64,000 nucleotides of DNA, taken from the NCBI RefSeq assembly GCF_000590885.1, contig NZ_JFHN01000075.1:186001-250000 (forward strand). Reading direction: 5' to 3'. Source of the DNA: Erwinia mallotivora. GTDB taxonomy: Bacteria; Pseudomonadota; Gammaproteobacteria; Enterobacterales; Enterobacteriaceae. Both the position numbers and the translations under genes were made by a program. This document shows positions 1 through 64,000 of this stretch, in pieces. The stretch's first letter is position 1; the number at the start of each line of letters is the position of its first letter. The notes below the pieces were generated by a model. It was not told the DNA's origin and did not search any database. It saw only the letters and a list, made by a program, of their open reading frames with translations.

Positions 1-909
1 AGAGTTTACGAAGGCTGGGCGCCCTTTCTGTATATTTTTTGTGTCGTGTTACTGATTGCGGTCGATGCGTTTGGCCATATCAGTAAAGGTGCACAGCGCT
101 GGCTGGATCTGGGCGTGGTACGTTTTCAGCCTTCGGAGATTGCAAAAATTGCCGTGCCGCTGATGGTTGCCCGTTTTATCAACCGCGATGTCTGTCCGCC
201 CACGCTGAAGAATACCGCTATTGCCCTGGTACTGATATTTATGCCCACCCTGCTGGTGGCGGCCCAACCCGATTTGGGAACGGCGATCCTGATCGCCGCA
301 AGCGGACTGTTCGTGCTGTTCCTGTCAGGCATGAGCTGGCGACTGATTTTGATAGCCATTTTGCTGGTCGGGGCTTTTATTCCGATACTCTGGTTCTTCC
401 TGATGCATGATTACCAACGCAACCGGGTGATGATGCTGCTCGATCCGGAAACCGATCCCTTAGGTGCGGGTTACCATATTATTCAGTCGAAAATCGCCAT
501 CGGCTCTGGCGGTCTTCGTGGCAAAGGCTGGCTGCACGGAACGCAGTCGCAGCTTGAATTCCTGCCAGAACGCCATACTGACTTCATCTTTGCCGTGTTG
601 GCCGAAGAGCTGGGGTTAGTCGGCGTGCTGATTTTGCTGGCTCTCTATGTGCTGTTAATTATGCGTGGCCTGATGATGGCAGCCAGAGCACAAACCACCT
701 TTGGCCGGGTCATGGCCGGTGGATTAATGCTAATCTTCTTTGTCTATGTTTTTGTCAATATTGGCATGGTAAGCGGTATTCTGCCGGTGGTGGGCGTTCC
801 GCTACCGCTGGTCAGCTATGGCGGTTCTGCGCTGATTGTACTGATGGCCGGTTTTGGCATAATCATGTCAATTCACACTCATCGAAAACTGTTATCGAAA
901 AGCGTTTAA
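1..909 (+). CDS. rodA: Peptidoglycan glycosyltransferase RodA (5' end outside the window)
   Basis: This is the C-terminal 302 residues of RodA (mrdB), the SEDS-family polymerase that elongates lateral-wall peptidoglycan with PBP2 in the inner membrane. The frame is open from base 1, so the start lies upstream; E. coli RodA has about 370 residues, so roughly 68 are missing. An internal GTG at 46 could be mistaken for a start but homology continues through it. The fragment keeps the SEDS signature around [14 protein letters not shown], which contains the proposed catalytic Asp, and the conserved [13 protein letters not shown] loop. Several hydrophobic membrane segments are obvious. It is followed after 11 bases by rlpA, as in E. 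coli. Identification is by near-identity to the family. Confidence 0.97.
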
Positions 910-920
910 GAGGCTTGAAC

Positions 921-2075
921 ATGCGTAAGGACTGGCTCTGGATTGGCCTGGCTACAGCTCTGCTGGCAGCCTGTAGCACCACTGAACAACAGGCACCGGC
1001 TCCGCAGCAGCCAGCATATAATGGCCCGGTAGTGGAGATTGGCGGTGCTGAGCCGCGTTATGAACCGCTGGCGGCGGGAGCAAATCAGGATTACAGCGTT
1101 AACGGCAAAAAGTACCGCATTGTTAAAGACCCTTCCAACTTCAGCGAAACAGGTCTGGCAACCTGGTATGGTGATGAGGCCAAAGGTAATCGCACCGCTA
1201 CAGGTGAACAATTTGATCCGGAAGCCCTGACCGCTGCTCACCCTACATTGCCCATTCCAGGCTATGTTCGCGTCACGAACCTGGCTAATGGTCGCCAGCT
1301 GGTGGTGCGGATCAACGATCGTGGCCCCTACACCCCAGGGCGCATTATCGATCTGTCAAAAGCAGCGGGCGATCGCCTGAATATTTCCAACAATACCCGG
1401 GTTAAAGTGGACTATATCAGCGTGGCACCAGATGGTTCGCTGTCTGGTCCGGGTACTGTTGGCACCCGGGTTGCCAAACAAAGCTACGCGTTGCCGCCGC
1501 GCCCGGATATCGGCGGGGGCATGGTGGTAATGGGCGCAGGCGCAGGAGCAGCCACCGCATCCGCACAGAGTCAAACCGTGACGCCTGTCGCCAGCCAGCC
1601 ACAGGAGGAGGCAGAATCACACCCTGTCGATAATCGCAGCCTGAGTAGCGACGGCGGCATCGGCGCGCCGGTTAACAGCAACGGTTTCCTCGGTGCGCCA
1701 CAGCCGCTGCGCAATGGTGTACTGGAAGGCAGTGAACCTGCGCCCGTGAGCACGCCTGCCGCCGCTGCGGTTGCTGCGGTTGCTACGCCTGCGGCGACAG
1801 CCCCGGCGGCCGCTTCTGCTCCTTCCACCTCAAGTGCAGCGACCAACTGGACGGTACAGGTTGGTGCCGTTAGCGATCCCGCTCGCGCCCATCAGCTACT
1901 TAACACACTGAGCAAAAAGTTTGGTGTGCCGGGTTCGGTGGAAAATCACAACAATGTCTGGCGCGTTCAGCTTGGGCATTTCCGTTCACGTCAGCAGGCC
2001 AGCACATTGCAACAGCGTCTGTCCAGCGAGGCGAACCAGTCATCATTTATTACGGTTGCTTCTGACAAAATGTAA
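921..2075 (+). CDS. rlpA: Endolytic septal-wall transglycosylase RlpA (lipoprotein)
   Basis: A 384-residue outer-membrane lipoprotein of the RlpA family, which in Pseudomonas cleaves peptide-free glycan strands at the division site; activity in enterobacteria is less clear. The ATG at 921 sits behind an AAGAGG ribosome site and begins a lipoprotein signal with lipobox LAAC at about residue 18; an in-frame TTG at 915 has poorer spacing. A double-psi beta-barrel domain lies around residues 75-165 (ATWYGDEAKG, RINDRGPY), then a long Ala/Pro-rich linker (about 260-305), then a C-terminal SPOR domain from about 308 (NWTVQVGAVSD) that binds denuded septal glycan. It is translated with rodA, 11 bases downstream. 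Confidence 0.95.
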   Translation: MRKDWLWIGLATALLAACSTTEQQAPAPQQPAYNGPVVEIGGAEPRYEPLAAGANQDYSVNGKKYRIVKDPSNFSETGLATWYGDEAKGNRTATGEQFDPEALTAAHPTLPIPGYVRVTNLANGRQLVVRINDRGPYTPGRIIDLSKAAGDRLNISNNTRVKVDYISVAPDGSLSGPGTVGTRVAKQSYALPPRPDIGGGMVVMGAGAGAATASAQSQTVTPVASQPQEEAESHPVDNRSLSSDGGIGAPVNSNGFLGAPQPLRNGVLEGSEPAPVSTPAAAAVAAVATPAATAPAAASAPSTSSAATNWTVQVGAVSDPARAHQLLNTLSKKFGVPGSVENHNNVWRVQLGHFRSRQQASTLQQRLSSEANQSSFITVASDKM

Positions 2076-2081
2076 TACTGC

Positions 2082-2131
2082 CCGGCATCCTTCCGTGCCC
2101 TTCAGGCTGGGCCGATAAAGACGGATGCCGG
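2082..2131 (+). repeat. 9-bp inverted repeat between rlpA and dacA
   Basis: CCGGCATCC at 2082-2090 is repeated inverted as GGATGCCGG at 2123-2131, enclosing 32 bases. It begins 6 bases after the rlpA stop and could form a transcript-end hairpin for the rod-cluster mRNA, although no U-run follows. Confidence 0.5.
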
Positions 2132-2144
2132 ACAGGACTGCTTT

Positions 2145-2153
2145 TGCTATAGT
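2145..2153 (+). promoter_or_regulatory. Extended -10 promoter for dacA
   Basis: TGCTATAGT matches an extended -10 element (TG-N-TATAAT with one mismatch), 45 bases before the dacA start. No convincing -35 is visible, which is usual for extended -10 promoters. It implies dacA can be transcribed independently of rodA-rlpA. Confidence 0.5.
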
Positions 2154-2197
2154 GAGTCACTTTTTTTTAACTAACCACGGATGTTGTCGTCCTGAAC

Positions 2198-3409
2198 ATG
2201 AACACTCTGACCTCCCCCCAACTGCTCAAACGTCTGACGGCAGCTTCACTGATTGCCCTCAGCCTGACCACCTTTGCTTACGCCGACGACGTGAACATTA
2301 AAACAATGATCCCCGGCGTGCCTGACATTGATGCTGAAGCCTATGTGCTAATCGACTATAACTCCGGCAAAGTTCTGGCAGAGAAAAATGCCGATGCCCG
2401 CCGCGATCCGGCCAGTCTGACCAAAATGATGACCAGCTATGTTATTGGTCAGGCTGTAAAAGCAGGAAAAATCCATCAGGAAGATATGGTCACCGTTGGA
2501 AAAGACGCCTGGGCTACGGGTAATCCGGTATTCAAGGGCTCTTCGCTGATGTTCCTGAAGCCTGGCGATCGTGTTCCGGTATCGCAGCTGACCAGGGGGA
2601 TCGTACTGCAATCAGGTAACGATGCCTGTGTGGCCATGGCCGATTACGTAGCAGGCAGCCAGGATGCGTTCGTCGGTCTGATGAACAACTATGTCAAAGC
2701 TATTGGTTTGCAAAACACCCATTTCCAGACCGTTCATGGTCTGGATGCTGATGGTCAGTACAGTTCTGCACGCGATATGGCGCTGATTGGTCAGGCGTTG
2801 ATCCGCGATGTGCCTGATGAATATGCGGTTTATAAAGAGAAAGAGTTTACCTTCAACAATATCCGTCAGCTGAACCGTAATGGCCTGCTGTGGGATACCA
2901 GCTTGCAGGTGGATGGTATCAAAACCGGTCACACCGACGCCGCCGGCTATAATCTGGTTGCCTCCGCAACTGAAGGCCAGATGCGCCTGATTTCGGCAGT
3001 GATGGGCGGACATACTTACAAAGGCCGCGAAACCGAAAGCAAAAAGCTGCTGACCTGGGGTTTCCGTTTCTTTGAAACCGTCGCACCACTTAAAGCGGGT
3101 AAAGAGTTTGCCTCTGAACCCGTCTGGTTTGGCAACAGCGATCGCGTACAGCTGGGTGTGGAAAAAGATCTCTACCTGACAATTCCCCGTGGACGGATGA
3201 AAGATCTGAAAGCCAGCTATACCCTGACCAATACCGAACTGCATGCGCCGTTGGCTAAAAATCAGGTTGTGGGTTCGATCAACTTCCAACTGGACGGTAA
3301 AACGATTGAGCAGCACCCACTGGTCGTGCTCAATGAAGTACAGGAAGGCGGTTTTGTTGGCCGTATCATTGATTACATCAAACTGATGTTCCACCACTGG
3401 TTTGGATAA
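2198..3409 (+). CDS. dacA: D-alanyl-D-alanine carboxypeptidase PBP5
   Basis: A 403-residue penicillin-binding protein 5, which removes the terminal D-Ala of peptidoglycan pentapeptides and is anchored to the periplasmic face of the inner membrane by a C-terminal amphipathic helix. The N-terminal signal peptide ends at about AYA (residue 29). The active-site motifs are all present: SLTK with the nucleophile at Ser73 and Lys76, SGN near residue 139, and KTG near 242. The beta-sandwich C-terminal domain ends with the membrane-binding stretch ([13 protein letters not shown]), identical in pattern to E. coli. Length matches the family (403). It stands between rlpA and ybeD exactly as in E. coli. 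Confidence 0.98.
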
Positions 3410-3472
3410 TCCCACCGCCCTGTCGCGCTTGATTTCGCTCTGAATGCGCCCCATATTGAACTGATATCCAGG

Positions 3473-3500
3473 CTCCCGCTGCGGCGGGAGTCCTTGTTTT
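3473..3500 (+). terminator. Terminator after dacA
   Basis: CTCCCGC (3473-3479) and GCGGGAG (3484-3490) form a 7-bp GC stem with a 4-base loop, followed by TCCTTGTTTT. It is a plausible rho-independent terminator or attenuator between dacA and ybeD. Confidence 0.7.
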
Positions 3501-3518
3501 AGCGTTACCGGAGAATGT

Positions 3519-3782
3519 ATGAAAACCAATCTTAAAGAACTGCTCGAATTCCCCACGCCATTTACATATAAAGTCATGGGGCTGGCACAGCCGGAGCTGG
3601 TTGATCAGGTGGTTGAAGTTGTTCAACGTCACGCACCGGGTGACTACTCTCCGGAGGTCAAGCCCAGCAGTAAAGGCAACTACCACTCAGTTTCAATCAC
3701 CATCACTGCCACCCATATTGAACAGGTTGAAATCCTGTATGAAGAGTTGGGTAATATTGAAATCGTGCGGATGGTTCTGTAA
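3519..3782 (+). CDS. ybeD: YbeD (DUF493) family protein
   Basis: An 87-residue cytoplasmic protein of the YbeD/DUF493 family, whose fold resembles an ACT-like alpha/beta regulatory domain. Its biochemical role is unknown; conserved linkage to dacA and lipB has suggested a regulatory role in lipoate metabolism, but that is inference. The start ATG follows a CCGGAGA ribosome site. The protein has the family length (87 in E. coli) and characteristic stretches ([28 protein letters not shown]-like). It lies between the dacA terminator and lipB. Confidence 0.95.
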
Positions 3783-3863
3783 ATGTCCGACTGACCGGAG
3801 CGACAGGTTGTCGCCCGTAGTCAGTGTCTTATTCCCTTCTCTCTTTACAGCGGACTGCGGGTT

Positions 3864-4517
3864 TTGAACGAGGAAACGTTATTGATCCGTCAGCTGGGCA
3901 CTCAGCCCTGGGCTGATGTCTCTCAGGCTATGCACAGCTTTACCGATACGCGTTGCCAGTCCACGCCTGATGAAATCTGGCTGGTGGAGCACCCGCCGGT
4001 ATTTACTCAGGGCCAGGCCGGAAAGGCAGAGCATCTGCTGATGACCGGAGATATCCCGGTGATGCAGAGCGATCGTGGCGGTCAGGTGACCTATCACGGG
4101 CCGGGCCAGCAGGTGATGTATGTGATGATCGATATCCGGCGACGAAAAATCGGTGTCAGGCAGCTGGTGACCGCCATCGAACAAACGGTTGTTGATACAC
4201 TCGCTCACTTTGGGGTGATTGCGATGGCGAGGCCAGATGCGCCGGGGGTATACGTCAGTGATAAAAAAATCTGTTCGCTCGGCCTGAGAATTCGCCAGGG
4301 ATGCTCATTTCACGGACTGGCGCTGAATGTTGATATGGATCTGGCCCCCTTTCAGCGGATAAATCCCTGTGGTTATGTCGGTATGACAATGACGCAACTC
4401 AGTGCATTTTCCCCCGGCGTACAGACAGCTGATGTGCAGCCACTGCTGGTGGAAAATTTTGCCCGACAGCTGCAAATCACAGCGGTCAGCTGGCTACAAC
4501 AATCATTGCTGCCATGA
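3864..4517 (+). CDS. lipB: Lipoyl(octanoyl) transferase LipB
   Basis: A 217-residue octanoyl-ACP:protein N-octanoyltransferase, which moves the octanoyl chain from acyl carrier protein to lipoyl domains of pyruvate and 2-oxoglutarate dehydrogenases and GcvH. The catalytic Cys in INPCGYVGM (near 169) and Lys in DKKICSLG (near 135) are present, as is the [12 protein letters not shown] substrate-site signature. The start is a TTG: it is the position at which the first residues align without gap to E. coli LipB, which also uses TTG, and no ATG fits. No strong ribosome site precedes it, so translation is probably weak. lipA, the next enzyme of the pathway, lies 194 bases downstream with its own promoter; ybeF, found between them in E. 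coli, is absent. Confidence 0.96.
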
Positions 4518-4592
4518 AGATGGTCTGCCCGTGCGGATTTACAATTGCGTCACATTTTATCTCGTCGGCTGGCTGCAAGTCGCTCGCTGCAA

Positions 4593-4601
4593 TGATATAA
4601 T
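4593..4601 (+). promoter_or_regulatory. Extended -10 promoter for lipA
   Basis: TGATATAAT is a perfect extended -10 element located 110 bases before lipA, in the gap between lipB and lipA. The hexamer 17 bases upstream (CTGCAA) is a poor -35. Confidence 0.6.
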
Positions 4602-4711
4602 TTTTGCGCTTTTATCAAAAAAAGTTTAAGGCCAGTGCCTTATACGGTTAAAAAACTCTTTGCATTTTTTGCGACTGTCACAGCGCATGCCAACCTGGAA
4701 CCTGCAAGATT

Positions 4712-5677
4712 ATGAGTAAACCCATTCAGATGGAACGCGGCGTAAAATACCGTGATGCAGATAAAATGGCCCTGATCCCGGTGAAAACCGTGGTGACTGA
4801 ACGCACGGAGATTTTGCGTAAGCCGGAGTGGATGAAAATCAAGCTCCCGGCCGACTCCAGCCGCATACAGGGCATTAAAGCTGCCATGCGTAAGAATGGC
4901 CTGCATTCCGTCTGTGAAGAGGCATCCTGTCCCAACCTTGCAGAGTGTTTTAATCACGGCACCGCCACCTTTATGATTCTGGGAGCCATTTGTACCCGAC
5001 GCTGCCCGTTTTGCGATGTGGCACATGGTCGTCCTGTGGCTCCTGATGCCGGTGAACCGGAAAAACTGGCGCAGACTATCTCCGATATGCGTCTGCGTTA
5101 TGTGGTGATCACCTCCGTGGACCGCGATGATTTACGTGATGGGGGTGCGCAGCACTTTGCAGACTGTATCAGCGCTATTCGCGAGAAAAATCCAACCATC
5201 AAAATTGAGACACTGGTTCCGGATTTCCGTGGAAGGATGGATCGTGCGCTTGATATCCTGAATGCCACGCCGCCTGACGTATTCAATCATAATCTTGAAA
5301 ACGTGCCGCGCGTTTATCGTCAGGTACGCCCCGGGGCGAACTATGAATGGTCGCTGAAACTGCTGGAGCGCTTTAAAGAAGCTCACCCGGAGATCCCAAC
5401 TAAATCGGGTTTGATGGTCGGACTGGGTGAAACCAATGCTGAAATTATTGAAGTGATGCGCGACCTGCGGCGTCATGGTGTAACCATGCTGACCCTGGGA
5501 CAGTATTTACAGCCGAGCCGCCATCACCTGCCGGTGCAACGCTATGTCAGCCCCGCTGAATTTGATGAGATGAAAGCAGCGGCAATGGAAATGGGCTTTA
5601 CTCATGCCGCCTGTGGGCCGTTTGTCCGTTCTTCTTACCATGCAGATATGCAGGCCAAAGGTCTGGAAGTGAAATAA
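4712..5677 (+). CDS. lipA: Lipoyl synthase (radical SAM)
   Basis: A 321-residue lipoyl synthase that inserts two sulfur atoms into protein-bound octanoyl chains. Both iron-sulfur cluster motifs are visible: the auxiliary, sacrificial cluster cysteines C68, C73 and C79 ([12 protein letters not shown]) and the radical-SAM CxxxCxxC cysteines C94, C98 and C101 (CTRRCPFC). The C-terminal RSSY motif that supplies a serine ligand to the auxiliary cluster is present (FVRSSYHAD). Length equals E. coli LipA. It acts after LipB on the same substrate and is followed by a strong bidirectional terminator facing tatE. Confidence 0.98.
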
Positions 5678-5722
5678 CTGACTGGCTTAAAACCCGGGTC
5701 GGTTACACTTTTTTACAGACAC

Positions 5723-5755
5723 AAAAAACGGATGACGCAGTCATCCGTTTTTTCT
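5723..5755. terminator. Bidirectional terminator between lipA and tatE
   Basis: ACGGATGAC (5728-5736) and GTCATCCGT (5740-5748) form a perfect 9-bp stem with a 3-base loop, flanked by an A-run on the left and TTTTTT on the right. It can terminate both lipA (+) and tatE (-). Confidence 0.9.
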
Positions 5756-5769
5756 GCACAGCAAAAAGA

Positions 5770-5976
5770 TTATTCTTTGTGAGCAACCTGCTCTGCGGGC
5801 TTATCTTCATTAGCTGGCGTTTTTTTGGCGGAAGTGTCGTCATCACTCATGGCTTTCTTAAAGCCTTTGATCGCTGAGCCCAAATCGCCACCGAGAGAAC
5901 GCAACTTATTGGTTCCGAACAGCAGGACAATCAGAGCACCGATGATCAGCAGCTTGGCAATACTGATACCTTCCAT
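5770..5976 (-). CDS. tatE: Twin-arginine translocase subunit TatE
   Basis: A 68-residue TatA-type protein that helps form the pore of the twin-arginine translocon, which exports folded proteins. It has the short N-terminal transmembrane helix (residues about 5-20), the [14 protein letters not shown] hinge and amphipathic helix, and an acidic/lysine-rich tail. The ATG at 5976 has an AGAAGG site 5 bases upstream; an in-frame GTG two codons earlier would overlap that site. The internal position next to lipA and ybeM is that of the paralog tatE rather than tatA in the tatABC operon, which supports the name. Confidence 0.95.
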
Positions 5977-6151
5977 ACGCACCTTCTTTTTTCATCTGAC
6001 CAATGACAAGGCCAATAACAGTAATCCGTATTAACGCGTAGATCACCGGTCAATACAACCGTAATCTGTAACAGAGTAATATCTGCACAAAGCAGTGCTG
6101 AATGATAGCAGATAAAACGCTGCTGGAAAGCGTGGAATCGCACCACCAATA

Positions 6152-6943
6152 TTATTTGTCCAGTTCCGGACGGGAAAAACGCAGATTATCCAGGACGGGC
6201 AGCTGTCTGCGTGCATCAGCAATACGTGAAGGATCCAAATCAGCGAAGATCAGCGCAGGGCCTTCAGCCGCTTTAGCAATAGCCACCCCTAATGGATCAA
6301 CGATGAGACTGTTACCAATATTACGTGGCCCACATTCGCCAACGCCCACCAGATAGCAGGTATTCTCCAGCGCACGAGCCGTAACCAGCAGTTCCCAGTG
6401 CATCTCTTTCAGAGGCCCTTTCACCCAGGCCGCAGGTAACACCAGTACATCGGCACCATCCATTACCAGACGACGAGCCAGCTCAGGGAAACGCACGTCA
6501 TAGCAGGTCATCAGCCCGATTTTCATCCCGGCAACCATCAGTATCGGCGGAACAACGTTACCTGCCATAACGTTTCGGGACTCCTGCATGGCGAAGGCAT
6601 CGTATAGATGCAGCTTATCGTAGCGACCGACAATTTCTCCGTTGCGGATGGCAACCAGCACATTCAGCGCTTTGCCGTTGCTGGCCGGTACATGCACGGT
6701 CATGATTGTGGTCAGGTTATTTCCCCTGCTGGCCGCGCAGATTTTAGTCATGAAAGGACCATCAAGCGGCTGAGCCGCCTTCACTGCCCAGTCCGCATCG
6801 GCAATATCACGAGCCAGCACGGCCTCGGGCAGCACCAGTAAATCGGCATCACCAGCCAGAGCCTTTGCCATTAACGACATGATCGTCCCGGCGTTATCCA
6901 GCCACTCGCGACTGACAGCAAACTGCCCTGCTGCAACTTTCAT
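6152..6943 (-). CDS. ybeM: Deaminated glutathione amidase-like hydrolase YbeM
   Basis: A 263-residue nitrilase-superfamily (carbon-nitrogen hydrolase) protein. Homologues of YbeM/Nit1 hydrolyse deaminated glutathione, a side product of transaminases, in the cytoplasm. The catalytic triad is intact: Glu40 (LPEAVL), Lys110 (DKLHLYD) and Cys147 (MTCYDVRFPEL). The chosen ATG follows an AAAGGAG site 7 bases upstream; the frame is open about 23 codons further, but those residues lack homology. In E. coli K-12 this gene is described as interrupted; here it is intact. Confidence 0.92.
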   Translation of the reverse strand: MKVAAGQFAVSREWLDNAGTIMSLMAKALAGDADLLVLPEAVLARDIADADWAVKAAQPLDGPFMTKICAASRGNNLTTIMTVHVPASNGKALNVLVAIRNGEIVGRYDKLHLYDAFAMQESRNVMAGNVVPPILMVAGMKIGLMTCYDVRFPELARRLVMDGADVLVLPAAWVKGPLKEMHWELLVTARALENTCYLVGVGECGPRNIGNSLIVDPLGVAIAKAAEGPALIFADLDPSRIADARRQLPVLDNLRFSRPELDK

Positions 6944-7056
6944 CTGAAGGCTCCTTTCATTTATTGCAGAACATTCTTTCATTTGCCTGGAACGGTGGTA
7001 TTTCCCGTGCATCGATCTCAGGCACTACTGCGGCATTGAAATGGTCAGTCGGCTGA

Positions 7057-7488
7057 TTAAGACTGGCTGAGGTTTTTAATCAGGTAGCGCGGTGATTCAC
7101 TGTAACCTTCACGGGCATAAAACAGATTAGCTTTGATACGCCGTTCGTGACAATGTACCTCCATCCGGTCACATCCTCGTTTTCGCGCCAACGCTTCAGC
7201 GTATTGCAACAGCTGCTGCCCGGCACCTTTACTCCTTTCTCCCTCGGCAATACAAAAGTAGCTGATGCGCGCAAAATCACCGGCAAGTGCCAGCTGTGGA
7301 ATGAAGTGTAGCGACAGAAAACCCAGCACGGTGTCCCCCTGCTCCGCTACCAGTAGCTGTTCAGTCTGATCATGGATCAATTGCGCAAGGCGCTGCTCAA
7401 TAAAACTTTCGGTGTTTTCGTAGCCCAGCTCAGTCAACAATGCACTCAGGGCAAAATTGTCCCGGATATGCGCCAGCCGAATATTCAT
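7057..7488 (-). CDS. GNAT-family N-acetyltransferase
   Basis: A 143-residue GNAT acetyltransferase. The acetyl-CoA-binding loop (GERSKGAGQQLLQYAEALA) sits near residues 84-102 and the terminal beta strand/YAREGY motif, typical of motif B, near 125. Substrate is unknown; GNAT enzymes of this size modify small amines, antibiotics or protein N termini. Two adjacent ATG codons occur at 7491 and 7488; the second has better spacing (6 bases) from the GGAGG site at 7495-7499. It occupies, with the tiny ORF next to it, the place where E. coli carries crcB (flc) between ybeM and cspE. Confidence 0.85.
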   Translation of the reverse strand: MNIRLAHIRDNFALSALLTELGYENTESFIEQRLAQLIHDQTEQLLVAEQGDTVLGFLSLHFIPQLALAGDFARISYFCIAEGERSKGAGQQLLQYAEALARKRGCDRMEVHCHERRIKANLFYAREGYSESPRYLIKNLSQS

Positions 7489-7697
7489 CATTTTCCTCCG
7501 CGTTTCAGGCAGCCCTGGGGCACAATCAGTTAACAGGGCCAGCAAGGCATCTTTAACAGGTTATTGTTACCACCCCAGGACAGTTTTCATCGTAAAGGCT
7601 TCTAAGCCACGGTTCTGACATCATTCTTTTCAGGTTTAATGTTACCTTAATAAAGTCAGGCCAAACTCCCTGAGTCAACGTCTCAGAGAGAAGAAAA

Positions 7698-7793
7698 ATG
7701 AATATCTTTCCCAAATCTCCTTGTGAAGTGATCGCCACTTCGATCACTATTCTGGCAGTGGTACTCTGGCTTGACCAATTTTTCTCACGCTGA
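7698..7793 (+). CDS. Putative 31-residue membrane peptide
   Basis: An ATG preceded by AGAGAGAAG opens a 31-codon frame whose product has a polar N terminus, one hydrophobic segment of about 17 residues (IATSITILAVVLWL) and a short charged end (DQFFSR). It runs into the bidirectional terminator shared with cspE 45 bases later, which is where a real short transcript would end. I do not recognise the family. Size and layout resemble other enterobacterial single-helix small membrane proteins. Evidence is limited to ribosome site, hydrophobicity and terminator position. Confidence 0.5.
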   Translation: MNIFPKSPCEVIATSITILAVVLWLDQFFSR

Positions 7794-7833
7794 TTACCAG
7801 CACGGTGCATGAGAAAGCAGAATCAGGGGCAAA

Positions 7834-7862
7834 AAAAAACCCGCCATTCGGCGGGTTTTTAA
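7834..7862. terminator. Bidirectional terminator downstream of cspE
   Basis: CCCGCC (7840-7845) and GGCGGG (7850-7855) around the loop ATTC, with a nine-A run on the left and TTTTT on the right. It serves cspE on the minus strand and the small ORF at 7698 on the plus strand. Confidence 0.9.
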
Positions 7863-7878
7863 AATTCTGTCTGATAAC

Positions 7879-8088
7879 TTAAATAGCGGCAACGTTAGCA
7901 GCAGATGGGCCTTTGGCACCGTTGGTGATTTCGAACTCTACGCGCTGACCTTCAGCCAGAGTTTTGAAACCGTTGCTCTGGATGGCAGAGAAGTGTACGA
8001 ACACGTCTTTGCTACCATCTTCAGGAGTAATGAAACCGAATCCTTTGGACTCATTAAACCACTTAACGCTACCTTTAATCTTAGACAT
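7879..8088 (-). CDS. cspE: Cold-shock-family RNA chaperone CspE
   Basis: A 69-residue cold-shock domain protein that binds single-stranded RNA/DNA, melts hairpins and acts as a transcription antiterminator. Both RNA-binding motifs are present: KGFGFI (RNP1) and DVFVHFSAI (RNP2). The sequence differs from E. coli CspE at only a few residues, and its neighbour pagP upstream is the same as in E. coli, which identifies it as CspE rather than CspA or CspC. About 150 bases separate it from pagP. The ribosome site is GGTAAT-like with an AT-rich leader. Confidence 0.96.
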
Positions 8089-8239
8089 CTATATTACCTT
8101 TACATGAAAAATGGACACTAAACTGTGTCGTTAGCTAGTACAGCAATTGCCGAGGCTTTTGTCCAGTAGCCAGCAATGAAAAAGTGATAAATATCGCTTT
8201 TTCGTTAGCTGACATCAAAAATTGTGCCTTTTATTGCCG

Positions 8240-8815
8240 CTAAAACTGCCAGCGGAACCAGGCGAAATAGACGTTGCCGTTATTGTACGTACCTGGAATA
8301 TAGGTCATCTGGAAAGTAGCCTTACTGTAACCGATTGATGCAAGAGGCAACACCGCAGGCACAGGAATATACTTCCAGTTATCACGAGCAGTAACACCTG
8401 CTGTGTAGCCCAGCCCCAGACGGAAGTTCTGATCATTCAAAGGACGCCAGATTTTCTCCCAGCCAAAACCGGTGAACGGTTCCCACTTATTGAAAGAATC
8501 CTTGAAGACCATCGCATACAATCCGTTCCAGTTGCCTTTTTCATCAAAGCGCGACAGGCCAACCCCAGCCCCCCAGGGACGCTCATTATAGCGATCGGTT
8601 TTTTCTCTGTCGTAGGTCCAGCGGTTATGCCAGGTAATGGCAGGCACATACAGGTCGTAGCCCTGTGGCTCGTTCCAAGTCGTGCTGACTTTATCGCTGA
8701 ATGACTGCCAGGTCGAAGTAAGAGCCGAACCCAGCGTCTGAGCCTGTGCCACCTCAGTTGTCGATATTCCGACGGACAGTGCCGCCATAAGTAAAGAGAA
8801 TCTGATTAGCTTCAC
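8240..8815 (-). CDS. pagP: Lipid A palmitoyltransferase PagP
   Basis: A 191-residue outer-membrane enzyme that transfers a palmitoyl chain from phospholipid to lipid A, increasing resistance to cationic peptides. Catalytic residues are present: His in [10 protein letters not shown], and Asp and Ser in [10 protein letters not shown]. The protein ends with the conserved FAWFRWQF strand, an outer-membrane sorting signal with terminal Phe. The start is uncertain: the frame is open to 8917, but the GTG at 8815 starts a proper signal peptide (about residues 1-25, cleaved near AQA) and gives the family length; an ATG at 8788 is an alternative. In E. coli pagP is activated by PhoP; I did not find a convincing PhoP box here. 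Confidence 0.92.
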
Positions 8816-9332
8816 AATAAATACACCAGGTGTTGTTTCAAAATGCGCATCAGCCGCAATGAAATGTTTAAAATATAATGTTAAAGCGCGAGCATTATAG
8901 TCATTTACTTTAAACAATTCATGAATAAAGAAAAGGTTATGAAAAAAAACCTGTTTTTTTGCCCCGGAAGTTAATCTGACCTGTACATCTTTAAAAAAAC
9001 ATTTTTCAAATCAATAAATCGCAGCATTAAACCCTGAAAAATCAATTTTTATCTTTTCAACCCGTTGAAGAGAAATGATAAAAATGACATCAATCACATT
9101 TTTATAACATCTGATACATTTCGTTCTTAGAAATGAAATAAATTAAAAAAAGAAAACAATTTTTATCGTTAATCAATACCAGCCGGGGTAACAGATGTTG
9201 ATTAATCTTTCTTAATCATGCCGTTATCTGTAACCCTGGCCGGATATAAATGATTAACAATATTTATCGATCATCGGTTGATTTTTGGTAAGATTACTCT
9301 AAATCAGGAGCGATAAAGGAAGGAGTACCGGC
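8816..9332. other. AT-rich divergent intergenic region
   Basis: A 517-base gap between pagP (-) and the zinc-ribbon gene (+). It is strongly AT-rich with several A/T runs and no coding frame that I accept. It should hold both divergent promoters and it contains the long inverted repeat listed at 9183-9243. Confidence 0.6.
9183..9243. repeat. Long imperfect inverted repeat (about 60 nt hairpin)
   Basis: GGGTAACAGAT (9186-9196) pairs perfectly with ATCTGTAACCC (9225-9235), and flanking CCGG/CCGG plus an inner GATTAA/TTAATC pair extend the fold. No T-run follows, so it is not a standard terminator. It lies 90 bases before the zinc-ribbon gene and could be an operator or an RNA element. Confidence 0.55.
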
Positions 9333-9581
9333 GTGAGAATACGTTGCTGGCGATGCGGGCACACAAGGATAATTTTTACCACACAGGGTGACAGATTTGG
9401 CGATCATCATGGGGCAGTATGTGCCAGTTGCAATAAGCCGATCACATTAAAAGATTGCCTCTTTACTGCTGACCAGAGTAAAGGCAGAAAGGAAAATAAC
9501 ACGTTTACCTCTATTCAGGATGCCACAATTCACAACTCAATTATGGCGGCATTACTTTCCCATCGTAATGATGAGAGTTAG
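9333..9581 (+). CDS. Small zinc-ribbon protein, function unknown
   Basis: An 82-residue protein beginning with GTG behind a very strong AAGGAAGGAG ribosome site (7-base spacing). Two CxxC knuckles, C5/C8 and C30/C33, form a probable zinc ribbon; His10, His25 and His26 lie between them. The C-terminal half is polar and lacks recognised motifs. Such proteins are often nucleic-acid-binding or accessory factors, but no function is claimed. It converges on yohP, with which it shares 17 bases of spacer. Confidence 0.7.
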   Translation: MRIRCWRCGHTRIIFTTQGDRFGDHHGAVCASCNKPITLKDCLFTADQSKGRKENNTFTSIQDATIHNSIMAALLSHRNDES

Positions 9582-9598
9582 TTACGCCGCCTGGTCAC

Positions 9599-9682
9599 TC
9601 AGAACAAAATTTTGAAAACGCCCGTGATTGTTAACAGACCGACAATAAAGATGATGGCGATAATCCACAGAATAATTTTCAT
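9599..9682 (-). CDS. yohP: Small membrane protein YohP
   Basis: A 27-residue single-helix inner-membrane peptide, the same length as E. coli YohP, and very similar to it: it begins MKIILW and ends TGVFKILF where E. coli ends TGVFKMIF. E. coli YohP is a stress-associated small protein whose mRNA and protein reach the membrane post-translationally with SRP; its function is unknown. An AGGAAAAGAG ribosome site precedes the ATG. The gene is too short for ordinary gene callers. Confidence 0.88.
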   Translation of the reverse strand: MKIILWIIAIIFIVGLLTITGVFKILF

Positions 9683-9816
9683 TCTCTTTTCCTGAAATAT
9701 AAGTAATACTTCACATTTATCAGATGACTAAAGAAATGTAAGTATAGGAGAAAATTTTCATTCTGCTGTCGTCACTCGATGATGATTGTACATTACGGGA
9801 ATTTTCGACAAGGCTT

Positions 9817-10905
9817 TCAGGCAGAAGAGTGTTCATCGGCAGGCAAAGGGGGCGTATCAGGTTCAGACTGGCTATCACGCTGATGACGGCGGCTGACCAG
9901 AAAAACGGGCATTGCCAGAAATAAAAGCAGGCTACCCGATACGCCACACACCAACATGCTGGCCATACCCGCTACCCCCGCCCCTACTGTCAGGCCCGCC
10001 ACAACCAGCGACAGAATAAAAAAGAAGAACAGCGTCAGGCTGACAGGCAGAATATTGGTGATATCCATATCGCTGAGCGCCATTTTCACTGGTTTTACGG
10101 CACGCCTCTCCGCTTCCTGCTCTGCCCTGATCGTCATCTTCACCATTTCCAGGTCGACGCAGGGCAGAATAAAATCCTCCACAGGCTGGGAATGGTACAG
10201 CTCGTCAAAAACCCGACTGATAGGCGGGAAAGTCATTGGCCAGGTCGCACTGTGCACACCATAAGTGCTGAGTGCTGGCAGAGTAATACGCGGCCACTGT
10301 ACCACCTGCAAATAGCGATCGTTGAATACCACCCAACTCTGCCGTATTGCCCCTTTGTTGACGTGATAGAGCCGGAACCTGTCGGCAGGCGGATAGTTGA
10401 GATAGCTCACCCGCGCGGTGATGAAAGGGATATCGCGCTGACGGCAATAGTTGACGCGGCTTTGCCCCTGAGCGGCCAGCAGTACGCCCAGTGAGGCCAC
10501 GAAATAGAAAGAGGTATTTTCTGCGGCAAAAGGGCCGTTAAGATGCTCGATCAGACGCGTTTCACTGTTGGCATTGAGATGTTCAGGCCACCAGCGCCAG
10601 CTGCGACCAATCACCCGACCTGTAGGAACACGAAATACACCCAGCGGCTCCGTTTCTGTTGGCAACAAAGCAAAGGGAAAAATTTTACTGAAAAAGGTCA
10701 GTGCATCATCCGGGCCATCCCACTCACCGCTGGCTTCAAGGCCATGAAGGTTCGCAGTTAATTCACCCCAGCCAGTTTTACCCAGAATATCAATCTGATA
10801 TTTGGTTTCTGCCAGACGTTCACCCAGACGCAGGATCGCCTGAGGAATATCCTTCAGCGACAGCTCAGGTACGTCCGGGACAGCCTCAGTTTGTTCACTT
10901 TCCAT
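9817..10905 (-). CDS. Unknown protein with two C-terminal membrane helices
   Basis: A 362-residue protein I do not recognise. The first 280 or so residues are soluble and rich in Trp and aromatic residues (for example RVIGRSWRWWPEHLN near 95), followed by two adjacent hydrophobic segments at about 287-313 and 314-337 and a polar Ser/Pro/Asp tail. This suggests a cytoplasmic domain tethered by a C-terminal hairpin. The ATG follows GAGGAATTTGC. It stands alone, flanked by yohP and a 338-base gap before gntT. Codon use looks ordinary. Not assigned to a family. Confidence 0.75.
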   Translation of the reverse strand: MESEQTEAVPDVPELSLKDIPQAILRLGERLAETKYQIDILGKTGWGELTANLHGLEASGEWDGPDDALTFFSKIFPFALLPTETEPLGVFRVPTGRVIGRSWRWWPEHLNANSETRLIEHLNGPFAAENTSFYFVASLGVLLAAQGQSRVNYCRQRDIPFITARVSYLNYPPADRFRLYHVNKGAIRQSWVVFNDRYLQVVQWPRITLPALSTYGVHSATWPMTFPPISRVFDELYHSQPVEDFILPCVDLEMVKMTIRAEQEAERRAVKPVKMALSDMDITNILPVSLTLFFFFILSLVVAGLTVGAGVAGMASMLVCGVSGSLLLFLAMPVFLVSRRHQRDSQSEPDTPPLPADEHSSA

Positions 10906-11243
10906 ACTGCAAATTCCTCAAACAGTTCAATAAAACCTTATGAATTAAACCGCTTAACGCACAGAGCGTTTAATGAGGGCAGAAAGTCGTCCTGTCCACA
11001 CCCAAAATGTAGCAAATTTGCCGAGGCAGAGGCTTTATTTTTAATGGCGAAAAAAATTTGGCTTTAGTAAAAAAAATTAAAATATATCAATGCAATAGTA
11101 TACTTGCAGAACATATTTTTAAGCAACTACTACTGCTTATCTGAAGATCAAAGCGAAACCGATGGCAGGGGGATTTTTATAGAATGAACTGGTAATAGCC
11201 TGCCGGAACAAATCATCCTGTCCCGACAGTCATCAGGCAGTAT
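10906..11243. other. Non-coding gap upstream of the unknown membrane protein
   Basis: A 338-base AT-rich gap containing the promoter region for the minus-strand gene at 10905 and the 3' flank of gntT. No ORF, RNA gene or strong terminator was recognised in it. Confidence 0.5.
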
Positions 11244-12560
11244 TTACAACATGGCCTGTAATGCGAGACAACCCAACAGGCCACTGACGGCAATGATGGT
11301 CTCAAGCACGGACCAGGATCGCAGCGTTTCACCAATGGTCAGATTAAAATACTCTTTAAACAGCCAGAAGCCGGGGTCATTAACATGCGAGAAAATAACG
11401 CTGCCTGAACCTACGGCAATCACCATCAGCTCAGGGCTTACACCGGTGGTCGCGATGATCGGCGCAACGATCCCACCTGCTGTGATAGCCGCCACGGTGG
11501 CAGAACCCAGAGCAATTCTTAATGCAGCAGCAATCGACCAGGCCATCAGAATGGGTGACACCGCGCTGCCTTCCATCAACCCGGCAATATATTTATCCAC
11601 GCCGCCATCAACCAGCACCTGTTTGAACGCCCCCCCACCACCGATAATCAACAACATCATCGCGATGATTTTAATAGAGTCGGTCAGGGTAGCCATCACC
11701 TGATCCATCGTGCGACCACGATTCAGACCAAAAGTGAAAAGTGCAATCAATACCGCAATCAATGTGGCCATAATCGGATCGCCAAAAAATTCGGCATAGG
11801 GCAGCAGTGCATGCCCCGTTGGCAGAACCATTTCGGCGATTGCGCGCACAGCCATCAGGATCACGGGCACCAGTGAAGTCCAGACGCTGACAGCAAAACT
11901 GGGCATCTCGGCGTCGCTGAATTTTTTCGGGTTGTAGAGTCCTTCAGGCACAGGCTTGTCGATACCTTTCAGGAACCGGGCATAAACGGGGCCGGCCAGG
12001 ATCACCGTTGGGACGGCCAGTATGGTGCCAAATAACAGTGTTTTTCCCATATCCGCATGGAACAGCGTAGCAATTGCTGTCGGACCGGGATGAGGCGGTA
12101 AGAATCCATGCGTCACAGACAGCGCTGCGGCCATCGGTACGCCAACAAACAGCAGTGGCACACGCGCCGCCGCCGCAATGCTCAGAACCAGCGGCAGCAT
12201 CAATACGAAGCCGACCTCATAGAACAGCGCAAAGCCGACGGTAAAGCCTGTCAGCACCACCGCCCACTGAATGTATTGTTTACCAAACTTCGCGATTAAG
12301 GTGACCGCAATGCGTTGTGCACCGCCACAATCTGCCAGTAGCTTGCCCAACATGGCACCAAAGCCCATGATCAGAGCAAGGCTTCCCAGCGTCCCCCCCA
12401 CTCCGGCCTTAATTGAGCCGATGACTTTATTCACTGGCATTCCCTGCATCACGCCCACTGCCAGCGCCACAAGAATAAGCGCAATAAAGCCGTTAAGTTT
12501 AAAACGGATCATCAGTAGCAGTAGCAGCACTACACCAATCGCAACAATGACTAATGGCAT
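11244..12560 (-). CDS. gntT: High-affinity gluconate:H+ symporter GntT
   Basis: A 438-residue GntP-family permease with about 12-14 membrane segments, importing D-gluconate. The sequence matches E. coli GntT essentially end to end (same length, FALFYEVGFVLMLPLV, THGFLPPHPGPTAIA, SGSVIFSHVNDPGFWL). The ATG has GGAGAAG upstream. It has no kinase partner next to it. Tandem GntR-type operators lie 111-138 bases upstream. Because periplasmic Gcd (39-41.5 kb) makes gluconate outside the inner membrane, GntT may recover that product; this link is inference. Confidence 0.96.
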   Translation of the reverse strand: MPLVIVAIGVVLLLLLMIRFKLNGFIALILVALAVGVMQGMPVNKVIGSIKAGVGGTLGSLALIMGFGAMLGKLLADCGGAQRIAVTLIAKFGKQYIQWAVVLTGFTVGFALFYEVGFVLMLPLVLSIAAAARVPLLFVGVPMAAALSVTHGFLPPHPGPTAIATLFHADMGKTLLFGTILAVPTVILAGPVYARFLKGIDKPVPEGLYNPKKFSDAEMPSFAVSVWTSLVPVILMAVRAIAEMVLPTGHALLPYAEFFGDPIMATLIAVLIALFTFGLNRGRTMDQVMATLTDSIKIIAMMLLIIGGGGAFKQVLVDGGVDKYIAGLMEGSAVSPILMAWSIAAALRIALGSATVAAITAGGIVAPIIATTGVSPELMVIAVGSGSVIFSHVNDPGFWLFKEYFNLTIGETLRSWSVLETIIAVSGLLGCLALQAML

Positions 12561-12670
12561 ATCATCTTCTCCGGTGAAGGCACAGTCTGACCCAGACTGA
12601 AAACGGTATCATTTTTCACCCAACAGGTTTGGTAACGCGGGCAATTGGGCACAGGTGATTTTTTATTCAG

Positions 12671-12698
12671 TGTTACCGGGAACATGTTAACGGTAACA
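12671..12698 (-). promoter_or_regulatory. Tandem GntR operators upstream of gntT
   Basis: Two adjacent 14-bp dyads, TGTTACCGGGAACA (12671-12684) and TGTTAACGGTAACA (12685-12698), both match the GntR operator pattern TGTTA-N4-TAACA (the first has GAACA). E. coli gntT is also controlled by two GntR sites. They imply gluconate-inducible repression. Confidence 0.8.
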
Positions 12699-12781
12699 CT
12701 GGGAGCCGGAAATGGTCTGGAGCTGGGGAATTTACATTTTGAGATGAGGATCAAAATTTTGAAACAACCGTAACATCGTCG

Positions 12782-13705
12782 CTACCAGGGATAGCCAACC
12801 TCACGTTTTACCTGCTCAACTGGCGTGACTGCCAGCCAGTGACAATATTGCGGAATGCGGCTGCGATCGAGTGACTGAGGATCGATGGCCTGATAGCTCC
12901 CCTCACGCAGGGGGAACTTTGAAAAATAGTTGTACGTATGTACAGCATGAATATGGTAAGTCATTGCATCCAGAGCCTGGTCGAGGTCACATTCCACATC
13001 CAGAATGCGCTCACGACCGTGACGCAGCATTTGCCGGTAATTTTCATTGGCGGCAATTTCAGCGGCATACATGGTACTCACTCCTCGATACCAGCCCGGC
13101 CATTTACCCCAGTTTGCGCGGTCCCGACTGAACTCCTCCAACAATATCTGACACCAGTAAATCTGACGGCGCAAAAAAGGCAGCATAATCTCTGTCGGGG
13201 CCAGCAAAGAGTGACCGCATCCAAAACGATAATGATGCTCAACGCCGTGCCGCTGACAGAAGCGCAGCATCTTTTGTCGAAAATCCTCGTCATAATGATA
13301 AAGCCCGCGGCCAAAAACCGGAAAACTGGGACGGAAATCGGCAAGATGCCGGGTAAGAAAAACATCCGCATCCGTGCGCAGCAGGAAATCATACTGTCTG
13401 GCAACAGCATCAACAGGCTCGCCAGAAAGACAGCCTATTGAATTAAAGTAGCGATAATTTTCAAAGGGCGAACCTGCCACTGCGGTGGGCATACGCGGCA
13501 CCAGAATAATGCCGGGATCGTTGGGCAGATACTTCTCACAGTGTGGATGGTGTACGACCAGTAAATCACTCTGCCGGTAACAACCACTGTAAATCCAGCT
13601 TTTATACAACCAGCTGAACTCCTCCAGCATGGCTGAAGAAAAATCAACATAAACCATCACAGCCAGTGTTTTAGCGCTGTTATGACGAGAATTTCTGACA
13701 TCCAT
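12782..13705 (-). CDS. Glycosyltransferase-like protein, unknown
   Basis: A 307-residue protein with features of a GT-A type glycosyltransferase: an N-terminal strand (TLAVMVYVDFSS), a central DxD-like metal site in LLRTDADVFLT (near residue 113), and an acceptor-side aromatic region. It has no signal peptide. The ATG at 13705 follows AGAGGAAG with good spacing; an in-frame ATG seven codons upstream has a poor site. It is a lone gene beside an AT-rich non-coding stretch. The family was not recognised and donor and acceptor are unknown; a polysaccharide-related job is only a guess. Confidence 0.7.
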   Translation of the reverse strand: MDVRNSRHNSAKTLAVMVYVDFSSAMLEEFSWLYKSWIYSGCYRQSDLLVVHHPHCEKYLPNDPGIILVPRMPTAVAGSPFENYRYFNSIGCLSGEPVDAVARQYDFLLRTDADVFLTRHLADFRPSFPVFGRGLYHYDEDFRQKMLRFCQRHGVEHHYRFGCGHSLLAPTEIMLPFLRRQIYWCQILLEEFSRDRANWGKWPGWYRGVSTMYAAEIAANENYRQMLRHGRERILDVECDLDQALDAMTYHIHAVHTYNYFSKFPLREGSYQAIDPQSLDRSRIPQYCHWLAVTPVEQVKREVGYPW

Positions 13706-14468
13706 ATCATCTTCCTCTCTGTCCATTTTTGTTCGACGGCAATGACTGCCTGCGGTCCTGTCCCTGGCAATCAGCCAGTGCTATATCACCACGCCGTGAT
13801 AGCGAACTGAAAGAGTCCTCACAACCAAAGGGGTTTAACCATGATCTCCGACAACAAAAAGCGATAAAAACAATTCAAAATGTAACAAATGAATTCAGTA
13901 AGCGTCGAAATATGCCTGGCTGTTTTAACATTGACAAAAGTTCAAACAGTAAATTATTTACCAATGAAACCACCTACCCTCCAATAACAAAAACCACAGC
14001 AATTTATAAAAAATAAAACCAAACAAAAACATTATCACAACAAAAATAACCACTCGTTCGAATTCATTTTCAATTCATCCTGCTGCAATGAAAAAATGTT
14101 ATATAAAATATTGAGCATATAAAATTTAACCATATCACTATGATCTCAAAGCCAATCAACATTGACTGGTATCGCCGCATTTCAATGCCCTTCCGGCTAA
14201 AATAAACATAACTTTCACATGTAAGCATCATTAACCACAAAAGAATTAACAGTATCAACCAACTGATTAACGGCACGATGAAACAATTCATCGCAAATAT
14301 TGATGCTGTTACAGGTCAGTTCAACATTACTGTTACTACTCCTTCTCCTGAACTGGTGTTAGGATCACGCCTTTAATGGAATACCGATTTGCTACGGGCT
14401 GCTTGTGCCGCCTGTTACTGGCTATCGGTCAATAATAAGAAGCAATGTATGTCTGACAGAGGTAAGCA
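13706..14468. other. AT-rich non-coding region upstream of cioA
   Basis: A 763-base gap, markedly A/T-rich between about 13850 and 14330. It carries a 7-bp perfect inverted repeat (CGATGAA at 14276-14282 with TTCATCG at 14287-14293). Candidate frames inside lack ribosome sites and family resemblance. The right end must contain the cio promoter. Confidence 0.5.
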
Positions 14469-15890
14469 ATGTTTGGATTAGATGCGTTCCACCTGGCAAG
14501 GATACAGTTCGCGTTTACCGTCTCCTTCCACATTATTTTCCCGGCCATCACCATTGGCCTGGCCAGCTTTCTGGCCGTGCTGGAAGGTCTGTGGCTGAAA
14601 ACCAGAAATGAGGACTATCGCGACCTCTACCATTTCTGGTCAAAAATCTTTGCCGTCAACTTCGGTATGGGAGTGGTTTCCGGTCTGGTGATGGCTTATC
14701 AGTTTGGCACCAACTGGAGCGGTTTTTCGCAGTTTGCAGGCAGCATTACTGGGCCGCTGCTGACCTATGAGGTGTTGACCGCATTTTTCCTTGAGGCGGG
14801 TTTCCTCGGCGTGATGCTGTTTGGCTGGAACCGCGTAGGCCCCGGCCTGCACTTCTTCGCCACCTGTATGGTGGCGCTGGGCACTATTATCTCGACCTTC
14901 TGGATTCTGGCGTCCAACAGCTGGATGCAGACCCCGCAGGGCTACGCTATTGAGAACGGCATCGTTGTTCCGGTCGACTGGCTGAAGATTGTCTTCAACC
15001 CCTCTTTTCCGTTCCGGTTGTTGCACATGTCCACCGCTGCCTTTCTGGCCAGCGCTTTCTTTGTGGGTGCCTCTGCCGCATGGCATCTGCTGCGCAAAAA
15101 TGATACCCCGGCAATTCGCAAAATGTTGTCAATGGCGCTGTGGATGGCGCTGATTGTTTCCCCCATTCAGGCAATGCTCGGCGATGCTCACGGTCTGAAC
15201 ACCCTGGAACACCAGCCGGCAAAAATCGCGGCCATCGAGGGGCACTGGGAGAACCCGCCGGGTGAACCCACGCCGCTGATCCTGTTTGGCCTCCCCGATA
15301 TGGCAGCAGAGAAAACCCGATATGCGCTGGAGATCCCGATGCTGGGTAGCCTGATCCTGACTCACAGTCTGGATAAACAGGTCCCGGCGCTGAAGACATT
15401 CCCGAAAGAGGATCGCCCGGATTCCACCATCATTTTCTGGTCTTTTCGCATCATGGCGGGCCTTGGTATGCTGATGGTGCTACTGGGGGTGATCAGCCTG
15501 TGGCTGCGCCTGCGCAAACGGATGTACAGCTCCCGGCCATTTTTGTGGTTCACCCTGTTGATGGGCCCCTCGGGGTTGATTGCCATCCTTGCAGGCTGGT
15601 TCACCACGGAAATTGGTCGTCAGCCCTGGGTGGTCTACGGTCTGCTGCGTACAAAAGATGCGGTCTCTGCACATGGTGAGATGCATATGAGTATCAGCCT
15701 GATCGCCTTCATCGTGGTCTATATGTCGGTCTTCGGCGTGGGCTATACCTACCTGTTTAATCTGATTAAAAAAGGCCCACGCTCCGGCGAAGGCGATCAT
15801 ACTGGTGATGGCGGTCCCGGCACCTCGCACACCCCTTCACGTCCCCTGTCTGCCGTACAGGAAAAACTGAACGCTGGGGAGGATAAATAA
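14469..15890 (+). CDS. cioA: Cyanide-insensitive bd-type quinol oxidase subunit I (CioA)
   Basis: A 473-residue subunit of a cytochrome bd-family ubiquinol oxidase in the inner membrane, reducing O2 to water without proton pumping. Haem ligands are in place: His21 (SFHIIFP) and His186 (RLLHMSTAA), and the signature EIGRQPWVVYGLLRT is present near residue 385. The periplasmic Q-loop is short and total length is below that of CydA (about 520), which places it in the CioA subgroup, often cyanide-insensitive. cioB follows after 1 base and a DUF2474 peptide after that. The organism probably has a separate cydABX. Confidence 0.92.
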   Translation: MFGLDAFHLARIQFAFTVSFHIIFPAITIGLASFLAVLEGLWLKTRNEDYRDLYHFWSKIFAVNFGMGVVSGLVMAYQFGTNWSGFSQFAGSITGPLLTYEVLTAFFLEAGFLGVMLFGWNRVGPGLHFFATCMVALGTIISTFWILASNSWMQTPQGYAIENGIVVPVDWLKIVFNPSFPFRLLHMSTAAFLASAFFVGASAAWHLLRKNDTPAIRKMLSMALWMALIVSPIQAMLGDAHGLNTLEHQPAKIAAIEGHWENPPGEPTPLILFGLPDMAAEKTRYALEIPMLGSLILTHSLDKQVPALKTFPKEDRPDSTIIFWSFRIMAGLGMLMVLLGVISLWLRLRKRMYSSRPFLWFTLLMGPSGLIAILAGWFTTEIGRQPWVVYGLLRTKDAVSAHGEMHMSISLIAFIVVYMSVFGVGYTYLFNLIKKGPRSGEGDHTGDGGPGTSHTPSRPLSAVQEKLNAGEDK

Positions 15891-15891
15891 C

Positions 15892-16899
15892 ATGGGTATC
15901 GATCTCTCAATTATCTGGTTCACCATCATCGTTTTTTCGACGTTGATGTACATCGTGATGGACGGATTCGACCTGGGTATTGGCATTCTGTTTCCGTTCA
16001 ATAAGGATGCCACCGAGCGCGATATGATGGTAAACACCGTCGCGCCGGTCTGGGACGGTAACGAAACCTGGCTGGTACTGGGCGGCGCGGCACTGTACGG
16101 CGCTTTTCCGCTGGCCTATGCGGTGATTACTGATGCACTGGCGGTGCCGCTGACCATTATGCTGATAGGTCTGATTTTTCGTGGCGTGGCCTTTGAGTTT
16201 CGTTTTAAAGCCACCGAGCAGCACCGGCCATTCTGGGATAAGTCGTTCATCGTTGGCTCCTGGATGGCGACCTTCAGTCAGGGCGTGGTGCTGGGCGCGT
16301 TCATCAACGGTTTCGAGGTCACCAAACGCACCTGGAGTGGTCCGGCTTTGGGCTGGCTGACGCCTTTCTCGCTGTTCTGTGGTTTTGGTTTAGTGGTGGC
16401 ATATGCTCTGCTGGGCAGTAGCTGGCTGATTATGAAAACCGAACATGCGCTGCACCGTAAAATGACCGCCCTGACGAAACCTCTGCTGCTGACGCTGCTG
16501 GTGATCATCGCGGTGGTCAGTATCTGGACTCCGCTGACGCATACCGACATCATGCACCGCTGGTTTACTCTGCCAAACCTGTTCTGGTTTTTACCGGTGC
16601 CGATTCTGGTACTGCTGTCAGCATGGGGATTGCTGCGTGCGCTACGACGTCATGCGCACTACTTGCCATTTCTGCTGACGCTGGCACTGGTATTCCTTGG
16701 TTTTACCGGTCTTGGCATCAGCGTCTGGCCGAATATCATTCCGCCCAATATCACCATCTGGCAGGCCGCCTCGCCCCCCCAGAGTCAGGGCTTTATGCTG
16801 GTGGGTGGCTTGCTGATTATTCCGGTGATCCTGGTCTACACCTTCTGGAGCTACTACGTTTTCCGCGGAAAAATCAAACCGGATGAAGGCTATCACTGA
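15892..16899 (+). CDS. cioB: Cyanide-insensitive bd-type quinol oxidase subunit II (CioB)
   Basis: A 335-residue multi-spanning subunit II (CydB family), partner of CioA. It starts with the typical LSIIWFTIIVFSTLMYIVMDGFDLG helix, where the conserved DGFDLG is part of the family signature, and keeps WDGNETWLVLGG. Length is that of CioB rather than CydB (about 379). The ATG is one base after the cioA stop, so translation is coupled. A GC hairpin immediately follows the stop, before the DUF2474 gene. Confidence 0.93.
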   Translation: MGIDLSIIWFTIIVFSTLMYIVMDGFDLGIGILFPFNKDATERDMMVNTVAPVWDGNETWLVLGGAALYGAFPLAYAVITDALAVPLTIMLIGLIFRGVAFEFRFKATEQHRPFWDKSFIVGSWMATFSQGVVLGAFINGFEVTKRTWSGPALGWLTPFSLFCGFGLVVAYALLGSSWLIMKTEHALHRKMTALTKPLLLTLLVIIAVVSIWTPLTHTDIMHRWFTLPNLFWFLPVPILVLLSAWGLLRALRRHAHYLPFLLTLALVFLGFTGLGISVWPNIIPPNITIWQAASPPQSQGFMLVGGLLIIPVILVYTFWSYYVFRGKIKPDEGYH

Positions 16900-16902
16900 C
16901 GG

Positions 16903-16922
16903 AACGGGCCGACAGGCCCGTT
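16903..16922 (+). terminator. Hairpin between cioB and the DUF2474 peptide gene
   Basis: AACGGGCC (16903-16910) pairs with GGCCCGTT (16915-16922) around a 4-base loop. Only two T residues follow the stem, so it is more likely an mRNA-stabilising hairpin or partial attenuator than a full terminator. Confidence 0.55.
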
Positions 16923-16963
16923 AACTGATACTAAGTGCACAAACAGATCGGCAGGAGAAGAGG

Positions 16964-17122
16964 ATGAGAGTACAAAATCAGACTCAGCAGGACGGTAAAT
17001 CCCCGGCGTGGCAACGTATTCTGTGGATGGTGGCAATTTACATCGCCAGCGTTATGGCGCTGGGGGTGGTGGCCACCCTGTTTCGGATGATGATGACCGC
17101 CGCAGGCATGAAGTCGCACTGA
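16964..17122 (+). CDS. DUF2474 small subunit of the CioAB oxidase
   Basis: A 52-residue peptide with one membrane helix (WQRILWMVAIYIASVMALGVV region) and the C-terminal LFRMMMTAAGMK pattern typical of DUF2474, a family found next to cioAB. By analogy with CydX and CydH it is probably a third subunit that stabilises the haem core. AGGAGAAGAGG lies directly before the ATG. It ends the cio operon. Family assignment rests on context plus the C-terminal pattern. Confidence 0.85.
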   Translation: MRVQNQTQQDGKSPAWQRILWMVAIYIASVMALGVVATLFRMMMTAAGMKSH

Positions 17123-17242
17123 AAGGGCCGCCAGCGTAAAGGCCAGTCATACTTTTATACACAACCGCAGCGGTAAGCTGGCCGTAATCGTCTACGCTTT
17201 AAGTTCATTTATCAGGAAATCATGCCATCAGAAGGAGTCAGT

Positions 17243-17497
17243 ATGAGTCTGTCAGATAAAGCGAAAGACAAAGCCGAAGAAGCCCTGGGTATCGGTCAGG
17301 AAGAGTTTGGAAAAGCCGTTGAATCTCCGGAGCATGAGTTCAAAGGCCGTGTGCGCCAGAAAGCCGCCCGCGCATCCTACGCGGTGGATGACGCACTGGA
17401 CTGCGTGAAGAGTAAAACCCAGGATTCGCCATTCGTTTCACTGGCGATTGCCGCTGGCGTTGGCTTCCTCGCTGCGAAGATTTTAGGCCGTCGTTAA
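17243..17497 (+). CDS. CsbD/ElaB-like stress protein with C-terminal membrane anchor
   Basis: An 84-residue protein beginning with a charged helical segment (SLSDKAKDKAEEALG) as in CsbD-like proteins, and ending with a hydrophobic glycine-containing helix and a basic tail (AIAAGVGFLAAKILGRR) as in the ElaB/YqjD family that anchors ribosomes to the membrane in stationary phase. The ATG at 17243 has AAGGAG 7 bases upstream; an earlier in-frame ATG at 17222 overlaps that site region. It is monocistronic with a strong terminator. General-stress function is inferred from family. Confidence 0.75.
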   Translation: MSLSDKAKDKAEEALGIGQEEFGKAVESPEHEFKGRVRQKAARASYAVDDALDCVKSKTQDSPFVSLAIAAGVGFLAAKILGRR

Positions 17498-17520
17498 CCG
17501 CAACGCCCTGTCTTAAAACC

Positions 17521-17544
17521 AGGCCGGATTTCCGGCCTTTTTTG
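17521..17544 (+). terminator. Terminator after the CsbD/ElaB-like gene
   Basis: AGGCCGGA (17521-17528) and TCCGGCCT (17531-17538) form a perfect 8-bp stem with a 2-base gap, followed by TTTTTT. Confidence 0.9.
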
Positions 17545-17611
17545 TTGCCGTTTTACCCTCCGGCCGCCGCTGCGGCAATCACCCGCCTCCACCCTCAACC
17601 GTTGCCGGCAG

Positions 17612-17627
17612 ATGACAAAATTGTCAT
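17612..17627 (+). promoter_or_regulatory. CusR/CopR-type operator of the RND operon
   Basis: ATGACAAAATTGTCAT is a perfect dyad (ATGACAA-AA-TTGTCAT) that matches the core of the CusR box known from E. coli (TGACAA-N2-TTGTCA). A -10-like TATAGT follows at 17662-17667, and the RND operon starts at 17699. The site predicts control by a heavy-metal-type OmpR-family regulator such as the one encoded at the end of this operon. Confidence 0.75.
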
Positions 17628-17698
17628 TTTCTCCCCAGGCTGGCTGTCGGGTTCGCCCCGCTATAGTGGCATAACTCTGTTTTGGGACAGTTATTGCC

Positions 17699-18832
17699 AT
17701 GAGCAACGCCTCGAAAGTTTATTTATTGCTGGCCGCCTCAGCGCTGGGTGCCGCACTTTTCCATTTCTGGCCGCAGGCACCTGCCGCCGCCGCCCCGGCC
17801 TCAGCGCCTCCGCCGACGCGGGTCAGTCTGGTCACCGCGCAGGTTAAACCTTTGCCGCTCAGGCTTATCACTCAGGGACATGTCGTTTCGCTTAATCAGG
17901 TGGATGTGCAGGCGCAACTCACCGGTACGGTGAAATCCGTTGCCTTCAACGAGGGGGATTTTGTCAGGCAGGGGCAGCTGCTGTTTACGCTGGAAGACAG
18001 CAGCCAGCAGGCAACGCTACGCCATGCGATCGCCGCGCAGGGAGAAGCAAAAGCGCTACTGAACAAAGCCCAACGTGATGTGGATCGCAGTCGGGCGTTG
18101 CGGGCAAAGAACTATCTCTCCGCTTCAGACTGGGACATATTGCAAAGCACGCTCCAGCAGTACAGCGCGCAATACACGGCAGCGCAGGAGGACGTGCGAA
18201 GTGCGCAGGTGCAGCTGGGATACACCCGTATCAGCGCGACGGTCAGTGGTAAAACCGGTGCGCTGAACGTCCATTCCGGTAGCCTGGTGCAGCCGGGCAG
18301 CACGCTGCCGTTGGTTGCGGTCAACCAGTTCGATCCCATAGGCGTTGCTTTTACCCTGCCGGAACAGGATCTTAATAAGGTTCTGGCTGCCCAGGCCAGC
18401 GGCCCGGTGCAGGTATCGGTGAAAAATGCGCAGGGCAAGCCGGTGACCGGCACGCTGGATTTTATCGACAATGGCGTCAGCACCGACAGCGGCACCATCA
18501 ATCTGAAAGCACGTTTTAGCAACGCGCAACACCTGCTATGGCCGGGGGTATTTCAGGTGGTGACCGTGGACGCAGGCATCACGCCGCAGGCCGTGGTGCT
18601 ACCGCCTCAGGCCATCCAGAACGGGCCTGATGGTCACTTTGTCTTTGTGGTTAATCAGCAGGGACGCGCCGACACCCTGCCGGTCAGACTGCTGTGTATT
18701 CAGCAGCAGATGGCGGTGGTTGACGCGGTTCCACAGGGGACAAAGGTGGTACTGGAGGGAGCAAATAATTTACGGCCCGGTATGGCGGTTGTCTTGGCTC
18801 AGGACAGACCGGCAGCGGGGCAGCAGCAATGA
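17699..18832 (+). CDS. RND efflux periplasmic adaptor (MdtA-like)
   Basis: A 377-residue membrane-fusion protein that links an inner-membrane RND pump to an outer-membrane channel. An N-terminal hydrophobic segment (about residues 5-25) anchors or exports it. It has the biotinyl-lipoyl-like half motifs (VDVQAQLTGTVKSVAFNEGD and the matching GYTRISATVSGKTGAL), an alpha-hairpin of about 60 residues between them, and a beta-barrel/MP domain behind. Overall it is MdtA-like. Its stop overlaps the pump start by 4 bases. No outer-membrane factor is encoded nearby, so TolC probably serves. Substrate is unknown; the CusR-type operator hints at metal or redox stress. Confidence 0.88.
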   Translation: MSNASKVYLLLAASALGAALFHFWPQAPAAAAPASAPPPTRVSLVTAQVKPLPLRLITQGHVVSLNQVDVQAQLTGTVKSVAFNEGDFVRQGQLLFTLEDSSQQATLRHAIAAQGEAKALLNKAQRDVDRSRALRAKNYLSASDWDILQSTLQQYSAQYTAAQEDVRSAQVQLGYTRISATVSGKTGALNVHSGSLVQPGSTLPLVAVNQFDPIGVAFTLPEQDLNKVLAAQASGPVQVSVKNAQGKPVTGTLDFIDNGVSTDSGTINLKARFSNAQHLLWPGVFQVVTVDAGITPQAVVLPPQAIQNGPDGHFVFVVNQQGRADTLPVRLLCIQQQMAVVDAVPQGTKVVLEGANNLRPGMAVVLAQDRPAAGQQQ

Positions 18833-21800
18833 AATTATCTGAATGCTGTTTGCAACGACCGGTCGCCGTCATGCTGCTGTGGCTGGCGGTGATCGTTACC
18901 GGTATTGTCTGCTGGATAAACCTGCCGGTTGCCGCGCTGCCGACTTTCGATACGCCAACCATCAAGGTCAACGCCTCGCTCTCGGGGGCCAGCCCACAAA
19001 CCATGGCCTCTTCCGTCGCCACGCCGCTGGAGAAAAATCTTTCCACCCTGCCCGGCCTGTCGATGCTGACCTCCACCAGCCTCCAGGGTGCAACAACTAT
19101 CGTGCTGGAGTTTGATCCCTCGGTAAATATCGATTCGGCCGCGGTGGACGTGCAGTCCGCGCTCTACCAGACGATGAAAAAACTGCCTGCGCAGATGACC
19201 ACGCCGCCGTCATTCAAAAAGGTCAATCCGGCGGATGCGCCAATTGCACAGATTGGTATTGATTCACCTTCAATGACGCTTTCCGATCTCAATCGCTTTT
19301 CAGACGACCTGATATCACCGGCACTCTCGACGCTGAAAGGCGTGGCCGGGGTGGATGTGATCGGGCAGAAACGCTATGCGGTACGCGCAGAGATTGACCC
19401 TGACAAACTGGCGGCCACCAATATGACGCTGGAGGAGGTGCAAACTGCACTGAAGGCGGCCAACGATAATTCTCCCATCGGCGAACTGGATGGCAAACGC
19501 CAGATGTTGATGCTGCAAACGCATGGCGACCTGATGAATGCCGCCGATTTCAGCAAGGTGGTGATTGCCACGCGCAACGGCCAACCGGTAAGGCTGTCGG
19601 ATGTCGCCTCGGTGCAGGACAGCATTGAAAATACGCTAAGCTACAGCTCGGTTAACGGCCACACCGCAATCGTACTCAATGTGAACCGCCAGCCGGGTGC
19701 CAACATTGTCGCCACGCTGGACGCCATTCATCAGTTGCTCCCGCGATTACAGGCACAGATGCCTGCCTCGGTGCATATGCAACTGCTCAATGACCGCTCC
19801 GTCTCCATTCGCAACGCCATTCACGATGTCAATATCACTCTGCTGCTGACTATTGCGCTGGTGGTCATGGTGATCCTGCTGTTCCTGCGCCACGCGCGCG
19901 CCACGGTGATCCCGGCGCTGAGCGTACCCGTTTCGCTGCTGGGGGCCTTTGCGCTGATGTCGCTGTGCGGGCTGAGCCTCGACAACATCTCGCTGATGGG
20001 CCTGACCATTGCTGTCGGTCTGGTGGTGGACGATGCCATCGTGGTGCTGGAAAATATCATGCGCTATCTGGAAGAAGGGTTGCCGCCACGTCAGGCTGCT
20101 CTGCGGGGCGTAAAAGAGGTGGGTTTCACCGTGGTATCCATCTCCCTGTCGCTGGTTGCCGTTTTTATTCCGATCTTTTTTATGCCGGGGACCCTCGGCC
20201 TGCTGTTCCATGAGTTTGCCTGGGTGGTATCGCTGGCTATTCTGGTCTCCGCCGCCGCCTCGCTCACTCTCATTCCTCTGCTGGTGCCGCTGCTTTTCAG
20301 ACATCAGAAGCCAAACCGTCCTGAACCGGCGTGGAGCCGCAGCTTTGAACGTTACTTTGAAGCCACGCGGCAGGGCTATGGCAGAGCGCTGGCATGGGCG
20401 GTCGATCATCGTACGGTTATGCTGTTGACCGCGCTGGCCACGGTACTGCTTACCGGCTGGCTCTACCAGACCGCGCCGAAAGGTTTTTTCCCGCAGGAGG
20501 ATATCGGCCAGGTCACCGCCAATATTGATACGCCGCAGGACATGTCCTGGGAGGGGCGGCTGAAAGTGGCGCAACAGCTGGGAGCCACCCTGCAACAGGA
20601 CCCGGCGGTAAGCGATATCGTCACCAAAGTCGATCATGACACCACCCAGTTAAACCTGACTCTGAAAGATCAAAACCTGCGCCCGCCGCTGGCGCAGGTT
20701 TTGCAAAAAATGCGCGCTGATACTGCCTACCTGCCGGGAATAAAGGTGTTTTACAGCCCGGTGCAGAACCTGAAAGTCGGGGGACGCAGCGCCAAAAGTA
20801 GCTACCAGTACACGCTGCAATCGGTCAACAGCAGTGGGGGCACTTCGCTGAACGACTGGAGTAATAAGCTGATGGCGGAAATGCAAAAAAGCGGCGTGTT
20901 TGTCGGGCTTAACAGCGATGCGCAACTGAACGGTTTGCAGGCCGATCTGGTGATTGACCGCAATAAAGCCTCGCTGATGGGGGTGGATATCGCGCAAATC
21001 AGAAACAACCTCTATGCGGCCTTCGGTACATTACAGGTTTCAACCATCTATGCCCCCGAAGACAGCTATCAGGTGATCATGGAAGTGCAAAGCCCGTTTC
21101 GACAAAACGAGAGCGACCTGTCGAAGATTTACGTGCGCTCGTCGGCCAGTACGCTGCTGCCCGTCACCACCTTCACCCACATCAGCCGCTCTCAGGGGGT
21201 CACGGCGGTCAATCATCAGGGACAGTTACCGGCGATCACGCTGTCGTTTGACCTGGCACCGGGAAAATCCCTTTCTGATGCCACCCAGGCAATCAGCAAC
21301 GCGCAGCAAAACATTCAGCTACCCGCTTCGGTGTTTGGCACATATGCAGGTCAGGCGGCGCTGTATCAGCAGTCGCAAAGCAGCCAGATCTGGCTGATCG
21401 TACTGGCGCTGGCGGTAATCTACGTTATTCTTGGCGTGCTCTATGAAAGCTGGATCCATCCGGTGACCATTTTACTGGGACTGCCCTCTGCCGCCGTGGG
21501 CGCGCTGCTGGCGCTGAGGTTGCTGGGACTTGATCTGACATTTATCGCCATGATCGGCATCCTGCTGTTGACTGGCATCGTAAAAAAGAATGCCATCATG
21601 ATGATCGACTTCGCCCTTGCCGCCCAACGGGAACAGGGACTGAGCGCGCACGACGCCATTATGCAGGCCAGTCTGCAACGCTTTCGCCCGATTATGATGA
21701 CCACGCTGTGCGCCATCATGGGGGCATTGCCCATCGCATTCGGCTGGGGAGCCGGTGCCGAGCTGCGCCAGCCGATGGGCGTGGCAATTGTCGGTGGACT

Positions 21801-21900
21801 GCTGTTTTCCCAGCTGATCACCCTGTTTATTACCCCGGTGCTTTACCTGCTGTTTGACCGTGCTAATCAGCGGCTGACGGAGGTCTCCCATTCGGTGTAG
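18829..21900 (+). CDS. RND multidrug efflux pump (MdtB/MdtC-like, HAE1 family)
   Basis: A 1023-residue inner-membrane RND transporter that exports substrates using the proton gradient. Twelve membrane segments are arranged in the usual duplicated pattern: one at residues 10-28, a large periplasmic loop, then helix blocks around 335-540 and 855-1015. The proton-relay Asp pair is present in [10 protein letters not shown] (near 400) and the Lys in [10 protein letters not shown] (near 917). The sequence is closest to the MdtB/MdtC type and lacks the Met-rich metal-site features of CusA, so drug or dye export is more likely than copper export. It overlaps the adaptor gene by 4 bases and is followed by a two-component system after 5 bases. 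Confidence 0.9.
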
Positions 21901-21905
21901 GAACC

Positions 21906-22373
21906 ATGAGATTACTGTTAGTGGAAGACCGCGTGCGTGGACTGGAGCTGGGCGCAGAAGATTACCTGATTAAGCCCTTCTCATTCAGTGAGCTGCTGGC
22001 GCGGGCGCGGGTGATTTTACGCCGCCAGGCGGCCATCACCCCGGCGGCAGAAGAGTCGATGTTGCAGATTGCCGATCTGACGCTTGATTTTCTGCGTCAT
22101 CGCGTTGCCCGTGCCGGTAACCGCATTGAGCTGACACAGAAAGAGTTTTTGCTGCTGAGTCTGCTGATGCGCCGCACCGGCGAGGTGCTGTCGCGCACGG
22201 TGCTGGCCGAGCAGGTCTGGGACATGAATTTTGACCCGGAAACCAATGTGATTGACGTCGCCATTCGTCGTTTACGTAACAAAATAGACGATGGCTATGC
22301 GCCGAAACTGCTGCATACCATTCGCGGTGCCGGCTATGTGCTGGAAGAGAGAGACGATGCTGATACCCCGTAG
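21906..22373 (+). CDS. OmpR-family response regulator with receiver domain internally deleted (CusR-like)
   Basis: A 155-residue protein, against about 225 for the family. It begins like a normal CusR-type regulator (MRLLLVED) and then jumps directly to [17 protein letters not shown], the alpha4-beta5 region of the receiver. Roughly 70-75 residues are missing in frame, including the phosphoacceptor Asp and the Thr/Ser switch residue. The winged-helix DNA-binding domain (about residues 55-150, with [15 protein letters not shown]) is complete. It could bind its box without phosphorylation or be non-functional. A shared GTGGAA in VED and the expected VEHRV segment suggests a microhomology deletion. 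The kinase gene starts 17 bases before its stop. Confidence 0.85.
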
Positions 22374-23880
22374 CGTGCCGATCACTCTGCGGCTGACGCT
22401 GTTTTTTTCCGTGGCGATGGCGCTGGTGCTGTACAGCGTTTCCGGTCTGCTTTACCACACAATGCGCAGTCAGCTTGGGCAGAAAGATGAAAACGAACTG
22501 CGCAGTACACTGCGTTTTCAGCAGGAAATCGCCACCACCATTAGTGAGCGTCAGGGTCCGCAGGAGCAGTGGCAAAAGGAACTGTTTGAATTTATTGTGC
22601 AGCAGGAACGGCTGTCGCTGCGGATCATCAGCCCGGATGGCCGGGTCTGGTCGCAGTCTAAAAATATGCTTGTGCCGCAGCAGGACTTCCCACCACCCAC
22701 CACGGATTTTCGCTATGACACCTGGCGCTATCATCAGGGTGAAGTCCATGAAAAATATCTGATTACCTCCACCAATTTTATTCTGAAAAACCATCAGCCC
22801 TGGCTGGTGCAGGCCGCGCTGAACGTCTCACGCAATAATGCCATTATTGAAAATTACTGGGCGCAGATGCAGCTCGCCGCCGCGCTGGCAATTGCCTGTT
22901 TTGCCGCGCTGGGCTACTGGCTGGCTCGCCGGGGCCTTTCACCGCTGCGGACCATCAGCCGTGAAATGGAAAACATCCACGCGGACGATCTGCACACCCG
23001 GCTGGCCACACAGCGCTGGCCTTCTGAACTGAGTGCCCTCTCCGCCTCTTTTGACGGCATGATGACCCGACTGGAAGCGTCGTTTACGCAGTTGAACCGC
23101 TTTTCATCTGATATCGCCCATGAATTACGTGGGCCAATCAACAATCTGATCTCCGCAGCCAGCGTGACGCAGAGTAAGGATCGCAGCATCAGGGAGTATC
23201 GCGACACCCTGGCAGCCATCGTGGAGGAAGGTGAACGGCTGTCACGGATGATCTCTTCGATGCTGTTTCTGGCGAGGGCCGATAACAGTAGTGAACCGCT
23301 CAGCCCTGAGCGGCTTAACAGTGCGGACGAATTTGCGCGGCTGATCGGTTATTACGAGATCCTGGCCGAAGATAAGCAGATCACCCTGCGCTGCGAAGGT
23401 GAGGTGATCTTTCACGCCGACCCGCTCCATCTGCAACGCGCGCTGGCTAACCTGCTGTCAAATGCTATCCGACACACTCCGCCCGGCGGCCATATTATGC
23501 TCAGTGCGCGACGTGAAGCAGACACCACCTGTCTGAGCGTAACGGATGATGGTGAAGGGATGGCAGCAGAGCATCTGCCGCACATTCTGGACCGTTTTTA
23601 CCGGGTTGATGCCGCCAGAAGCAATGCCGAAAACACCGGGCTGGGACTGGCTATCGTTAAAACCATTGCCGAGCTGCATGGCGGCAAAGTGGTGGTCAGC
23701 AGCCAGCCGGGCCGGGGTAGCCAGTTCACGCTACGACTGCCGAACCTGCCCCCCACCCTCCCGACAGCCCCGCTGAAGCCGGTTCGGGCGGGCGCTACCT
23801 GTCAGAATTGTCATGCAGATGACCCGGCCGGGTCACTGCCCGTGCGGGATAATCATCAGGTCAAAACAACACACACATGA
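22357..23880 (+). CDS. CusS-like heavy-metal sensor histidine kinase with C-terminal CxxCH tail
   Basis: A 507-residue membrane kinase: first helix at about residues 8-30, a periplasmic domain of roughly 130 residues, second helix near 168-190, HAMP, H-box with the phosphorylated His in [10 protein letters not shown] (near 254), and N, G1, F and G2 boxes ([34 protein letters not shown]). It overlaps the regulator gene by 17 bases. After the catalytic domain it continues for about 45 residues that family members lack, with a CQNCH motif near residue 482. Whether this tail binds metal or is an accidental extension is unknown. Its partner regulator has lost the phosphorylation site. Confidence 0.88.
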
Positions 23881-23890
23881 AAAGGTGACC

Positions 23891-24163
23891 ATGATGAAAC
23901 GTACACTCCTCTCGATTCTGTTCGGCGCTTGTTCTCTGTTTGCTTTAAGCCAGGGAGTCGCCGTGGCTGGCGTGGAAAAAAACGCCAGCGTCTGGCTGCT
24001 GACGCCCGCCAGCTGGCATCCGAATCCCAATAAACTGCACGAGAATTATCCGTGGGACCTGGGAGAAGGGGCACAAAATGAACTGCATCAGCAGCCGCAC
24101 GACAAGGTCAGTAAAGACGGTGACGCCAACAGTCAGGCTAAAGCAGAGTACCATCAATCCTGA
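23891..24163 (+). CDS. Small secreted protein of the RND operon, unknown
   Basis: A 90-residue protein with a clear signal peptide (MKRTLLSILFGACSLFALSQ, predicted cleavage near AVAG at residues 25-28). The mature part is short, polar, rich in His, Asn and Lys, and has no recognised domain. The first of two ATGs follows AAAGGTGACC; it starts 10 bases after the kinase stop, so it is probably the last gene of the efflux operon. A periplasmic His-rich peptide after a metal-type sensor could buffer metal, but that is speculation. Confidence 0.7.
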   Translation: MMKRTLLSILFGACSLFALSQGVAVAGVEKNASVWLLTPASWHPNPNKLHENYPWDLGEGAQNELHQQPHDKVSKDGDANSQAKAEYHQS

Positions 24164-24176
24164 CGTCGCCTGCTGA

Positions 24177-24213
24177 CCGACACCGCCGCTGAACCCACGG
24201 CAGGCGGTGTCGG
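24177..24213. terminator. Perfect 11-bp inverted repeat between convergent operons
   Basis: CCGACACCGCC (24177-24187) and GGCGGTGTCGG (24203-24213) flank a 15-base loop between the RND operon (+) and fetB (-). The stem is strong but has no T-run on either side. Confidence 0.6.
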
Positions 24214-24218
24214 CCTGC

Positions 24219-24986
24219 TTAACGCTGCTGTTTCAGCTGCGCCCGCGCGGTAAAGAAACGCCGCGAGGCCAGATAACCGGCAATAATGGTCGAGAAACTG
24301 GCGGTGCCGAGCAGCATAAAGGTGACCATGATCTGATATTTAATCGCCTTCACCGGATCGATTCCGGCAAAAATCAACCCGGACATCATTCCCGGCAGAC
24401 TGACCAGTCCGACTGTTTTAGCGGCATCCACGGTTGGGATCATCGCCGCACGAATGCTGTCACGCACCAGGGTGCCGGATGCCACCCTCACCGACGCCCC
24501 CAGACTGAGCATTTCCATAATTTTCTGCCGGTTATCAGCAAAGCGCTGATTCAGATTGCTGTAACAGAGCCCCACCGCCACCATCGCATTTCCGGCTATC
24601 ATGCCGGAGACAGGGATCACCTGCATTGGCACAAATTCAATCGCGCCGCTGACCAACAGAATGGTCAGCGTCAGCGTGGTACTGAGGGTGACAGCGACAA
24701 AGGACAGAATAAAAGCATGGTCAATATTACGGCTGCGCTTACGGGCATTAATGGCCGCGTTAACACAGATAAACAGCACCATCAGCACCGTCAGTAACGC
24801 ATTGTTCAAATCAAAAATGGTTTTCAGCACATAGCCAACCACCACCAGCTGGACCACGGCCCGCGCTACGCTCCAGACGATGTCTTTTTCCAGCCCCAGT
24901 TTTTCTTTACCGCTGACCAGCAGTGCCACCACCACCAGCAGCAGCGACAGCAGCAATGAGCTGTCAGTAATATTATGCTGATTCAT
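24219..24986 (-). CDS. fetB: Iron-export ABC transporter permease FetB
   Basis: A 255-residue UPF0014-family permease with about seven membrane segments, close to E. coli FetB (259 residues; shared VPMQVIPVSGMIAGNAMVAVGLCYSNL and KTVGLVSLPGMMSGLIFAGIDPVKAIKYQIMVTF). With FetA it lowers cytoplasmic iron and protects against peroxide stress. The ATG at 24986 overlaps the fetA stop by 14 bases, so the pair is translationally coupled. The longer frame (to 25055) lacks homology upstream. Confidence 0.93.
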   Translation of the reverse strand: MNQHNITDSSLLLSLLLVVVALLVSGKEKLGLEKDIVWSVARAVVQLVVVGYVLKTIFDLNNALLTVLMVLFICVNAAINARKRSRNIDHAFILSFVAVTLSTTLTLTILLVSGAIEFVPMQVIPVSGMIAGNAMVAVGLCYSNLNQRFADNRQKIMEMLSLGASVRVASGTLVRDSIRAAMIPTVDAAKTVGLVSLPGMMSGLIFAGIDPVKAIKYQIMVTFMLLGTASFSTIIAGYLASRRFFTARAQLKQQR

Positions 24987-25641
24987 CAATGTGACTCCCG
25001 CCGGGCTGAGGTAAGGTGAGCAAACGTTTTGCCTGGCGGATTTCCGCCACATCATGACTGATACTGACCGTCGCCACGCCCTGCTCCGCCGCCAGGCTGG
25101 CGATCAGTTGATTAATTCGTTGCCGGTTCTCTTCATCCAGCGCGCTGGTGATTTCATCCAGCAGCAGCACATCAGGTAAAAATTGCAGATTGCGTAATAA
25201 TCCCACCCGCTGTTTTTCGCCGCCGGAAAGCTGCTCTGGTTTTTTTGCCAGAATGGTTTCCGGCAGGTCCATCTGCCGCAGGCCATAGCGAATTCTGGCG
25301 CTGTCCACCGTTTTCTTGCGGATTTGCCACGGCAACGCCAGATTGTCATATACCGTGTCACCAAACAGCACCGGCGTCTGAAAACAGTAAGAAACCCGCT
25401 GACGATAATGCTCCGGCCTGATACTGCCGGACGGCTGGCCTTTAAACAGGATCTGGCCGCCTGAGGGTTCAAGCAGCGAGGCGAGGATTTTCAGCAACGT
25501 GCTTTTTCCACTGCCTGACGGACCGGTCACCAGCAGAGATTCACCGGCATTCAGGGTCAGTGAAACCGGCTGCAACAAGGTTGTACCGTCCTGCATAAAA
25601 TAAATATCCTGCACGTCGAGCAGGGGCGAAACAGGCGACAT
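24973..25641 (-). CDS. fetA: Iron-export ABC transporter ATPase FetA
   Basis: A 222-residue ABC ATPase with Walker A (GPSGSGKST, near residue 40), Q-loop, LSGGEKQR signature and Walker B (VLLLDEIT). It precedes and overlaps fetB, as in E. coli. The complex exports iron and works in peroxide resistance. The pair lies between the RND operon and an iron-type binding protein, a loose metal-handling neighbourhood. No Fur box was recognised upstream. Confidence 0.93.
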   Translation of the reverse strand: MSPVSPLLDVQDIYFMQDGTTLLQPVSLTLNAGESLLVTGPSGSGKSTLLKILASLLEPSGGQILFKGQPSGSIRPEHYRQRVSYCFQTPVLFGDTVYDNLALPWQIRKKTVDSARIRYGLRQMDLPETILAKKPEQLSGGEKQRVGLLRNLQFLPDVLLLDEITSALDEENRQRINQLIASLAAEQGVATVSISHDVAEIRQAKRLLTLPQPGGSHIDESA

Positions 25642-25689
25642 GATTTATCCAGCCAGAAGGAAATATTATTCAGTGGATAATAACGCAAT

Positions 25690-25712
25690 AAGGCGACAAA
25701 CCGTCGCCTTTT
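25690..25712 (-). terminator. Terminator after the binding-protein gene
   Basis: AAGGCGAC (25690-25697) and GTCGCCTT (25703-25710) form an 8-bp stem with a 5-base loop between the binding-protein gene and fetA. A short A/T-rich flank exists on both sides. Confidence 0.65.
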
Positions 25713-25733
25713 AAACAGGAAAATCACTGCCCG

Positions 25734-26846
25734 TTATTTCTGCTGTGCAGAATAACTCAGTATGACCTTATCGTCGGGCAGATGAGTAAATCTGGAAATA
25801 ATCTGGTGAAAATCTGCGGTGGAATTAAGATGGCTGAACTGTGCCGGATAAAGATCCTTCGCCAGAATTTCCATACCAATAATATTATAAGGGTGGTTGT
25901 AAAAATGGTGGTAAACGCCATATACCCTGCCCTCTTTTACCGGCGTAATTTGTTGCAGACCATTACGGGCAACTAGTTTATTAAAGGTCACCGCCACGGC
26001 GTCAGGCGAAGTATTATAACCAAACGGCAGCACGTTTTTATTCGGACGCGCCGAGCCGGACATAATATAAACATCCGGCTTCATGGCGATAATTTTTTCC
26101 AGCGCCACAAAACCTGATGCGCCAGGCAACAGGCTGGAGCCAATGTTTTTACCGCCAACCGCTTCAACCAGCCCACCCCAGCCGTTATGTCCGTGCGTAA
26201 AGCAGCAGTTATCACTGTTGCCCGCAATCGGCTCAATAAATACCGTGGGCTTCTGCTTAACCTGGGCTATCTGTTGTTGCAGCGCATCCCAGTGCTGATG
26301 ATAGAAATCCGTATAGGCTTTAGCCCGTGCCTGCTGATTCAGGATCTCGCCCAGTAAGGTGATGCTGTTGGCGGTGTTTTGCGCCGGGTGCAGTTCATAG
26401 TCAATAAAAACTACCGGAATATTAAGCTTTTGCAGGGTGGTCAGCACGCCGGTTTGTTGCAACGCGGGCTTCGCGCGCAGCTGGGCAATCATCAAATCCG
26501 GCTTTTCGGCAATCACGCTTTCCAGGTTAACCTGCCCCTGGTCATTAAAGCCCATATCGATAATTTTACCGGCGGCGGGCCAGGTTTTCTTTAATACTTC
26601 CCAGGTCTGAGGGTCCTGTTTTTTGGGCAGGTTATTCCATGCCACCAGCCGTTTAAATGGATTTTCCCGATCGAGCAGCGCCAGAGCGAGAATATCCCGC
26701 CCGTCCTGCAGGATAATATGCTGAGGCTCGTGGCTGAGGGTAATCTTCTGATTATCCATATCGGTAATTTCGAGGGGCCAGGTGGTTGCGGCGCAGCTCG
26801 TCGAAACGGCAAGCAGCGCTGACAACAGCCAGTAACGAAGGGTCAT
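25734..26846 (-). CDS. Periplasmic siderophore/iron-type ABC substrate-binding protein (orphan)
   Basis: A 370-residue class III periplasmic binding protein (FecB/FhuD/BtuF type). The signal peptide covers about residues 1-20. Both lobes are recognisable, including the VNLESVIAEKPDLMIAQ stretch typical of lobe 1 and LEKIIAMKPDVYIMSG of lobe 2. A CCFTHGH segment near residue 215 is unusual. A GGAGAAAT site precedes the ATG. No cognate permease or ATPase is adjacent (fetAB is an exporter of a different family), so it must share a transporter encoded elsewhere. Ligand unknown; iron complex is the family expectation. Confidence 0.82.
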   Translation of the reverse strand: MTLRYWLLSALLAVSTSCAATTWPLEITDMDNQKITLSHEPQHIILQDGRDILALALLDRENPFKRLVAWNNLPKKQDPQTWEVLKKTWPAAGKIIDMGFNDQGQVNLESVIAEKPDLMIAQLRAKPALQQTGVLTTLQKLNIPVVFIDYELHPAQNTANSITLLGEILNQQARAKAYTDFYHQHWDALQQQIAQVKQKPTVFIEPIAGNSDNCCFTHGHNGWGGLVEAVGGKNIGSSLLPGASGFVALEKIIAMKPDVYIMSGSARPNKNVLPFGYNTSPDAVAVTFNKLVARNGLQQITPVKEGRVYGVYHHFYNHPYNIIGMEILAKDLYPAQFSHLNSTADFHQIISRFTHLPDDKVILSYSAQQK

Positions 26847-27004
26847 GTTATTTCTCCATAAAAACGAACGCAGGAATCGCGGGCAAATATACCGACAACA
26901 CCAGGCTATTTCATCTTTTTTAGCCGGAGGAGAGTAACATCACCCTGTTGAATAAATTCAACCGGGCCAGACTGAATTAAATGGTAACAAAATGAATTTA
27001 ATGG

Positions 27005-27613
27005 TTACCTGAATATGCCTTTTTTAATCGCCGGTAAAAACAGCCACTGATAAATCGTCATCAGGCAAAGATAAACCCTGTCGGTCAGGCGGGTATTTCG
27101 TCGACAGAGATAAACCGCCATCAGGGCCACCACCGCTGAACCCAGAATATCGAGCGGGAAATGCACCCCCAGATAAATTCGAGCCCAGGCAATTCCCAGG
27201 CTTAAAACCAGTGCTGTGCCGCCCTGTAGCCAGCGGCTGGTTGCCAGCAGGCTGAAGCTGACGGCAAAAGCCACCGACAGATGGTCGCTGGGAAAGGAAG
27301 GATCCGCACTGTGAGCCAGAAAATGGTGTCCGACAGGGACCATAAAAGGCCGTGGATGTTGCCACAGCAGGCCGATTGCCAGATTGAACAGCAGCGCTAT
27401 CGCCACGCTGACTGAGGCATTCAACGCCAGGCGTTTACCCTGCTCAGCGCCAAAAAACCACTGCGCCAGCAGCAGCAGAGGAAAGAGAAAAATCACCCAA
27501 TTGGCAAAGAGATTACCCAGTGCCAGCATGGTCATTCCGGGACTGGCCGGGGCATTAATCAGCGAGAAAAGCAGCAGGTTGGCCTTTTCCCAGGCCGCTT
27601 GTGGTAACAGCAT
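27005..27613 (-). CDS. PAP2-family lipid phosphatase (undecaprenyl-diphosphatase type)
   Basis: A 202-residue inner-membrane phosphatase resembling YbjG/LpxT-type enzymes, which dephosphorylate undecaprenyl diphosphate or move its phosphate to lipid A. The three PAP2 motifs are visible: the RP of LLWQHPRPF, PSDH, and RIYLGVHFPLDI with its catalytic His. Six helices are likely. The ATG at 27613 has AAGGAG 7 bases upstream; a GTG two codons earlier overlaps that site. It starts 10 bases after the kinase gene, so it belongs to the same operon as the two-component system, suggesting co-regulated envelope lipid modification. Confidence 0.87.
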   Translation of the reverse strand: MLLPQAAWEKANLLLFSLINAPASPGMTMLALGNLFANWVIFLFPLLLLAQWFFGAEQGKRLALNASVSVAIALLFNLAIGLLWQHPRPFMVPVGHHFLAHSADPSFPSDHLSVAFAVSFSLLATSRWLQGGTALVLSLGIAWARIYLGVHFPLDILGSAVVALMAVYLCRRNTRLTDRVYLCLMTIYQWLFLPAIKKGIFR

Positions 27614-27622
27614 GGTCACTCC

Positions 27623-28981
27623 TTACGATGATGCCATCAGCCAGAGAGTGACTCTGACATTCAGGCCGGTGGGTGCACGTTTTGCCGGACGTAGTATAAT
27701 TTCGCCCTGCATACGGTCCAGCAGCGTGCGCACAATGGATAATCCCAGCCCGGACCCGGTCGCTTCATTTCCCTCAATGCGGTAGAAGGGATCAAATACG
27801 CGCAGGCGTTTTTCAGCCGGGATGCCCGGACCGGTATCCTCAATTTCTATCACCACCCGGCCGTCAACCCTGAGGACCTGCAGGTCGATACGTCCGTTTT
27901 CAGGGGTATAGCGAATGGCGTTGTCCAGTAAATTTTTAAGCACGCCAGCCAGCGCCAGCGGTTGACACACCACCGCTATCTCACTGTTCTCCAACATGCC
28001 CAGATCGAGGTTTTTCTTTTCTGCCAGCGGCAGCAAATCGGCAATCACTTCTCTTATCAGCCGATCAATCGCGACCTGCCGCTGCGCGACGGCCTGCGTC
28101 TCACGGGATTGCGCTCTGGCCAGTGACAGCAACTGTTCCAGCAGATTTTTGGCACGGGTAATGCCCTCACGCAGACGCATCACCCGCCGTTGGCTCTCCG
28201 CTGGCAGCGCGGTTGCCGACAGGTTTTCAGCCTGTAATGACAGCGCGGTCAGTGGCGATCGCAGTTCATGCGCCGCATCCGCAACGAAGCGTCGTTGTGC
28301 TTCCACAGAAAGGGAAACGCGCTCAAGCAAACGGTTAATAGCGTGGGTAAAAGGCACAATCTCCTTCGGCATCCCGGCAGTGGTCAGCGGCGTGGTATCC
28401 AGCTCGCTGCGATGATGGACCGCCACCGCCAGCTGCTGGATCGGCCGAAAAATTTTTCTCACCAAATCCGCCACCACCACCAGCAGTACCGGCACCAGAA
28501 CAAAAAAAGGCAGCAGGGTGCGCAGCGCACCCGACATCGCCACCTCATCCTGTACGGAAGCCCGCTGCGCCACTGCAACTTTGGTGGCGGCATCCAGCTG
28601 ACGCACCAGCACCCGATAAAGATGATGATGGGTTTGCAGCGTATGGAAACCTTCCGCCAACGCAAAGGGCAGGACAAAGCCTTCTTCCGCCTTTTGCCCC
28701 TGTTGCCCGGTCGCAAACATAAAGTGAACGATGATCCGCGACTCACGCTCATCATGGATCGGGGGACCAATAAGATTGCTGCCTCGCACCGCCAGTACGC
28801 CATTTTTCGCCAGCTCGGCTATCTGACTGAGCGAGGAGTCCTGTAACTCATGCGCTTCATCCAGCGCAGAGTAAAAAGCAATGCCGCCGGTCAACAGTGC
28901 CACCAGCATAATGGCGCTGCACAAACCGAACGACAGTCGGGCCTGGACCGACTCTTTCAGGCGTTTGCCGATACCATCCAT
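27623..28981 (-). CDS. Sensor histidine kinase (QseC/PmrB-like)
   Basis: A 452-residue inner-membrane sensor kinase: helix 1 at about residues 17-37, a periplasmic domain to about 155, helix 2 near 158-178, HAMP, H-box with His in DAAHELRSPLTAL (near 240), N-box (LKNLLDNAIRYTP), G1 (DTGPGIP), F (DPFYRIEG) and G2 (GSGLGLSIV). The start overlaps the regulator gene by 25 bases. The layout regulator-kinase-PAP2 phosphatase and the nearby arn operon make a PmrB-like role possible, but the sequence alone reads more like the general QseC/TctE subgroup. Confidence 0.9.
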   Translation of the reverse strand: MDGIGKRLKESVQARLSFGLCSAIMLVALLTGGIAFYSALDEAHELQDSSLSQIAELAKNGVLAVRGSNLIGPPIHDERESRIIVHFMFATGQQGQKAEEGFVLPFALAEGFHTLQTHHHLYRVLVRQLDAATKVAVAQRASVQDEVAMSGALRTLLPFFVLVPVLLVVVADLVRKIFRPIQQLAVAVHHRSELDTTPLTTAGMPKEIVPFTHAINRLLERVSLSVEAQRRFVADAAHELRSPLTALSLQAENLSATALPAESQRRVMRLREGITRAKNLLEQLLSLARAQSRETQAVAQRQVAIDRLIREVIADLLPLAEKKNLDLGMLENSEIAVVCQPLALAGVLKNLLDNAIRYTPENGRIDLQVLRVDGRVVIEIEDTGPGIPAEKRLRVFDPFYRIEGNEATGSGLGLSIVRTLLDRMQGEIILRPAKRAPTGLNVRVTLWLMASS

Positions 28982-29625
28982 CCCACGCCCCGGACATTTT
29001 TGATTGCCTCTGTACCCAACTTTTTGCGCAATGAATGGATGAAAAACTCCACCGCGTTGCTTTCAATCTCTTCGCCCCAGCCATAGATTTTTTCTTCCAG
29101 TTCACTGCGCGAGAGCAGCTTTCCCGGTCGAATCAGTAACGCCTGCAACAGCGCGAATTCACGCCTGGAGAGGCGAAATACCTCCTCCTTATCCACCGTA
29201 AACGCCTGATGGCTGGCAGGGTCGAGGCTGATGATGCCGTTACTCAATACCGGACCGGACATGCCGCCTTTACGACGCAGCACCGCACGAATACGCGCCA
29301 GCAGCTCACGCATTTCAAATGGCTTAACCACATAGTCATCCGCGCCGGAATCCAGCCCGCGCAGTCGGTCTTCCAGCGCATCTCTGGCGGTGATAATCAC
29401 CAGCGGAACTTCATTCCCACCGTTGCGCAGGGTTGCCAGCACGCTGAAACCATCCTGGCCGGGCAGGCCTAAATCCAGCAGCACCAGGTCATAGCGCTGC
29501 ACCGCCAGCGATGCATTCGCCTCATCGCCGTTTTTTACCCAGTCAACGGCATAGCTTTGTGCTCTGAGTGCTTCGCGCACGGCTTCACCGATCATGGCGT
29601 CATCTTCAGTTAACAGTACCCGCAT
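28957..29625 (-). CDS. OmpR-family response regulator (QseB/PmrA-like)
   Basis: A 222-residue regulator with an intact receiver (acidic pair near residues 8-9, phosphoacceptor Asp51 in VLLDLGLPG, Thr in IITARD, Lys in YVVKPF) and a C-terminal winged helix with RSELEEKIYGWGEEIESNAVEFFIHSLRKK, the recognition pattern shared by QseB, PmrA and TctD. It is second in an operon COG4705-regulator-kinase-PAP2. It is a candidate for the factor acting on the PmrA-like box before arnB. Confidence 0.92.
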   Translation of the reverse strand: MRVLLTEDDAMIGEAVREALRAQSYAVDWVKNGDEANASLAVQRYDLVLLDLGLPGQDGFSVLATLRNGGNEVPLVIITARDALEDRLRGLDSGADDYVVKPFEMRELLARIRAVLRRKGGMSGPVLSNGIISLDPASHQAFTVDKEEVFRLSRREFALLQALLIRPGKLLSRSELEEKIYGWGEEIESNAVEFFIHSLRKKLGTEAIKNVRGVGWMVSANA

Positions 29626-29642
29626 CCTGTTCTCCTGCCCTG

Positions 29643-30410
29643 TTACACGGAATGGCGGCTGCGCTCCGCCAGCGAGAGATACGCCACCAGTCCGGCGATC
29701 GCCAGCAGAAACAGGGCGTTAATTTCGACAATCCCGATGCCCAGTCCTCCCTGCTCCACCGGCTGGGCCAGCAGGTCGCCGGTTGAAGCGCCCAGCGGAC
29801 GGGTCAGGATGTAAGCCAGCCAGAAACAGGCGACCGCGTTACATTTGCAGCCCCACCAGGCCAGCGCCACCAGCGCTATCGCCACGGCAAACACCATTGC
29901 CGAAAGCGGATAGCCCAGATTCAGCCCCTCTGACAGCCAGTCACCCGCGGCGGTGCCCAGCGCGAAGGTGAACAGGATCGCCGCCCAGTAAAAGGCCTCG
30001 CGCAGAGGTGTGGTGATGGAATGGATCGACAGGGTGCCTTCGCTGCGGTGCCAGAGCATAAAGGTCAGGATCAGGGCAGAACCAAACATCAGCGTGGAGT
30101 AGCCCAACGGAATCCCCAGTGAGTCGGTAAAATTATCGGTGACCAGCGTGCCGAAGATGCTGACCAGCACCACGGTCAGCCAGTAGAGGGCCGGGACAGA
30201 GTGACGCGCGCGCATCTGCATCCCCAGCACCACCGCCAACAGTATCCCGGCCACCAGCGAGGTGAAGCCCAGACCAAAGCCAGGGTTAAAATTAAGATAG
30301 TCGGCGGCCGTTTCCCCCACCGTGGTGGACATCATTTTGATCAGCCAGAAAAACAGCGTGACCTGCGGAACTTTACTCAGTTCGCTGTGAACCGATGACA
30401 TGGCTGGCAT
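29643..30410 (-). CDS. COG4705-type multi-spanning membrane protein
   Basis: A 255-residue inner-membrane protein with about eight helices and repeated TxxxGETAADYLNFNPGFGLG / TAAGDWLSEGLNLGY type segments, a sign of internal duplication typical of COG4705 proteins. The function of the family is not settled; members often lie next to two-component systems. It begins the operon, 17 bases before the regulator. A start at the first ATG follows CAGGAAATT; a second ATG three codons later is possible. Confidence 0.8.
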   Translation of the reverse strand: MPAMSSVHSELSKVPQVTLFFWLIKMMSTTVGETAADYLNFNPGFGLGFTSLVAGILLAVVLGMQMRARHSVPALYWLTVVLVSIFGTLVTDNFTDSLGIPLGYSTLMFGSALILTFMLWHRSEGTLSIHSITTPLREAFYWAAILFTFALGTAAGDWLSEGLNLGYPLSAMVFAVAIALVALAWWGCKCNAVACFWLAYILTRPLGASTGDLLAQPVEQGGLGIGIVEINALFLLAIAGLVAYLSLAERSRHSV

Positions 30411-30568
30411 GTGGAATTTCCTGTCAGACTCAGATAGCGTCAGTCTGCCGGGGAAAACTTAGCAAGACATTAAAGCGGGGATTTTTTTGCTGGCAATGGG
30501 GTCACTGTTGGTCGCTACTCGTTAAGGATAATGACAGTCAGCTTAATGCGGTTCAGGATGTGGCGTTA

Positions 30569-30919
30569 TCACCGCGATAAAGCCCGAATAAGTTTGAGCA
30601 CAGGCTGCGTGTCTGAAGCTGCATATTCCATAGTGGACAGGTAAATTATTTTCTCGCCATCAAAGCCATTTTTAAAAAATTGATATTTCAGACCCGGCGC
30701 ACAAACAATCACATCCGCTATTTGTTTTATTACTTCACTGTCGGCCTCGCCCGGATCCAGAATCGCCTGCCAGGGCAATCGGGCGCTGATAATATCTTCA
30801 TTGAGCTTCTTGATATATTTTGATTCGCTGAACCAGGAAAAAATCCCGCCGGTAATGGGGGGAGATCTTCCCAGGAGTGGACTTGAGTTATATACAAAGA
30901 CAATCATCCTTAAATTCAT
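30569..30919 (-). CDS. Small cytoplasmic protein, possibly IIB-like fold
   Basis: A 116-residue protein starting at an ATG behind AAAGGATTG. It opens with a beta strand (LRMIVFVYNSSPLLG) and later has an ADVIVCAPGLKYQF segment that resembles the strand-loop of PTS lactose/cellobiose IIB proteins, but the catalytic N-terminal Cys of that family is absent. No confident family. It is alone between the two-component operon and arnF; the frame continues 29 codons upstream without homology. Confidence 0.5.
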   Translation of the reverse strand: MNLRMIVFVYNSSPLLGRSPPITGGIFSWFSESKYIKKLNEDIISARLPWQAILDPGEADSEVIKQIADVIVCAPGLKYQFFKNGFDGEKIIYLSTMEYAASDTQPVLKLIRALSR

Positions 30920-31063
30920 AAAACAATCCTTTAGCAAGATATCCCTCTTTTTTAATGTGATCGACTGCCTGCTTACTCGCGGGCAGGCGGCTGGGACGTC
31001 GAGCAAAAATTAACGTCACTGCCGTCCGTTTCCATTCAGGCCAAAACCGCACCGAGGATCCAC

Positions 31064-31450
31064 TCAGCGTTTTTTACTCGCCTCAGGCCAGCAGACCAGC
31101 AGCAGGCCGCAGAAGATCAACAGCACGCCCGCCAGCTTGCCCCAGTGGAAAGGCTCGTCCAGGCCGGGCAGATAGAGTGCGGCAACCCAGACCAGCACAT
31201 AGCTCAGACTGAGCAACGGATAGGCTCTGCTCAGCGCGATGCGTTGCAGCGCCAGCAACCAGCACAGCATGGAAAGCGCGTAAGCACCCAGCCCGGCGAT
31301 TAATCCCAGAGCGGCCGGTGACAACGCCAGTAAGGCGTGAAAAAACAGTCCCGCTTCACTGATGGCGGGCAGATGTAACATTGACCAGCGCATCAGTAAC
31401 TGCGCGCCACTGACCAATAGCACGCTGCATAGTGCCAGAATCATCCCCAT
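31064..31450 (-). CDS. arnF: Undecaprenyl-phosphate-aminoarabinose flippase subunit ArnF
   Basis: A 128-residue small multidrug-resistance-like protein with four membrane helices. With ArnE it flips undecaprenyl phosphate-alpha-L-Ara4N across the inner membrane. Features shared with E. coli ArnF (128 residues) include SRAYPLLSLSYVLVWVAALYLPG. The ATG overlaps the arnE stop by one base (TGATG), and an ATG two codons on is an alternative. It is the last gene of the arn operon. Confidence 0.93.
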   Translation of the reverse strand: MGMILALCSVLLVSGAQLLMRWSMLHLPAISEAGLFFHALLALSPAALGLIAGLGAYALSMLCWLLALQRIALSRAYPLLSLSYVLVWVAALYLPGLDEPFHWGKLAGVLLIFCGLLLVCWPEASKKR

Positions 31451-31782
31451 CAGGCGTACGCTCCCATCACGGCCACACCGGCAACAATCAGGCCAATACC
31501 CAGCCAGTGGCGCGGGGAGACCGGCTCCTGCCATAGCCAGCGGGCCGCGAGGACCACCAGAATAAAATTCAGGCTGAGCATCGGGTAAGCCACACCCACC
31601 GGAACATGCTGCAACACCCGCAGCCACACCAGCATGGCAACGCCCAGCAGCAGTACACTCATCGCCAGCCAGAACAGCAGATGCTTTTTACCCTTCAGCA
31701 GGCCGTGGTGAGCGGCCTGTTTCTGGCACAGCTGCCCGGCACAGCTGAGCAGGCTGGCCAGCACAATCAACAGCATATTCAT
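31450..31782 (-). CDS. arnE: Undecaprenyl-phosphate-aminoarabinose flippase subunit ArnE
   Basis: A 110-residue, four-helix partner of ArnF (E. coli 111). [25 protein letters not shown] matches the EmrE-like signature of the family. It overlaps arnT by 4 bases (ATGA) and arnF by one base. Confidence 0.93.
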
Positions 31783-33440
31783 GGCGTCTGGTTGTACTGG
31801 TACATGACCAGCCGTCCCTGACGATAAATGAAGTCGGCCTTTGGCAGATCGTTACCGCTGTTGACTTCATCGCGCGACAGCAGCAGAACCAGCGTCACCT
31901 GACCTTCGCGACGATGTTGTTCCAGCCACTGCGGGAAATCACTATCAGAGACAAATTTGTCCTTTGCATCAGGATAGCTCAGGCCATACTGTACTTCGCC
32001 GCGCTGTTGATAGAGCACAATATCGCTTCGTTGCAGTTCCCACGCCAGCCCGGACGCAATTCCCGGATTGTTCGCCAGCAGGAAATGACTTGAGCCGATT
32101 TTGCTTTTCATCCCCTGAATAAACTCCTGCGGCTGTTTAGAATCGACCACCCTGTCCGGAATAACCTGTCCCAGCACCAGCGCCAGCCCCAGCGGGCAAA
32201 AAGCGGCCCAGCTCCAGCGCTGTTCCGGCGCTTTCAGCGTCAGCAGACCACCCAGTCCCCACACCAGAAACGCCGCGCCGGCCAGCACCACTTTCAGTAC
32301 TTCGTGATAGCCATAAAGCGCATGCTTCGAAACACCCCAGGGCGCGAGGACAACAACCACGGTGACCACGCAAAGTAAGCCAAATACCAGGTTGATCCAG
32401 CCATTAACCCGCAACGTTTTGCCTTTAACCAACACCAGCTGCATCGCCTGACGCGCCAGCAGCGCGGCAAGAGGCGCAAAGCACGGCAGGATATAGGTCG
32501 GCAGCTTGCCTTTGGCGATACTGAAAAACAGCAGCGGCATCACCACCCAACAAAGCAGATAGAGGCTACCGCTGTTTTCATCCCGATCGCGCCAGCCGTT
32601 CCGCAGTGCGGCAGGCAGCATCGCCAGCCAGGGCAGGCAGCCCAGCAGCAGAATCGGCAGGTAATACCAGAAAGGCGCTTTGTGTTGGGCATTATCTTCA
32701 GCAAAGCGCTGGATATGCTCGACCCAGAAGAAATAGTGCCAGAAGTCCGGCTCCCGCTGTGCGATGGCAATCGCCCAGGGCGCACTGATCGCCACCGCGC
32801 CCACTACCGCCAGCGGACCAAACATCAGCAGCTCTTTAAAACGCTTCTGGTGGATAGCCCAGGGCAGGATCGCCACCACCGGCACCGCCAGCGCCAGAAA
32901 CCCTTTGGTCATAAACCCCATGCCGCAGGCGACGCCCATCAACAGCCAGGCCAGCACTTTTTTGCCGGTGGTCGGCGCATTGACCGCCAGCCAGTAGCCA
33001 CACATCGCCGCCGCCAGCCACAGGGTGATCATCGGATCGAGCACCGCATAGCTGCCTATGCCATAGACCAGCAGGCTGGTGAGGAAGATCACCCCGGCCA
33101 TCAGCGCGGTGTTCCGGTCGCGCCAGATGCGCAGCGTCAGCCAGTAGACCATCAGCGCCGTCAGTGTGATGGAAAACACCGAGCCAAAACGCACCGCAAA
33201 GTTGTTGTGGCCAAATATCAGCTGACTGAGATTGTTAATCCAGTAACCCGCTACCGGTTTTTCAAAATAGCGCAGGTCGAAAAAGTGCGGCACCACCCAG
33301 TTTCCACTGACCAGCATCTCACGACTGATCTCCGCATAGCGGGTTTCATCGGGTTGCCACAGATGGCGAAATTCTAATGGGATCAGATAGTAAAGAGAAA
33401 ACAACAGCAAAAGGAGAAAGCCATTTCTCATTATTTTCAT
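31779..33440 (-). CDS. arnT: Lipid A 4-amino-4-deoxy-L-arabinosyltransferase ArnT
   Basis: A 553-residue GT-C glycosyltransferase with about 12-13 membrane segments that adds Ara4N from undecaprenyl phosphate to lipid A phosphates on the periplasmic side, giving polymyxin resistance. The first periplasmic loop contains the conserved [13 protein letters not shown] motif with catalytic acidic residues, and the [11 protein letters not shown] stretch follows. Length equals that of E. coli (550). It lies 15 bases after arnD and overlaps arnE by 4 bases. Confidence 0.96.
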
Positions 33441-33455
33441 ACAAAATTACTCAAC

Positions 33456-34340
33456 TCATTGCTGGCATCCGAGCCATCCCTCACGGCCAGGGAGACTACC
33501 CCGGACTATTTTTCCTGTCGGCAGGCTGGACAGGTCTTCAGGCAACAGCTCGCTCAGCGGGCAGAACTGAATATCCGCCTGCGCCGCCAGCGTCAGCAGA
33601 TCGCTGAACAGATCGCTCATCACAATCCCTTCCACTTCCGCATGAATGGTGTAAACCGGCGTACCGCGATCCTGCTGGATCTGGTCGATGATAAAGGCGT
33701 TAAAATCCTCTTTACTGACCGTCGATCCGACCACTTCATCCCAGGTCGGCAGGGTTACCGGGATTTGCACCGTGCCGGTGCTGCCATCACTTAACAACGG
33801 CAGAAACGGCGTAGTGCCACGGCAGTCGCTGTTGTAGTGGAAATGAAAACCTTCTTTGGCATCAACGGTGCGCTGATCGGCCCGCCAGCCAGCAACGGCA
33901 GAACAGGTGACCGGCTGTTCAGAGATGACACTCAGCGCATCGCGACCCAGTCGGATCTGGCGCGTCAGCTGCTCCGGCGGCCAGACGCCCGCCCAGGTTT
34001 GCCAGGCAAAATGATCCCAGGCATGCAGGCCCACTTCATGATGATCCACCGTGGCATTAATGATTTCTGCCAGCCCTTTGCCAATGTTGCGCCCCGGCCA
34101 GGCAGTACCGGCCAGCAGGATATCCCAGCCGTACAGCGAGGCGGCATTGGAACGCAACATTTTCCACAGGAATTTCGGCTTCAGCAGACGCCATAAATGG
34201 CGTCCCATGTTATCCGGCCCGACGCTGAAGAAAAAAGTGGCCTGAGTGCGATGTAAACTGAGGATTTCCAGCAGCTTTGGCACCCCATCACGGGTGCCCC
34301 GCCACGTATCAACATCTATACGGAGGCCAACTTTTCTCAT
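33456..34340 (-). CDS. arnD: 4-deoxy-4-formamido-arabinose-phosphoundecaprenol deformylase ArnD
   Basis: A 294-residue polysaccharide-deacetylase-fold enzyme removing the formyl group from undecaprenyl-phosphate Ara4FN at the cytoplasmic face. The metal-binding motif [17 protein letters not shown] and the N-terminal GLRIDVDT Asp are present. It overlaps arnA by 4 bases. Length is standard (296 in E. coli). Confidence 0.96.
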
Positions 34341-36319
34341 TTGCTCTCTTCCACCCCGTCAACGGTACGCAGGAAGAAGTCCAGCGTGGCGTCGATGGTT
34401 TTATCCATCGTCACCTCCGGCGTCCAGTTCAGCAGGCGACGGGCATTGCGGATAGCCGGTTTGCGGTGCTCCACGTCCTGATAACCTTTGCCGTAATAGC
34501 TGCTGCTCTCGACATCACGGAAACCGGCAAACGGTGGAAACTGGTTGCGCAGCGGGTGACGTTCAAAGCTTGCCAGCAGCTGCTCAGCCAGCTCTTTGAT
34601 ACTGGCTTCATTGTCCGGGTTGCCAATGTTGATGATCTGGCCGTCGCAGTTATTGTTTTTATTTTCAATAATGCGGAACAGTGCTTCCACACCGTCGCTG
34701 ATGTCGGTAAAGCAACGTTTCTGTTTGCCGCCGTCGACAAGCTTTATCGGTGAGCCTTCGACCAGGTTGAGGATCAGTTGGGTGATAGCGCGTGAACTGC
34801 CAATACGTGCGGCATTGAGGTTATCCAGACGCGGCCCCATCCAGTTGAACGGACGGAACAGGGTGAAGCGCAGCCCCTCTTTGTCACCGTAGGCCCAGAT
34901 AACCCTGTCGAGCAATTGCTTGGAGACGGAGTAGATCCAGCGCTGCTTGTTGATCGGCCCCACCACCAGGTTGGAGCTGTCCTCATCGAAGTTCGGATCG
35001 GTACACATGCCGTACACTTCAGAGGTGGAAGGGAAAATGATGCGTTTTTTGTATTTCACGCAGTCGCGGATGATCTTCAGATTCTCTTCAAAATCGAGTT
35101 CAAACACGCGCAGCGGGTTGCGGGTATATTCGATTGGCGTGGCAATCGCCACCAGCGGCAGGATCACATCGCATTTTTTAATGTGATACTCAATCCATTC
35201 GGAGTGAATGCTGATATCGCCTTCCACGAACTGGAAACGGGGATGACCGACAAAACGGCTGATGGCGTCAGAACCGATGTCCAGGCCGTAAATATCGAAG
35301 TTGTCATCTTTAAGCAGGCGCTCGGTCAGATGATTACCGATAAAACCATTAACGCCGAGGATCAGTACGCGGGTGCGACGTTTGACGGCGGTCACCGGCT
35401 GATTTCTCAGCAGAGCACCGCTGACCAGACCCAGCGTCTGGGCCAGTTGCGATCCCTGCATGTAGACACCGTTTTCACTCTGTCCGGTCACCACCTCCAG
35501 CGCGCCCTGACCACAGGCGACGATCAGCGGGCTGACTGACAGCACCGTCCCGGCTTTCGCCGCAGGCTGATCGTGACGAACCTTACCTTTCCAGACGAGG
35601 AATTTTGCAGAGCAAACGTAGCCGAAAGCGCCCGGCCACGGCTCAGTCACCGCACGGACCAGATTGTTAACTACCTCAGCAGGCTGTGACCAGTCGATAC
35701 GGCCATCTTCCGGTTTGCGACGACCCACTACCGTCGCCTGACTGTGGTCCTGCGCTTTACCGCTCAGTTGGCCTGCCTTCAGAGCAGGCAGGCTGTCAGC
35801 CAGCAGTTGTTCGGCGGTGGCGTTCAGTTTGCGGTGCAGCGTCAGGGCGTTATCTTCGGCGGTGATCGCCACCCGCTCCTGCGCCATGATGTCGCCAGCG
35901 TCAGCGCGCGCGGTCATCCGGTGAAGGGTGACGCCGGTTTCGCTTTCACCATTGACCAACACCCAGTTCAGTGGCGCACGACCACGGTATTTTGGCAGCA
36001 GTGAACCATGCAGGTTATAGGCCCCGGAAGAGGCGCAGCTGAGGATCTCTTCACACAACAGGTTACGATAATAAAAGGAGAAGATCGCTTCAGGGGCCAT
36101 CGCCTTAATGCGATCGATCCACAATGGATGATTGACGTCTTCCGGCGCAAAAACCGGAATGCCCAGCTCAGCAGCGGTACGGGCAACGGAGGCAAAAAAA
36201 GGATTTTCCGCAGCAGAATCTGCGTGGGTGAAGATAGCCTCAATCTGATAGCCAGCCTTAACCAGTGCATTGATACCAATGCAGCCCATATCGTGATAGG
36301 CAAATACAACTGCTTTCAT
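34337..36319 (-). CDS. arnA: Bifunctional UDP-glucuronate decarboxylase / UDP-Ara4N formyltransferase ArnA
   Basis: A 660-residue two-domain enzyme. The N-terminal formyltransferase domain (about 1-304) has the [15 protein letters not shown] motif with its catalytic Asn/His. The C-terminal decarboxylase domain (about 315-660) begins with a Rossmann [14 protein letters not shown] and has the catalytic Tyr/Lys of [12 protein letters not shown]. It oxidises and decarboxylates UDP-glucuronate, then formylates UDP-Ara4N made by ArnB. The start codon overlaps the arnC stop by one base (TAATG). Confidence 0.97.
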
Positions 36320-37299
36320 TATTTATCGTCCTCAGTGGAGACGGGATGGGAAGAATTGATCACACGCTGAATAAAGTAACGGGGACGGGCGCGAACATCG
36401 TTGTAAATACGGCCGATGTACTCCCCCAGTAGTCCCATACCGACAAATTGCGCACCGATAAAGATAAACAGCACGGCAAACAGCATGAATACGCCATCAG
36501 CAGCCCACTGCGGACCCAAAAACAGGCGTAAACCGATCAACAACAAAGAAAACGCAAACCCGGCCAGCGCGATCATGCTGCCCACCACGCTGAGCATCCG
36601 CAGCGGCGTGGTGGTCAGACAGGTTACCAGGTCATACATCAGATTAATCAGCCGCATCAGGCTGTATTTTGAGTCGCCAAACTCGCGCTCCGCATGCAGT
36701 ACCGGGATCTCAATCGCCCGGCGGGCAAAGGTATTAGCCAGAATGGGAATAAAGGTGCTGCGCTCGTGGCAGTGCAACATGGCATCGATGATGTGGCGAC
36801 GGTAGGCACGTAACATGCAGCCATAGTCACCCATAGCTTTGCCGGTGGTGCGCTGGATCAGGTGGTTGATTAGCCGTGAAGCCTTCTTGCGGAACCAGCT
36901 GTCCTGCCGGTTCTGACGCACGGTGCCCACCACGTCATAACCTTCCTGCGCGGTGGCAACCAGACGCGGGATCTCTTCCGGAGGATTTTGTAAATCGGCA
37001 TCCAGCGTGATGATCAAATCCCCACTGACATGGCTGAAGCCCGCCATAATGGCCGAATGCTGACCATAGTTACGATTGAGCAGTACGGCAACGATATGGC
37101 TGCCCTCTTCTTCTGCGGCGGTGGTCAACATCGCCGCAGAGTTGTCACTGCTGCCGTCATCAACCAGCAGAATTTCGTAATCCATCGGCAGCTGCGCGCA
37201 GGCAGCATCAGTACGACGGAGCAATTCGGGCAGGCTTTCCTGTTCGTTGTAAACGGGGATTACCACGGAGACTTTGTTAATCGGCTGTTCAGCAGTCAT
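36319..37299 (-). CDS. arnC: Undecaprenyl-phosphate Ara4FN transferase ArnC
   Basis: A 326-residue family-2 glycosyltransferase with two C-terminal membrane helices (about residues 237-257 and 270-292). [22 protein letters not shown] and the [12 protein letters not shown] metal site are typical. It moves Ara4FN from UDP to undecaprenyl phosphate. The ATG at 37299 lies inside the end of arnB (11-base overlap) and aligns with the family start; the frame is open 11 codons further. Confidence 0.95.
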
Positions 37300-38440
37300 G
37301 AAATTTCTCGGCGATATCATGCAGCGCAGCAATTACGCGACTGACATCTTCATCGGTCATTGTAGGAAATAGTGGGATGGAACAAATACGCGCCGAGTTC
37401 CACTCGGTAGCCGGTAACGACAGCGCAGGAAAACGCTCGCGATAATATTTCTGGGTGTGGGCCGCGCGGAAGTGCAATCCGGTGCCGATATTGCGCGCTT
37501 TCAGCTCCTGCATCAGTTCATCACGGCTCAGCCCGCAGCGTTGCGGGTCAACGCGGATGATAAACAGATGCCAGGCATGTTGATGCGGCCAGCATGGCTG
37601 AGCCAGCGGCAGGAAAGGCGTGTCCGCCAGCTCGCGCAGGTAACGCTGAGCAATCGCTTCGCGGCGGGCATTCATTTCTGACAATTTATCCAACTGCACC
37701 AGGGCAATGGCCGCGTTGATATCCGCCAGGTTGTATTTGTAACCCGGGGTAATAACTTCGGCCTGCGGCGCACGTCCGTGCGTCTGGCGGTCAAAGGCGT
37801 CAACGCCCAGTCCATGAAACTTCAGGCTACGAATACGATTTGCCAGTGATTCATCATCGGTCACCACCAGGCCACCTTCAGCACAGGTCATATTTTTAAT
37901 GGCATGGAAGGAGAAGATGGCCGTACCCGTCGCGCCGACATGACGCCCCTGATAATACGTGCCCGTAGCATGGGCTGCGTCATCAATGACCGGGATGCCA
38001 TAGCGCCTGCCCAGCTCATGAATAGCGTCAATATCCGCCGGGGCTCCGGCATAATGCACGGGAATAATCGCTTTGGTCCGGGGAGTAATCGCCGCTTCAA
38101 TCAGCGCCGGCGTGACCATCAAGGTATCAGGGTCAACATCGATCATTACTGGCTCAGCGCCCAGCAAGGCAATCATATTCAGCGTGGAAACCCAGGTCAG
38201 TGAGGGAGAGATGACTTCATCTCCGGCACCAATGCCCAGCGCCATCAAAGTAACATGCATCCCGGCCGTGGCCGAACTGACCGCTATTGCATGTTGGTTG
38301 CCAGTGAGTTCACAAAATGCTTTTTCCAACTGTTGGTTTTTCGGGCCAGTGGTAATCCAGCCGGAACGAAGTACTTCACTGACCGCAGCCAGTTCGGCTT
38401 CGCCCATTGCCGGGCGGGAAAAGGGGAGAAATTCGGACAT
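37289..38440 (-). CDS. arnB: UDP-Ara4O aminotransferase ArnB
   Basis: A 383-residue PLP-dependent aminotransferase converting UDP-Ara4O to UDP-Ara4N, first gene of arnBCADTEF. The PLP Lys is in [14 protein letters not shown], and [11 protein letters not shown] carries the pyridine-binding Asp. The ATG at 38440 aligns with the E. coli start and follows AAGGAAG; a TTG two codons upstream is not needed. A PmrA-like box lies about 235 bases upstream, leaving a leader of roughly 200 bases. Confidence 0.97.
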
Positions 38441-38674
38441 TATCAAACTTCCTTAAACAGTCACCTGAGTCAACTTTAACAGAATGTGCGATTTGCACAT
38501 CCGGTTATTTAGATAACCCTTTGAAATAGCACCAGCAACACTTTAATAACGTGTGACAACCTCATGTTATTAGCGGCCCGCTTTTTGTTATCTCTGGCTT
38601 CAGCCAGGCGCGAATCATTGTGGCATGTTGTCAACTGCGCTGATTCAACATTTCATGAACGATAGAGCATATTC

Positions 38675-38691
38675 CTTAATTGAAAATTAAG
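38675..38691 (-). promoter_or_regulatory. PmrA-like box upstream of arnB
   Basis: Read on the minus strand the site is CTTAATTTTCAATTAAG, i.e. CTTAAT-N5-ATTAAG, matching the PmrA consensus YTTAAK-N5-YTTAAK at all but one position, with the two TTAA cores 11 bp apart. A TATGCT/TATCGT -10-like stretch follows within 20 bases. The known PmrA (BasR) dependence of arn operons makes this a likely operator. Confidence 0.72.
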
Positions 38692-39104
38692 AGAAGGCAG
38701 ATAAAAGTAAATCAGCGGAATTTAAGCGGTGCCGTTCATAACGCGTTCAGATGGCAACATAAAATGGCCAGGAAGATTTAATCTGTTGATCAGCAAGGAT
38801 TTAAAAAAACTATTTTTTTGTTTATCTCCATGCGGCTGTCAAATAATGTTACTGCCCTGCAAAACCCGGCTCCGTGGTGCAAAAAGCCGCCCTCACTTTG
38901 GCCTGGCAACGTAACGAAAACCGGTCAAAAAAATGTTTATCACAATGTAAATAAAAACTCACTTTTTAACAGTTACCGAGCAATGGCGTTTCCCACTGAG
39001 CAATAATCGGATTGATCGACAGCGCCCATTGCCCTGTTCAGCCTCGCGACGCCGGCTGCCGGTTTCAGTTACGGCACATTAAATCTGCGCGGTTTTTTTC
39101 CACA

Positions 39105-39137
39105 AAAAAAGGGCAACCGAATCAGGGTTGCCCTTTT
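39105..39137. terminator. Terminator downstream of gcd
   Basis: GGGCAACC (39111-39118) and GGTTGCCC (39126-39133) form an 8-bp stem with a 7-base loop, flanked by AAAAAAA on the left and TTTT on the right. It terminates gcd on the minus strand. Confidence 0.88.
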
Positions 39138-39173
39138 GTCTTTATCGGCACATCTCAGTGCCGTGGGTGTTGA

Positions 39174-41567
39174 TTATTTCCCGGCATTGTCAGGCAGGGC
39201 ATAAGCAATAATGTAATCGCCCAGTTTGGTCCCGAATGAGCCATGACCACCGGCAGCAATCAGCACATACTGTTTGCCGTTCACTTCATAGGTCATTGGC
39301 GTTGACTGACCGCCCGCAGGCAGGCGGGCTTCCCACAGGGCTTTGCCGTCGGTGACGTTGAACGCACGCAGGTAGTTATCTGCCGTGGCTGCGATAAACA
39401 TCACATTGCCTGCGGTAGAGATCGGTCCGCCCAGCATCGGCATCCCCATTTTAAACGGCAGTGGCAGCGGTGAGCTGTCACGTACCGTACCGATACGTTT
39501 TTTCCACACAATATCGTTGGTTTTCAGATCAACCGCGGAAATGTAGCCCCATGATGGCTGCTTACAAGGTAAACCCAGCGGAGAGAGGAACGGGTTGAGC
39601 GTCACGCCGTAAGGCACACCATATTGTGGCTGAACACCCGTTTCCGTGCCGCTGCCGCCTTTATCATTTTTATCCGGCCACATCGGATTGTTCGGGCCGC
39701 GCGGGATCAGACGTGAAACGAACGGCAGCGCCATAGGATTGGTCACCGCGATCTGACGATCGGTATCCACAGAGATGCCGCCCCACTCGAACATGCCCAG
39801 ATTTCCCGGGAACACCAGGGTGCCCTGCTCTGAAGGTGGTGTGAACGGGCCTTCATAGCGCAGACGGTGGAACATCACCCGGCAGACCAGCTGATCGTAA
39901 ACCGTGGCACCCCACATGTCCGCGCCGCTGAGGTTTTTCTTCGGACGGTAGGTCAGTTCCGAGTAAGGCTGGGTTGCAGAGAGACGATCGCCCTTTGCCG
40001 CGCCCTGAGGTACTGGCGTTTCCGGAGCAGGCACGACTGTTTTACCCGTGCGTCTGTCCAGCACAAAAATGTTGCCGGTTTTCGCCGGGACATAGACCAC
40101 CGGTACGGTATTGCCATTCTGGTCCGTGATATCAGCCAGCGTCGGCTGCGCCGGTACATCCATATCCCACAGATCGTGGTGAACCGTCTGGTAGAACCAC
40201 GCCAGTTTACCGGTGGTGGCATTCAGCGCCAGCAGGCCACTGGCAAAACGCTCCATTTCTGGCGTGCGGTTGCCACCCCAGATATCCGGTGTCGCTACCC
40301 CAATCGGCAGGTATACCAGATCCAGCCGGGCATCATAAGCCGCCGGTGCCCATGAATTCGGGGAGTTGGCGGTATACTGCTGCTCACCCTGCGGCAGGAT
40401 GTTTGGATCTTTAGCCCCGGTATCAAATGCCCACAGCAGCTTACCGCTGTTAACATCGAAACCGCGAATCACCCCGGAGGGTTCTTTGGTTGAGTAGTTA
40501 TCGGTGACCGCACCCGCGATAACGATGGTCTTATCGGTGACGATCGGTGGCGAGGTTGGCTCATAAGCACCGGCACGCGCATTCGGCATGTTCTGTTGCA
40601 GGTTCAGTTTGCCGTTGTCACCAAACTCCGGGCAGAGTGCGCCGGTTTCTGCATCCAGCGCGTAGAGGTTGCCGTCGTTAACCGGCAGGAATACGCGGCG
40701 TGAACAGAGTGCGGGCTTGCCACCAGCAGAGGTTGCTACCGCGTCAGGGCTGGCATGATAAGAGACGCCACGACAGGTAACATGCTGGAAGGAAGGATCG
40801 GTTTTCAGCTGAGGATCAAATTTCCACTTCTCTTTGCCGGTAGCAGCATCGAGCGCAAACAGGATCTGGTGTGGCGTACAAAGATAGAGAGAATCACCAA
40901 TTTTAATCGGCGTCACCTCATCCGTCATCTCACCCGGATCGCTGGGGCGCTTCATGTCGCCAGTACGGAAAGTCCAGGCTTCCTGCAACTGACCGACGTT
41001 TTTGTCGTTAATCTGGCTCAGCGGCGAATAGCGCGTCCCTCCCTGAGTACGACCATAGGCAGGCCAGTCCCCGGCCGCCACACCATCAGCAGATTTGCCG
41101 ATTTCAGCTGCCTGCGGCGCGCTGAGTGAACCATTGATTTCCTGCGGATCGTTGAACACCGAGTAAGCCAGCGCAATTACCGTCACCACCAGCACCAGGC
41201 TCAGCGCGCCACGGGCGAAGGCTCCCTGAGACAGGCCACGGTAGATAAACGGCAGCACCAGCCACAGGCCGAGGAAGAATGTCACGTCCAGTCGTGGCGT
41301 CAGCGCCCAGAAATCAGGCCCCACTTCCCACAGTGACCAGACCAGCGTCGCCAGCAGAAACAGCGCATATAGCAGCAGCGCAGAGGAGCGACGACGAAAC
41401 AGCAGCCAGGCAACAATCAGTTCAGCCACACCTGCGATGATGTAATAAAACGAGCCGCCCAGCTTTGCCAGCCAGACACCGCCAGCGAGCAGATATATCC
41501 CACTGAGTGCGGCAAACACAGCCGTCAGGATCACGAGAATTCGTGATACCGGTGCTTTACTTTGCAT
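39174..41567 (-). CDS. gcd: Membrane-bound PQQ-dependent glucose dehydrogenase
   Basis: A 797-residue quinoprotein (E. coli 796) that oxidises glucose to gluconolactone in the periplasm and passes electrons to ubiquinone. Five membrane helices occupy about residues 8-140; the rest is an eight-bladed PQQ beta-propeller with repeated W-motifs (GKEKWKFD, GKLLWAFD, GKLAWFYQ, KALWEARL). The ATG at 41567 has GGGGAAGG 8 bases upstream; an in-frame TTG six codons earlier overlaps that site. It needs external or self-made PQQ. Immediately upstream on the same strand is the PQQ receptor gene pqqU, 143 bases away. In plant-associated bacteria gcd causes gluconate-based phosphate solubilisation. Confidence 0.97.
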   Translation of the reverse strand: MQSKAPVSRILVILTAVFAALSGIYLLAGGVWLAKLGGSFYYIIAGVAELIVAWLLFRRRSSALLLYALFLLATLVWSLWEVGPDFWALTPRLDVTFFLGLWLVLPFIYRGLSQGAFARGALSLVLVVTVIALAYSVFNDPQEINGSLSAPQAAEIGKSADGVAAGDWPAYGRTQGGTRYSPLSQINDKNVGQLQEAWTFRTGDMKRPSDPGEMTDEVTPIKIGDSLYLCTPHQILFALDAATGKEKWKFDPQLKTDPSFQHVTCRGVSYHASPDAVATSAGGKPALCSRRVFLPVNDGNLYALDAETGALCPEFGDNGKLNLQQNMPNARAGAYEPTSPPIVTDKTIVIAGAVTDNYSTKEPSGVIRGFDVNSGKLLWAFDTGAKDPNILPQGEQQYTANSPNSWAPAAYDARLDLVYLPIGVATPDIWGGNRTPEMERFASGLLALNATTGKLAWFYQTVHHDLWDMDVPAQPTLADITDQNGNTVPVVYVPAKTGNIFVLDRRTGKTVVPAPETPVPQGAAKGDRLSATQPYSELTYRPKKNLSGADMWGATVYDQLVCRVMFHRLRYEGPFTPPSEQGTLVFPGNLGMFEWGGISVDTDRQIAVTNPMALPFVSRLIPRGPNNPMWPDKNDKGGSGTETGVQPQYGVPYGVTLNPFLSPLGLPCKQPSWGYISAVDLKTNDIVWKKRIGTVRDSSPLPLPFKMGMPMLGGPISTAGNVMFIAATADNYLRAFNVTDGKALWEARLPAGGQSTPMTYEVNGKQYVLIAAGGHGSFGTKLGDYIIAYALPDNAGK

Positions 41568-41710
41568 AGTTTGAACCTTCCCCAAAATTAACGTCTGCGA
41601 TTCAGCGCTGAGGTTGAATCGTATTAAAAACCGGTTTCATACTGATTATCCATCCCGGTATTTTGTGCCTGACCGACTCCGCCGATCAGGGCGTTCTTCG
41701 CTCAGCTGAC

Positions 41711-43855
41711 TCAGAAAGTGTAAGTCAGCGTCGCCCCGACACCGTAATTGCGTCCCGGCGCCGGCTCGTAATAACGACCATTCCCTTCGTTGACGATCAC
41801 TGAACCGACGTATTCTTTATCGAACAGATTGTCCACGCGTGCGAAGGTATCGAGCGACCATTTGTTCCAGTTAAAAAGATAGCCGCCATTCAGACTGGTG
41901 ACGGTATAAGACGGTGCTTTCGCGTCGTTGGCGTCATCAGCGGCAATGCTGCTCATGTAACGCATTTCTGCCCCGGCATGCCAGCCAACGGGCAAAGCCC
42001 AGCCCAACGAGGCATAGCCCATATTGCGCGCCACGCCGGGCAGCCGGTTTCCCGCTGGCGTACAGCTGCCATCATCGTTACAGGTTTGATTGCGGTAGGT
42101 TGCATCCAGCAGCGTCCAGGCCATTTTCATCTGCCAGTTTTCAGCAAACTGTTGATCTAGCGACAGTTCCAGCCCACGACGGCGGGTTTTTCCGGCATTT
42201 TTGTACACTGAACGGCCATTACTGCTCTCCGCCACCACCAGCTCGTTATCGGTACTGGTCTGGAACAGCGCCGCAGTAAACAGCCCGTAGCCGACACGGG
42301 TCTTGCTGCCCAGTTCAACAGTGTCGCTGGTCGCCGGTTTCAGCCCCAGATTGAGGCCGGTTGCGGTGCCGCTGATGGAGCGGTATGAGAGTTCATTAAT
42401 GGTGGGGGTTTCAAAACCGCGTCCGGCGGAAAAATAGAGGTTCGACGCATCGGTCAGCGCGTAGTTCAGCGATCCCATCGGCAGCAACTGATGGTAGCGG
42501 CGGCTACCGCTGTCATCGCCGTTGCCCGCATTGACATAGTAATCTGTCGAATTAAAACTGACGGTGCTGTAGCGCATCCCGGCGTCAAGCGTCCATTTTG
42601 GCGTCAGTTTCCAGCTGGTTTGCAGATAAGGGTCGAGGTTCCACATCAGATTCTTTTCGTTGCGCCGTAAATCGCCCTTCTCACCCAACACGGTACTGCC
42701 GTTGACCGTCACAAAGTTCTGAAAACCCTGGCGGCGTTCGGTCATGGTTTCATAATCCACGCCAGCGGTCAGGCTGAATGGCACGGAGCCAAGCTGGTCA
42801 TCATGTTTCCAGCGCGTATCCACGCCGGAATATTTACGCTCCAGCACAATCACCCCACCCGGATAAGCCGGATTGCGCTGGGTGCTGAGCGGGATGGACT
42901 GGTACTGCGTGGTGTGGCGCTCGCCATGCCAGCTGGTCAGGGTCAGCTGATCCTGCTCACTCAGGTCACGCTGATAGCGCAGACCAACCTGCGTCTGATC
43001 GAGACTTTTGCGGGTGTTATACAACGAACCACGCGGCGACTGACGTGGATTTGCCTGCCATTCGGCGCGGGTCAGTCCACCCGGATCGTTAGCATCGACG
43101 GAAACAGAGTTAAACATCAGCGTCAGGGTGCTGACGTCATCAATACGCACCCTGAAATTACCGTTGCCCAGGTTTTTCTGCGTACCGCTCTGGTCACGAA
43201 AGCCACGGGTGGTGAAGCGCGAAGCGGAAATGTTGTAACTGACATCACCCGCATGGCTGCCGTCACCGGTCGCACCGCTGGCTTTTACACTGTTACGCCA
43301 GCTGCCATAGCTGCCGTAGTAGGTGCCAGCGGTCAGGGTGGCAGGCTGGCTGCCGGTTTCGCTTTCAACGTTCACCACGCCACCGGAAGCGTTGCCGTAC
43401 AGCGCCGAATAAGGTCCGCGCAGCACTTCAACCCGGTCAATGGAGTTGATATCGATGTTTGAGGTTTGTCCCTGACCATCTGGCATGGTGGCCGGAATAC
43501 CATCAACATAAACACGAACGCCGCGAACACCATACATGGCGCGACTGCCAAAACCTCGCACCGACAGTTGCAGATCCTGGGCATAATTCTGGCGATTCTG
43601 AATCTGCAAACCCGGCACACTGGCCAGTGACTCAGACAAATTAATCTGTGGCGTGCTGCTGCGCAGAGCCTGTCCATTGACCACGCTGACAGCGGCAGGT
43701 GTGTCCAGCTCCGACAAGCCGTTACGCTCTCTGATGACCATCAGCGAGCCCTCCTGCGGCGAAGAAGTATCTACAGTGGCTGAACGGGCAAAGGCCGTTG
43801 AGGGCTGCAAGAGAAACAGCGGTGTTAACAGTAAGAAAGAGGTTTTGTTGTCCAC
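41711..43855 (-). CDS. pqqU: TonB-dependent PQQ receptor PqqU (YncD)
   Basis: A 714-residue TonB-dependent outer-membrane receptor with signal peptide (about 1-24), plug (about 50-165; SELDTPAAVSVVNG, VRGFGSRAMYG, VYVDGIPATMPDGQGQTSNID) and 22-strand barrel ending in Phe (GVGATLTYTF). It aligns along its whole length to E. coli YncD, renamed PqqU after it was shown to take up the redox cofactor PQQ. The start is a GTG with a weak ribosome site. Position directly upstream of gcd, whose apoenzyme needs PQQ, strongly supports the function. Confidence 0.92.
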   Translation of the reverse strand: MDNKTSFLLLTPLFLLQPSTAFARSATVDTSSPQEGSLMVIRERNGLSELDTPAAVSVVNGQALRSSTPQINLSESLASVPGLQIQNRQNYAQDLQLSVRGFGSRAMYGVRGVRVYVDGIPATMPDGQGQTSNIDINSIDRVEVLRGPYSALYGNASGGVVNVESETGSQPATLTAGTYYGSYGSWRNSVKASGATGDGSHAGDVSYNISASRFTTRGFRDQSGTQKNLGNGNFRVRIDDVSTLTLMFNSVSVDANDPGGLTRAEWQANPRQSPRGSLYNTRKSLDQTQVGLRYQRDLSEQDQLTLTSWHGERHTTQYQSIPLSTQRNPAYPGGVIVLERKYSGVDTRWKHDDQLGSVPFSLTAGVDYETMTERRQGFQNFVTVNGSTVLGEKGDLRRNEKNLMWNLDPYLQTSWKLTPKWTLDAGMRYSTVSFNSTDYYVNAGNGDDSGSRRYHQLLPMGSLNYALTDASNLYFSAGRGFETPTINELSYRSISGTATGLNLGLKPATSDTVELGSKTRVGYGLFTAALFQTSTDNELVVAESSNGRSVYKNAGKTRRRGLELSLDQQFAENWQMKMAWTLLDATYRNQTCNDDGSCTPAGNRLPGVARNMGYASLGWALPVGWHAGAEMRYMSSIAADDANDAKAPSYTVTSLNGGYLFNWNKWSLDTFARVDNLFDKEYVGSVIVNEGNGRYYEPAPGRNYGVGATLTYTF

Positions 43856-44501
43856 GGGATCGGTTCGATTGATAAAGTTTAACCGCCAGAAAGCTTCTCA
43901 ACCTGACGTCCGGAAGAACACCTGCCCAGCCTGGACGCCGCGCCGGGAAGCGCGAATGCATCAATGCAGAACAAAGTATATAAACAGTTGCCAGATTTGC
44001 CGCTTAACCATAATAAAAATGTGCATAAGGTGATTTTCAGCGAAAAATCGACTGCATTTGATAAATCGAACAGCGGAAAGTAGCAAAAACGGCGGCGATT
44101 GTAGCACCCAATTATTCCTGTGCGAACTGTTGTTACGGAATTTGCTGAATTGATTCACCAGAAAGACACGAATTGATCATACTCTCACTACATTACCCCT
44201 ATCGCCCTGATTTATGTGCGGATAACAGCCGTTTCCCAGGTTGCACGGCGGTAAAACAGTGAGTTTACATCCCCAGTCGCAAAGAGAACCGGTCATCTTG
44301 CCCGACATCTGATGACCCGGGCAGACCAGGCGGGTGAGCTAAGAGAGGAACCGGCACTTGTTAAGATCCGGCTATACTTAGACCCTGTTCCATCGGTCAT
44401 TGTTAACATCAGCAGATTTCGGGGGCCGCCCTGTTTGCTGCTGATAAGCCGGGGTCGGACGGAACAGCTCCCCTGAACTTCCATCATGATAAGGACGTTA
44501 T
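43856..44501. other. Divergent intergenic region pqqU / lipoprotein
   Basis: A 646-base gap without an accepted gene. The left part must hold the pqqU promoter; no Fur box was recognised. The right part contains a sigma-S-like -10 element and a leader of about 120 bases for the lipoprotein gene. Confidence 0.5.
44371..44380 (+). promoter_or_regulatory. Sigma-S-like -10 element before the lipoprotein gene
   Basis: GCTATACTTA matches the RpoS-preferred extended -10 pattern (KCTATACTTA), with no -35 visible at the usual distance. It would give a leader of about 115 bases. Confidence 0.5.
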
Positions 44502-44873
44502 ATGCGCTGGCAGCATGGCAAAAAATCCGTACTCTCTGTGGTGCTCTCTCTTGTCACCCTGTTGATCCTGGCAGGCTGTTCGTCCGGGAAAAAGAGTATG
44601 GTCTGCGAGGGCAAGGTTCAGACGCTCTCCGGCCAGAACAGAGGAACCGTAAGCGGAAAAATCGTCGACCTGTTCAGCTCTTTCAGTGTGGAAACCGACG
44701 ATTTACGTCTGGAAAGCGGTCCACTGCAATCCTCTGACCGACAGAAATATATTCCTTCCGCAGTGACCAGAGAGGGTTGGCTGGTGCAGCGCCTTTCTGA
44801 TACCCGCTTCAGCATAATCAATGCTCCCCAGGATATGATGATCACTTTCAGTTGTCCGTCGCGCACGTTGTAA
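44502..44873 (+). CDS. Small lipoprotein, unknown
   Basis: A 123-residue protein with a lipoprotein signal: basic start, hydrophobic core and lipobox LAGC with Cys at about residue 26. Ser at +2 favours the outer membrane. The mature part has no recognised domain. It is followed after 12 bases by the alcohol dehydrogenase gene. A sigma-S-like -10 upstream suggests stationary-phase expression. Confidence 0.75.
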   Translation: MRWQHGKKSVLSVVLSLVTLLILAGCSSGKKSMVCEGKVQTLSGQNRGTVSGKIVDLFSSFSVETDDLRLESGPLQSSDRQKYIPSAVTREGWLVQRLSDTRFSIINAPQDMMITFSCPSRTL

Positions 44874-44885
44874 TAAGGATTAAAT

Positions 44886-46025
44886 ATGATTGCCAGCCAG
44901 ATGATTGCTAACCGACAAACCTTTTTTGGCCAGGGAAGCCTGAAGCAGTTGCAGCCGCTGCTGGCTGATACCCCCATGCCCACGCTGCTGTTCTGCGGTC
45001 GTTCCTTCCTGCAAGGCCCGGCATGGCAGGCGGAAAAGTCCGGGCTGGAAGCGCAATTCGTTGGTCATGAAATCGTCAGCCACGAAGCCTCACCCGCAGA
45101 AATTGATGCCTGGGTGACACGCTGGCGAGGCAGGGTCAGTCGGGTGGTCGCTGTTGGCGGTGGCAGCGTGCTCGATGCGGCCAAAGCCTTTGCCGCTATG
45201 AGTCAGCATCCGCTTGACACCCTGCGCTATCTGGAAAAAGTAGGGGATACGCCGGTGAGCGGTGAAACACTGCCACTGATTGCCATCCCTACCACTGCCG
45301 GGACCGGCAGTGAAGTGACGCAAAACGCCGTGGTGACTGACAAAACCGGGCATAAAGTCAAAGCCTCGCTGCGCCACCCCAATTTTGTGCCACAGATTGC
45401 CATTCTTGATGCTGATTTGCTTCGCGGAGCGCCTTTGCAGGTGCTGGTCTGTTGTGCTGTTGACGCCTTTACCCATCTTTTTGAAGCCTGGCTATCCTGC
45501 AAAGGCAATTTGCTGAGCCGCCAGACGGCATTAAACGGCATGCGCGCCTTTTTTCGTGGCTGGCCGTATCTGGACAGGCAGGATGCGCAGGGTGATGAAG
45601 CCCGGGAACAGATGCTGCTGGCATCCTGGCTGGGAGGGCAAAGCCTGAGTATGGCAGGGCTGGGCGTTATTCATGGTATCGCGGGCGAGCTGGGTGCCAT
45701 TAAAGATTATCATCACGGTGAGGTCTGTGGCCGCCTGCTGCTACCGTTTCTGCAATTGCTCAATCAAACAGAGAATCAGCAGCAACAGGCGCTGATGGCC
45801 GATCTGGCTGCGGCACTGTTTCCCGGCTTTACCCTTCCCCCGGCCAGAATGCTGGCAGAATGGCTGAAGGATACGGCGGTCACACCGTTCTGGCTGGATG
45901 CACCGGCACTTGATGCAGCGGAAGTTGACTGGATTCTGGCGCGCTCAAACAGTAAAAACTCGCTGGTCACTTACAGCAGGGAGCAGCAACGCATCATGCT
46001 GGAGCAGGCTTTTTCCGTGCGCTGA
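44886..46025 (+). CDS. Iron-dependent (group III) alcohol dehydrogenase
   Basis: A 379-residue Fe-ADH-superfamily oxidoreductase. The NAD(P)-binding GGGSVLD (near 92) and PTTAGTGSEVT (near 138) motifs are present, and the four metal ligands are Asp193 and His197 (VDAFTHLFEA), His263 (GVIHGIAG) and one of His276/His277 (YHHGE). Substrate cannot be told; relatives act on ethanol, lactaldehyde, maleylacetate or phosphonates. AAGGATTAAAT precedes the ATG. It may be co-transcribed with the lipoprotein gene. Confidence 0.88.
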   Translation: MIASQMIANRQTFFGQGSLKQLQPLLADTPMPTLLFCGRSFLQGPAWQAEKSGLEAQFVGHEIVSHEASPAEIDAWVTRWRGRVSRVVAVGGGSVLDAAKAFAAMSQHPLDTLRYLEKVGDTPVSGETLPLIAIPTTAGTGSEVTQNAVVTDKTGHKVKASLRHPNFVPQIAILDADLLRGAPLQVLVCCAVDAFTHLFEAWLSCKGNLLSRQTALNGMRAFFRGWPYLDRQDAQGDEAREQMLLASWLGGQSLSMAGLGVIHGIAGELGAIKDYHHGEVCGRLLLPFLQLLNQTENQQQQALMADLAAALFPGFTLPPARMLAEWLKDTAVTPFWLDAPALDAAEVDWILARSNSKNSLVTYSREQQRIMLEQAFSVR

Positions 46026-46214
46026 TGGCAGCCCCTCTGTCGCCGCACTCACATCTGGCAGTAACCATGGAGGCGGCGGTCTGCTTTTGCAATGAAAGTG
46101 TAAATTTTTCGTTAAAAACAGCATTATCAGCCTTAGCCGACTTGTCCTTCTGTTTACAGCCTCCAGAATTGACAACGTCAATCAATACAATGAGTTCATT
46201 TCAGGAAAAATCAG

Positions 46215-46622
46215 ATGAAAAAATCTGGCATTATTGCGCTCAGTGCGCTGCTGTTAGCATCAACCAGCTTCAGCTCTTTTGCTGAAGGCCCACAGCCCGG
46301 TCAGGACCAGCAGCAACAGATTAAACGCCCACCACAGGGGCAACAGCAAAACGATCGGCACAATGACCAGCCGCAACACAACGCTCAACCGCAACATGAA
46401 GGCGATCGCCGTCAGGCCCAGCATCGTAAACCCCAGCCACAATTCCGCAAAGGCCATGCTCTGGAAGCCAGATATCGCGGCGACGGTTACCGGGTAAACG
46501 ACTGGCAAAAACACGGGCTGAAAGCGCCGCCTCCGGGGCATCGCTGGCAGAACGTTGACGGTAACTATGTGCTGATTGCTGTCGCAACCGGCGTCATCAC
46601 CTCAGTTATTGCCCACCAGTAA
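46215..46622 (+). CDS. RcnB-family periplasmic protein (first copy)
   Basis: A 135-residue protein: signal peptide (cleavage near SFA-E, residue 23), a Gln/His/Pro-rich low-complexity stretch (about 25-80), then the RcnB signature (YRGDGYRVNDWQKHGLKAPPPGHRWQNVDGNYVLIAVATGVI). RcnB of E. coli modulates nickel/cobalt in the periplasm, but this family is widespread without rcnA; no rcnA is nearby. A second copy lies 300 bases away on the other strand. The His-rich region could bind metal; that is inference. Confidence 0.88.
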   Translation: MKKSGIIALSALLLASTSFSSFAEGPQPGQDQQQQIKRPPQGQQQNDRHNDQPQHNAQPQHEGDRRQAQHRKPQPQFRKGHALEARYRGDGYRVNDWQKHGLKAPPPGHRWQNVDGNYVLIAVATGVITSVIAHQ

Positions 46623-46631
46623 TCCCGCATT

Positions 46632-46663
46632 AAACGCTGGCTCATTGCGGGCCAGCGTTTTAC
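46632..46663 (+). terminator. Terminator after the first RcnB-family gene
   Basis: AAACGCTGGC (46632-46641) and GCCAGCGTTT (46651-46660) form a perfect 10-bp stem with a 9-base loop that ends in TTTT. Confidence 0.85.
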
Positions 46664-46886
46664 CGCCTGTATCATTTCCCGGTAACCGACAGCGCTTATC
46701 CACCACAGAATTGGCTATCTGTTCGCAAACGCACGCCGGAACCTGTACCTGCACAAATATTCAACAGTATGGTTCTGTCGGGCATTCAGGCAGCAAAGCG
46801 GGTTCGAAACGGGTGGTTCAACGGGATAAATAACAAGAACGGCGGAAAAGGTAAGGAAAGATGAGGTCTGACGGGGATGATAAAGA

Positions 46887-46908
46887 GCCGGCCCCCGCAG
46901 AGGCCGGC
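46887..46908 (-). terminator. GC hairpin after the second RcnB-family gene
   Basis: GCCGGCC (46887-46893) and GGCCGGC (46902-46908) form a 7-bp stem with an 8-base loop, followed on the minus strand by TCTTTAT. A weak terminator for the minus-strand gene. Confidence 0.6.
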
Positions 46909-46916
46909 AGTGAGAA

Positions 46917-47363
46917 TTAGTTGTAGACGCTGTTTAACAGGATGGCAGTTATCACGCCGGTCGCTGCCGCGATAAGTACATAGTTGCCATCAATGTAGGC
47001 CCAGTGCTCACCGCGAGGCGGTTGACGCAGACCACGTTCGCGCCAGTCATTGATGCGGTAGCCATCCCCTCTGAATTCCGGTGGCAGAGGACGACCACGA
47101 CGGAAATCATGGCCCTGCCAGGCAAAACGATCGCGTTCTTCAAAGTGACGACGATCCGGGCCACGGCTGTCATGGCGGTGATAATCACCCCTGTCGTCAT
47201 GTCCCCGATCCGGGCCACGGCCAGGACCGTTATCACCCTGTCTGTCGTGACCCCCCTGTTGCTGCCACGGCTGTCCCGGAGGGCCATCAGCCTGAGTAAC
47301 ACCAGAGAACAACGTGCTTGCTGTAAAGACAGTCATCAAAAGTGCCAGGGTCGTTTTTTTCAT
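46917..47363 (-). CDS. RcnB-family periplasmic protein (second copy)
   Basis: A 148-residue protein with signal peptide (cleavage near TQA, residue 25), a long Asp/Arg/His/Gly-rich stretch (about 30-95) and the same RcnB C terminus (FRGDGYRINDWRERGLRQPPRGEHWAYIDGNYVLIAAATGVI). It converges on its paralog at 46215. The two differ in their repeats (Gln/His-rich against Asp/Arg/His-rich) but share the last 50 residues, so they are likely an old local duplication with inversion. Confidence 0.87.
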   Translation of the reverse strand: MKKTTLALLMTVFTASTLFSGVTQADGPPGQPWQQQGGHDRQGDNGPGRGPDRGHDDRGDYHRHDSRGPDRRHFEERDRFAWQGHDFRRGRPLPPEFRGDGYRINDWRERGLRQPPRGEHWAYIDGNYVLIAAATGVITAILLNSVYN

Positions 47364-47553
47364 GGTTATATCCTCGTTTTGCTAACGGCTTCTGTTACGC
47401 CGTTGAGAGACACTATCGACTACCCGGCGAGATTAAAATATCTCTAAATATCCTAAAACTTCCGGTATTACCGTACTTTACCAGAGTTTATCGAAATCAT
47501 TACATTGTGTGCAAATTAAGGATTTCAGGCCAGCTAACAGAGTAGCCGGCGGG

Positions 47554-48048
47554 TCAGTGGAGACGGGTGTGGGAATGAATGGAATAAACGTTGCTGGCTT
47601 CACCCGCCCCTGTATCCGCAACGTTGGCAAAACGGCTGTTGTAGCGCAGACGAAAAGCGTGCATCTCCTGAGCATCCGGCTCCAGTTCCCGTAAAAAGAC
47701 CAGCGCCAGCCGCAGATGTTCACTGGATATTTCGGTCGGCAAACGGGCTTTGCGTAATATCCCGCGCCAGAACATCAGGCTCTCTTCGGACTCATCAACC
47801 AGAAACAGCTGATAAATCATTAATACTGTTGCCGCGTTACTTAAATGGGCCTCGTTATCTCGGGCAAGGTAAGCAACAAACTCATCGCCAGCCGGATGCC
47901 CCATCAACGCTATCAGCGATTCGACCCAGACCGGATCAATATTCAGACGTCTGGTTAATGCTCTGGAAGCGCGACGCACCTGCGAGTTGAGGACACGAAA
48001 ACCCACAATGAACACCACAACCAGGGTCAGCAACATCAGCCAGATCAT
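47554..48048 (-). CDS. yicN: DUF1198 protein YicN
   Basis: A 164-residue protein with one N-terminal membrane helix (MIWLMLLTLVVVFIVGFRVL) and a helical cytoplasmic domain. It matches E. coli YicN (150 residues) over the N-terminal 130 or so, including GDEFVAYLARDNEAHLSNAA. Function unknown. The C-terminal 30 residues differ. It is not in the E. coli location (next to uhpT/nlpA). Confidence 0.85.
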   Translation of the reverse strand: MIWLMLLTLVVVFIVGFRVLNSQVRRASRALTRRLNIDPVWVESLIALMGHPAGDEFVAYLARDNEAHLSNAATVLMIYQLFLVDESEESLMFWRGILRKARLPTEISSEHLRLALVFLRELEPDAQEMHAFRLRYNSRFANVADTGAGEASNVYSIHSHTRLH

Positions 48049-48245
48049 TCAACATCCATTAAAAAATACCGTCCGGCGGTATTAAGATAATCACAAAGGT
48101 TGACAGAGTAGCAGCCGTTATCTGTGCAGACAACCTGATACGCCCGGTAGCACCATGCAGCGAACGCTGATGACAGGATAAGATCGGCTCAACTCCCGGT
48201 TTAGCCGATATACTGCCGCGCACATGAGCAAAACAAGGAGTGTAC

Positions 48246-48407
48246 ATGTCAATTTATATTATTACTGCTATCCCGTTTTTCATTGTCTCGCTGGTATTGC
48301 TGGTTCTGGCGGCAAAGCGAAGAAATAGTGTTTTTCTTTCCCTCGGTCTGAGCTTTATGCTGACCGCTGTCGTCAACGGGCTGGTTGGGCTGAGCATCGG
48401 AGGATAG
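48246..48407 (+). CDS. 53-residue small membrane protein
   Basis: An ATG 5 bases after AAGGAG opens a 53-codon frame that encodes two hydrophobic segments (about residues 2-22 and 30-50) joined by a basic turn (AAKRRNS), a helical hairpin by the positive-inside rule. I do not recognise the family. The strong ribosome site, balanced topology and absence of a competing frame make it likely real. A perfect hairpin lies 190 bases downstream. Confidence 0.65.
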   Translation: MSIYIITAIPFFIVSLVLLVLAAKRRNSVFLSLGLSFMLTAVVNGLVGLSIGG

Positions 48408-48597
48408 CGTTTTCAATGCGAGGCCCGGCAGGCGCTGCCATTAAGATAGCCCTGCGCTCGCTGATTAATTATTCAGTAATGTAAAACCGAACGATAATAA
48501 GCTGCCGCGTATTCGGTGCGGGAAGGGTAATCCAAAAAGAAAACGCCTGAATGCTGAGCCTTCATTGCGCACTACGGGCAAAAAACCAGCCTGACAA

Positions 48598-48634
48598 AAT
48601 AAGCGGAGAATGTTTGCTGATGACTCCGCTTATT
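48598..48634. terminator. Perfect 11-bp inverted repeat downstream of cheV
   Basis: AATAAGCGGAG (48598-48608) and CTCCGCTTATT (48624-48634) with a 15-base loop lie between the 53-residue ORF (+) and cheV (-). It probably terminates cheV, possibly both. Confidence 0.65.
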
Positions 48635-48695
48635 GTTGCTACCGGATTGCGGCTGAACCCGTGCAGTTGAATCTGAACCAACCGCACTGTTTCAG

Positions 48696-49655
48696 TCAGC
48701 GTGGCACATTCTCCAGCACCTTGTGGATCACCGAGGAAAGTTCATTGATTTCGAACTTCGCCACGTAACCGTTGGCTCCCACCTTGCGAACGTGGTCCTC
48801 GTTGGCGCTTCCGGACAGGGATGAATGGATAACGACCGGAATATCACGCAGGCGCTGATCGGTTTTAATATTGCGCGTCAGGGTAAAACCATCCATCTCC
48901 GGCATTTCCAGATCGGTCAGCACCATTGCTATCTTGTCATGAATCGACTGGCCATCGGCAATCGCCTGTTGATCCATTTGTTTGATCTTTTCCCAGGCTT
49001 CCAGACCGGTGACGTGCATCAGTGCAGGAATACCCATCGCCTTCAATCCCTGCTCCAGCATCTGACGGGCCACTTTCGAGTCTTCCGCCACGATGGCAAC
49101 TGCGCCGGGTTTGATATTGAAGGAATCGAGTTTGATGTCGCCCTCTTTTACCTCACGGACGGAAGGGATGACGTCGTTGAGGATCTGCTCAACGTCAAGC
49201 ACCAGCGCCATACTGTTAGTTTTGCTGTCAATGCAGGCAATACTGGTGATGTTGCGGCTGCTGACCCCCGACTCGGCGGCATGGATCTGGCTCCAGTCAA
49301 GGCGCACAATGTCGTCGACCGATTCGACAGCAAACGCCTGGGTACTGCGGGCGTACTCTGTCACCAACAGCAGGTTCAGACCGGTTTCTGGCGTACAGCC
49401 TGCAACAGCAGGCAGATCGATCACCGGGATAAACTGTCCCCGGATATTAGCCATCCCAAGCAGCGGCGACTTCATCCCGGCAGCTTTGGTGATGTTTGGC
49501 ATGGGCACTATTTCACGCAGTTTGAATACGTTGATGCCAAACAGTTCGGGTTTCGATTCGTTACTGTCCGAGCCTAAACGAAACAGCAGAAGTTCAAACT
49601 TGTTGGATAAGGCGAGATTCGCTCTCTCATCAATCTCTTTTTGAAAATTATCCAT
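48696..49655 (-). CDS. cheV: Chemotaxis coupling protein CheV
   Basis: A 319-residue protein with an N-terminal CheW-like coupling domain (about 20-160; LLLFRLG, FGINVFKLREIV) and a C-terminal receiver (about 180-315) with phosphoacceptor Asp in MVLTDLEMPEMDG. CheV couples receptors to CheA and may absorb excess phosphate. The ATG at 49655 fits the family start. It is an orphan: no other chemotaxis gene is in the window. Salmonella has a homologue, E. coli K-12 does not. Confidence 0.93.
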   Translation of the reverse strand: MDNFQKEIDERANLALSNKFELLLFRLGSDSNESKPELFGINVFKLREIVPMPNITKAAGMKSPLLGMANIRGQFIPVIDLPAVAGCTPETGLNLLLVTEYARSTQAFAVESVDDIVRLDWSQIHAAESGVSSRNITSIACIDSKTNSMALVLDVEQILNDVIPSVREVKEGDIKLDSFNIKPGAVAIVAEDSKVARQMLEQGLKAMGIPALMHVTGLEAWEKIKQMDQQAIADGQSIHDKIAMVLTDLEMPEMDGFTLTRNIKTDQRLRDIPVVIHSSLSGSANEDHVRKVGANGYVAKFEINELSSVIHKVLENVPR

Positions 49656-49910
49656 CTCTACCTCTGGGTTATTTTTCTGGTTATGCGCCAGCCGCAATGG
49701 TGCACGCAGGCAGGGACAGAGCTTTTTCTGTCGGGCAGACGTGGCACATCGAGTCACACAATCTGTTTATCGGCAGCAGTAAAAAAAAGTACAGTGCAGT
49801 AGCGTATTAATTGTATACAACGTCAATGGTACTGGCGCCTAAACGGCGACATCAGTATCGACGGCGTAAAGCGAAGCGGATTCATCAGGTTATTACATCA
49901 GGAGAATGAG

Positions 49911-50624
49911 ATGTTTACGGGACCCATAGTCAACAGTATTACCATCATTGCAGGCGGGCTGGCAGGAGGCTTTCTTGGCACAAAAATGCCGGAAAGACTG
50001 CGTGAAGCACTGCCTTTGACTTTTGGCCTTGCCTCTATGGCGCTGGGCATCGTGCTGTTAGTTAAAATCGACAGTATGCCGGTGGTTATCCTGTCGATGA
50101 TTCTGGGAGCTGCCATCGGCGAACTGATCTGTCTCGAACGATATATTGCCAGAATGGGCAATCTCGCCAGGGGAATCGCTGCTAAGCTGGCACCGGATAC
50201 GGGTATGGAGCAAAGCGTCTTTAGCGAAAAATTCGTCGCCATTCTGGTCCTGTTCTGCGCCAGTGGTACAGGCATTATTGGCGCCATGACCGAAGGGATG
50301 AGCCACGATCCTGAAATCCTGTATGTCAAAGCGATCATGGATCTTTTTACCGCCGCCATTTTTGCCACCGTACTGGGATACTCGGTGGCATTAATCTTTA
50401 TTCCTCAGTGGATAATTCAGTTCTTAATCGCTTCAGCGGCGGTGTTTATTCTGCCGCATACCACGCCCGCCATGCTGGCTGATTTCACCGCAGCCGGTGG
50501 ATTTATTATGCTGGCAGCAGGGTTTCGTATCAGTGGCATCAAATCTCTGCCGGTAGGTAATTTATTGCCGGGGTTAGTGCTGGTTATGCCACTCTCGTGG
50601 CTCTGGCGCGTATTCATTCAGTAA
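49911..50624 (+). CDS. yqgA: DUF554 membrane protein (YqgA-like)
   Basis: A 237-residue inner-membrane protein with about seven helices, clearly homologous to E. coli YqgA (235 residues; shared FGLASMALGI, FVAILVLFCASGTGIIGAMTEGM, FTAAIFATVLGY). Function unknown; the family is described as DUF554 putative transporter-like. AGGAGAATGAG precedes the ATG. It lies alone between cheV and a small secreted protein gene. Confidence 0.9.
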   Translation: MFTGPIVNSITIIAGGLAGGFLGTKMPERLREALPLTFGLASMALGIVLLVKIDSMPVVILSMILGAAIGELICLERYIARMGNLARGIAAKLAPDTGMEQSVFSEKFVAILVLFCASGTGIIGAMTEGMSHDPEILYVKAIMDLFTAAIFATVLGYSVALIFIPQWIIQFLIASAAVFILPHTTPAMLADFTAAGGFIMLAAGFRISGIKSLPVGNLLPGLVLVMPLSWLWRVFIQ

Positions 50625-50668
50625 GGAAAAGATGGCCACCTTAATTCCAGGGGGCCATTTTACTGCCA

Positions 50669-51007
50669 TTAATTCATCGTTTTGCAATCGTAGTCGCCAG
50701 AAATACGAACTGGTTGGCTGGGTGTCGGCACCACTTCAACATGCAGCGTAGCGACACCCTGCTGATAACGGTTCTCCATCGCCAGCTTGCCTGGTGCCCG
50801 GGTATTTTTAACAATCCAGTGATATCTGACATTGTCAGTGTCACCCGGTTTGCCGCTCCAGGTTGTTTTCACCCTGGTGGCTTTTGCATGATTAACCAGA
50901 AATACGCCAGGCTGCGGCGTATCAATGGCAAAAGGTCCACACTCTACGATGGCTGTGGCATAAGAGGTAAAAGAGAGCAGACAGCAGGCTACTGCAAATC
51001 GAAACAT
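50669..51007 (-). CDS. Small secreted protein, unknown
   Basis: A 112-residue protein with a signal peptide (about 1-18, cleavage near ATA) and a mature domain of probable beta structure. Two cysteines, at about 23 and 108, could form a disulfide linking the ends. No family recognised. It starts about 150 bases from the plus-strand yoaJ-like ORF. Confidence 0.65.
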   Translation of the reverse strand: MFRFAVACCLLSFTSYATAIVECGPFAIDTPQPGVFLVNHAKATRVKTTWSGKPGDTDNVRYHWIVKNTRAPGKLAMENRYQQGVATLHVEVVPTPSQPVRISGDYDCKTMN

Positions 51008-51157
51008 AGTCCGGAGCCCTTAGTGAGGTGACTTTTTCACCGCCAGTTTAGGCAATACTGGATAAACTTCCACTAATTAAATTGTAAGCCACAGGGTAAG
51101 ATGTGTCGTTTACTGTTCAGCAGACAGTAAAGGACCTTTTCACAGGCGGGGGATAAA

Positions 51158-51247
51158 TTGAAACATCTGTTCATTCCGATAATGCTGGTTATTCTGGCTT
51201 TGGTTGTCGTTTTCTATTTGATGACCGATGGTCGCTACCCCTGGTAG
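51158..51247 (+). CDS. Small membrane peptide, YoaJ-like
   Basis: A 29-residue single-helix peptide with a TTG start behind GGGGGAT. It starts M-K, has a 20-residue hydrophobic core and ends in Trp (RYPW), as does E. coli YoaJ (24 residues, ending GWW). Sequence similarity is weak; the assignment rests on the yoaK homologue 33 bases downstream, the same pair order as in E. coli. Confidence 0.55.
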   Translation: MKHLFIPIMLVILALVVVFYLMTDGRYPW

Positions 51248-51280
51248 CAACTTTTAGTGATTTGATTAGGGGAGATAAAT

Positions 51281-51379
51281 TTGAAAATTGGTTATTTGTT
51301 TCCGGCAGCCGTCGGTATTGCGGGGATCACCTTATTGATCTGGTTTATCGCCAGCGGAGCCTGGATGCCAGGCGCCTGA
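51281..51379 (+). CDS. yoaK: Small membrane peptide YoaK
   Basis: A 32-residue peptide, the same length as E. coli YoaK, with matching N terminus (MKIGYLFP against MRIGIIFP), a central helix with WF, and the same PGA C terminus. The TTG start follows AGGGGAG. YoaK is a membrane peptide of unknown function. It probably forms an operon with the YoaJ-like ORF. Confidence 0.78.
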   Translation: MKIGYLFPAAVGIAGITLLIWFIASGAWMPGA

Positions 51380-51494
51380 GCCCGCAAAACAAAAACCCTA
51401 CCTCCGGGAGTCCTCCTGCAACTGTTGCAGCACATCCAGCTTCAGCTATTCGCAGGAGGAAGGGGTAAATCCGCGTCATTCTGCCGTTAATCGT

Positions 51495-51860
51495 TCACGA
51501 ACTGAAGTACTGCTGACAACGATTCATCATTGCTGATAAGGCCGCCTGAGACGGCTGGTCGTTCTTACCAAAGTAATAAGTGACGCTGGTTTGATCGCCA
51601 GACGCGATCATATCTATCCATGCCACCACCGTTGACTGTTGATTATAAAGATTAAAGCGTCTGATACCGCCAGGCAGAGGATCATCCTCTCTCAGCATTA
51701 ATTGATGTTGAAAGGCCGAGACGCTCAGGCAGTCAGAAACCCGTAACAGACTGGCTGAGAAATCGACTTCTTTCATCCCTGGATTACTGCCAACCTTGCC
51801 GAGATCAACACAGCCTGTCAGCACCAGTAACGTAGTAATTAAGAACACCTTTCTGAACAT
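51495..51860 (-). CDS. Small lipoprotein, unknown
   Basis: A 121-residue lipoprotein: lipobox LTGC with Cys near residue 17, Val-Asp following. Asp at +3 rather than +2 leaves sorting unclear. Two further Cys residues (near 44 and 115) could pair. The mature sequence has no domain I recognise. It is flanked by an AT-rich gap. Confidence 0.7.
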   Translation of the reverse strand: MFRKVFLITTLLVLTGCVDLGKVGSNPGMKEVDFSASLLRVSDCLSVSAFQHQLMLREDDPLPGGIRRFNLYNQQSTVVAWIDMIASGDQTSVTYYFGKNDQPSQAALSAMMNRCQQYFSS

Positions 51861-52334
51861 TATTTTCTCCTTAAGGCACTATTTTTTCTTACCGCCGATA
51901 AAATAAAAATGGACCATTTTGTGTTTCAGATGAGGATTAAATCACCTCGCTCAACAGGATGATGTTTGGCATACCCTTTAATTTTATTCAGAAAATCCGC
52001 AGGCGTGAGCAACACATCAATATGTAAATATTATTCAACAAACGCTGTCAATTAAAGGTATTTAACATCAAATGATTTTATTTCAAAAATAATAAACCTG
52101 CCAACTCCACCCTCCGTAAGAAATAATTCCCAAACAACAAGATAGTTTAAATAAAGAAGAGCACCAGTTATTGCCAGTAATAAATAAAAACACCATGACT
52201 TATATCAACCAAAAGAATCATTATATAAAATTAACAATAATCTTATACAATCTTATCTGTTGAAACTCATTAACATCGATTAACATTGACCGCGCTGTAA
52301 TCAGGATATTTATCTACTTTTAAGGAGAATTGTA
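51861..52334. other. AT-rich gap upstream of the microcin-like gene
   Basis: 474 bases, clearly richer in A/T than the surroundings, with no accepted gene and no immunity-type ORF on either strand. It carries the promoter of the microcin-like gene at its right end. Base composition suggests foreign DNA. Confidence 0.5.
52286..52316 (+). promoter_or_regulatory. Putative promoter of the microcin-like gene
   Basis: TTGACC (52286-52291) is a good -35. TTATCT (52310-52315, 18-base spacer) or the overlapping TATCTA are -10 candidates. An AAGGAG ribosome site follows at 52322-52327, 7 bases before the start codon. Confidence 0.45.
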
Positions 52335-52613
52335 ATGAGAGAATTAAATTGCACTGAAGTAAGTCTGGTTAGCGGTGCCGGAACCAGTGAGGTGGTCAGC
52401 AGTCTGAATACGGTTATGGAAACCATTTCAACGACTCTGGCAAGTACTGTTGAGTCTCTTACCAGCGCAACAGACAGCAGAGAAATTTCCGGACTGTTCC
52501 GCAAAGTCATGAGCCTGACAGGTTTGTATACCAAATTAACTTTTATTACTAATCTGTTATCCTCCACCATTACTGATTCAAGCTCTTCAGAAGAAACTGT
52601 TACTGAAGCATAA
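52335..52613 (+). CDS. Microcin-like peptide with double-glycine-type leader
   Basis: A 92-residue peptide. Its first 15 residues, MRELNCTEVSLVSGA, follow the class II microcin leader pattern (MRE-L/I-x4-E-V/L-x2-VSGA/G) seen in microcins V, L and E492, which are cut after GA/GG by a peptidase-containing ABC exporter. The predicted mature part of about 77 residues is Ser/Thr-rich, has no Cys, contains one moderately hydrophobic region (LTGLYTKLTFITNLL) and ends in a Ser/Glu-rich tail (SSSSEETVTEA). Strong AAGGAG site. No immunity gene or exporter is visible nearby, so toxicity is unproven; it might be a non-toxic relative using a distant exporter. Confidence 0.65.
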   Translation: MRELNCTEVSLVSGAGTSEVVSSLNTVMETISTTLASTVESLTSATDSREISGLFRKVMSLTGLYTKLTFITNLLSSTITDSSSSEETVTEA

Positions 52614-52660
52614 GATATTTTCTGAGCAGCAATAAGATATTATCTTATATTCTGTCACCT

Positions 52661-52696
52661 AATCCGGGTCAGATGGATTTTATTCTGACCCGGATT
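52661..52696 (+). terminator. Perfect 13-bp inverted repeat after the microcin-like gene
   Basis: AATCCGGGTCAGA (52661-52673) pairs fully with TCTGACCCGGATT (52684-52696) around a 10-base loop, starting 47 bases after the stop codon. There is no clean T-run, but the hairpin is strong enough to end or protect the transcript. Confidence 0.65.
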
Positions 52697-53032
52697 GACT
52701 CAGGTTATATCGTGCTGAGTTTATACGAACGATATTTTTTTCTTCCTGATTTATCACCTCTCCTTCCCACTGGCTCACAGCCATTCCCTTTTGCCCGTTG
52801 GTCAGAAAAGAGCCTTTTTTCCGGCAGCGTATAAGGAGCGAGCTCAGCTATCCGGGCCTGTGCGGTGTGGCGTTTCAACATCATTTATTCTTATTACTGA
52901 ATTCCTGCCTGCGGCTGTACTTGGTGCCGTTTTCAGGGTTTGTATTACCTGCCAGCCACACCAGGCTTTAACATCATCGCTCAATACTTTCAGGCGAGCT
53001 AATGACATCCGATTTTCAGCCCCACTCATTTT

Positions 53033-53100
53033 TGTGATAAAAATCACATTTTAGCTGAATGAAAATGAAACAAGCTTTGACAATTGTGAGCAATCTCGAT
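53033..53100 (+). promoter_or_regulatory. Tandem CRP sites (CytR/CRP-type) upstream of tsx
   Basis: Site 1, TGTGA-TAAAAA-TCACA (53033-53048), is a perfect CRP palindrome. Site 2, TGTGA-GCAATC-TCGAT (53085-53100), keeps the left half. Their centres are 52 bp apart, close to the 52-53 bp spacing of deoP2-type promoters where CytR binds between two CRP dimers. E. coli tsx is under CRP/CytR control. Confidence 0.75.
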
Positions 53101-53252
53101 TTCCTTAATCACGGATGACACAAGATTAACCTGGCATCCGACGCGGGTGTTTTCTGCTGTTAAAACAGCAACCCACTTCTCTCCTGATAACAATTTATCT
53201 GTGCCCACGATTCTGCCTGCGCAGAAGAGGGGTCATAAGCAGTGGTAATATA

Positions 53253-54119
53253 ATGAAATATAAAATTGTGATGGCTGGCGCACTGGCTGCGCTCTCTTAT
53301 AGTGCCTCTTCGCTTGCTGCAAGTGACAACGCTGAATACGTTTCTGACTGGTGGCATCAGAGCGCCAACGTGGTCGGAAGTTATCACACCCGTTTCGGGC
53401 CTCAGCTGAATAATGATGTTTATCTGGAATACGAAGCCTTTGCCAGAAAAGACTGGTTAGATTTTTATGGCTACGTGGATGTGCCTAAATTTTTCGGGGC
53501 AGGAAACGGTAATGACCGGGGAATATGGGATAAAGGCTCACCGCTGTTTATGGAAATTGAACCGCGTTTTTCCATCGACAAGCTGACTGATACCGACCTG
53601 AGTTTCGGTCCGTTTAAAGAGTGGTACTTTGCCAATAACTATATTTTTGATATGGGACGTAACAGTGCCAACCGCCAGAATACCTGGTATATGGGGCTGG
53701 GGACCGATATCGATACTCACTCTGACATTGGCCTGTCACTCAACGTTTATGCCAAATATCAGTGGGAAAATTACGGCGCGGCAAACGAAAACAGTTGGGA
53801 TGGTTACCGCTTCAAGGTGAAATATTTCGTCCCTCTGACCAGTTTGTGGGGCGGTAAACTCACCTACATAGGCTTTACCAACTTTGACTGGGGTTCGGAT
53901 TTACGTGATAAGTCTGATGCTTCCCGTACCAGCAATTCTGTGGCCTCCAGCCACATTCTGTCGCTGGGCTACGATCACTGGCATTACTCTTTTGTCGCAC
54001 GCTGGTTCCACAACGGCGGCCAGTGGGCGGATGGCCAGGAACTGAACTTTGGCAATGGTCCGTTTGAGGTGAAATCAACCGGCTGGGGTTACTACCTGGT
54101 GGTTGGCTACAATTTCTGA
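53253..54119 (+). CDS. tsx: Nucleoside-specific outer-membrane channel Tsx
   Basis: A 288-residue outer-membrane beta-barrel (E. coli 294) for nucleoside uptake; also a phage and colicin K receptor in E. coli. Signal peptide about 1-22 (cleavage near LAA). The conserved [19 protein letters not shown] start and terminal Phe strand (YYLVVGYNF) are typical. The start codon has no strong ribosome site. Control by CRP/CytR is suggested by the tandem sites upstream. Confidence 0.95.
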
Positions 54120-54266
54120 TCTGACTTAATCAATCCTCAACCGCCAGCCACTTTATCCGGCTGGCGGTGTAAATGTTTGATCTCACTCAGCTCTCCACCC
54201 GTGCCATTTCACCCCGCCAGATTTATACTTTTCCCCGCAATAATGCGTCAGCAACAAGGAAAATTT

Positions 54267-54833
54267 ATGTCTGCCATTCATACCGACCAGGGGGTAAAAC
54301 TTCGTCCACTGGAGCGGGAGGATTTGCGATTCGTTCATCAGCTTGATAACAATGCCAGCGTGATGCGTTACTGGTTTGAAGAACCTTATGAAGCTTTTGT
54401 AGAACTGACCGATCTTTATGACAAGCACATCCACGACCAGACCGAACGCCGTTTCGTGGTGGAGTATGAAGGTGAAAAGGCCGGCCTGGTTGAACTGGTT
54501 GAGATCAATCACATTCACCGCCGTGCAGAATTTATGATCATCATCGCGCCCAGCCACCAGGGCAAAGGACTGGCCAGTAAAGCGGTACGGCTGGCGATGG
54601 ATTATGGCTTCTCAGTCCTGAATCTTTACAAGCTCTATCTGAGCGTGGATAAAGAGAACCACAAGGCCATCCATATCTATTCCAAACTGGGATTTGAGGT
54701 TGAAGGCGAGTTAATCCACGAATTTTTTATTAACGGCGAATATCGCAACACTATCCGCATGTGTATTTTCCAGCAGCAGTATCTGGCGCTGTACAAGCCA
54801 CCTCAGGCGATGGTGCGACCGGCGGCACAATAA
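54267..54833 (+). CDS. speG: Spermidine N1-acetyltransferase SpeG
   Basis: A 188-residue GNAT enzyme (E. coli 186) that acetylates spermidine and spermine to detoxify excess polyamines. [34 protein letters not shown] and the acetyl-CoA loop [12 protein letters not shown] are nearly identical to E. coli. The ATG at 54267 follows AAGGAAAATTT; the frame is open to 54177 but has no homology there. Confidence 0.96.
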
Positions 54834-54868
54834 ACGCTGAGGGGCATACAGGATGAATGCCCCATTAT

Positions 54869-55288
54869 TCAGCTGCGTGCGCCCACCGGATTCATCACGG
54901 TTTGCACTTCAGGTGGTTCAATGTTGTACATCCCGCCATTGAAAGGGTCAACAATCAACCAACCCGGAAAACCACCGAGGGGAATATTGCCGAGGATATA
55001 CCAGAGATTAGGCGTCTCTTTTAACGGAATGGTTTGCGGCACATAACCGGCACGTTCCAGCTGAAGCGTGTATTTTTTCTTACCAAAATAGCTGCCGTCC
55101 GATTTTTCCAGCGTCACAGTCTTTGGCGTCACCCCTTCTGCCACCGCCCTGCCCGTTTCATCCTGCACGACAAATTTCACTCCCTGTGGCCAGGTCTGAA
55201 TCGCCACGTCCTGGGTTTTATTTCCCACAATGGTTGCACACCCGCTCAGCCACCACGCTGAAGCCAGTGCCAGTAACAGCATTTTCAT
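54869..55288 (-). CDS. Lipoprotein with PEGA-like region, unknown
   Basis: A 139-residue lipoprotein (lipobox LSGC, Cys at about residue 17, then ATIVGNKTQDV). The middle part (VTPKTVTLEKSDGSYFGKKKYTLQLERAGYVPQTIPL) looks like a PEGA surface-layer-type domain, and a Gly/Trp-rich hydrophobic stretch (LWYILGNIPLGGFPGWLIVDPF) follows, seen in many small enterobacterial lipoproteins. Function unknown. Confidence 0.75.
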   Translation of the reverse strand: MKMLLLALASAWWLSGCATIVGNKTQDVAIQTWPQGVKFVVQDETGRAVAEGVTPKTVTLEKSDGSYFGKKKYTLQLERAGYVPQTIPLKETPNLWYILGNIPLGGFPGWLIVDPFNGGMYNIEPPEVQTVMNPVGARS

Positions 55289-55394
55289 AAAGGTTCCTGA
55301 GCAGTAGAAGTCAGATAAGTCTAAACGCAGTACGGCGGGTTTTCATTATTAACGCCCGACAACTTCGGGCGTTATAAAGCAAATTTCCAGTCTG

Positions 55395-56327
55395 TTATCG
55401 CGGGTGGCAGCACCGGGCAATCGCGGCAATATCCGCTGGCGTGGTGCGACAGCACCCGCCGATGAGTTTTGCGCCCAGCTGTTGCCAGGTGGGAAGAAAA
55501 TCAGTCAGCGAGCAGGAAGACGCCTCACTGTGCCATGTTTTACTGATGGCATCGTACTGTTCACCTGAATTGGGATAGACCACCAGCGGCTTAGCCGTCA
55601 GGCAGGATAAGGTCTGCAATGCAGGCGTTACCTCATCGAGTGCAATACAGTTAACTCCCAACGCCACGGCCTGTGGACAGCTGTCCAGCAAGGCAACCAG
55701 CTGGCTTAACGGCGTCCCGTCGCTCAGATGCTGGCTATCACGCAGGGTGAAGGTAAACCAGGCTGGCGTGGAGGGAAATTCCTTCAGCAGCGTGACCAGC
55801 GCGTCGATTTCCGCATATGAAGGCAGGGTTTCGCAGGCAAGGATATCCACTCCCGCGTCAACCAGAGCACGGATGCGCGGACGATGGAAATCCATCATCT
55901 GCGGCACTGGCAGGGAATAATCCCCCCGGTATTCTGAGCCATCAGCCAGAAATGCGCCGTAAGGCCCGACCGAACCGGCAATCAGCAAGGCTGCCTGAGG
56001 ATGCCCGGCAAGGTAATCTGCTCTGGCGCGGCAGGCCAGTTCCACGCTACGGGCGATCAACTGGAGTGAATCAGCTTCACTGAGTCCTCTTTGGGCAAAT
56101 CCCTGCGGTGTGGCCTGATAGCTGGCGGTAATCGCCACCTGCGCACCCGCATTGAAATAATCAAGGTGCACCTGGTAAATCAGCTCCGGGTTTTCAATCA
56201 GCACCTTAGCTGACCACAGTGCATCGGTCAGATCGCAGCCACGCGCTTCCAGCTCGGTCGCCATCGCACCATCCAGCACCAGTCCGGCGGACACCTGCTG
56301 TTGTACGGTAAGAGTCGTCTCTGACAT
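55395..56327 (-). CDS. mmuM: Homocysteine S-methyltransferase MmuM
   Basis: A 310-residue zinc enzyme (E. coli 310) that makes methionine from homocysteine with S-methylmethionine as methyl donor. Zinc cysteines are in GVNCIALDE and GGCCRTTP; LDGAMATELEARGCDLTDALWSAKVL is the family N terminus. It lies 16 bases after mmuP in an operon. S-methylmethionine is a plant metabolite, consistent with a plant-associated life. Confidence 0.96.
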   Translation of the reverse strand: MSETTLTVQQQVSAGLVLDGAMATELEARGCDLTDALWSAKVLIENPELIYQVHLDYFNAGAQVAITASYQATPQGFAQRGLSEADSLQLIARSVELACRARADYLAGHPQAALLIAGSVGPYGAFLADGSEYRGDYSLPVPQMMDFHRPRIRALVDAGVDILACETLPSYAEIDALVTLLKEFPSTPAWFTFTLRDSQHLSDGTPLSQLVALLDSCPQAVALGVNCIALDEVTPALQTLSCLTAKPLVVYPNSGEQYDAISKTWHSEASSCSLTDFLPTWQQLGAKLIGGCCRTTPADIAAIARCCHPR

Positions 56328-56343
56328 ATTACCCCTCTCCTGT

Positions 56344-57723
56344 TCAGTTGCGTTTATTCAGCCGCTGCGTCAAATAATAAGCAACGTAGCACAGCGCCAC
56401 AAAAGGCAGGCCGCAGTACAGAGCAATGCGCTGCGACGGGTCGAATGCCAGCCCCACGCAGGCCAGCAGACACAGCAGAAAACCGAGAATCGGCGTCAGC
56501 GGATACCAGGGCGCACGATATTTCAGGCTGGAAAGCGTATTGCCTTCTTTCAGATACGCCCGACGGAAAAAATAGTGTGAGGCGCAGATGCTCAGCCACA
56601 CCGCCACCACCGCAAAGCCGGAGATAGCCGAAAGTGCAACAAAGACGGTATCGGGTGCCACCACGCTGGAAAACAGTGCCAGCAGGCCGCCCAGCATACT
56701 GACTGATATAGCGGTGAGTGGGATACCCCGGCGGGTCAGTCTGGCAAAGCAGCGCGGCAGCGTTTGCTGATTGGAGAGTGACCAGAGCATGCGGCCAGAG
56801 GCATACAGGCCCGAGTTGGCGGCGGAGAGGATGGCCGTCAGGATCACAAAGTTAAAAATATCTGCTGCCCAGGGAATACCGATTTTTTCAAACACCAGCA
56901 CAAACGGGCTTTTCACGATCCCGGCCTGATCCATGGGGATAAGTGCAGCAAGCACCAGCACCGTACCAATAAAAAAGATGATCAAACGCGCTACCGTGGT
57001 GCGGATAGCGATGGGCAGGACCTGATGCGGATTTTCTGTCTCCCCCGCCGCAATGCCGATCAATTCGGTGCCAGAGAAAGCAAAGTTAACCGCCACCATG
57101 GTCATCAGGATCGGCAACACGCCATGCGGCAGCCAGCCGGAGGCGCTCAGATTATGGAAAAACGGCGCACTGCTGCCATCTTTCATCGGAATAAAACCGA
57201 ACATCGCTCCTGCACCCAACACGATAAATGCCAGAATGGTGATCACTTTTATCACCGAGAACCAGAATTCACCTTCGGCAAAAAAGCGGGAGGAAATGAC
57301 ATTAAGGACAAAAATCATCACGCAGAACAGCAGGCACCATAGCCAGACCGGCGTTTGTGGAAACCAGTACTGCATACAGAAGCCAGCGGCGGTAAGGCTG
57401 GAGCCGAGCGCCACGGTCCAGGTCAGCCAGTACAACCAGGCAACGGTATAACCGGTGGCCGGACTGAGATAGCGGGCAGCATAGACGTGAAAAGCGCCGG
57501 TTTCAGGCATTGCCACAGACAGCTCGCCGAGGCTGAGCATCACCAGGTACACCACCAGCGCGCCAATCAGGTAAGCCAGCAGTGTGCCGGCGGCTCCCGT
57601 GGTGGAAATGATGTAGCCGGTATTAAAAAACAGCCCGGTACCGATGACGCCGCCAAGGGAAAGCATCACCAGATGGCGGGTTTTCATACTGCGTTTAAAC
57701 TGCTGGGTTGTATCCTGCATCAC
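56344..57723 (-). CDS. mmuP: S-methylmethionine permease MmuP
   Basis: A 459-residue amino-acid permease (APC superfamily, about 12 helices) whose sequence matches E. coli Mmu[43 protein letters not shown]. It imports S-methylmethionine for MmuM. Two adjacent ATG codons are possible starts; the ribosome site is weak (GGATATC). A met box lies just upstream. Confidence 0.94.
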
Positions 57724-57729
57724 TGTGAT

Positions 57730-57753
57730 ATCCGTACAGACGTCTGAACTTCC
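57730..57753 (-). promoter_or_regulatory. MetJ met-box array upstream of mmuPM
   Basis: A perfect met box, AGACGTCT (57738-57745), is flanked on both sides in register by degenerate 8-mers (ATCCGTAC and GAACTTCC, 4 of 8 matches each), the usual tandem layout for MetJ dimers. It is 7-30 bases upstream of the mmuP start, implying methionine repression. Confidence 0.75.
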
Positions 57754-57877
57754 ACATAGCTCAGCGTTATACCGATTCTTAAGCCGTAAAGCAACGCCAC
57801 AGTGTGTGGGGTAAACGCAGTCAGGTGGGGGGATTCACACCGCTCTGGTCAGAGCGGCGACAGGTATGGCGGTATGC

Positions 57878-58147
57878 CTAATCGAACATCTGGGCGAGAT
57901 AACGCTCCAGCGCGGCACGTGAACTGAAGCCGTGGGGAATGCCGTAATGACCCTGATCATCGCCGGCAAGATACATCGGGAACTGCACATAATGTTCACA
58001 GGTTTTGATATCTGAAGCAGGCTCAGCAAAGCTGTGGCTTTTCTCTTTCAGTGTGGGATGGATAACCAGTGCAGTCCGTCCCATCCGCGCTTCACGATTG
58101 ACGTAAACGTAATTGTCGCCACGACGATATCCGTAAGTGGTAGCCAC
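57878..58147 (-). pseudogene. ygaC: YgaC, 5'-truncated at a deletion junction
   Basis: A 89-codon frame matching the C-terminal part of E. coli YgaC (114 residues, DUF2002): [31 protein letters not shown] and [16 protein letters not shown]. The N-terminal 25 or so residues (the MYLRPDEV part) are missing; upstream the frame meets a stop four codons later, inside sequence that reads as emrA on the other strand. Only a GTG without a ribosome site could start it. The original promoter and start are gone, so it is probably not expressed as a normal protein. Function of YgaC is unknown. Confidence 0.8.
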
Positions 58148-58814
58148 CGCAAAAGCTCAGCTCGACGTCGCCGAACAGCAATACAACGCCAGTCAGGCGA
58201 TGATCCTTAATACCACGCTGGAAAATCAGCCCGCCGTCAAACAGAGCGCAGCAGAACTACGCGACGCATGGCTGGCACTGCAACGTACCGAGGTGTTGAG
58301 CCCCATCGACGGCTTTGTCTCGCGTCGTAGCGTTCAGGTCGGCGCACAAATCTCGTCCACCACCCCACTGCTGGCGGTGGTGCCCGCCACGCACCTCTGG
58401 GTGGATGCTAATTTCAAAGAAACTCAGCTTGCCAGCGTGCGCATTGGTCAGCCTGCGACGGTGACCAGCGATATTTATGGCAGTGATGTGGTTTACCACG
58501 GCAAAGTGGTCGGGCTGGATATGGGAACAGGTAGCGCCTTCTCCCTGCTTCCCGCGCAGAATGCCACGGGGAACTGGATTAAGGTGGTACAGCGCCTGCC
58601 GGTGCGGATTGAACTTGATCCGAAGGAAGTGGCTCAGCACCCGCTGCGGATTGGGCTGTCAACGCTGGTCAGTATTGACACCGACAATACCGAAGGCGCA
58701 GTGCTCGCCAGCAATGTTCGCACCACACCGGCTTATGAAAGTAATGCGCTGGCACTTGATCTGTCGCCCGTTAACCAGCTGATAGCCGATATCATCCGCG
58801 CCAATGCGGGTTGA
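58137..58814 (+). pseudogene. emrA: EmrA, 5'-truncated (C-terminal 225 residues remain)
   Basis: The frame matches the C-terminal part of EmrA (about 390 residues), the membrane-fusion protein of the EmrAB-TolC pump. It starts within the alpha-hairpin ([20 protein letters not shown]) and runs through the lipoyl half and beta-barrel (GYxSRR-like GFVSRRSVQVGAQISSTTPLLAVVPATHLWVDANFKE) to the normal C terminus. About 165 N-terminal residues, including the membrane anchor and first lipoyl half, are absent. The only possible start is a GTG at the junction without a ribosome site. emrR (mprA), normally upstream, is absent. Probably a non-functional remnant. Confidence 0.85.
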
Positions 58815-58831
58815 ACGGATAAGAGGCTGAT

Positions 58832-60367
58832 ATGGCGCAAAAACCGCTTGAAGGAACCCAACTGGTTCTGATGACTATCGCGCTGTCACTGGCGACTTTT
58901 ATGCAGGTACTGGACTCCACCATTGCCAACGTAGCCATACCCACTATCGCCGGTAACCTTGGTGCGTCCAACTCACAGGGAACCTGGGTCATTACCTCGT
59001 TCGGTGTCGCGAATGCTATCTCGATTCCGATAACCGGCTGGCTGGCTAAGCGGGTGGGTGAAGTCAGGTTATTTCTGTGGGCAACAGCGGCCTTTGCCGT
59101 GGCGTCATGGCTGTGTGGCATGTCGGAAAGCCTGACAATGTTGATTTTCTTTCGCGTCATTCAGGGCGTGGTGGCCGGTCCACTGATCCCGTTGTCGCAA
59201 AGCCTGTTGCTCAGTAACTACCCCCCCGCCAAACGCAGTATTGCGCTGTCACTGTGGGCGATGACGGTTATCGTGGCACCCATTTGCGGACCGATTCTGG
59301 GTGGCTGGATCAGTGATAACTATCACTGGGGCTGGATATTCTTTATCAACGTGCCGATTGGTGCGGTCGTGGTGATCCTGGCCCTGCAAACGCTGCGCAA
59401 TCGTGAAACGGCTACGGTTATCCGCCCTATTGATACGGTCGGTCTGGTGTTGTTGATTGTGGGAATTGGCAGCCTGCAGGTGATGCTGGATCGCGGCAAA
59501 GAGCTGGACTGGTTCAGTTCCAGAGAGATTATCGTTCTGACGGTAGTGGCAGTGGTGGCACTGGCCTTGCTGCTGGTCTGGGAACTGACTGACGATCATC
59601 CGGTGGTGGATTTATCGCTGTTCAAATCGCGAAACTTCACCATCGGCTGCCTGTCGATCAGTCTGGCCTATATGCTTTATTTTGGCTCAATTGTCCTGTT
59701 GCCTCAGCTACTACAGGAAGTTTATGGCTACACCGCAACCTGGGCCGGACTGGCTTCAGCACCGGTAGGCATACTGCCGGTGCTGCTTTCCCCGGTGATT
59801 GGACGCTTTGCCCATCGGCTGGACATGCGCAAGCTGGTGACTTTCAGCTTTATCATGTATGCGATCTGCTTCTACTGGCGTGCTTATACCTTTGAGCCGG
59901 GGATGGATTTTGGCGCATCCGCCTGGCCGCAGTTTATTCAGGGTTTTGCCGTGGCCTGCTTTTTTATGCCGCTGACGACCATTACCCTTTCTGGTTTACC
60001 ACCAGAGCGACTGGCCGCCGCGTCAAGTCTGTCAAACTTTACCCGGACCCTGGCAGGCTCAATCGGCACGTCAATTACCACGACCATGTGGAGCGACCGG
60101 GAATCGATGCATCACAGTCAGCTGAGTGAATCGGTCAATGCCTGGAACGTCAATTCGCAACAGATGTACAGTAAACTGGAACAGACCGGGATGACTCACG
60201 ACCAGGCGTCCTCATGGATTGCTCAGCAGATAACCAACCAGGGATTGATCATTTCCGCGAATGAGATCTTCTGGGCCTCGGCGGGGGTCTTTCTGATATT
60301 ACTGGTATTGATCTGGTTTGCCCGTCCGCCCTTCGGTTCGGGTAGTGGCGGCGGTGGCGCACACTGA
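58832..60367 (+). CDS. emrB: Multidrug efflux MFS transporter EmrB
   Basis: A 511-residue DHA2-family (14-helix) proton-drug antiporter, full length compared with E. coli (512). Motif C-like GPILGGWISDNYHWGWIFFINVPIG and motif A-related regions are present. It exports hydrophobic drugs and uncouplers through EmrA-TolC. It lies 17 bases after truncated emrA with AAGAGG before the ATG. With its adaptor truncated and promoter lost, its expression and function are doubtful; read-through or a new promoter would be required. Confidence 0.93.
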   Translation: MAQKPLEGTQLVLMTIALSLATFMQVLDSTIANVAIPTIAGNLGASNSQGTWVITSFGVANAISIPITGWLAKRVGEVRLFLWATAAFAVASWLCGMSESLTMLIFFRVIQGVVAGPLIPLSQSLLLSNYPPAKRSIALSLWAMTVIVAPICGPILGGWISDNYHWGWIFFINVPIGAVVVILALQTLRNRETATVIRPIDTVGLVLLIVGIGSLQVMLDRGKELDWFSSREIIVLTVVAVVALALLLVWELTDDHPVVDLSLFKSRNFTIGCLSISLAYMLYFGSIVLLPQLLQEVYGYTATWAGLASAPVGILPVLLSPVIGRFAHRLDMRKLVTFSFIMYAICFYWRAYTFEPGMDFGASAWPQFIQGFAVACFFMPLTTITLSGLPPERLAAASSLSNFTRTLAGSIGTSITTTMWSDRESMHHSQLSESVNAWNVNSQQMYSKLEQTGMTHDQASSWIAQQITNQGLIISANEIFWASAGVFLILLVLIWFARPPFGSGSGGGGAH

Positions 60368-60375
60368 TTTTACGC

Positions 60376-60409
60376 AAAAAAAAACGGGCCGTTATGGCCC
60401 GTTTTTTTA
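60376..60409. terminator. Bidirectional terminator emrB/yfiF
   Basis: ACGGGCC (60384-60390) and GGCCCGT (60396-60402) around a 5-base loop, with AAAAAAAA on the left and TTTTTTT on the right. The right end overlaps the yfiF stop region. Confidence 0.92.
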
Positions 60410-61453
60410 TCAGGCGTTCTGTCGCCACCACTCGGCCAGCAAAATACCTGTTGCTACCGAAACGTTGAGACTTTCAACATTCCCGGTCCCGGAGATGGAG
60501 ACGTTCAGCTCGCCCTGCTGCCATGTGCTGTCAGACAAACCATCACGTTCCTGTCCTAACACCAGCACCATTTTGGGTGGCAGTTCAGCTTCGGTCAGTG
60601 GAATGCCTTTGTGGCTGGAAGTGGTCACAATGGTATAGCCAGCCTTGCGGAAAGCATTCAGACCAGAGGCAAAGCTCTCACCACTGATAGCCTGAACATA
60701 CTCAGCGCCGCCCTCCGCCGTTCGTACTGCGGCCCCTGATTCGAGTATCGCAGCATCATCCACCAGCACCCCTTTTGCACCAAAATGCGCGCAGCTGCGC
60801 ATCATGCCGCCCAGATTATGTGGGTTACCGATCTCTTCCAGTGCCAGCACGCAATCTTTCTCACCCGCCGTTGCCAGCCACTGGCTGACCGGCATACTCA
60901 TACGCTTTTTAATCAGGAAGCAGACGCCACCATGGTGTTCGGTTCCGGAGGCTTTTGCCAGCTCAGCCTCATCAACGACGTGATAAGCCTTGCGGTTAGC
61001 GGCCATCCATTTCAATGCTTCGCGAAAACGCGGGGTCACGCTCTGCACAAACCAGGCGCGTACGATACAGTCCGGACGGCTCTGAAACAGTGCCTGACAG
61101 GCATTTTCACCATATACCCGCGTCTCTTCCATACGCTGACGACGGATCTGCTGCGGATCGACATGGCTCTTGCCACTGATACCGCCGTGCTCCGGCTTAT
61201 TTTCTTCCGCAGAATATGGCGCACGCGACACCGTGCGCCACGGGGATTCACCCGGTGCTAACTCGCGCTCAGGCTCGCGGCTGCGACCACGCCCACCTCC
61301 GCCATCAGCATTACGTGAAGGACGACGACTGCCATCCTGACGAGCGCCACCCTTACCAGTACGGGGGTTGTGCCCACCTTTACTGTTCTCGTCATCACCG
61401 CGGACATACATCACTTTGACTTTGCCGCTTTTACCTTTAAATTCGTCGTTCAT
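60410..61453 (-). CDS. yfiF: SpoU-family RNA methyltransferase YfiF
   Basis: A 347-residue SPOUT (TrmH) methyltransferase homologue, target unknown. N-terminal 110 residues are disordered and rich in Arg/Gly/Lys (RNA-binding-like), followed by a SpoU substrate domain and the three catalytic motifs [28 protein letters not shown] and [15 protein letters not shown]. The ATG at 61453 follows GGAGGGAAA and matches E. coli YfiF (345 residues); the frame is open to 61567 without homology. Divergent from trxC as in E. coli. Confidence 0.94.
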
Positions 61454-61709
61454 TTTCCCTCCACCTGGCTGAGCGCGAAGCGCGCAGATTACCTGATGTA
61501 ACAACACTTGGCTATCAACTTCCCAAAATGATGCGATGGCGTGCGTTTCGCAGAATGTCAGCGGCATCCTGACTAATCAGTCACCACCTATTGTATTCAT
61601 CGAACAAATCGCGTTGTTGCCGTGGCCCTGCCTCGCCATAATTATCATCGTAAAACTGAGTTATGTGGTAAGTGAGTGCTTGCCGCAAATTATTACCCGA
61701 GGTGTATCT

Positions 61710-62129
61710 ATGAATACGGTTTGTGCATCATGCCAGGCAACCAATCGTGTTCCGCAGGATCGTATTAACGACGGGGCCAAATGCGGACACTGTGGAACGT
61801 CTCTGTTTAGTGGAGAAGTGGTTAACGTCACCACGGCGACTTTCGATAAATATTTGCAGGACGATCTGCCTGTGGTTATCGACTTCTGGGCACCCTGGTG
61901 CGGCCCCTGCGTTAATTTTGCGCCTGTTTATAAAGATGTGGCGGGAGAACGCAGCCATCAGGTGCGCTTTCTGAAGGTCAATACGGAAGCAAAGCCTGAA
62001 CTGAGTGCGCGTTTTCGTATTCGTAGCATCCCCACCATCATGGTGTTCAAACAGGGGCAGATGGTCGATATGCTCAATGGTGCCATGCCAAAAGCGCCTT
62101 TCAGTGAATGGCTTGACGAAAATATTTGA
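61710..62129 (+). CDS. trxC: Thioredoxin 2
   Basis: A 139-residue zinc-containing thioredoxin. The N-terminal zinc centre uses C5, C8, C25 and C28 and the active site is WCGPC (C64, C67), in an otherwise standard thioredoxin fold with cis-Pro in RSIPTIMVF. Length equals E. coli TrxC. It is part of the oxidative-stress (OxyR) regulon in E. coli. Start: ATG with GAGGTG upstream. The frame is open to 61536 with no homology there. Confidence 0.96.
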
Positions 62130-62211
62130 ATGCGGGTGTTCAGACCGCCTCTGAACACTACTTCTGCCTGTCTGTTTCTGTCAGAATGGCGGTTTTCGCT
62201 GATTAATCGCC

Positions 62212-62898
62212 ATGACTGATAACGCCGTCCTCCGTCTGCGTGCAGAGCGCCTTTCCCGCTCGACTCGCCCGTTCCTTGCCCGTGGTAACCGTATTCAACG
62301 CTGCCAGCGCTGTCTGCTGCCGCAAAAAAACTGCCTCTGTGACACGCTGCAACCTCAACAGGCACGCAGCCTTTTTTGCCTGATAATGTTTGGTAGCGAG
62401 CCGTTGAAACCCAGTAATACCGGAAGGCTGATTGCGGATGTCCTGCCAGGCACTCAGGCTTTTGGCTGGTCACGTACCGATCCGGACCCGGCGCTTCTGG
62501 CGGCGGTGAAAAATCCCGAGGTATCTCCCCTGGTGGTTTTCCCTCAGTCTTATGCCGATGCGGGTCGCGAGGTGCTGAATACCCCGCCGCTAAGCGGGAA
62601 ACCTCCGCTGTTTATTATGCTGGATGGGACCTGGAGCGAGGCGCGCAAAATGTTTCGTAAAAGCCCGTGGCTGGACATGTTGCCGGTAATGTCACTCAGC
62701 CTGACCACGCCTTCGAACTATCAGCTGCGGGAAATCCACGCCGAAGGCCAGCACTGCACGGCCGAAGTCGCAGCAGAGCTACTGGTGCAGGCAGGCGATA
62801 ACGCCGCAGGTGCCGCGCTGCGTCAACACTTTGATTTATTTCGTCAGCGTTATCTCGCGGGTAAGTCTTTCCACGCGCCTCATCAGAAAAGTGCATGA
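62212..62898 (+). CDS. tapT: tRNA-uridine aminocarboxypropyltransferase TapT (YfiP)
   Basis: A 228-residue DTW-domain enzyme that makes acp3U at position 47 of tRNA from S-adenosylmethionine. The Cys cluster (RCQRCLLPQKNCLC) probably binds zinc, and the DTW-type motif appears as LDGTWSEARKM with downstream Lys/Arg. Matches E. coli YfiP in length and position (between trxC and patZ). Confidence 0.93.
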   Translation: MTDNAVLRLRAERLSRSTRPFLARGNRIQRCQRCLLPQKNCLCDTLQPQQARSLFCLIMFGSEPLKPSNTGRLIADVLPGTQAFGWSRTDPDPALLAAVKNPEVSPLVVFPQSYADAGREVLNTPPLSGKPPLFIMLDGTWSEARKMFRKSPWLDMLPVMSLSLTTPSNYQLREIHAEGQHCTAEVAAELLVQAGDNAAGAALRQHFDLFRQRYLAGKSFHAPHQKSA

Positions 62899-63024
62899 TG
62901 CCTGAGGAGAGTGGTATCGCCTTTTAGTGTGGATTGCACGCGGGCCGCCTTCAGCAACGGAAACGCAGCAATAAAAGGTGAAAGCGTTTAAAATCAGGCA
63001 TCCCCTCTGAGTCAGGAGCCAGTA

Positions 63025-64000
63025 ATGAGCCAACGAGCACTCGAAGCGCTGCTACGTCCCAGGTCTATTGCCGTTATCGGGGCATCTGTTCGCCCTGAAC
63101 GCGCGGGCTATCTGATGATGCGCAATCTGCTCGCGGGGGGATTCAGCGGCCCGGTCCTTCCCGTTACGCCAAAGTATAAAGCGGTGTGCGGGGTTCTGGC
63201 CTGGCCGGATATTGCCAGTCTGCCGTTTGCACCCGATCTGGCCGTCCTTTGCACTCATGCCAGCCGCAATCTTCAGTTGTTGCAGGTGCTGGGTGAGCGA
63301 GGCTGCAAAGCCTGTATTATCCTTTCCGCTCCTCCCTCGCAGTTGGAAACCCTGCGGGAATGTGCCAGGCAGTGGCAGATCCGCCTGCTTGGCCCGAACA
63401 GTCTTGGCCTGCTGGCTCCGTGGCAGGGACTGAACGCCAGCTTTTCGCCAGTGCCGATTTATCCGGGAAAACTGGCTTTTATTTCTCAGTCGGCCGCCGT
63501 TTCCAATACGATTCTGGACTGGGCACAACAACGGCATCTCGGCTTCTCGTGGTTTATTGCGCTGGGCGACAGTCTGGATATCGATGCCGATGACCTTCTG
63601 GACTTTCTCGCTCGTGATGGTAAAACCAGCGCGATTTTGCTTTATCTTGAACATCTCAGTGATGCCCGCCGCTTTGTTTCTGCGGCACGCAGTGCAGCAA
63701 GAAATAAACCCGTGCTGGTGATTAAAAGTGGCCGTTCAGCGCAGGCGCGGCAGTTGCTGGGAACACGGGGTGGCATGGACGGAGCCTGGGATGCTGCTAT
63801 CCAGCGCGCGGGACTGCTGCGGGTCAGGGATACCCATGAACTGTTCTCCGCCGTTGAAACACTGAGCCACATGCGGCCACTTCACGGTGAGCGATTGATG
63901 ATTATCAGCAACGGTAGCGCGCCGGCCGCTCTGGCACTGGATGCGCTGGATGCACGCAGTGGCAAGCTGGCCTTACTGAGCGACGAGACTGTAGCCAGAC
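63025..64000 (+). CDS. patZ: Protein lysine acetyltransferase PatZ (YfiQ), 3' end outside the window
   Basis: The first 325 codons of PatZ (Pka/YfiQ, about 886 residues), the GNAT lysine acetyltransferase that inhibits acetyl-CoA synthetase and modifies other enzymes. The visible part is the N-terminal acyl-CoA synthetase (NDP-forming)-like domain: RPRSIAVIGASVRPERAGYLMMRNL, LLGPNSLGLLAPWQGLNASFSP, ISQSAAVSNTILDWA. The GNAT domain lies beyond the window. The ATG at 63025 has AGGAG 6 bases upstream and aligns with the E. coli start. No stop occurs before the window end. Confidence 0.96.
   Translation, partial: MSQRALEALLRPRSIAVIGASVRPERAGYLMMRNLLAGGFSGPVLPVTPKYKAVCGVLAWPDIASLPFAPDLAVLCTHASRNLQLLQVLGERGCKACIILSAPPSQLETLRECARQWQIRLLGPNSLGLLAPWQGLNASFSPVPIYPGKLAFISQSAAVSNTILDWAQQRHLGFSWFIALGDSLDIDADDLLDFLARDGKTSAILLYLEHLSDARRFVSAARSAARNKPVLVIKSGRSAQARQLLGTRGGMDGAWDAAIQRAGLLRVRDTHELFSAVETLSHMRPLHGERLMIISNGSAPAALALDALDARSGKLALLSDETVAR

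Follow-up and report, generated by a model that had tools for sequence, protein, structure and literature searches.

Peptide gene and its expression signals

The window analyzed here is a stretch of 64,000 nucleotides of Erwinia mallotivora (genome G000; 4.64 Mb in 75 contigs), and the gene under study is encoded on contig C75 next to tsx (Table 1). The open reading frame specifies a product of 92 aa that starts with MRELNCTEVSLVSGAG and has SSSSEETVTEA at its C-terminal end. For comparison we used genome G024, taken as Erwinia psidii, in which the homologue (69% identity) also has tsx downstream (94% identity between the two Tsx proteins) and, as judged by eye, a counterpart of the window gene 50669-51007 upstream. 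For the lipoprotein-like ORF 51495-51860 of the window, no counterpart is listed at the E. psidii locus.

Table 1 Features of the peptide locus in the window.
Feature	Position	Strand	Basis
Precursor peptide gene, 92 codons and stop	52335-52613	+	ORF call; E. psidii homologue at the same place
Ribosome-binding site AAGGAG	52322-52327	+	Sequence; kept in E. psidii
Leader, 15 codons, predicted cut after GA (residue 15)	52335-52379	+	Invariant VSGAG; inferred cut
Mature part, 77 residues, two predicted helices and disordered Ser-rich tail	52380-52610	+	AlphaFold2
Hairpin behind the stop codon	52661-52696	+	Fold z-score -4.6; counterpart in E. psidii by eye
tsx, downstream neighbor; address marker, outside the system	53253-54119	+	NCBIfam NF011686; 270/288 residues as in E. 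psidii

Most of the expression signals in the original prediction of a microcin-like gene were found as described. Seven bases separate the ribosome-binding site from the ATG, and the site is also present in E. psidii. In the hairpin, 52661-52673 form 13 Watson-Crick pairs with 52684-52696, and there is one additional G-U pair. At the same place after the E. psidii stop codon, a hairpin with different letters can be seen by eye in the unfolded sequence. Because no T-run follows the hairpin of the window and the terminator scan does not list it, we regard it as a 3' hairpin and not as a textbook intrinsic terminator. The proposed -35 element (TTGACC at 52286) has to be dropped, since it is part of no promoter match in the scan and is not kept in E. 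psidii. The AT-rich pocket is real, with the 1-kb bin 52001-53000 having the lowest G+C of all 64 bins (0.390), and the region 52000-53000 gave no match in E. coli genomes. Compared with E. psidii, dN/dS was about 0.20 for the core (dN 0.20, dS 0.98) and about 0.46 for the C-terminal tail, and core values of 0.05-0.29 were obtained over 21 pairs among seven Pantoea-type homologues; these ratios indicate purifying selection on the gene. With a conserved ribosome-binding site, a hairpin in both species and such dN/dS values, the ORF is a real, selected, single-gene unit.

Leader and core

Like class II microcins, the peptide starts with a leader of the double-glycine type (GG or GA), about 15 residues long, whose MREL...VSGA/G pattern is kept far better than the core, as in other GG/GA leaders. 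Among 11 family members, 11 columns are invariant and 8 of them fall within the first 16 residues (M1, E3, E8, V12, S13, G14, A15 and G16), the V12-G16 block being identical in 11/11. Homologues conserved along the whole protein but lacking the leader had been named as evidence against the prediction; in those found, the GA leader is better conserved than the core. A strict leader motif, derived from the leaders themselves, had a single match in a six-frame search of the window and none in 40 block shuffles. Unrelated cores also share the leader, as the family profile gave leader-only matches elsewhere in the genome.

The mature part contains no Cys, and 32 of its 77 residues (42%) are Ser or Thr, as had been noted. 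AlphaFold2 predicts helices at residues 6-44 and 48-81 with a mean pLDDT of 68.4, residues 81-92 staying below 50, and in this model one continuous helix spans the leader and part of the core, at moderate confidence. Such a two-helix model would fit a membrane-active peptide and a self-assembling peptide equally well. Matches to solved structures were weak, chiefly coiled-coil and designed helical chains, and we attributed them to composition. No microcin family in Pfam or NCBIfam matched the window protein, and its Pfam matches to MRS2-like and Antigen_Bd37 were below the cut-offs of these families and were rejected.

The likeness to the Gly/Ser-rich tails of siderophore microcins is not supported, since Gly is absent from the tail TITDSSSSEETVTEA, which is rich in Ser, Thr and Glu. 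The HlyC family (PF02794), which we take to be linked to microcin modification, had no match in this genome and none in any control genome either. Siderophore modification of the peptide found no support in this HlyC search. A plasmid origin was rejected, as the window peptide and a Pantoea homologue were without a match in 72,556 plasmid records; the leader peptide of a fimbrial locus described below matched two Klebsiella records in its first 36 residues only.

A set of leader peptides at fixed chromosomal addresses

Beyond a single microcin-like gene, the window peptide is one of a set. A leader profile of 16 columns, built from 34 leaders of which some came from the genomes searched, gave 8 matches in the E. 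mallotivora genome at E <= 1e-3. With E <= 0.05 as the limit it gave 103 matches, spread over 27 of the 37 genomes available for the genus, and chance alone would account for about 2 of these. Leader lists obtained with regular expressions also include false matches, and these were left uncounted. Seven of the eight E. mallotivora genes stand singly at dispersed intergenic addresses, and the remaining one lies on contig C10 beside fimbrial genes. Numbered from the window peptide, the addresses are (1) beside tsx, (2) between a DoxX gene and a glutathione-transferase gene, (3) between tsaD and plsY, (4) between cpdB and fklB, (5) between an amino-acid permease gene and ampE, (6) between a DUF1456 gene and an EamA gene, and (7) beside ispH.

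The same seven addresses are occupied in E. psidii, with the DoxX address recognized from that side alone and a gap of 900 bases at ispH. Between the two species the seven peptides share 38-70% identity (69, 70, 64, 38, 62, 61 and 44), and the proteins flanking them 79-94%, except for one short match of 58%. Outside E. mallotivora, we inspected 28 of 80 orphan matches (24 + four), with the flanks named by eye. Together with E. mallotivora, these placed a leader peptide between tsaD and plsY in 6 genomes, between cpdB and fklB in 6, and at the DoxX address in 5, two of which were recognized on the DoxX side only. The core at one address can be wholly different, as in genome G018 at tsaD-plsY. 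In the four Pantoea-type loci displayed (L016, L017, L020 and L021), uspA and rsmJ flank the family gene, the gene names being tested in L017.

The window core is the odd one among the E. mallotivora address peptides, with 42% Ser/Thr and no GxxxG motif against 2-4 such motifs in each of the other six. When the co-cargo peptides were compared with microcin families, 3/6 matched Pfam MccV at 17.0-23.8 bits (cut-off 27) and 2/6 matched NCBIfam E492 at 13.2 and 15.1 bits (cut-off 50), all of them below the cut-offs. Two further arrangements were observed: Pantoea sp. GD03673 (L022 6001-9710) has three family copies in a row, two with an identical protein, and the G022 peptide at the ampE address (L208, contig C53) differs from the other address peptides read, its core ending in a long serine run and then a tail with Cys.

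Exporters encoded elsewhere in the genome

No exporter lies near the peptide, and the suggestion that one would be encoded elsewhere is supported. The genome has three C39 proteins (contigs C11, C19 and C34), two of which (C11 and C19) are C39-peptidase ABC exporters with HlyD partners. The C11 locus (L008 1-5454) looks like a conventional microcin-type locus: besides an ABC protein of 712 aa and HlyD, it has a hydrophobic ORF of 65 aa and a GG-leader peptide that extends past the end of the contig. The C19 locus encodes a TolC-like outer-membrane efflux protein (460 aa), HlyD (419 aa) and an ABC protein (716 aa) with the catalytic triad Cys26, His99 and Asp115, each residue being shifted by 6 relative to the CvaB triad as quoted in the available text of PMC9746304. 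A C39 ABC exporter, an HlyD-type adaptor and a TolC-type channel, as required for class II microcins, are thus all present in the genome. The clustering with exporter genes that is usual, if not universal, for class II microcins is absent, with exporters on C11 and C19 and the peptide on C75. As a separate observation, the 382-aa C39 membrane protein of C34 (L003 / L010, ~23650-27021) adjoins, by eye, acyl-carrier-like and PLP-decarboxylase-like proteins and apparently belongs to another biosynthetic cluster; similar genes lie beside an exporter in L031.

An exporter tree was built from 57 exporters, with nine ORFs dropped by a length and motif filter, including the clade-B-like exporters of G007 and G013, which were restored by identity for the counts. 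The C19 exporter falls in a fully supported clade of 20 members (clade A). All 20 clade-A loci have a TolC-like gene, and a fimbrial usher gene was found in the stretch read at 11 of them and at none of another 8; in L121, an usher is present and was assigned to the adjoining clade-B locus. A leader peptide of the window type lies directly behind the exporter at 4/20 loci. Contig C10 carries genes for a fimbrial subunit, chaperone and usher, the leader peptide, a response regulator and a kinase, and because the end of C19 (L009) and the start of C10 (L156) share the same insertion-sequence genes, we infer that the two contigs adjoin. The clade-A exporter is probably linked to fimbriae.

Several other features were seen around these loci. 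Near the exporter and fimbrial genes, the insertion-sequence genes apparently split a regulator gene between C19 and C10. Next to three clade-A exporters, the leader peptide is accompanied by another short one of leader type whose C-terminal stretch is hydrophobic (L114 10700-10963, L131 10868-11113 and L133 5652-5903), possibly as a two-peptide system. The frames of the C39 exporters in L125 (G030) and L143 (G035) are split in two, which reflects decayed genes or sequencing errors, and G030 has no orphan leader match.

Exporters and orphan leaders occur together

The absence of peptidase-containing exporters from genomes with the gene would have counted against the original prediction, and we found a C39 exporter of ABC size in 5/5 family-bearing genomes among the 37 of the genus, one of the five (G022) having a leader-only match. 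Among the Pantoea genomes tried, a C39 match was found in 5/6; the draft genome of P. conspicua gave none, yet it carries the gene. Leader matches were then counted as orphans if every C39 exporter was more than 8 kb away or on a different contig. Using this definition, at least two orphan matches were found in 15 of the 20 genus members that encode an intact exporter of clade A or B and in 0 of the 17 that do not (Fisher 3e-6), where the two clades were picked after the genus data were seen and E. mallotivora enters with 8 orphans, one being the C10 peptide. The comparison at E <= 1e-3 gave 12/20 vs 0/17. When any C39 ABC protein was taken as the predictor, the counts were 15/31 vs 0/6 (p 0.06), and clade-C exporters showed no significant association with orphan leaders in the genus (p 0.11). 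When the two traits were simulated as independent on a thrS tree, the observed association was reached in 0/2000 runs in each of three set-ups. An independent-pairs test was not significant, with five pairs being too few to reach significance; for at least two orphans, 2-3 of the 5 pairs agree and none opposes, and for at least one orphan there is one opposing pair in some pairings. Besides P. conspicua, the exceptions are G028, with one leader match and no C39 protein; G008, with a family member and a sole exporter that is divergent and has its own GG peptide; and G025, with a clade-B exporter only.

A test outside the genus was fixed beforehand on 392 genomes of the taxonomic family, five of which are labelled as the same genus. 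At E <= 1e-3, at least two leader matches were found in 13/17 clade-A genomes vs 30/370 others (Fisher 1e-10). This is not a clean hold-out, since 15 genomes of the draw gave leaders to the profile, and the counts without these contributors were 7/11 vs 22/361 (2e-6). When matches near an exporter were dropped, at least 10/17 clade-A genomes of the full set still qualified (5e-7). Fewer than two leader matches were found in 4/17 clade-A genomes, and the 30/370 other genomes with leaders may be explained by the scoring of clade A alone in this test.

Immunity gene search

We compared ORFs of at least 30 aa between E. mallotivora and E. psidii at all seven addresses. At none of the seven was a separate conserved ORF of this size found beside the peptide, and the conserved matches consisted of the peptide itself, overlapping frames, the genes on either side together with frames shadowing them, and a short segment ahead of tsx. 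Immunity genes shorter than 30 aa or distant from the peptide are still compatible with this result.

Discussion

The original view of the gene as microcin-like can be kept in part. The leader and an exporter elsewhere in the genome agree with it, and the lack of an adjacent exporter, of a conserved adjacent ORF and of a microcin family match does not, so that identity as a class II microcin is not established from these sequence features. As the best explanation, we propose that the gene is a single cistron encoding the precursor of a peptide that is secreted. A transporter of the C39-peptidase ABC type, with its gene elsewhere in the genome, would recognize the MREL...VSGA leader, cut it after GA and export the helical core of 77 residues, and this transporter would most likely be the clade-A one on C19 with its HlyD adaptor and TolC-like channel. 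The gene would be one of the eight leader genes of the genome that together form the cargo of the C39 exporters, and outside the cell its product may belong to a mixture of peptides acting against competitors, which fimbriate cells would release or display while growing on surfaces. We give this explanation as a whole a probability of about 0.4. Its parts differ in strength: secretion of the peptide through some C39 exporter is highly probable, passage through the clade-A exporter is likely to a lesser degree, and antagonism, if the peptide is secreted, is an even bet.

Antagonism toward competitors is a guess. The cores diverge more than their neighbors and differ between species at one address, and because of this diversification and turnover we lean slightly toward it. 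On the other side, dN/dS is low and not raised, and the seven addresses have no conserved separate ORF, unlike bacteriocins with a neighboring immunity gene. A surface or biofilm role is nearly as likely, given the lack of immunity genes, the signs of purifying selection and the connection with fimbriae. In that case the same exporter would secrete a peptide without toxicity, helical or self-assembling, that works with fimbriae as a component of the matrix or surface, which as a complete explanation we hold possible but somewhat doubtful. The usher genes at 11 of the 20 clade-A loci and the two-helix model with a free tail agree with it, as does the precedent of Synechococcus, where EbfG1-4 and the C39 transporter PteB enable biofilm formation according to the available part of PMC4997328. 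The wide differences between cores of different species, even at one address, and the 8 clade-A loci without an usher in the stretch read argue against it.

If the peptide were instead an ordinary class II microcin exported by the conventional-looking C11 exporter, its immunity gene would have to be very small or elsewhere. The leader is of the same type, the C11 exporter adjoins a GG-leader peptide and a 65-aa hydrophobic ORF, and unlinked microcins are reported in Serratia marcescens SM39 (PMC13101503, as far as its text was available). However, no conserved adjacent immunity ORF of at least 30 aa was found, clade-C exporters lack a significant orphan-leader association, and E. psidii has the same seven addresses with no clade-C exporter found there, which makes this reading unlikely. 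Slightly less credit still is due to an unexported intracellular helical protein with a leader-like N-terminus: the model does join leader and core in one helix, but the leader is kept over the core, is common to unrelated cores and is coupled to exporters. A signaling role is the least plausible: the product would be a leader-bearing pheromone, with a sensor of the kind represented by the response regulator and kinase at the fimbrial locus. A response regulator and a hybrid kinase do lie beside the C10 fimbrial genes and beside the E. psidii exporter; against this stand the core length of 77 residues, the variety of cores within a genome and the absence of a matching receptor next to each gene.

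In-trans export of an anti-competitor peptide stays our preferred reading, and a broader generalization in the other direction is only a tentative one. Plant-associated enterobacteria might possess a dispersed secretion regulon, in which one C39 exporter, often in a fimbrial locus, serves many unlinked leader peptides with fast-turnover cores at fixed addresses; these would need no immunity genes and would be surface-layer or biofilm effectors deployed with fimbriae rather than bacteriocins. If the proposal of scattered, immunity-free cargo is true, a single exporter deletion would test the whole peptide set at once, and the result would tell whether the enterobacterial double-glycine pathway serves surface life as well as warfare. 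It also bears on genome mining. Class II microcin candidates have been published for Erwinia and Pantoea, with hits in 40.0% of the Erwiniaceae species sampled in one study (PMC9746304) and 159 candidates after filtering over three genera, 23 of them tested, in another (PMC13174018). In the text of these papers available to us, both screens filter or choose candidates by exporter or immunity genes. If the cargo is scattered and immunity-free, such screens count its peptides as isolated microcins or rank them low, and peptides of the present set may stand in the supplementary lists of the two papers. Among titles and abstract openings in the part of the open-access literature that our search terms covered, we found no description of a fimbria-linked C39 exporter with unlinked, immunity-free cargo.

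Compared with known systems, the gene combines familiar elements in a different arrangement. Class II microcins and the Erwiniaceae candidates, as described in the available parts of PMC9746304 and PMC13174018, likewise have a short precursor with a GA/GG leader and a C39 ABC exporter with HlyD in the genome, whereas the window gene is solo at a fixed intergenic address, far from the exporter and without an adjacent immunity ORF, and its core is Ser/Thr-rich, Cys-free and without a microcin family match. The multi-microcin genomes of Serratia marcescens also carry several class II microcins each, some of which are encoded at separate locations; in the accessible text of PMC13101503, however, the authors treat microcins as encoded adjacent to an immunity gene, and no fimbrial exporter or fixed addresses were seen. 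CdzC and CdzD of Caulobacter (PMC5380434, from the portion available) are small peptides exported by a C39-type system and resemble the co-cargo cores of E. mallotivora in having GxxxG motifs. The window core lacks this motif, and the Cdz cluster has a dedicated immunity protein, CdzI, making it a precedent for surface-bound killing with an immunity gene. EbfG1-4 of Synechococcus elongatus are also small proteins with GG or GA leaders that are exported by a C39 transporter, PteB, and for them a biofilm role was shown; by the available account (PMC4997328), they differ in being cotranscribed instead of scattered and in belonging to a cyanobacterium.
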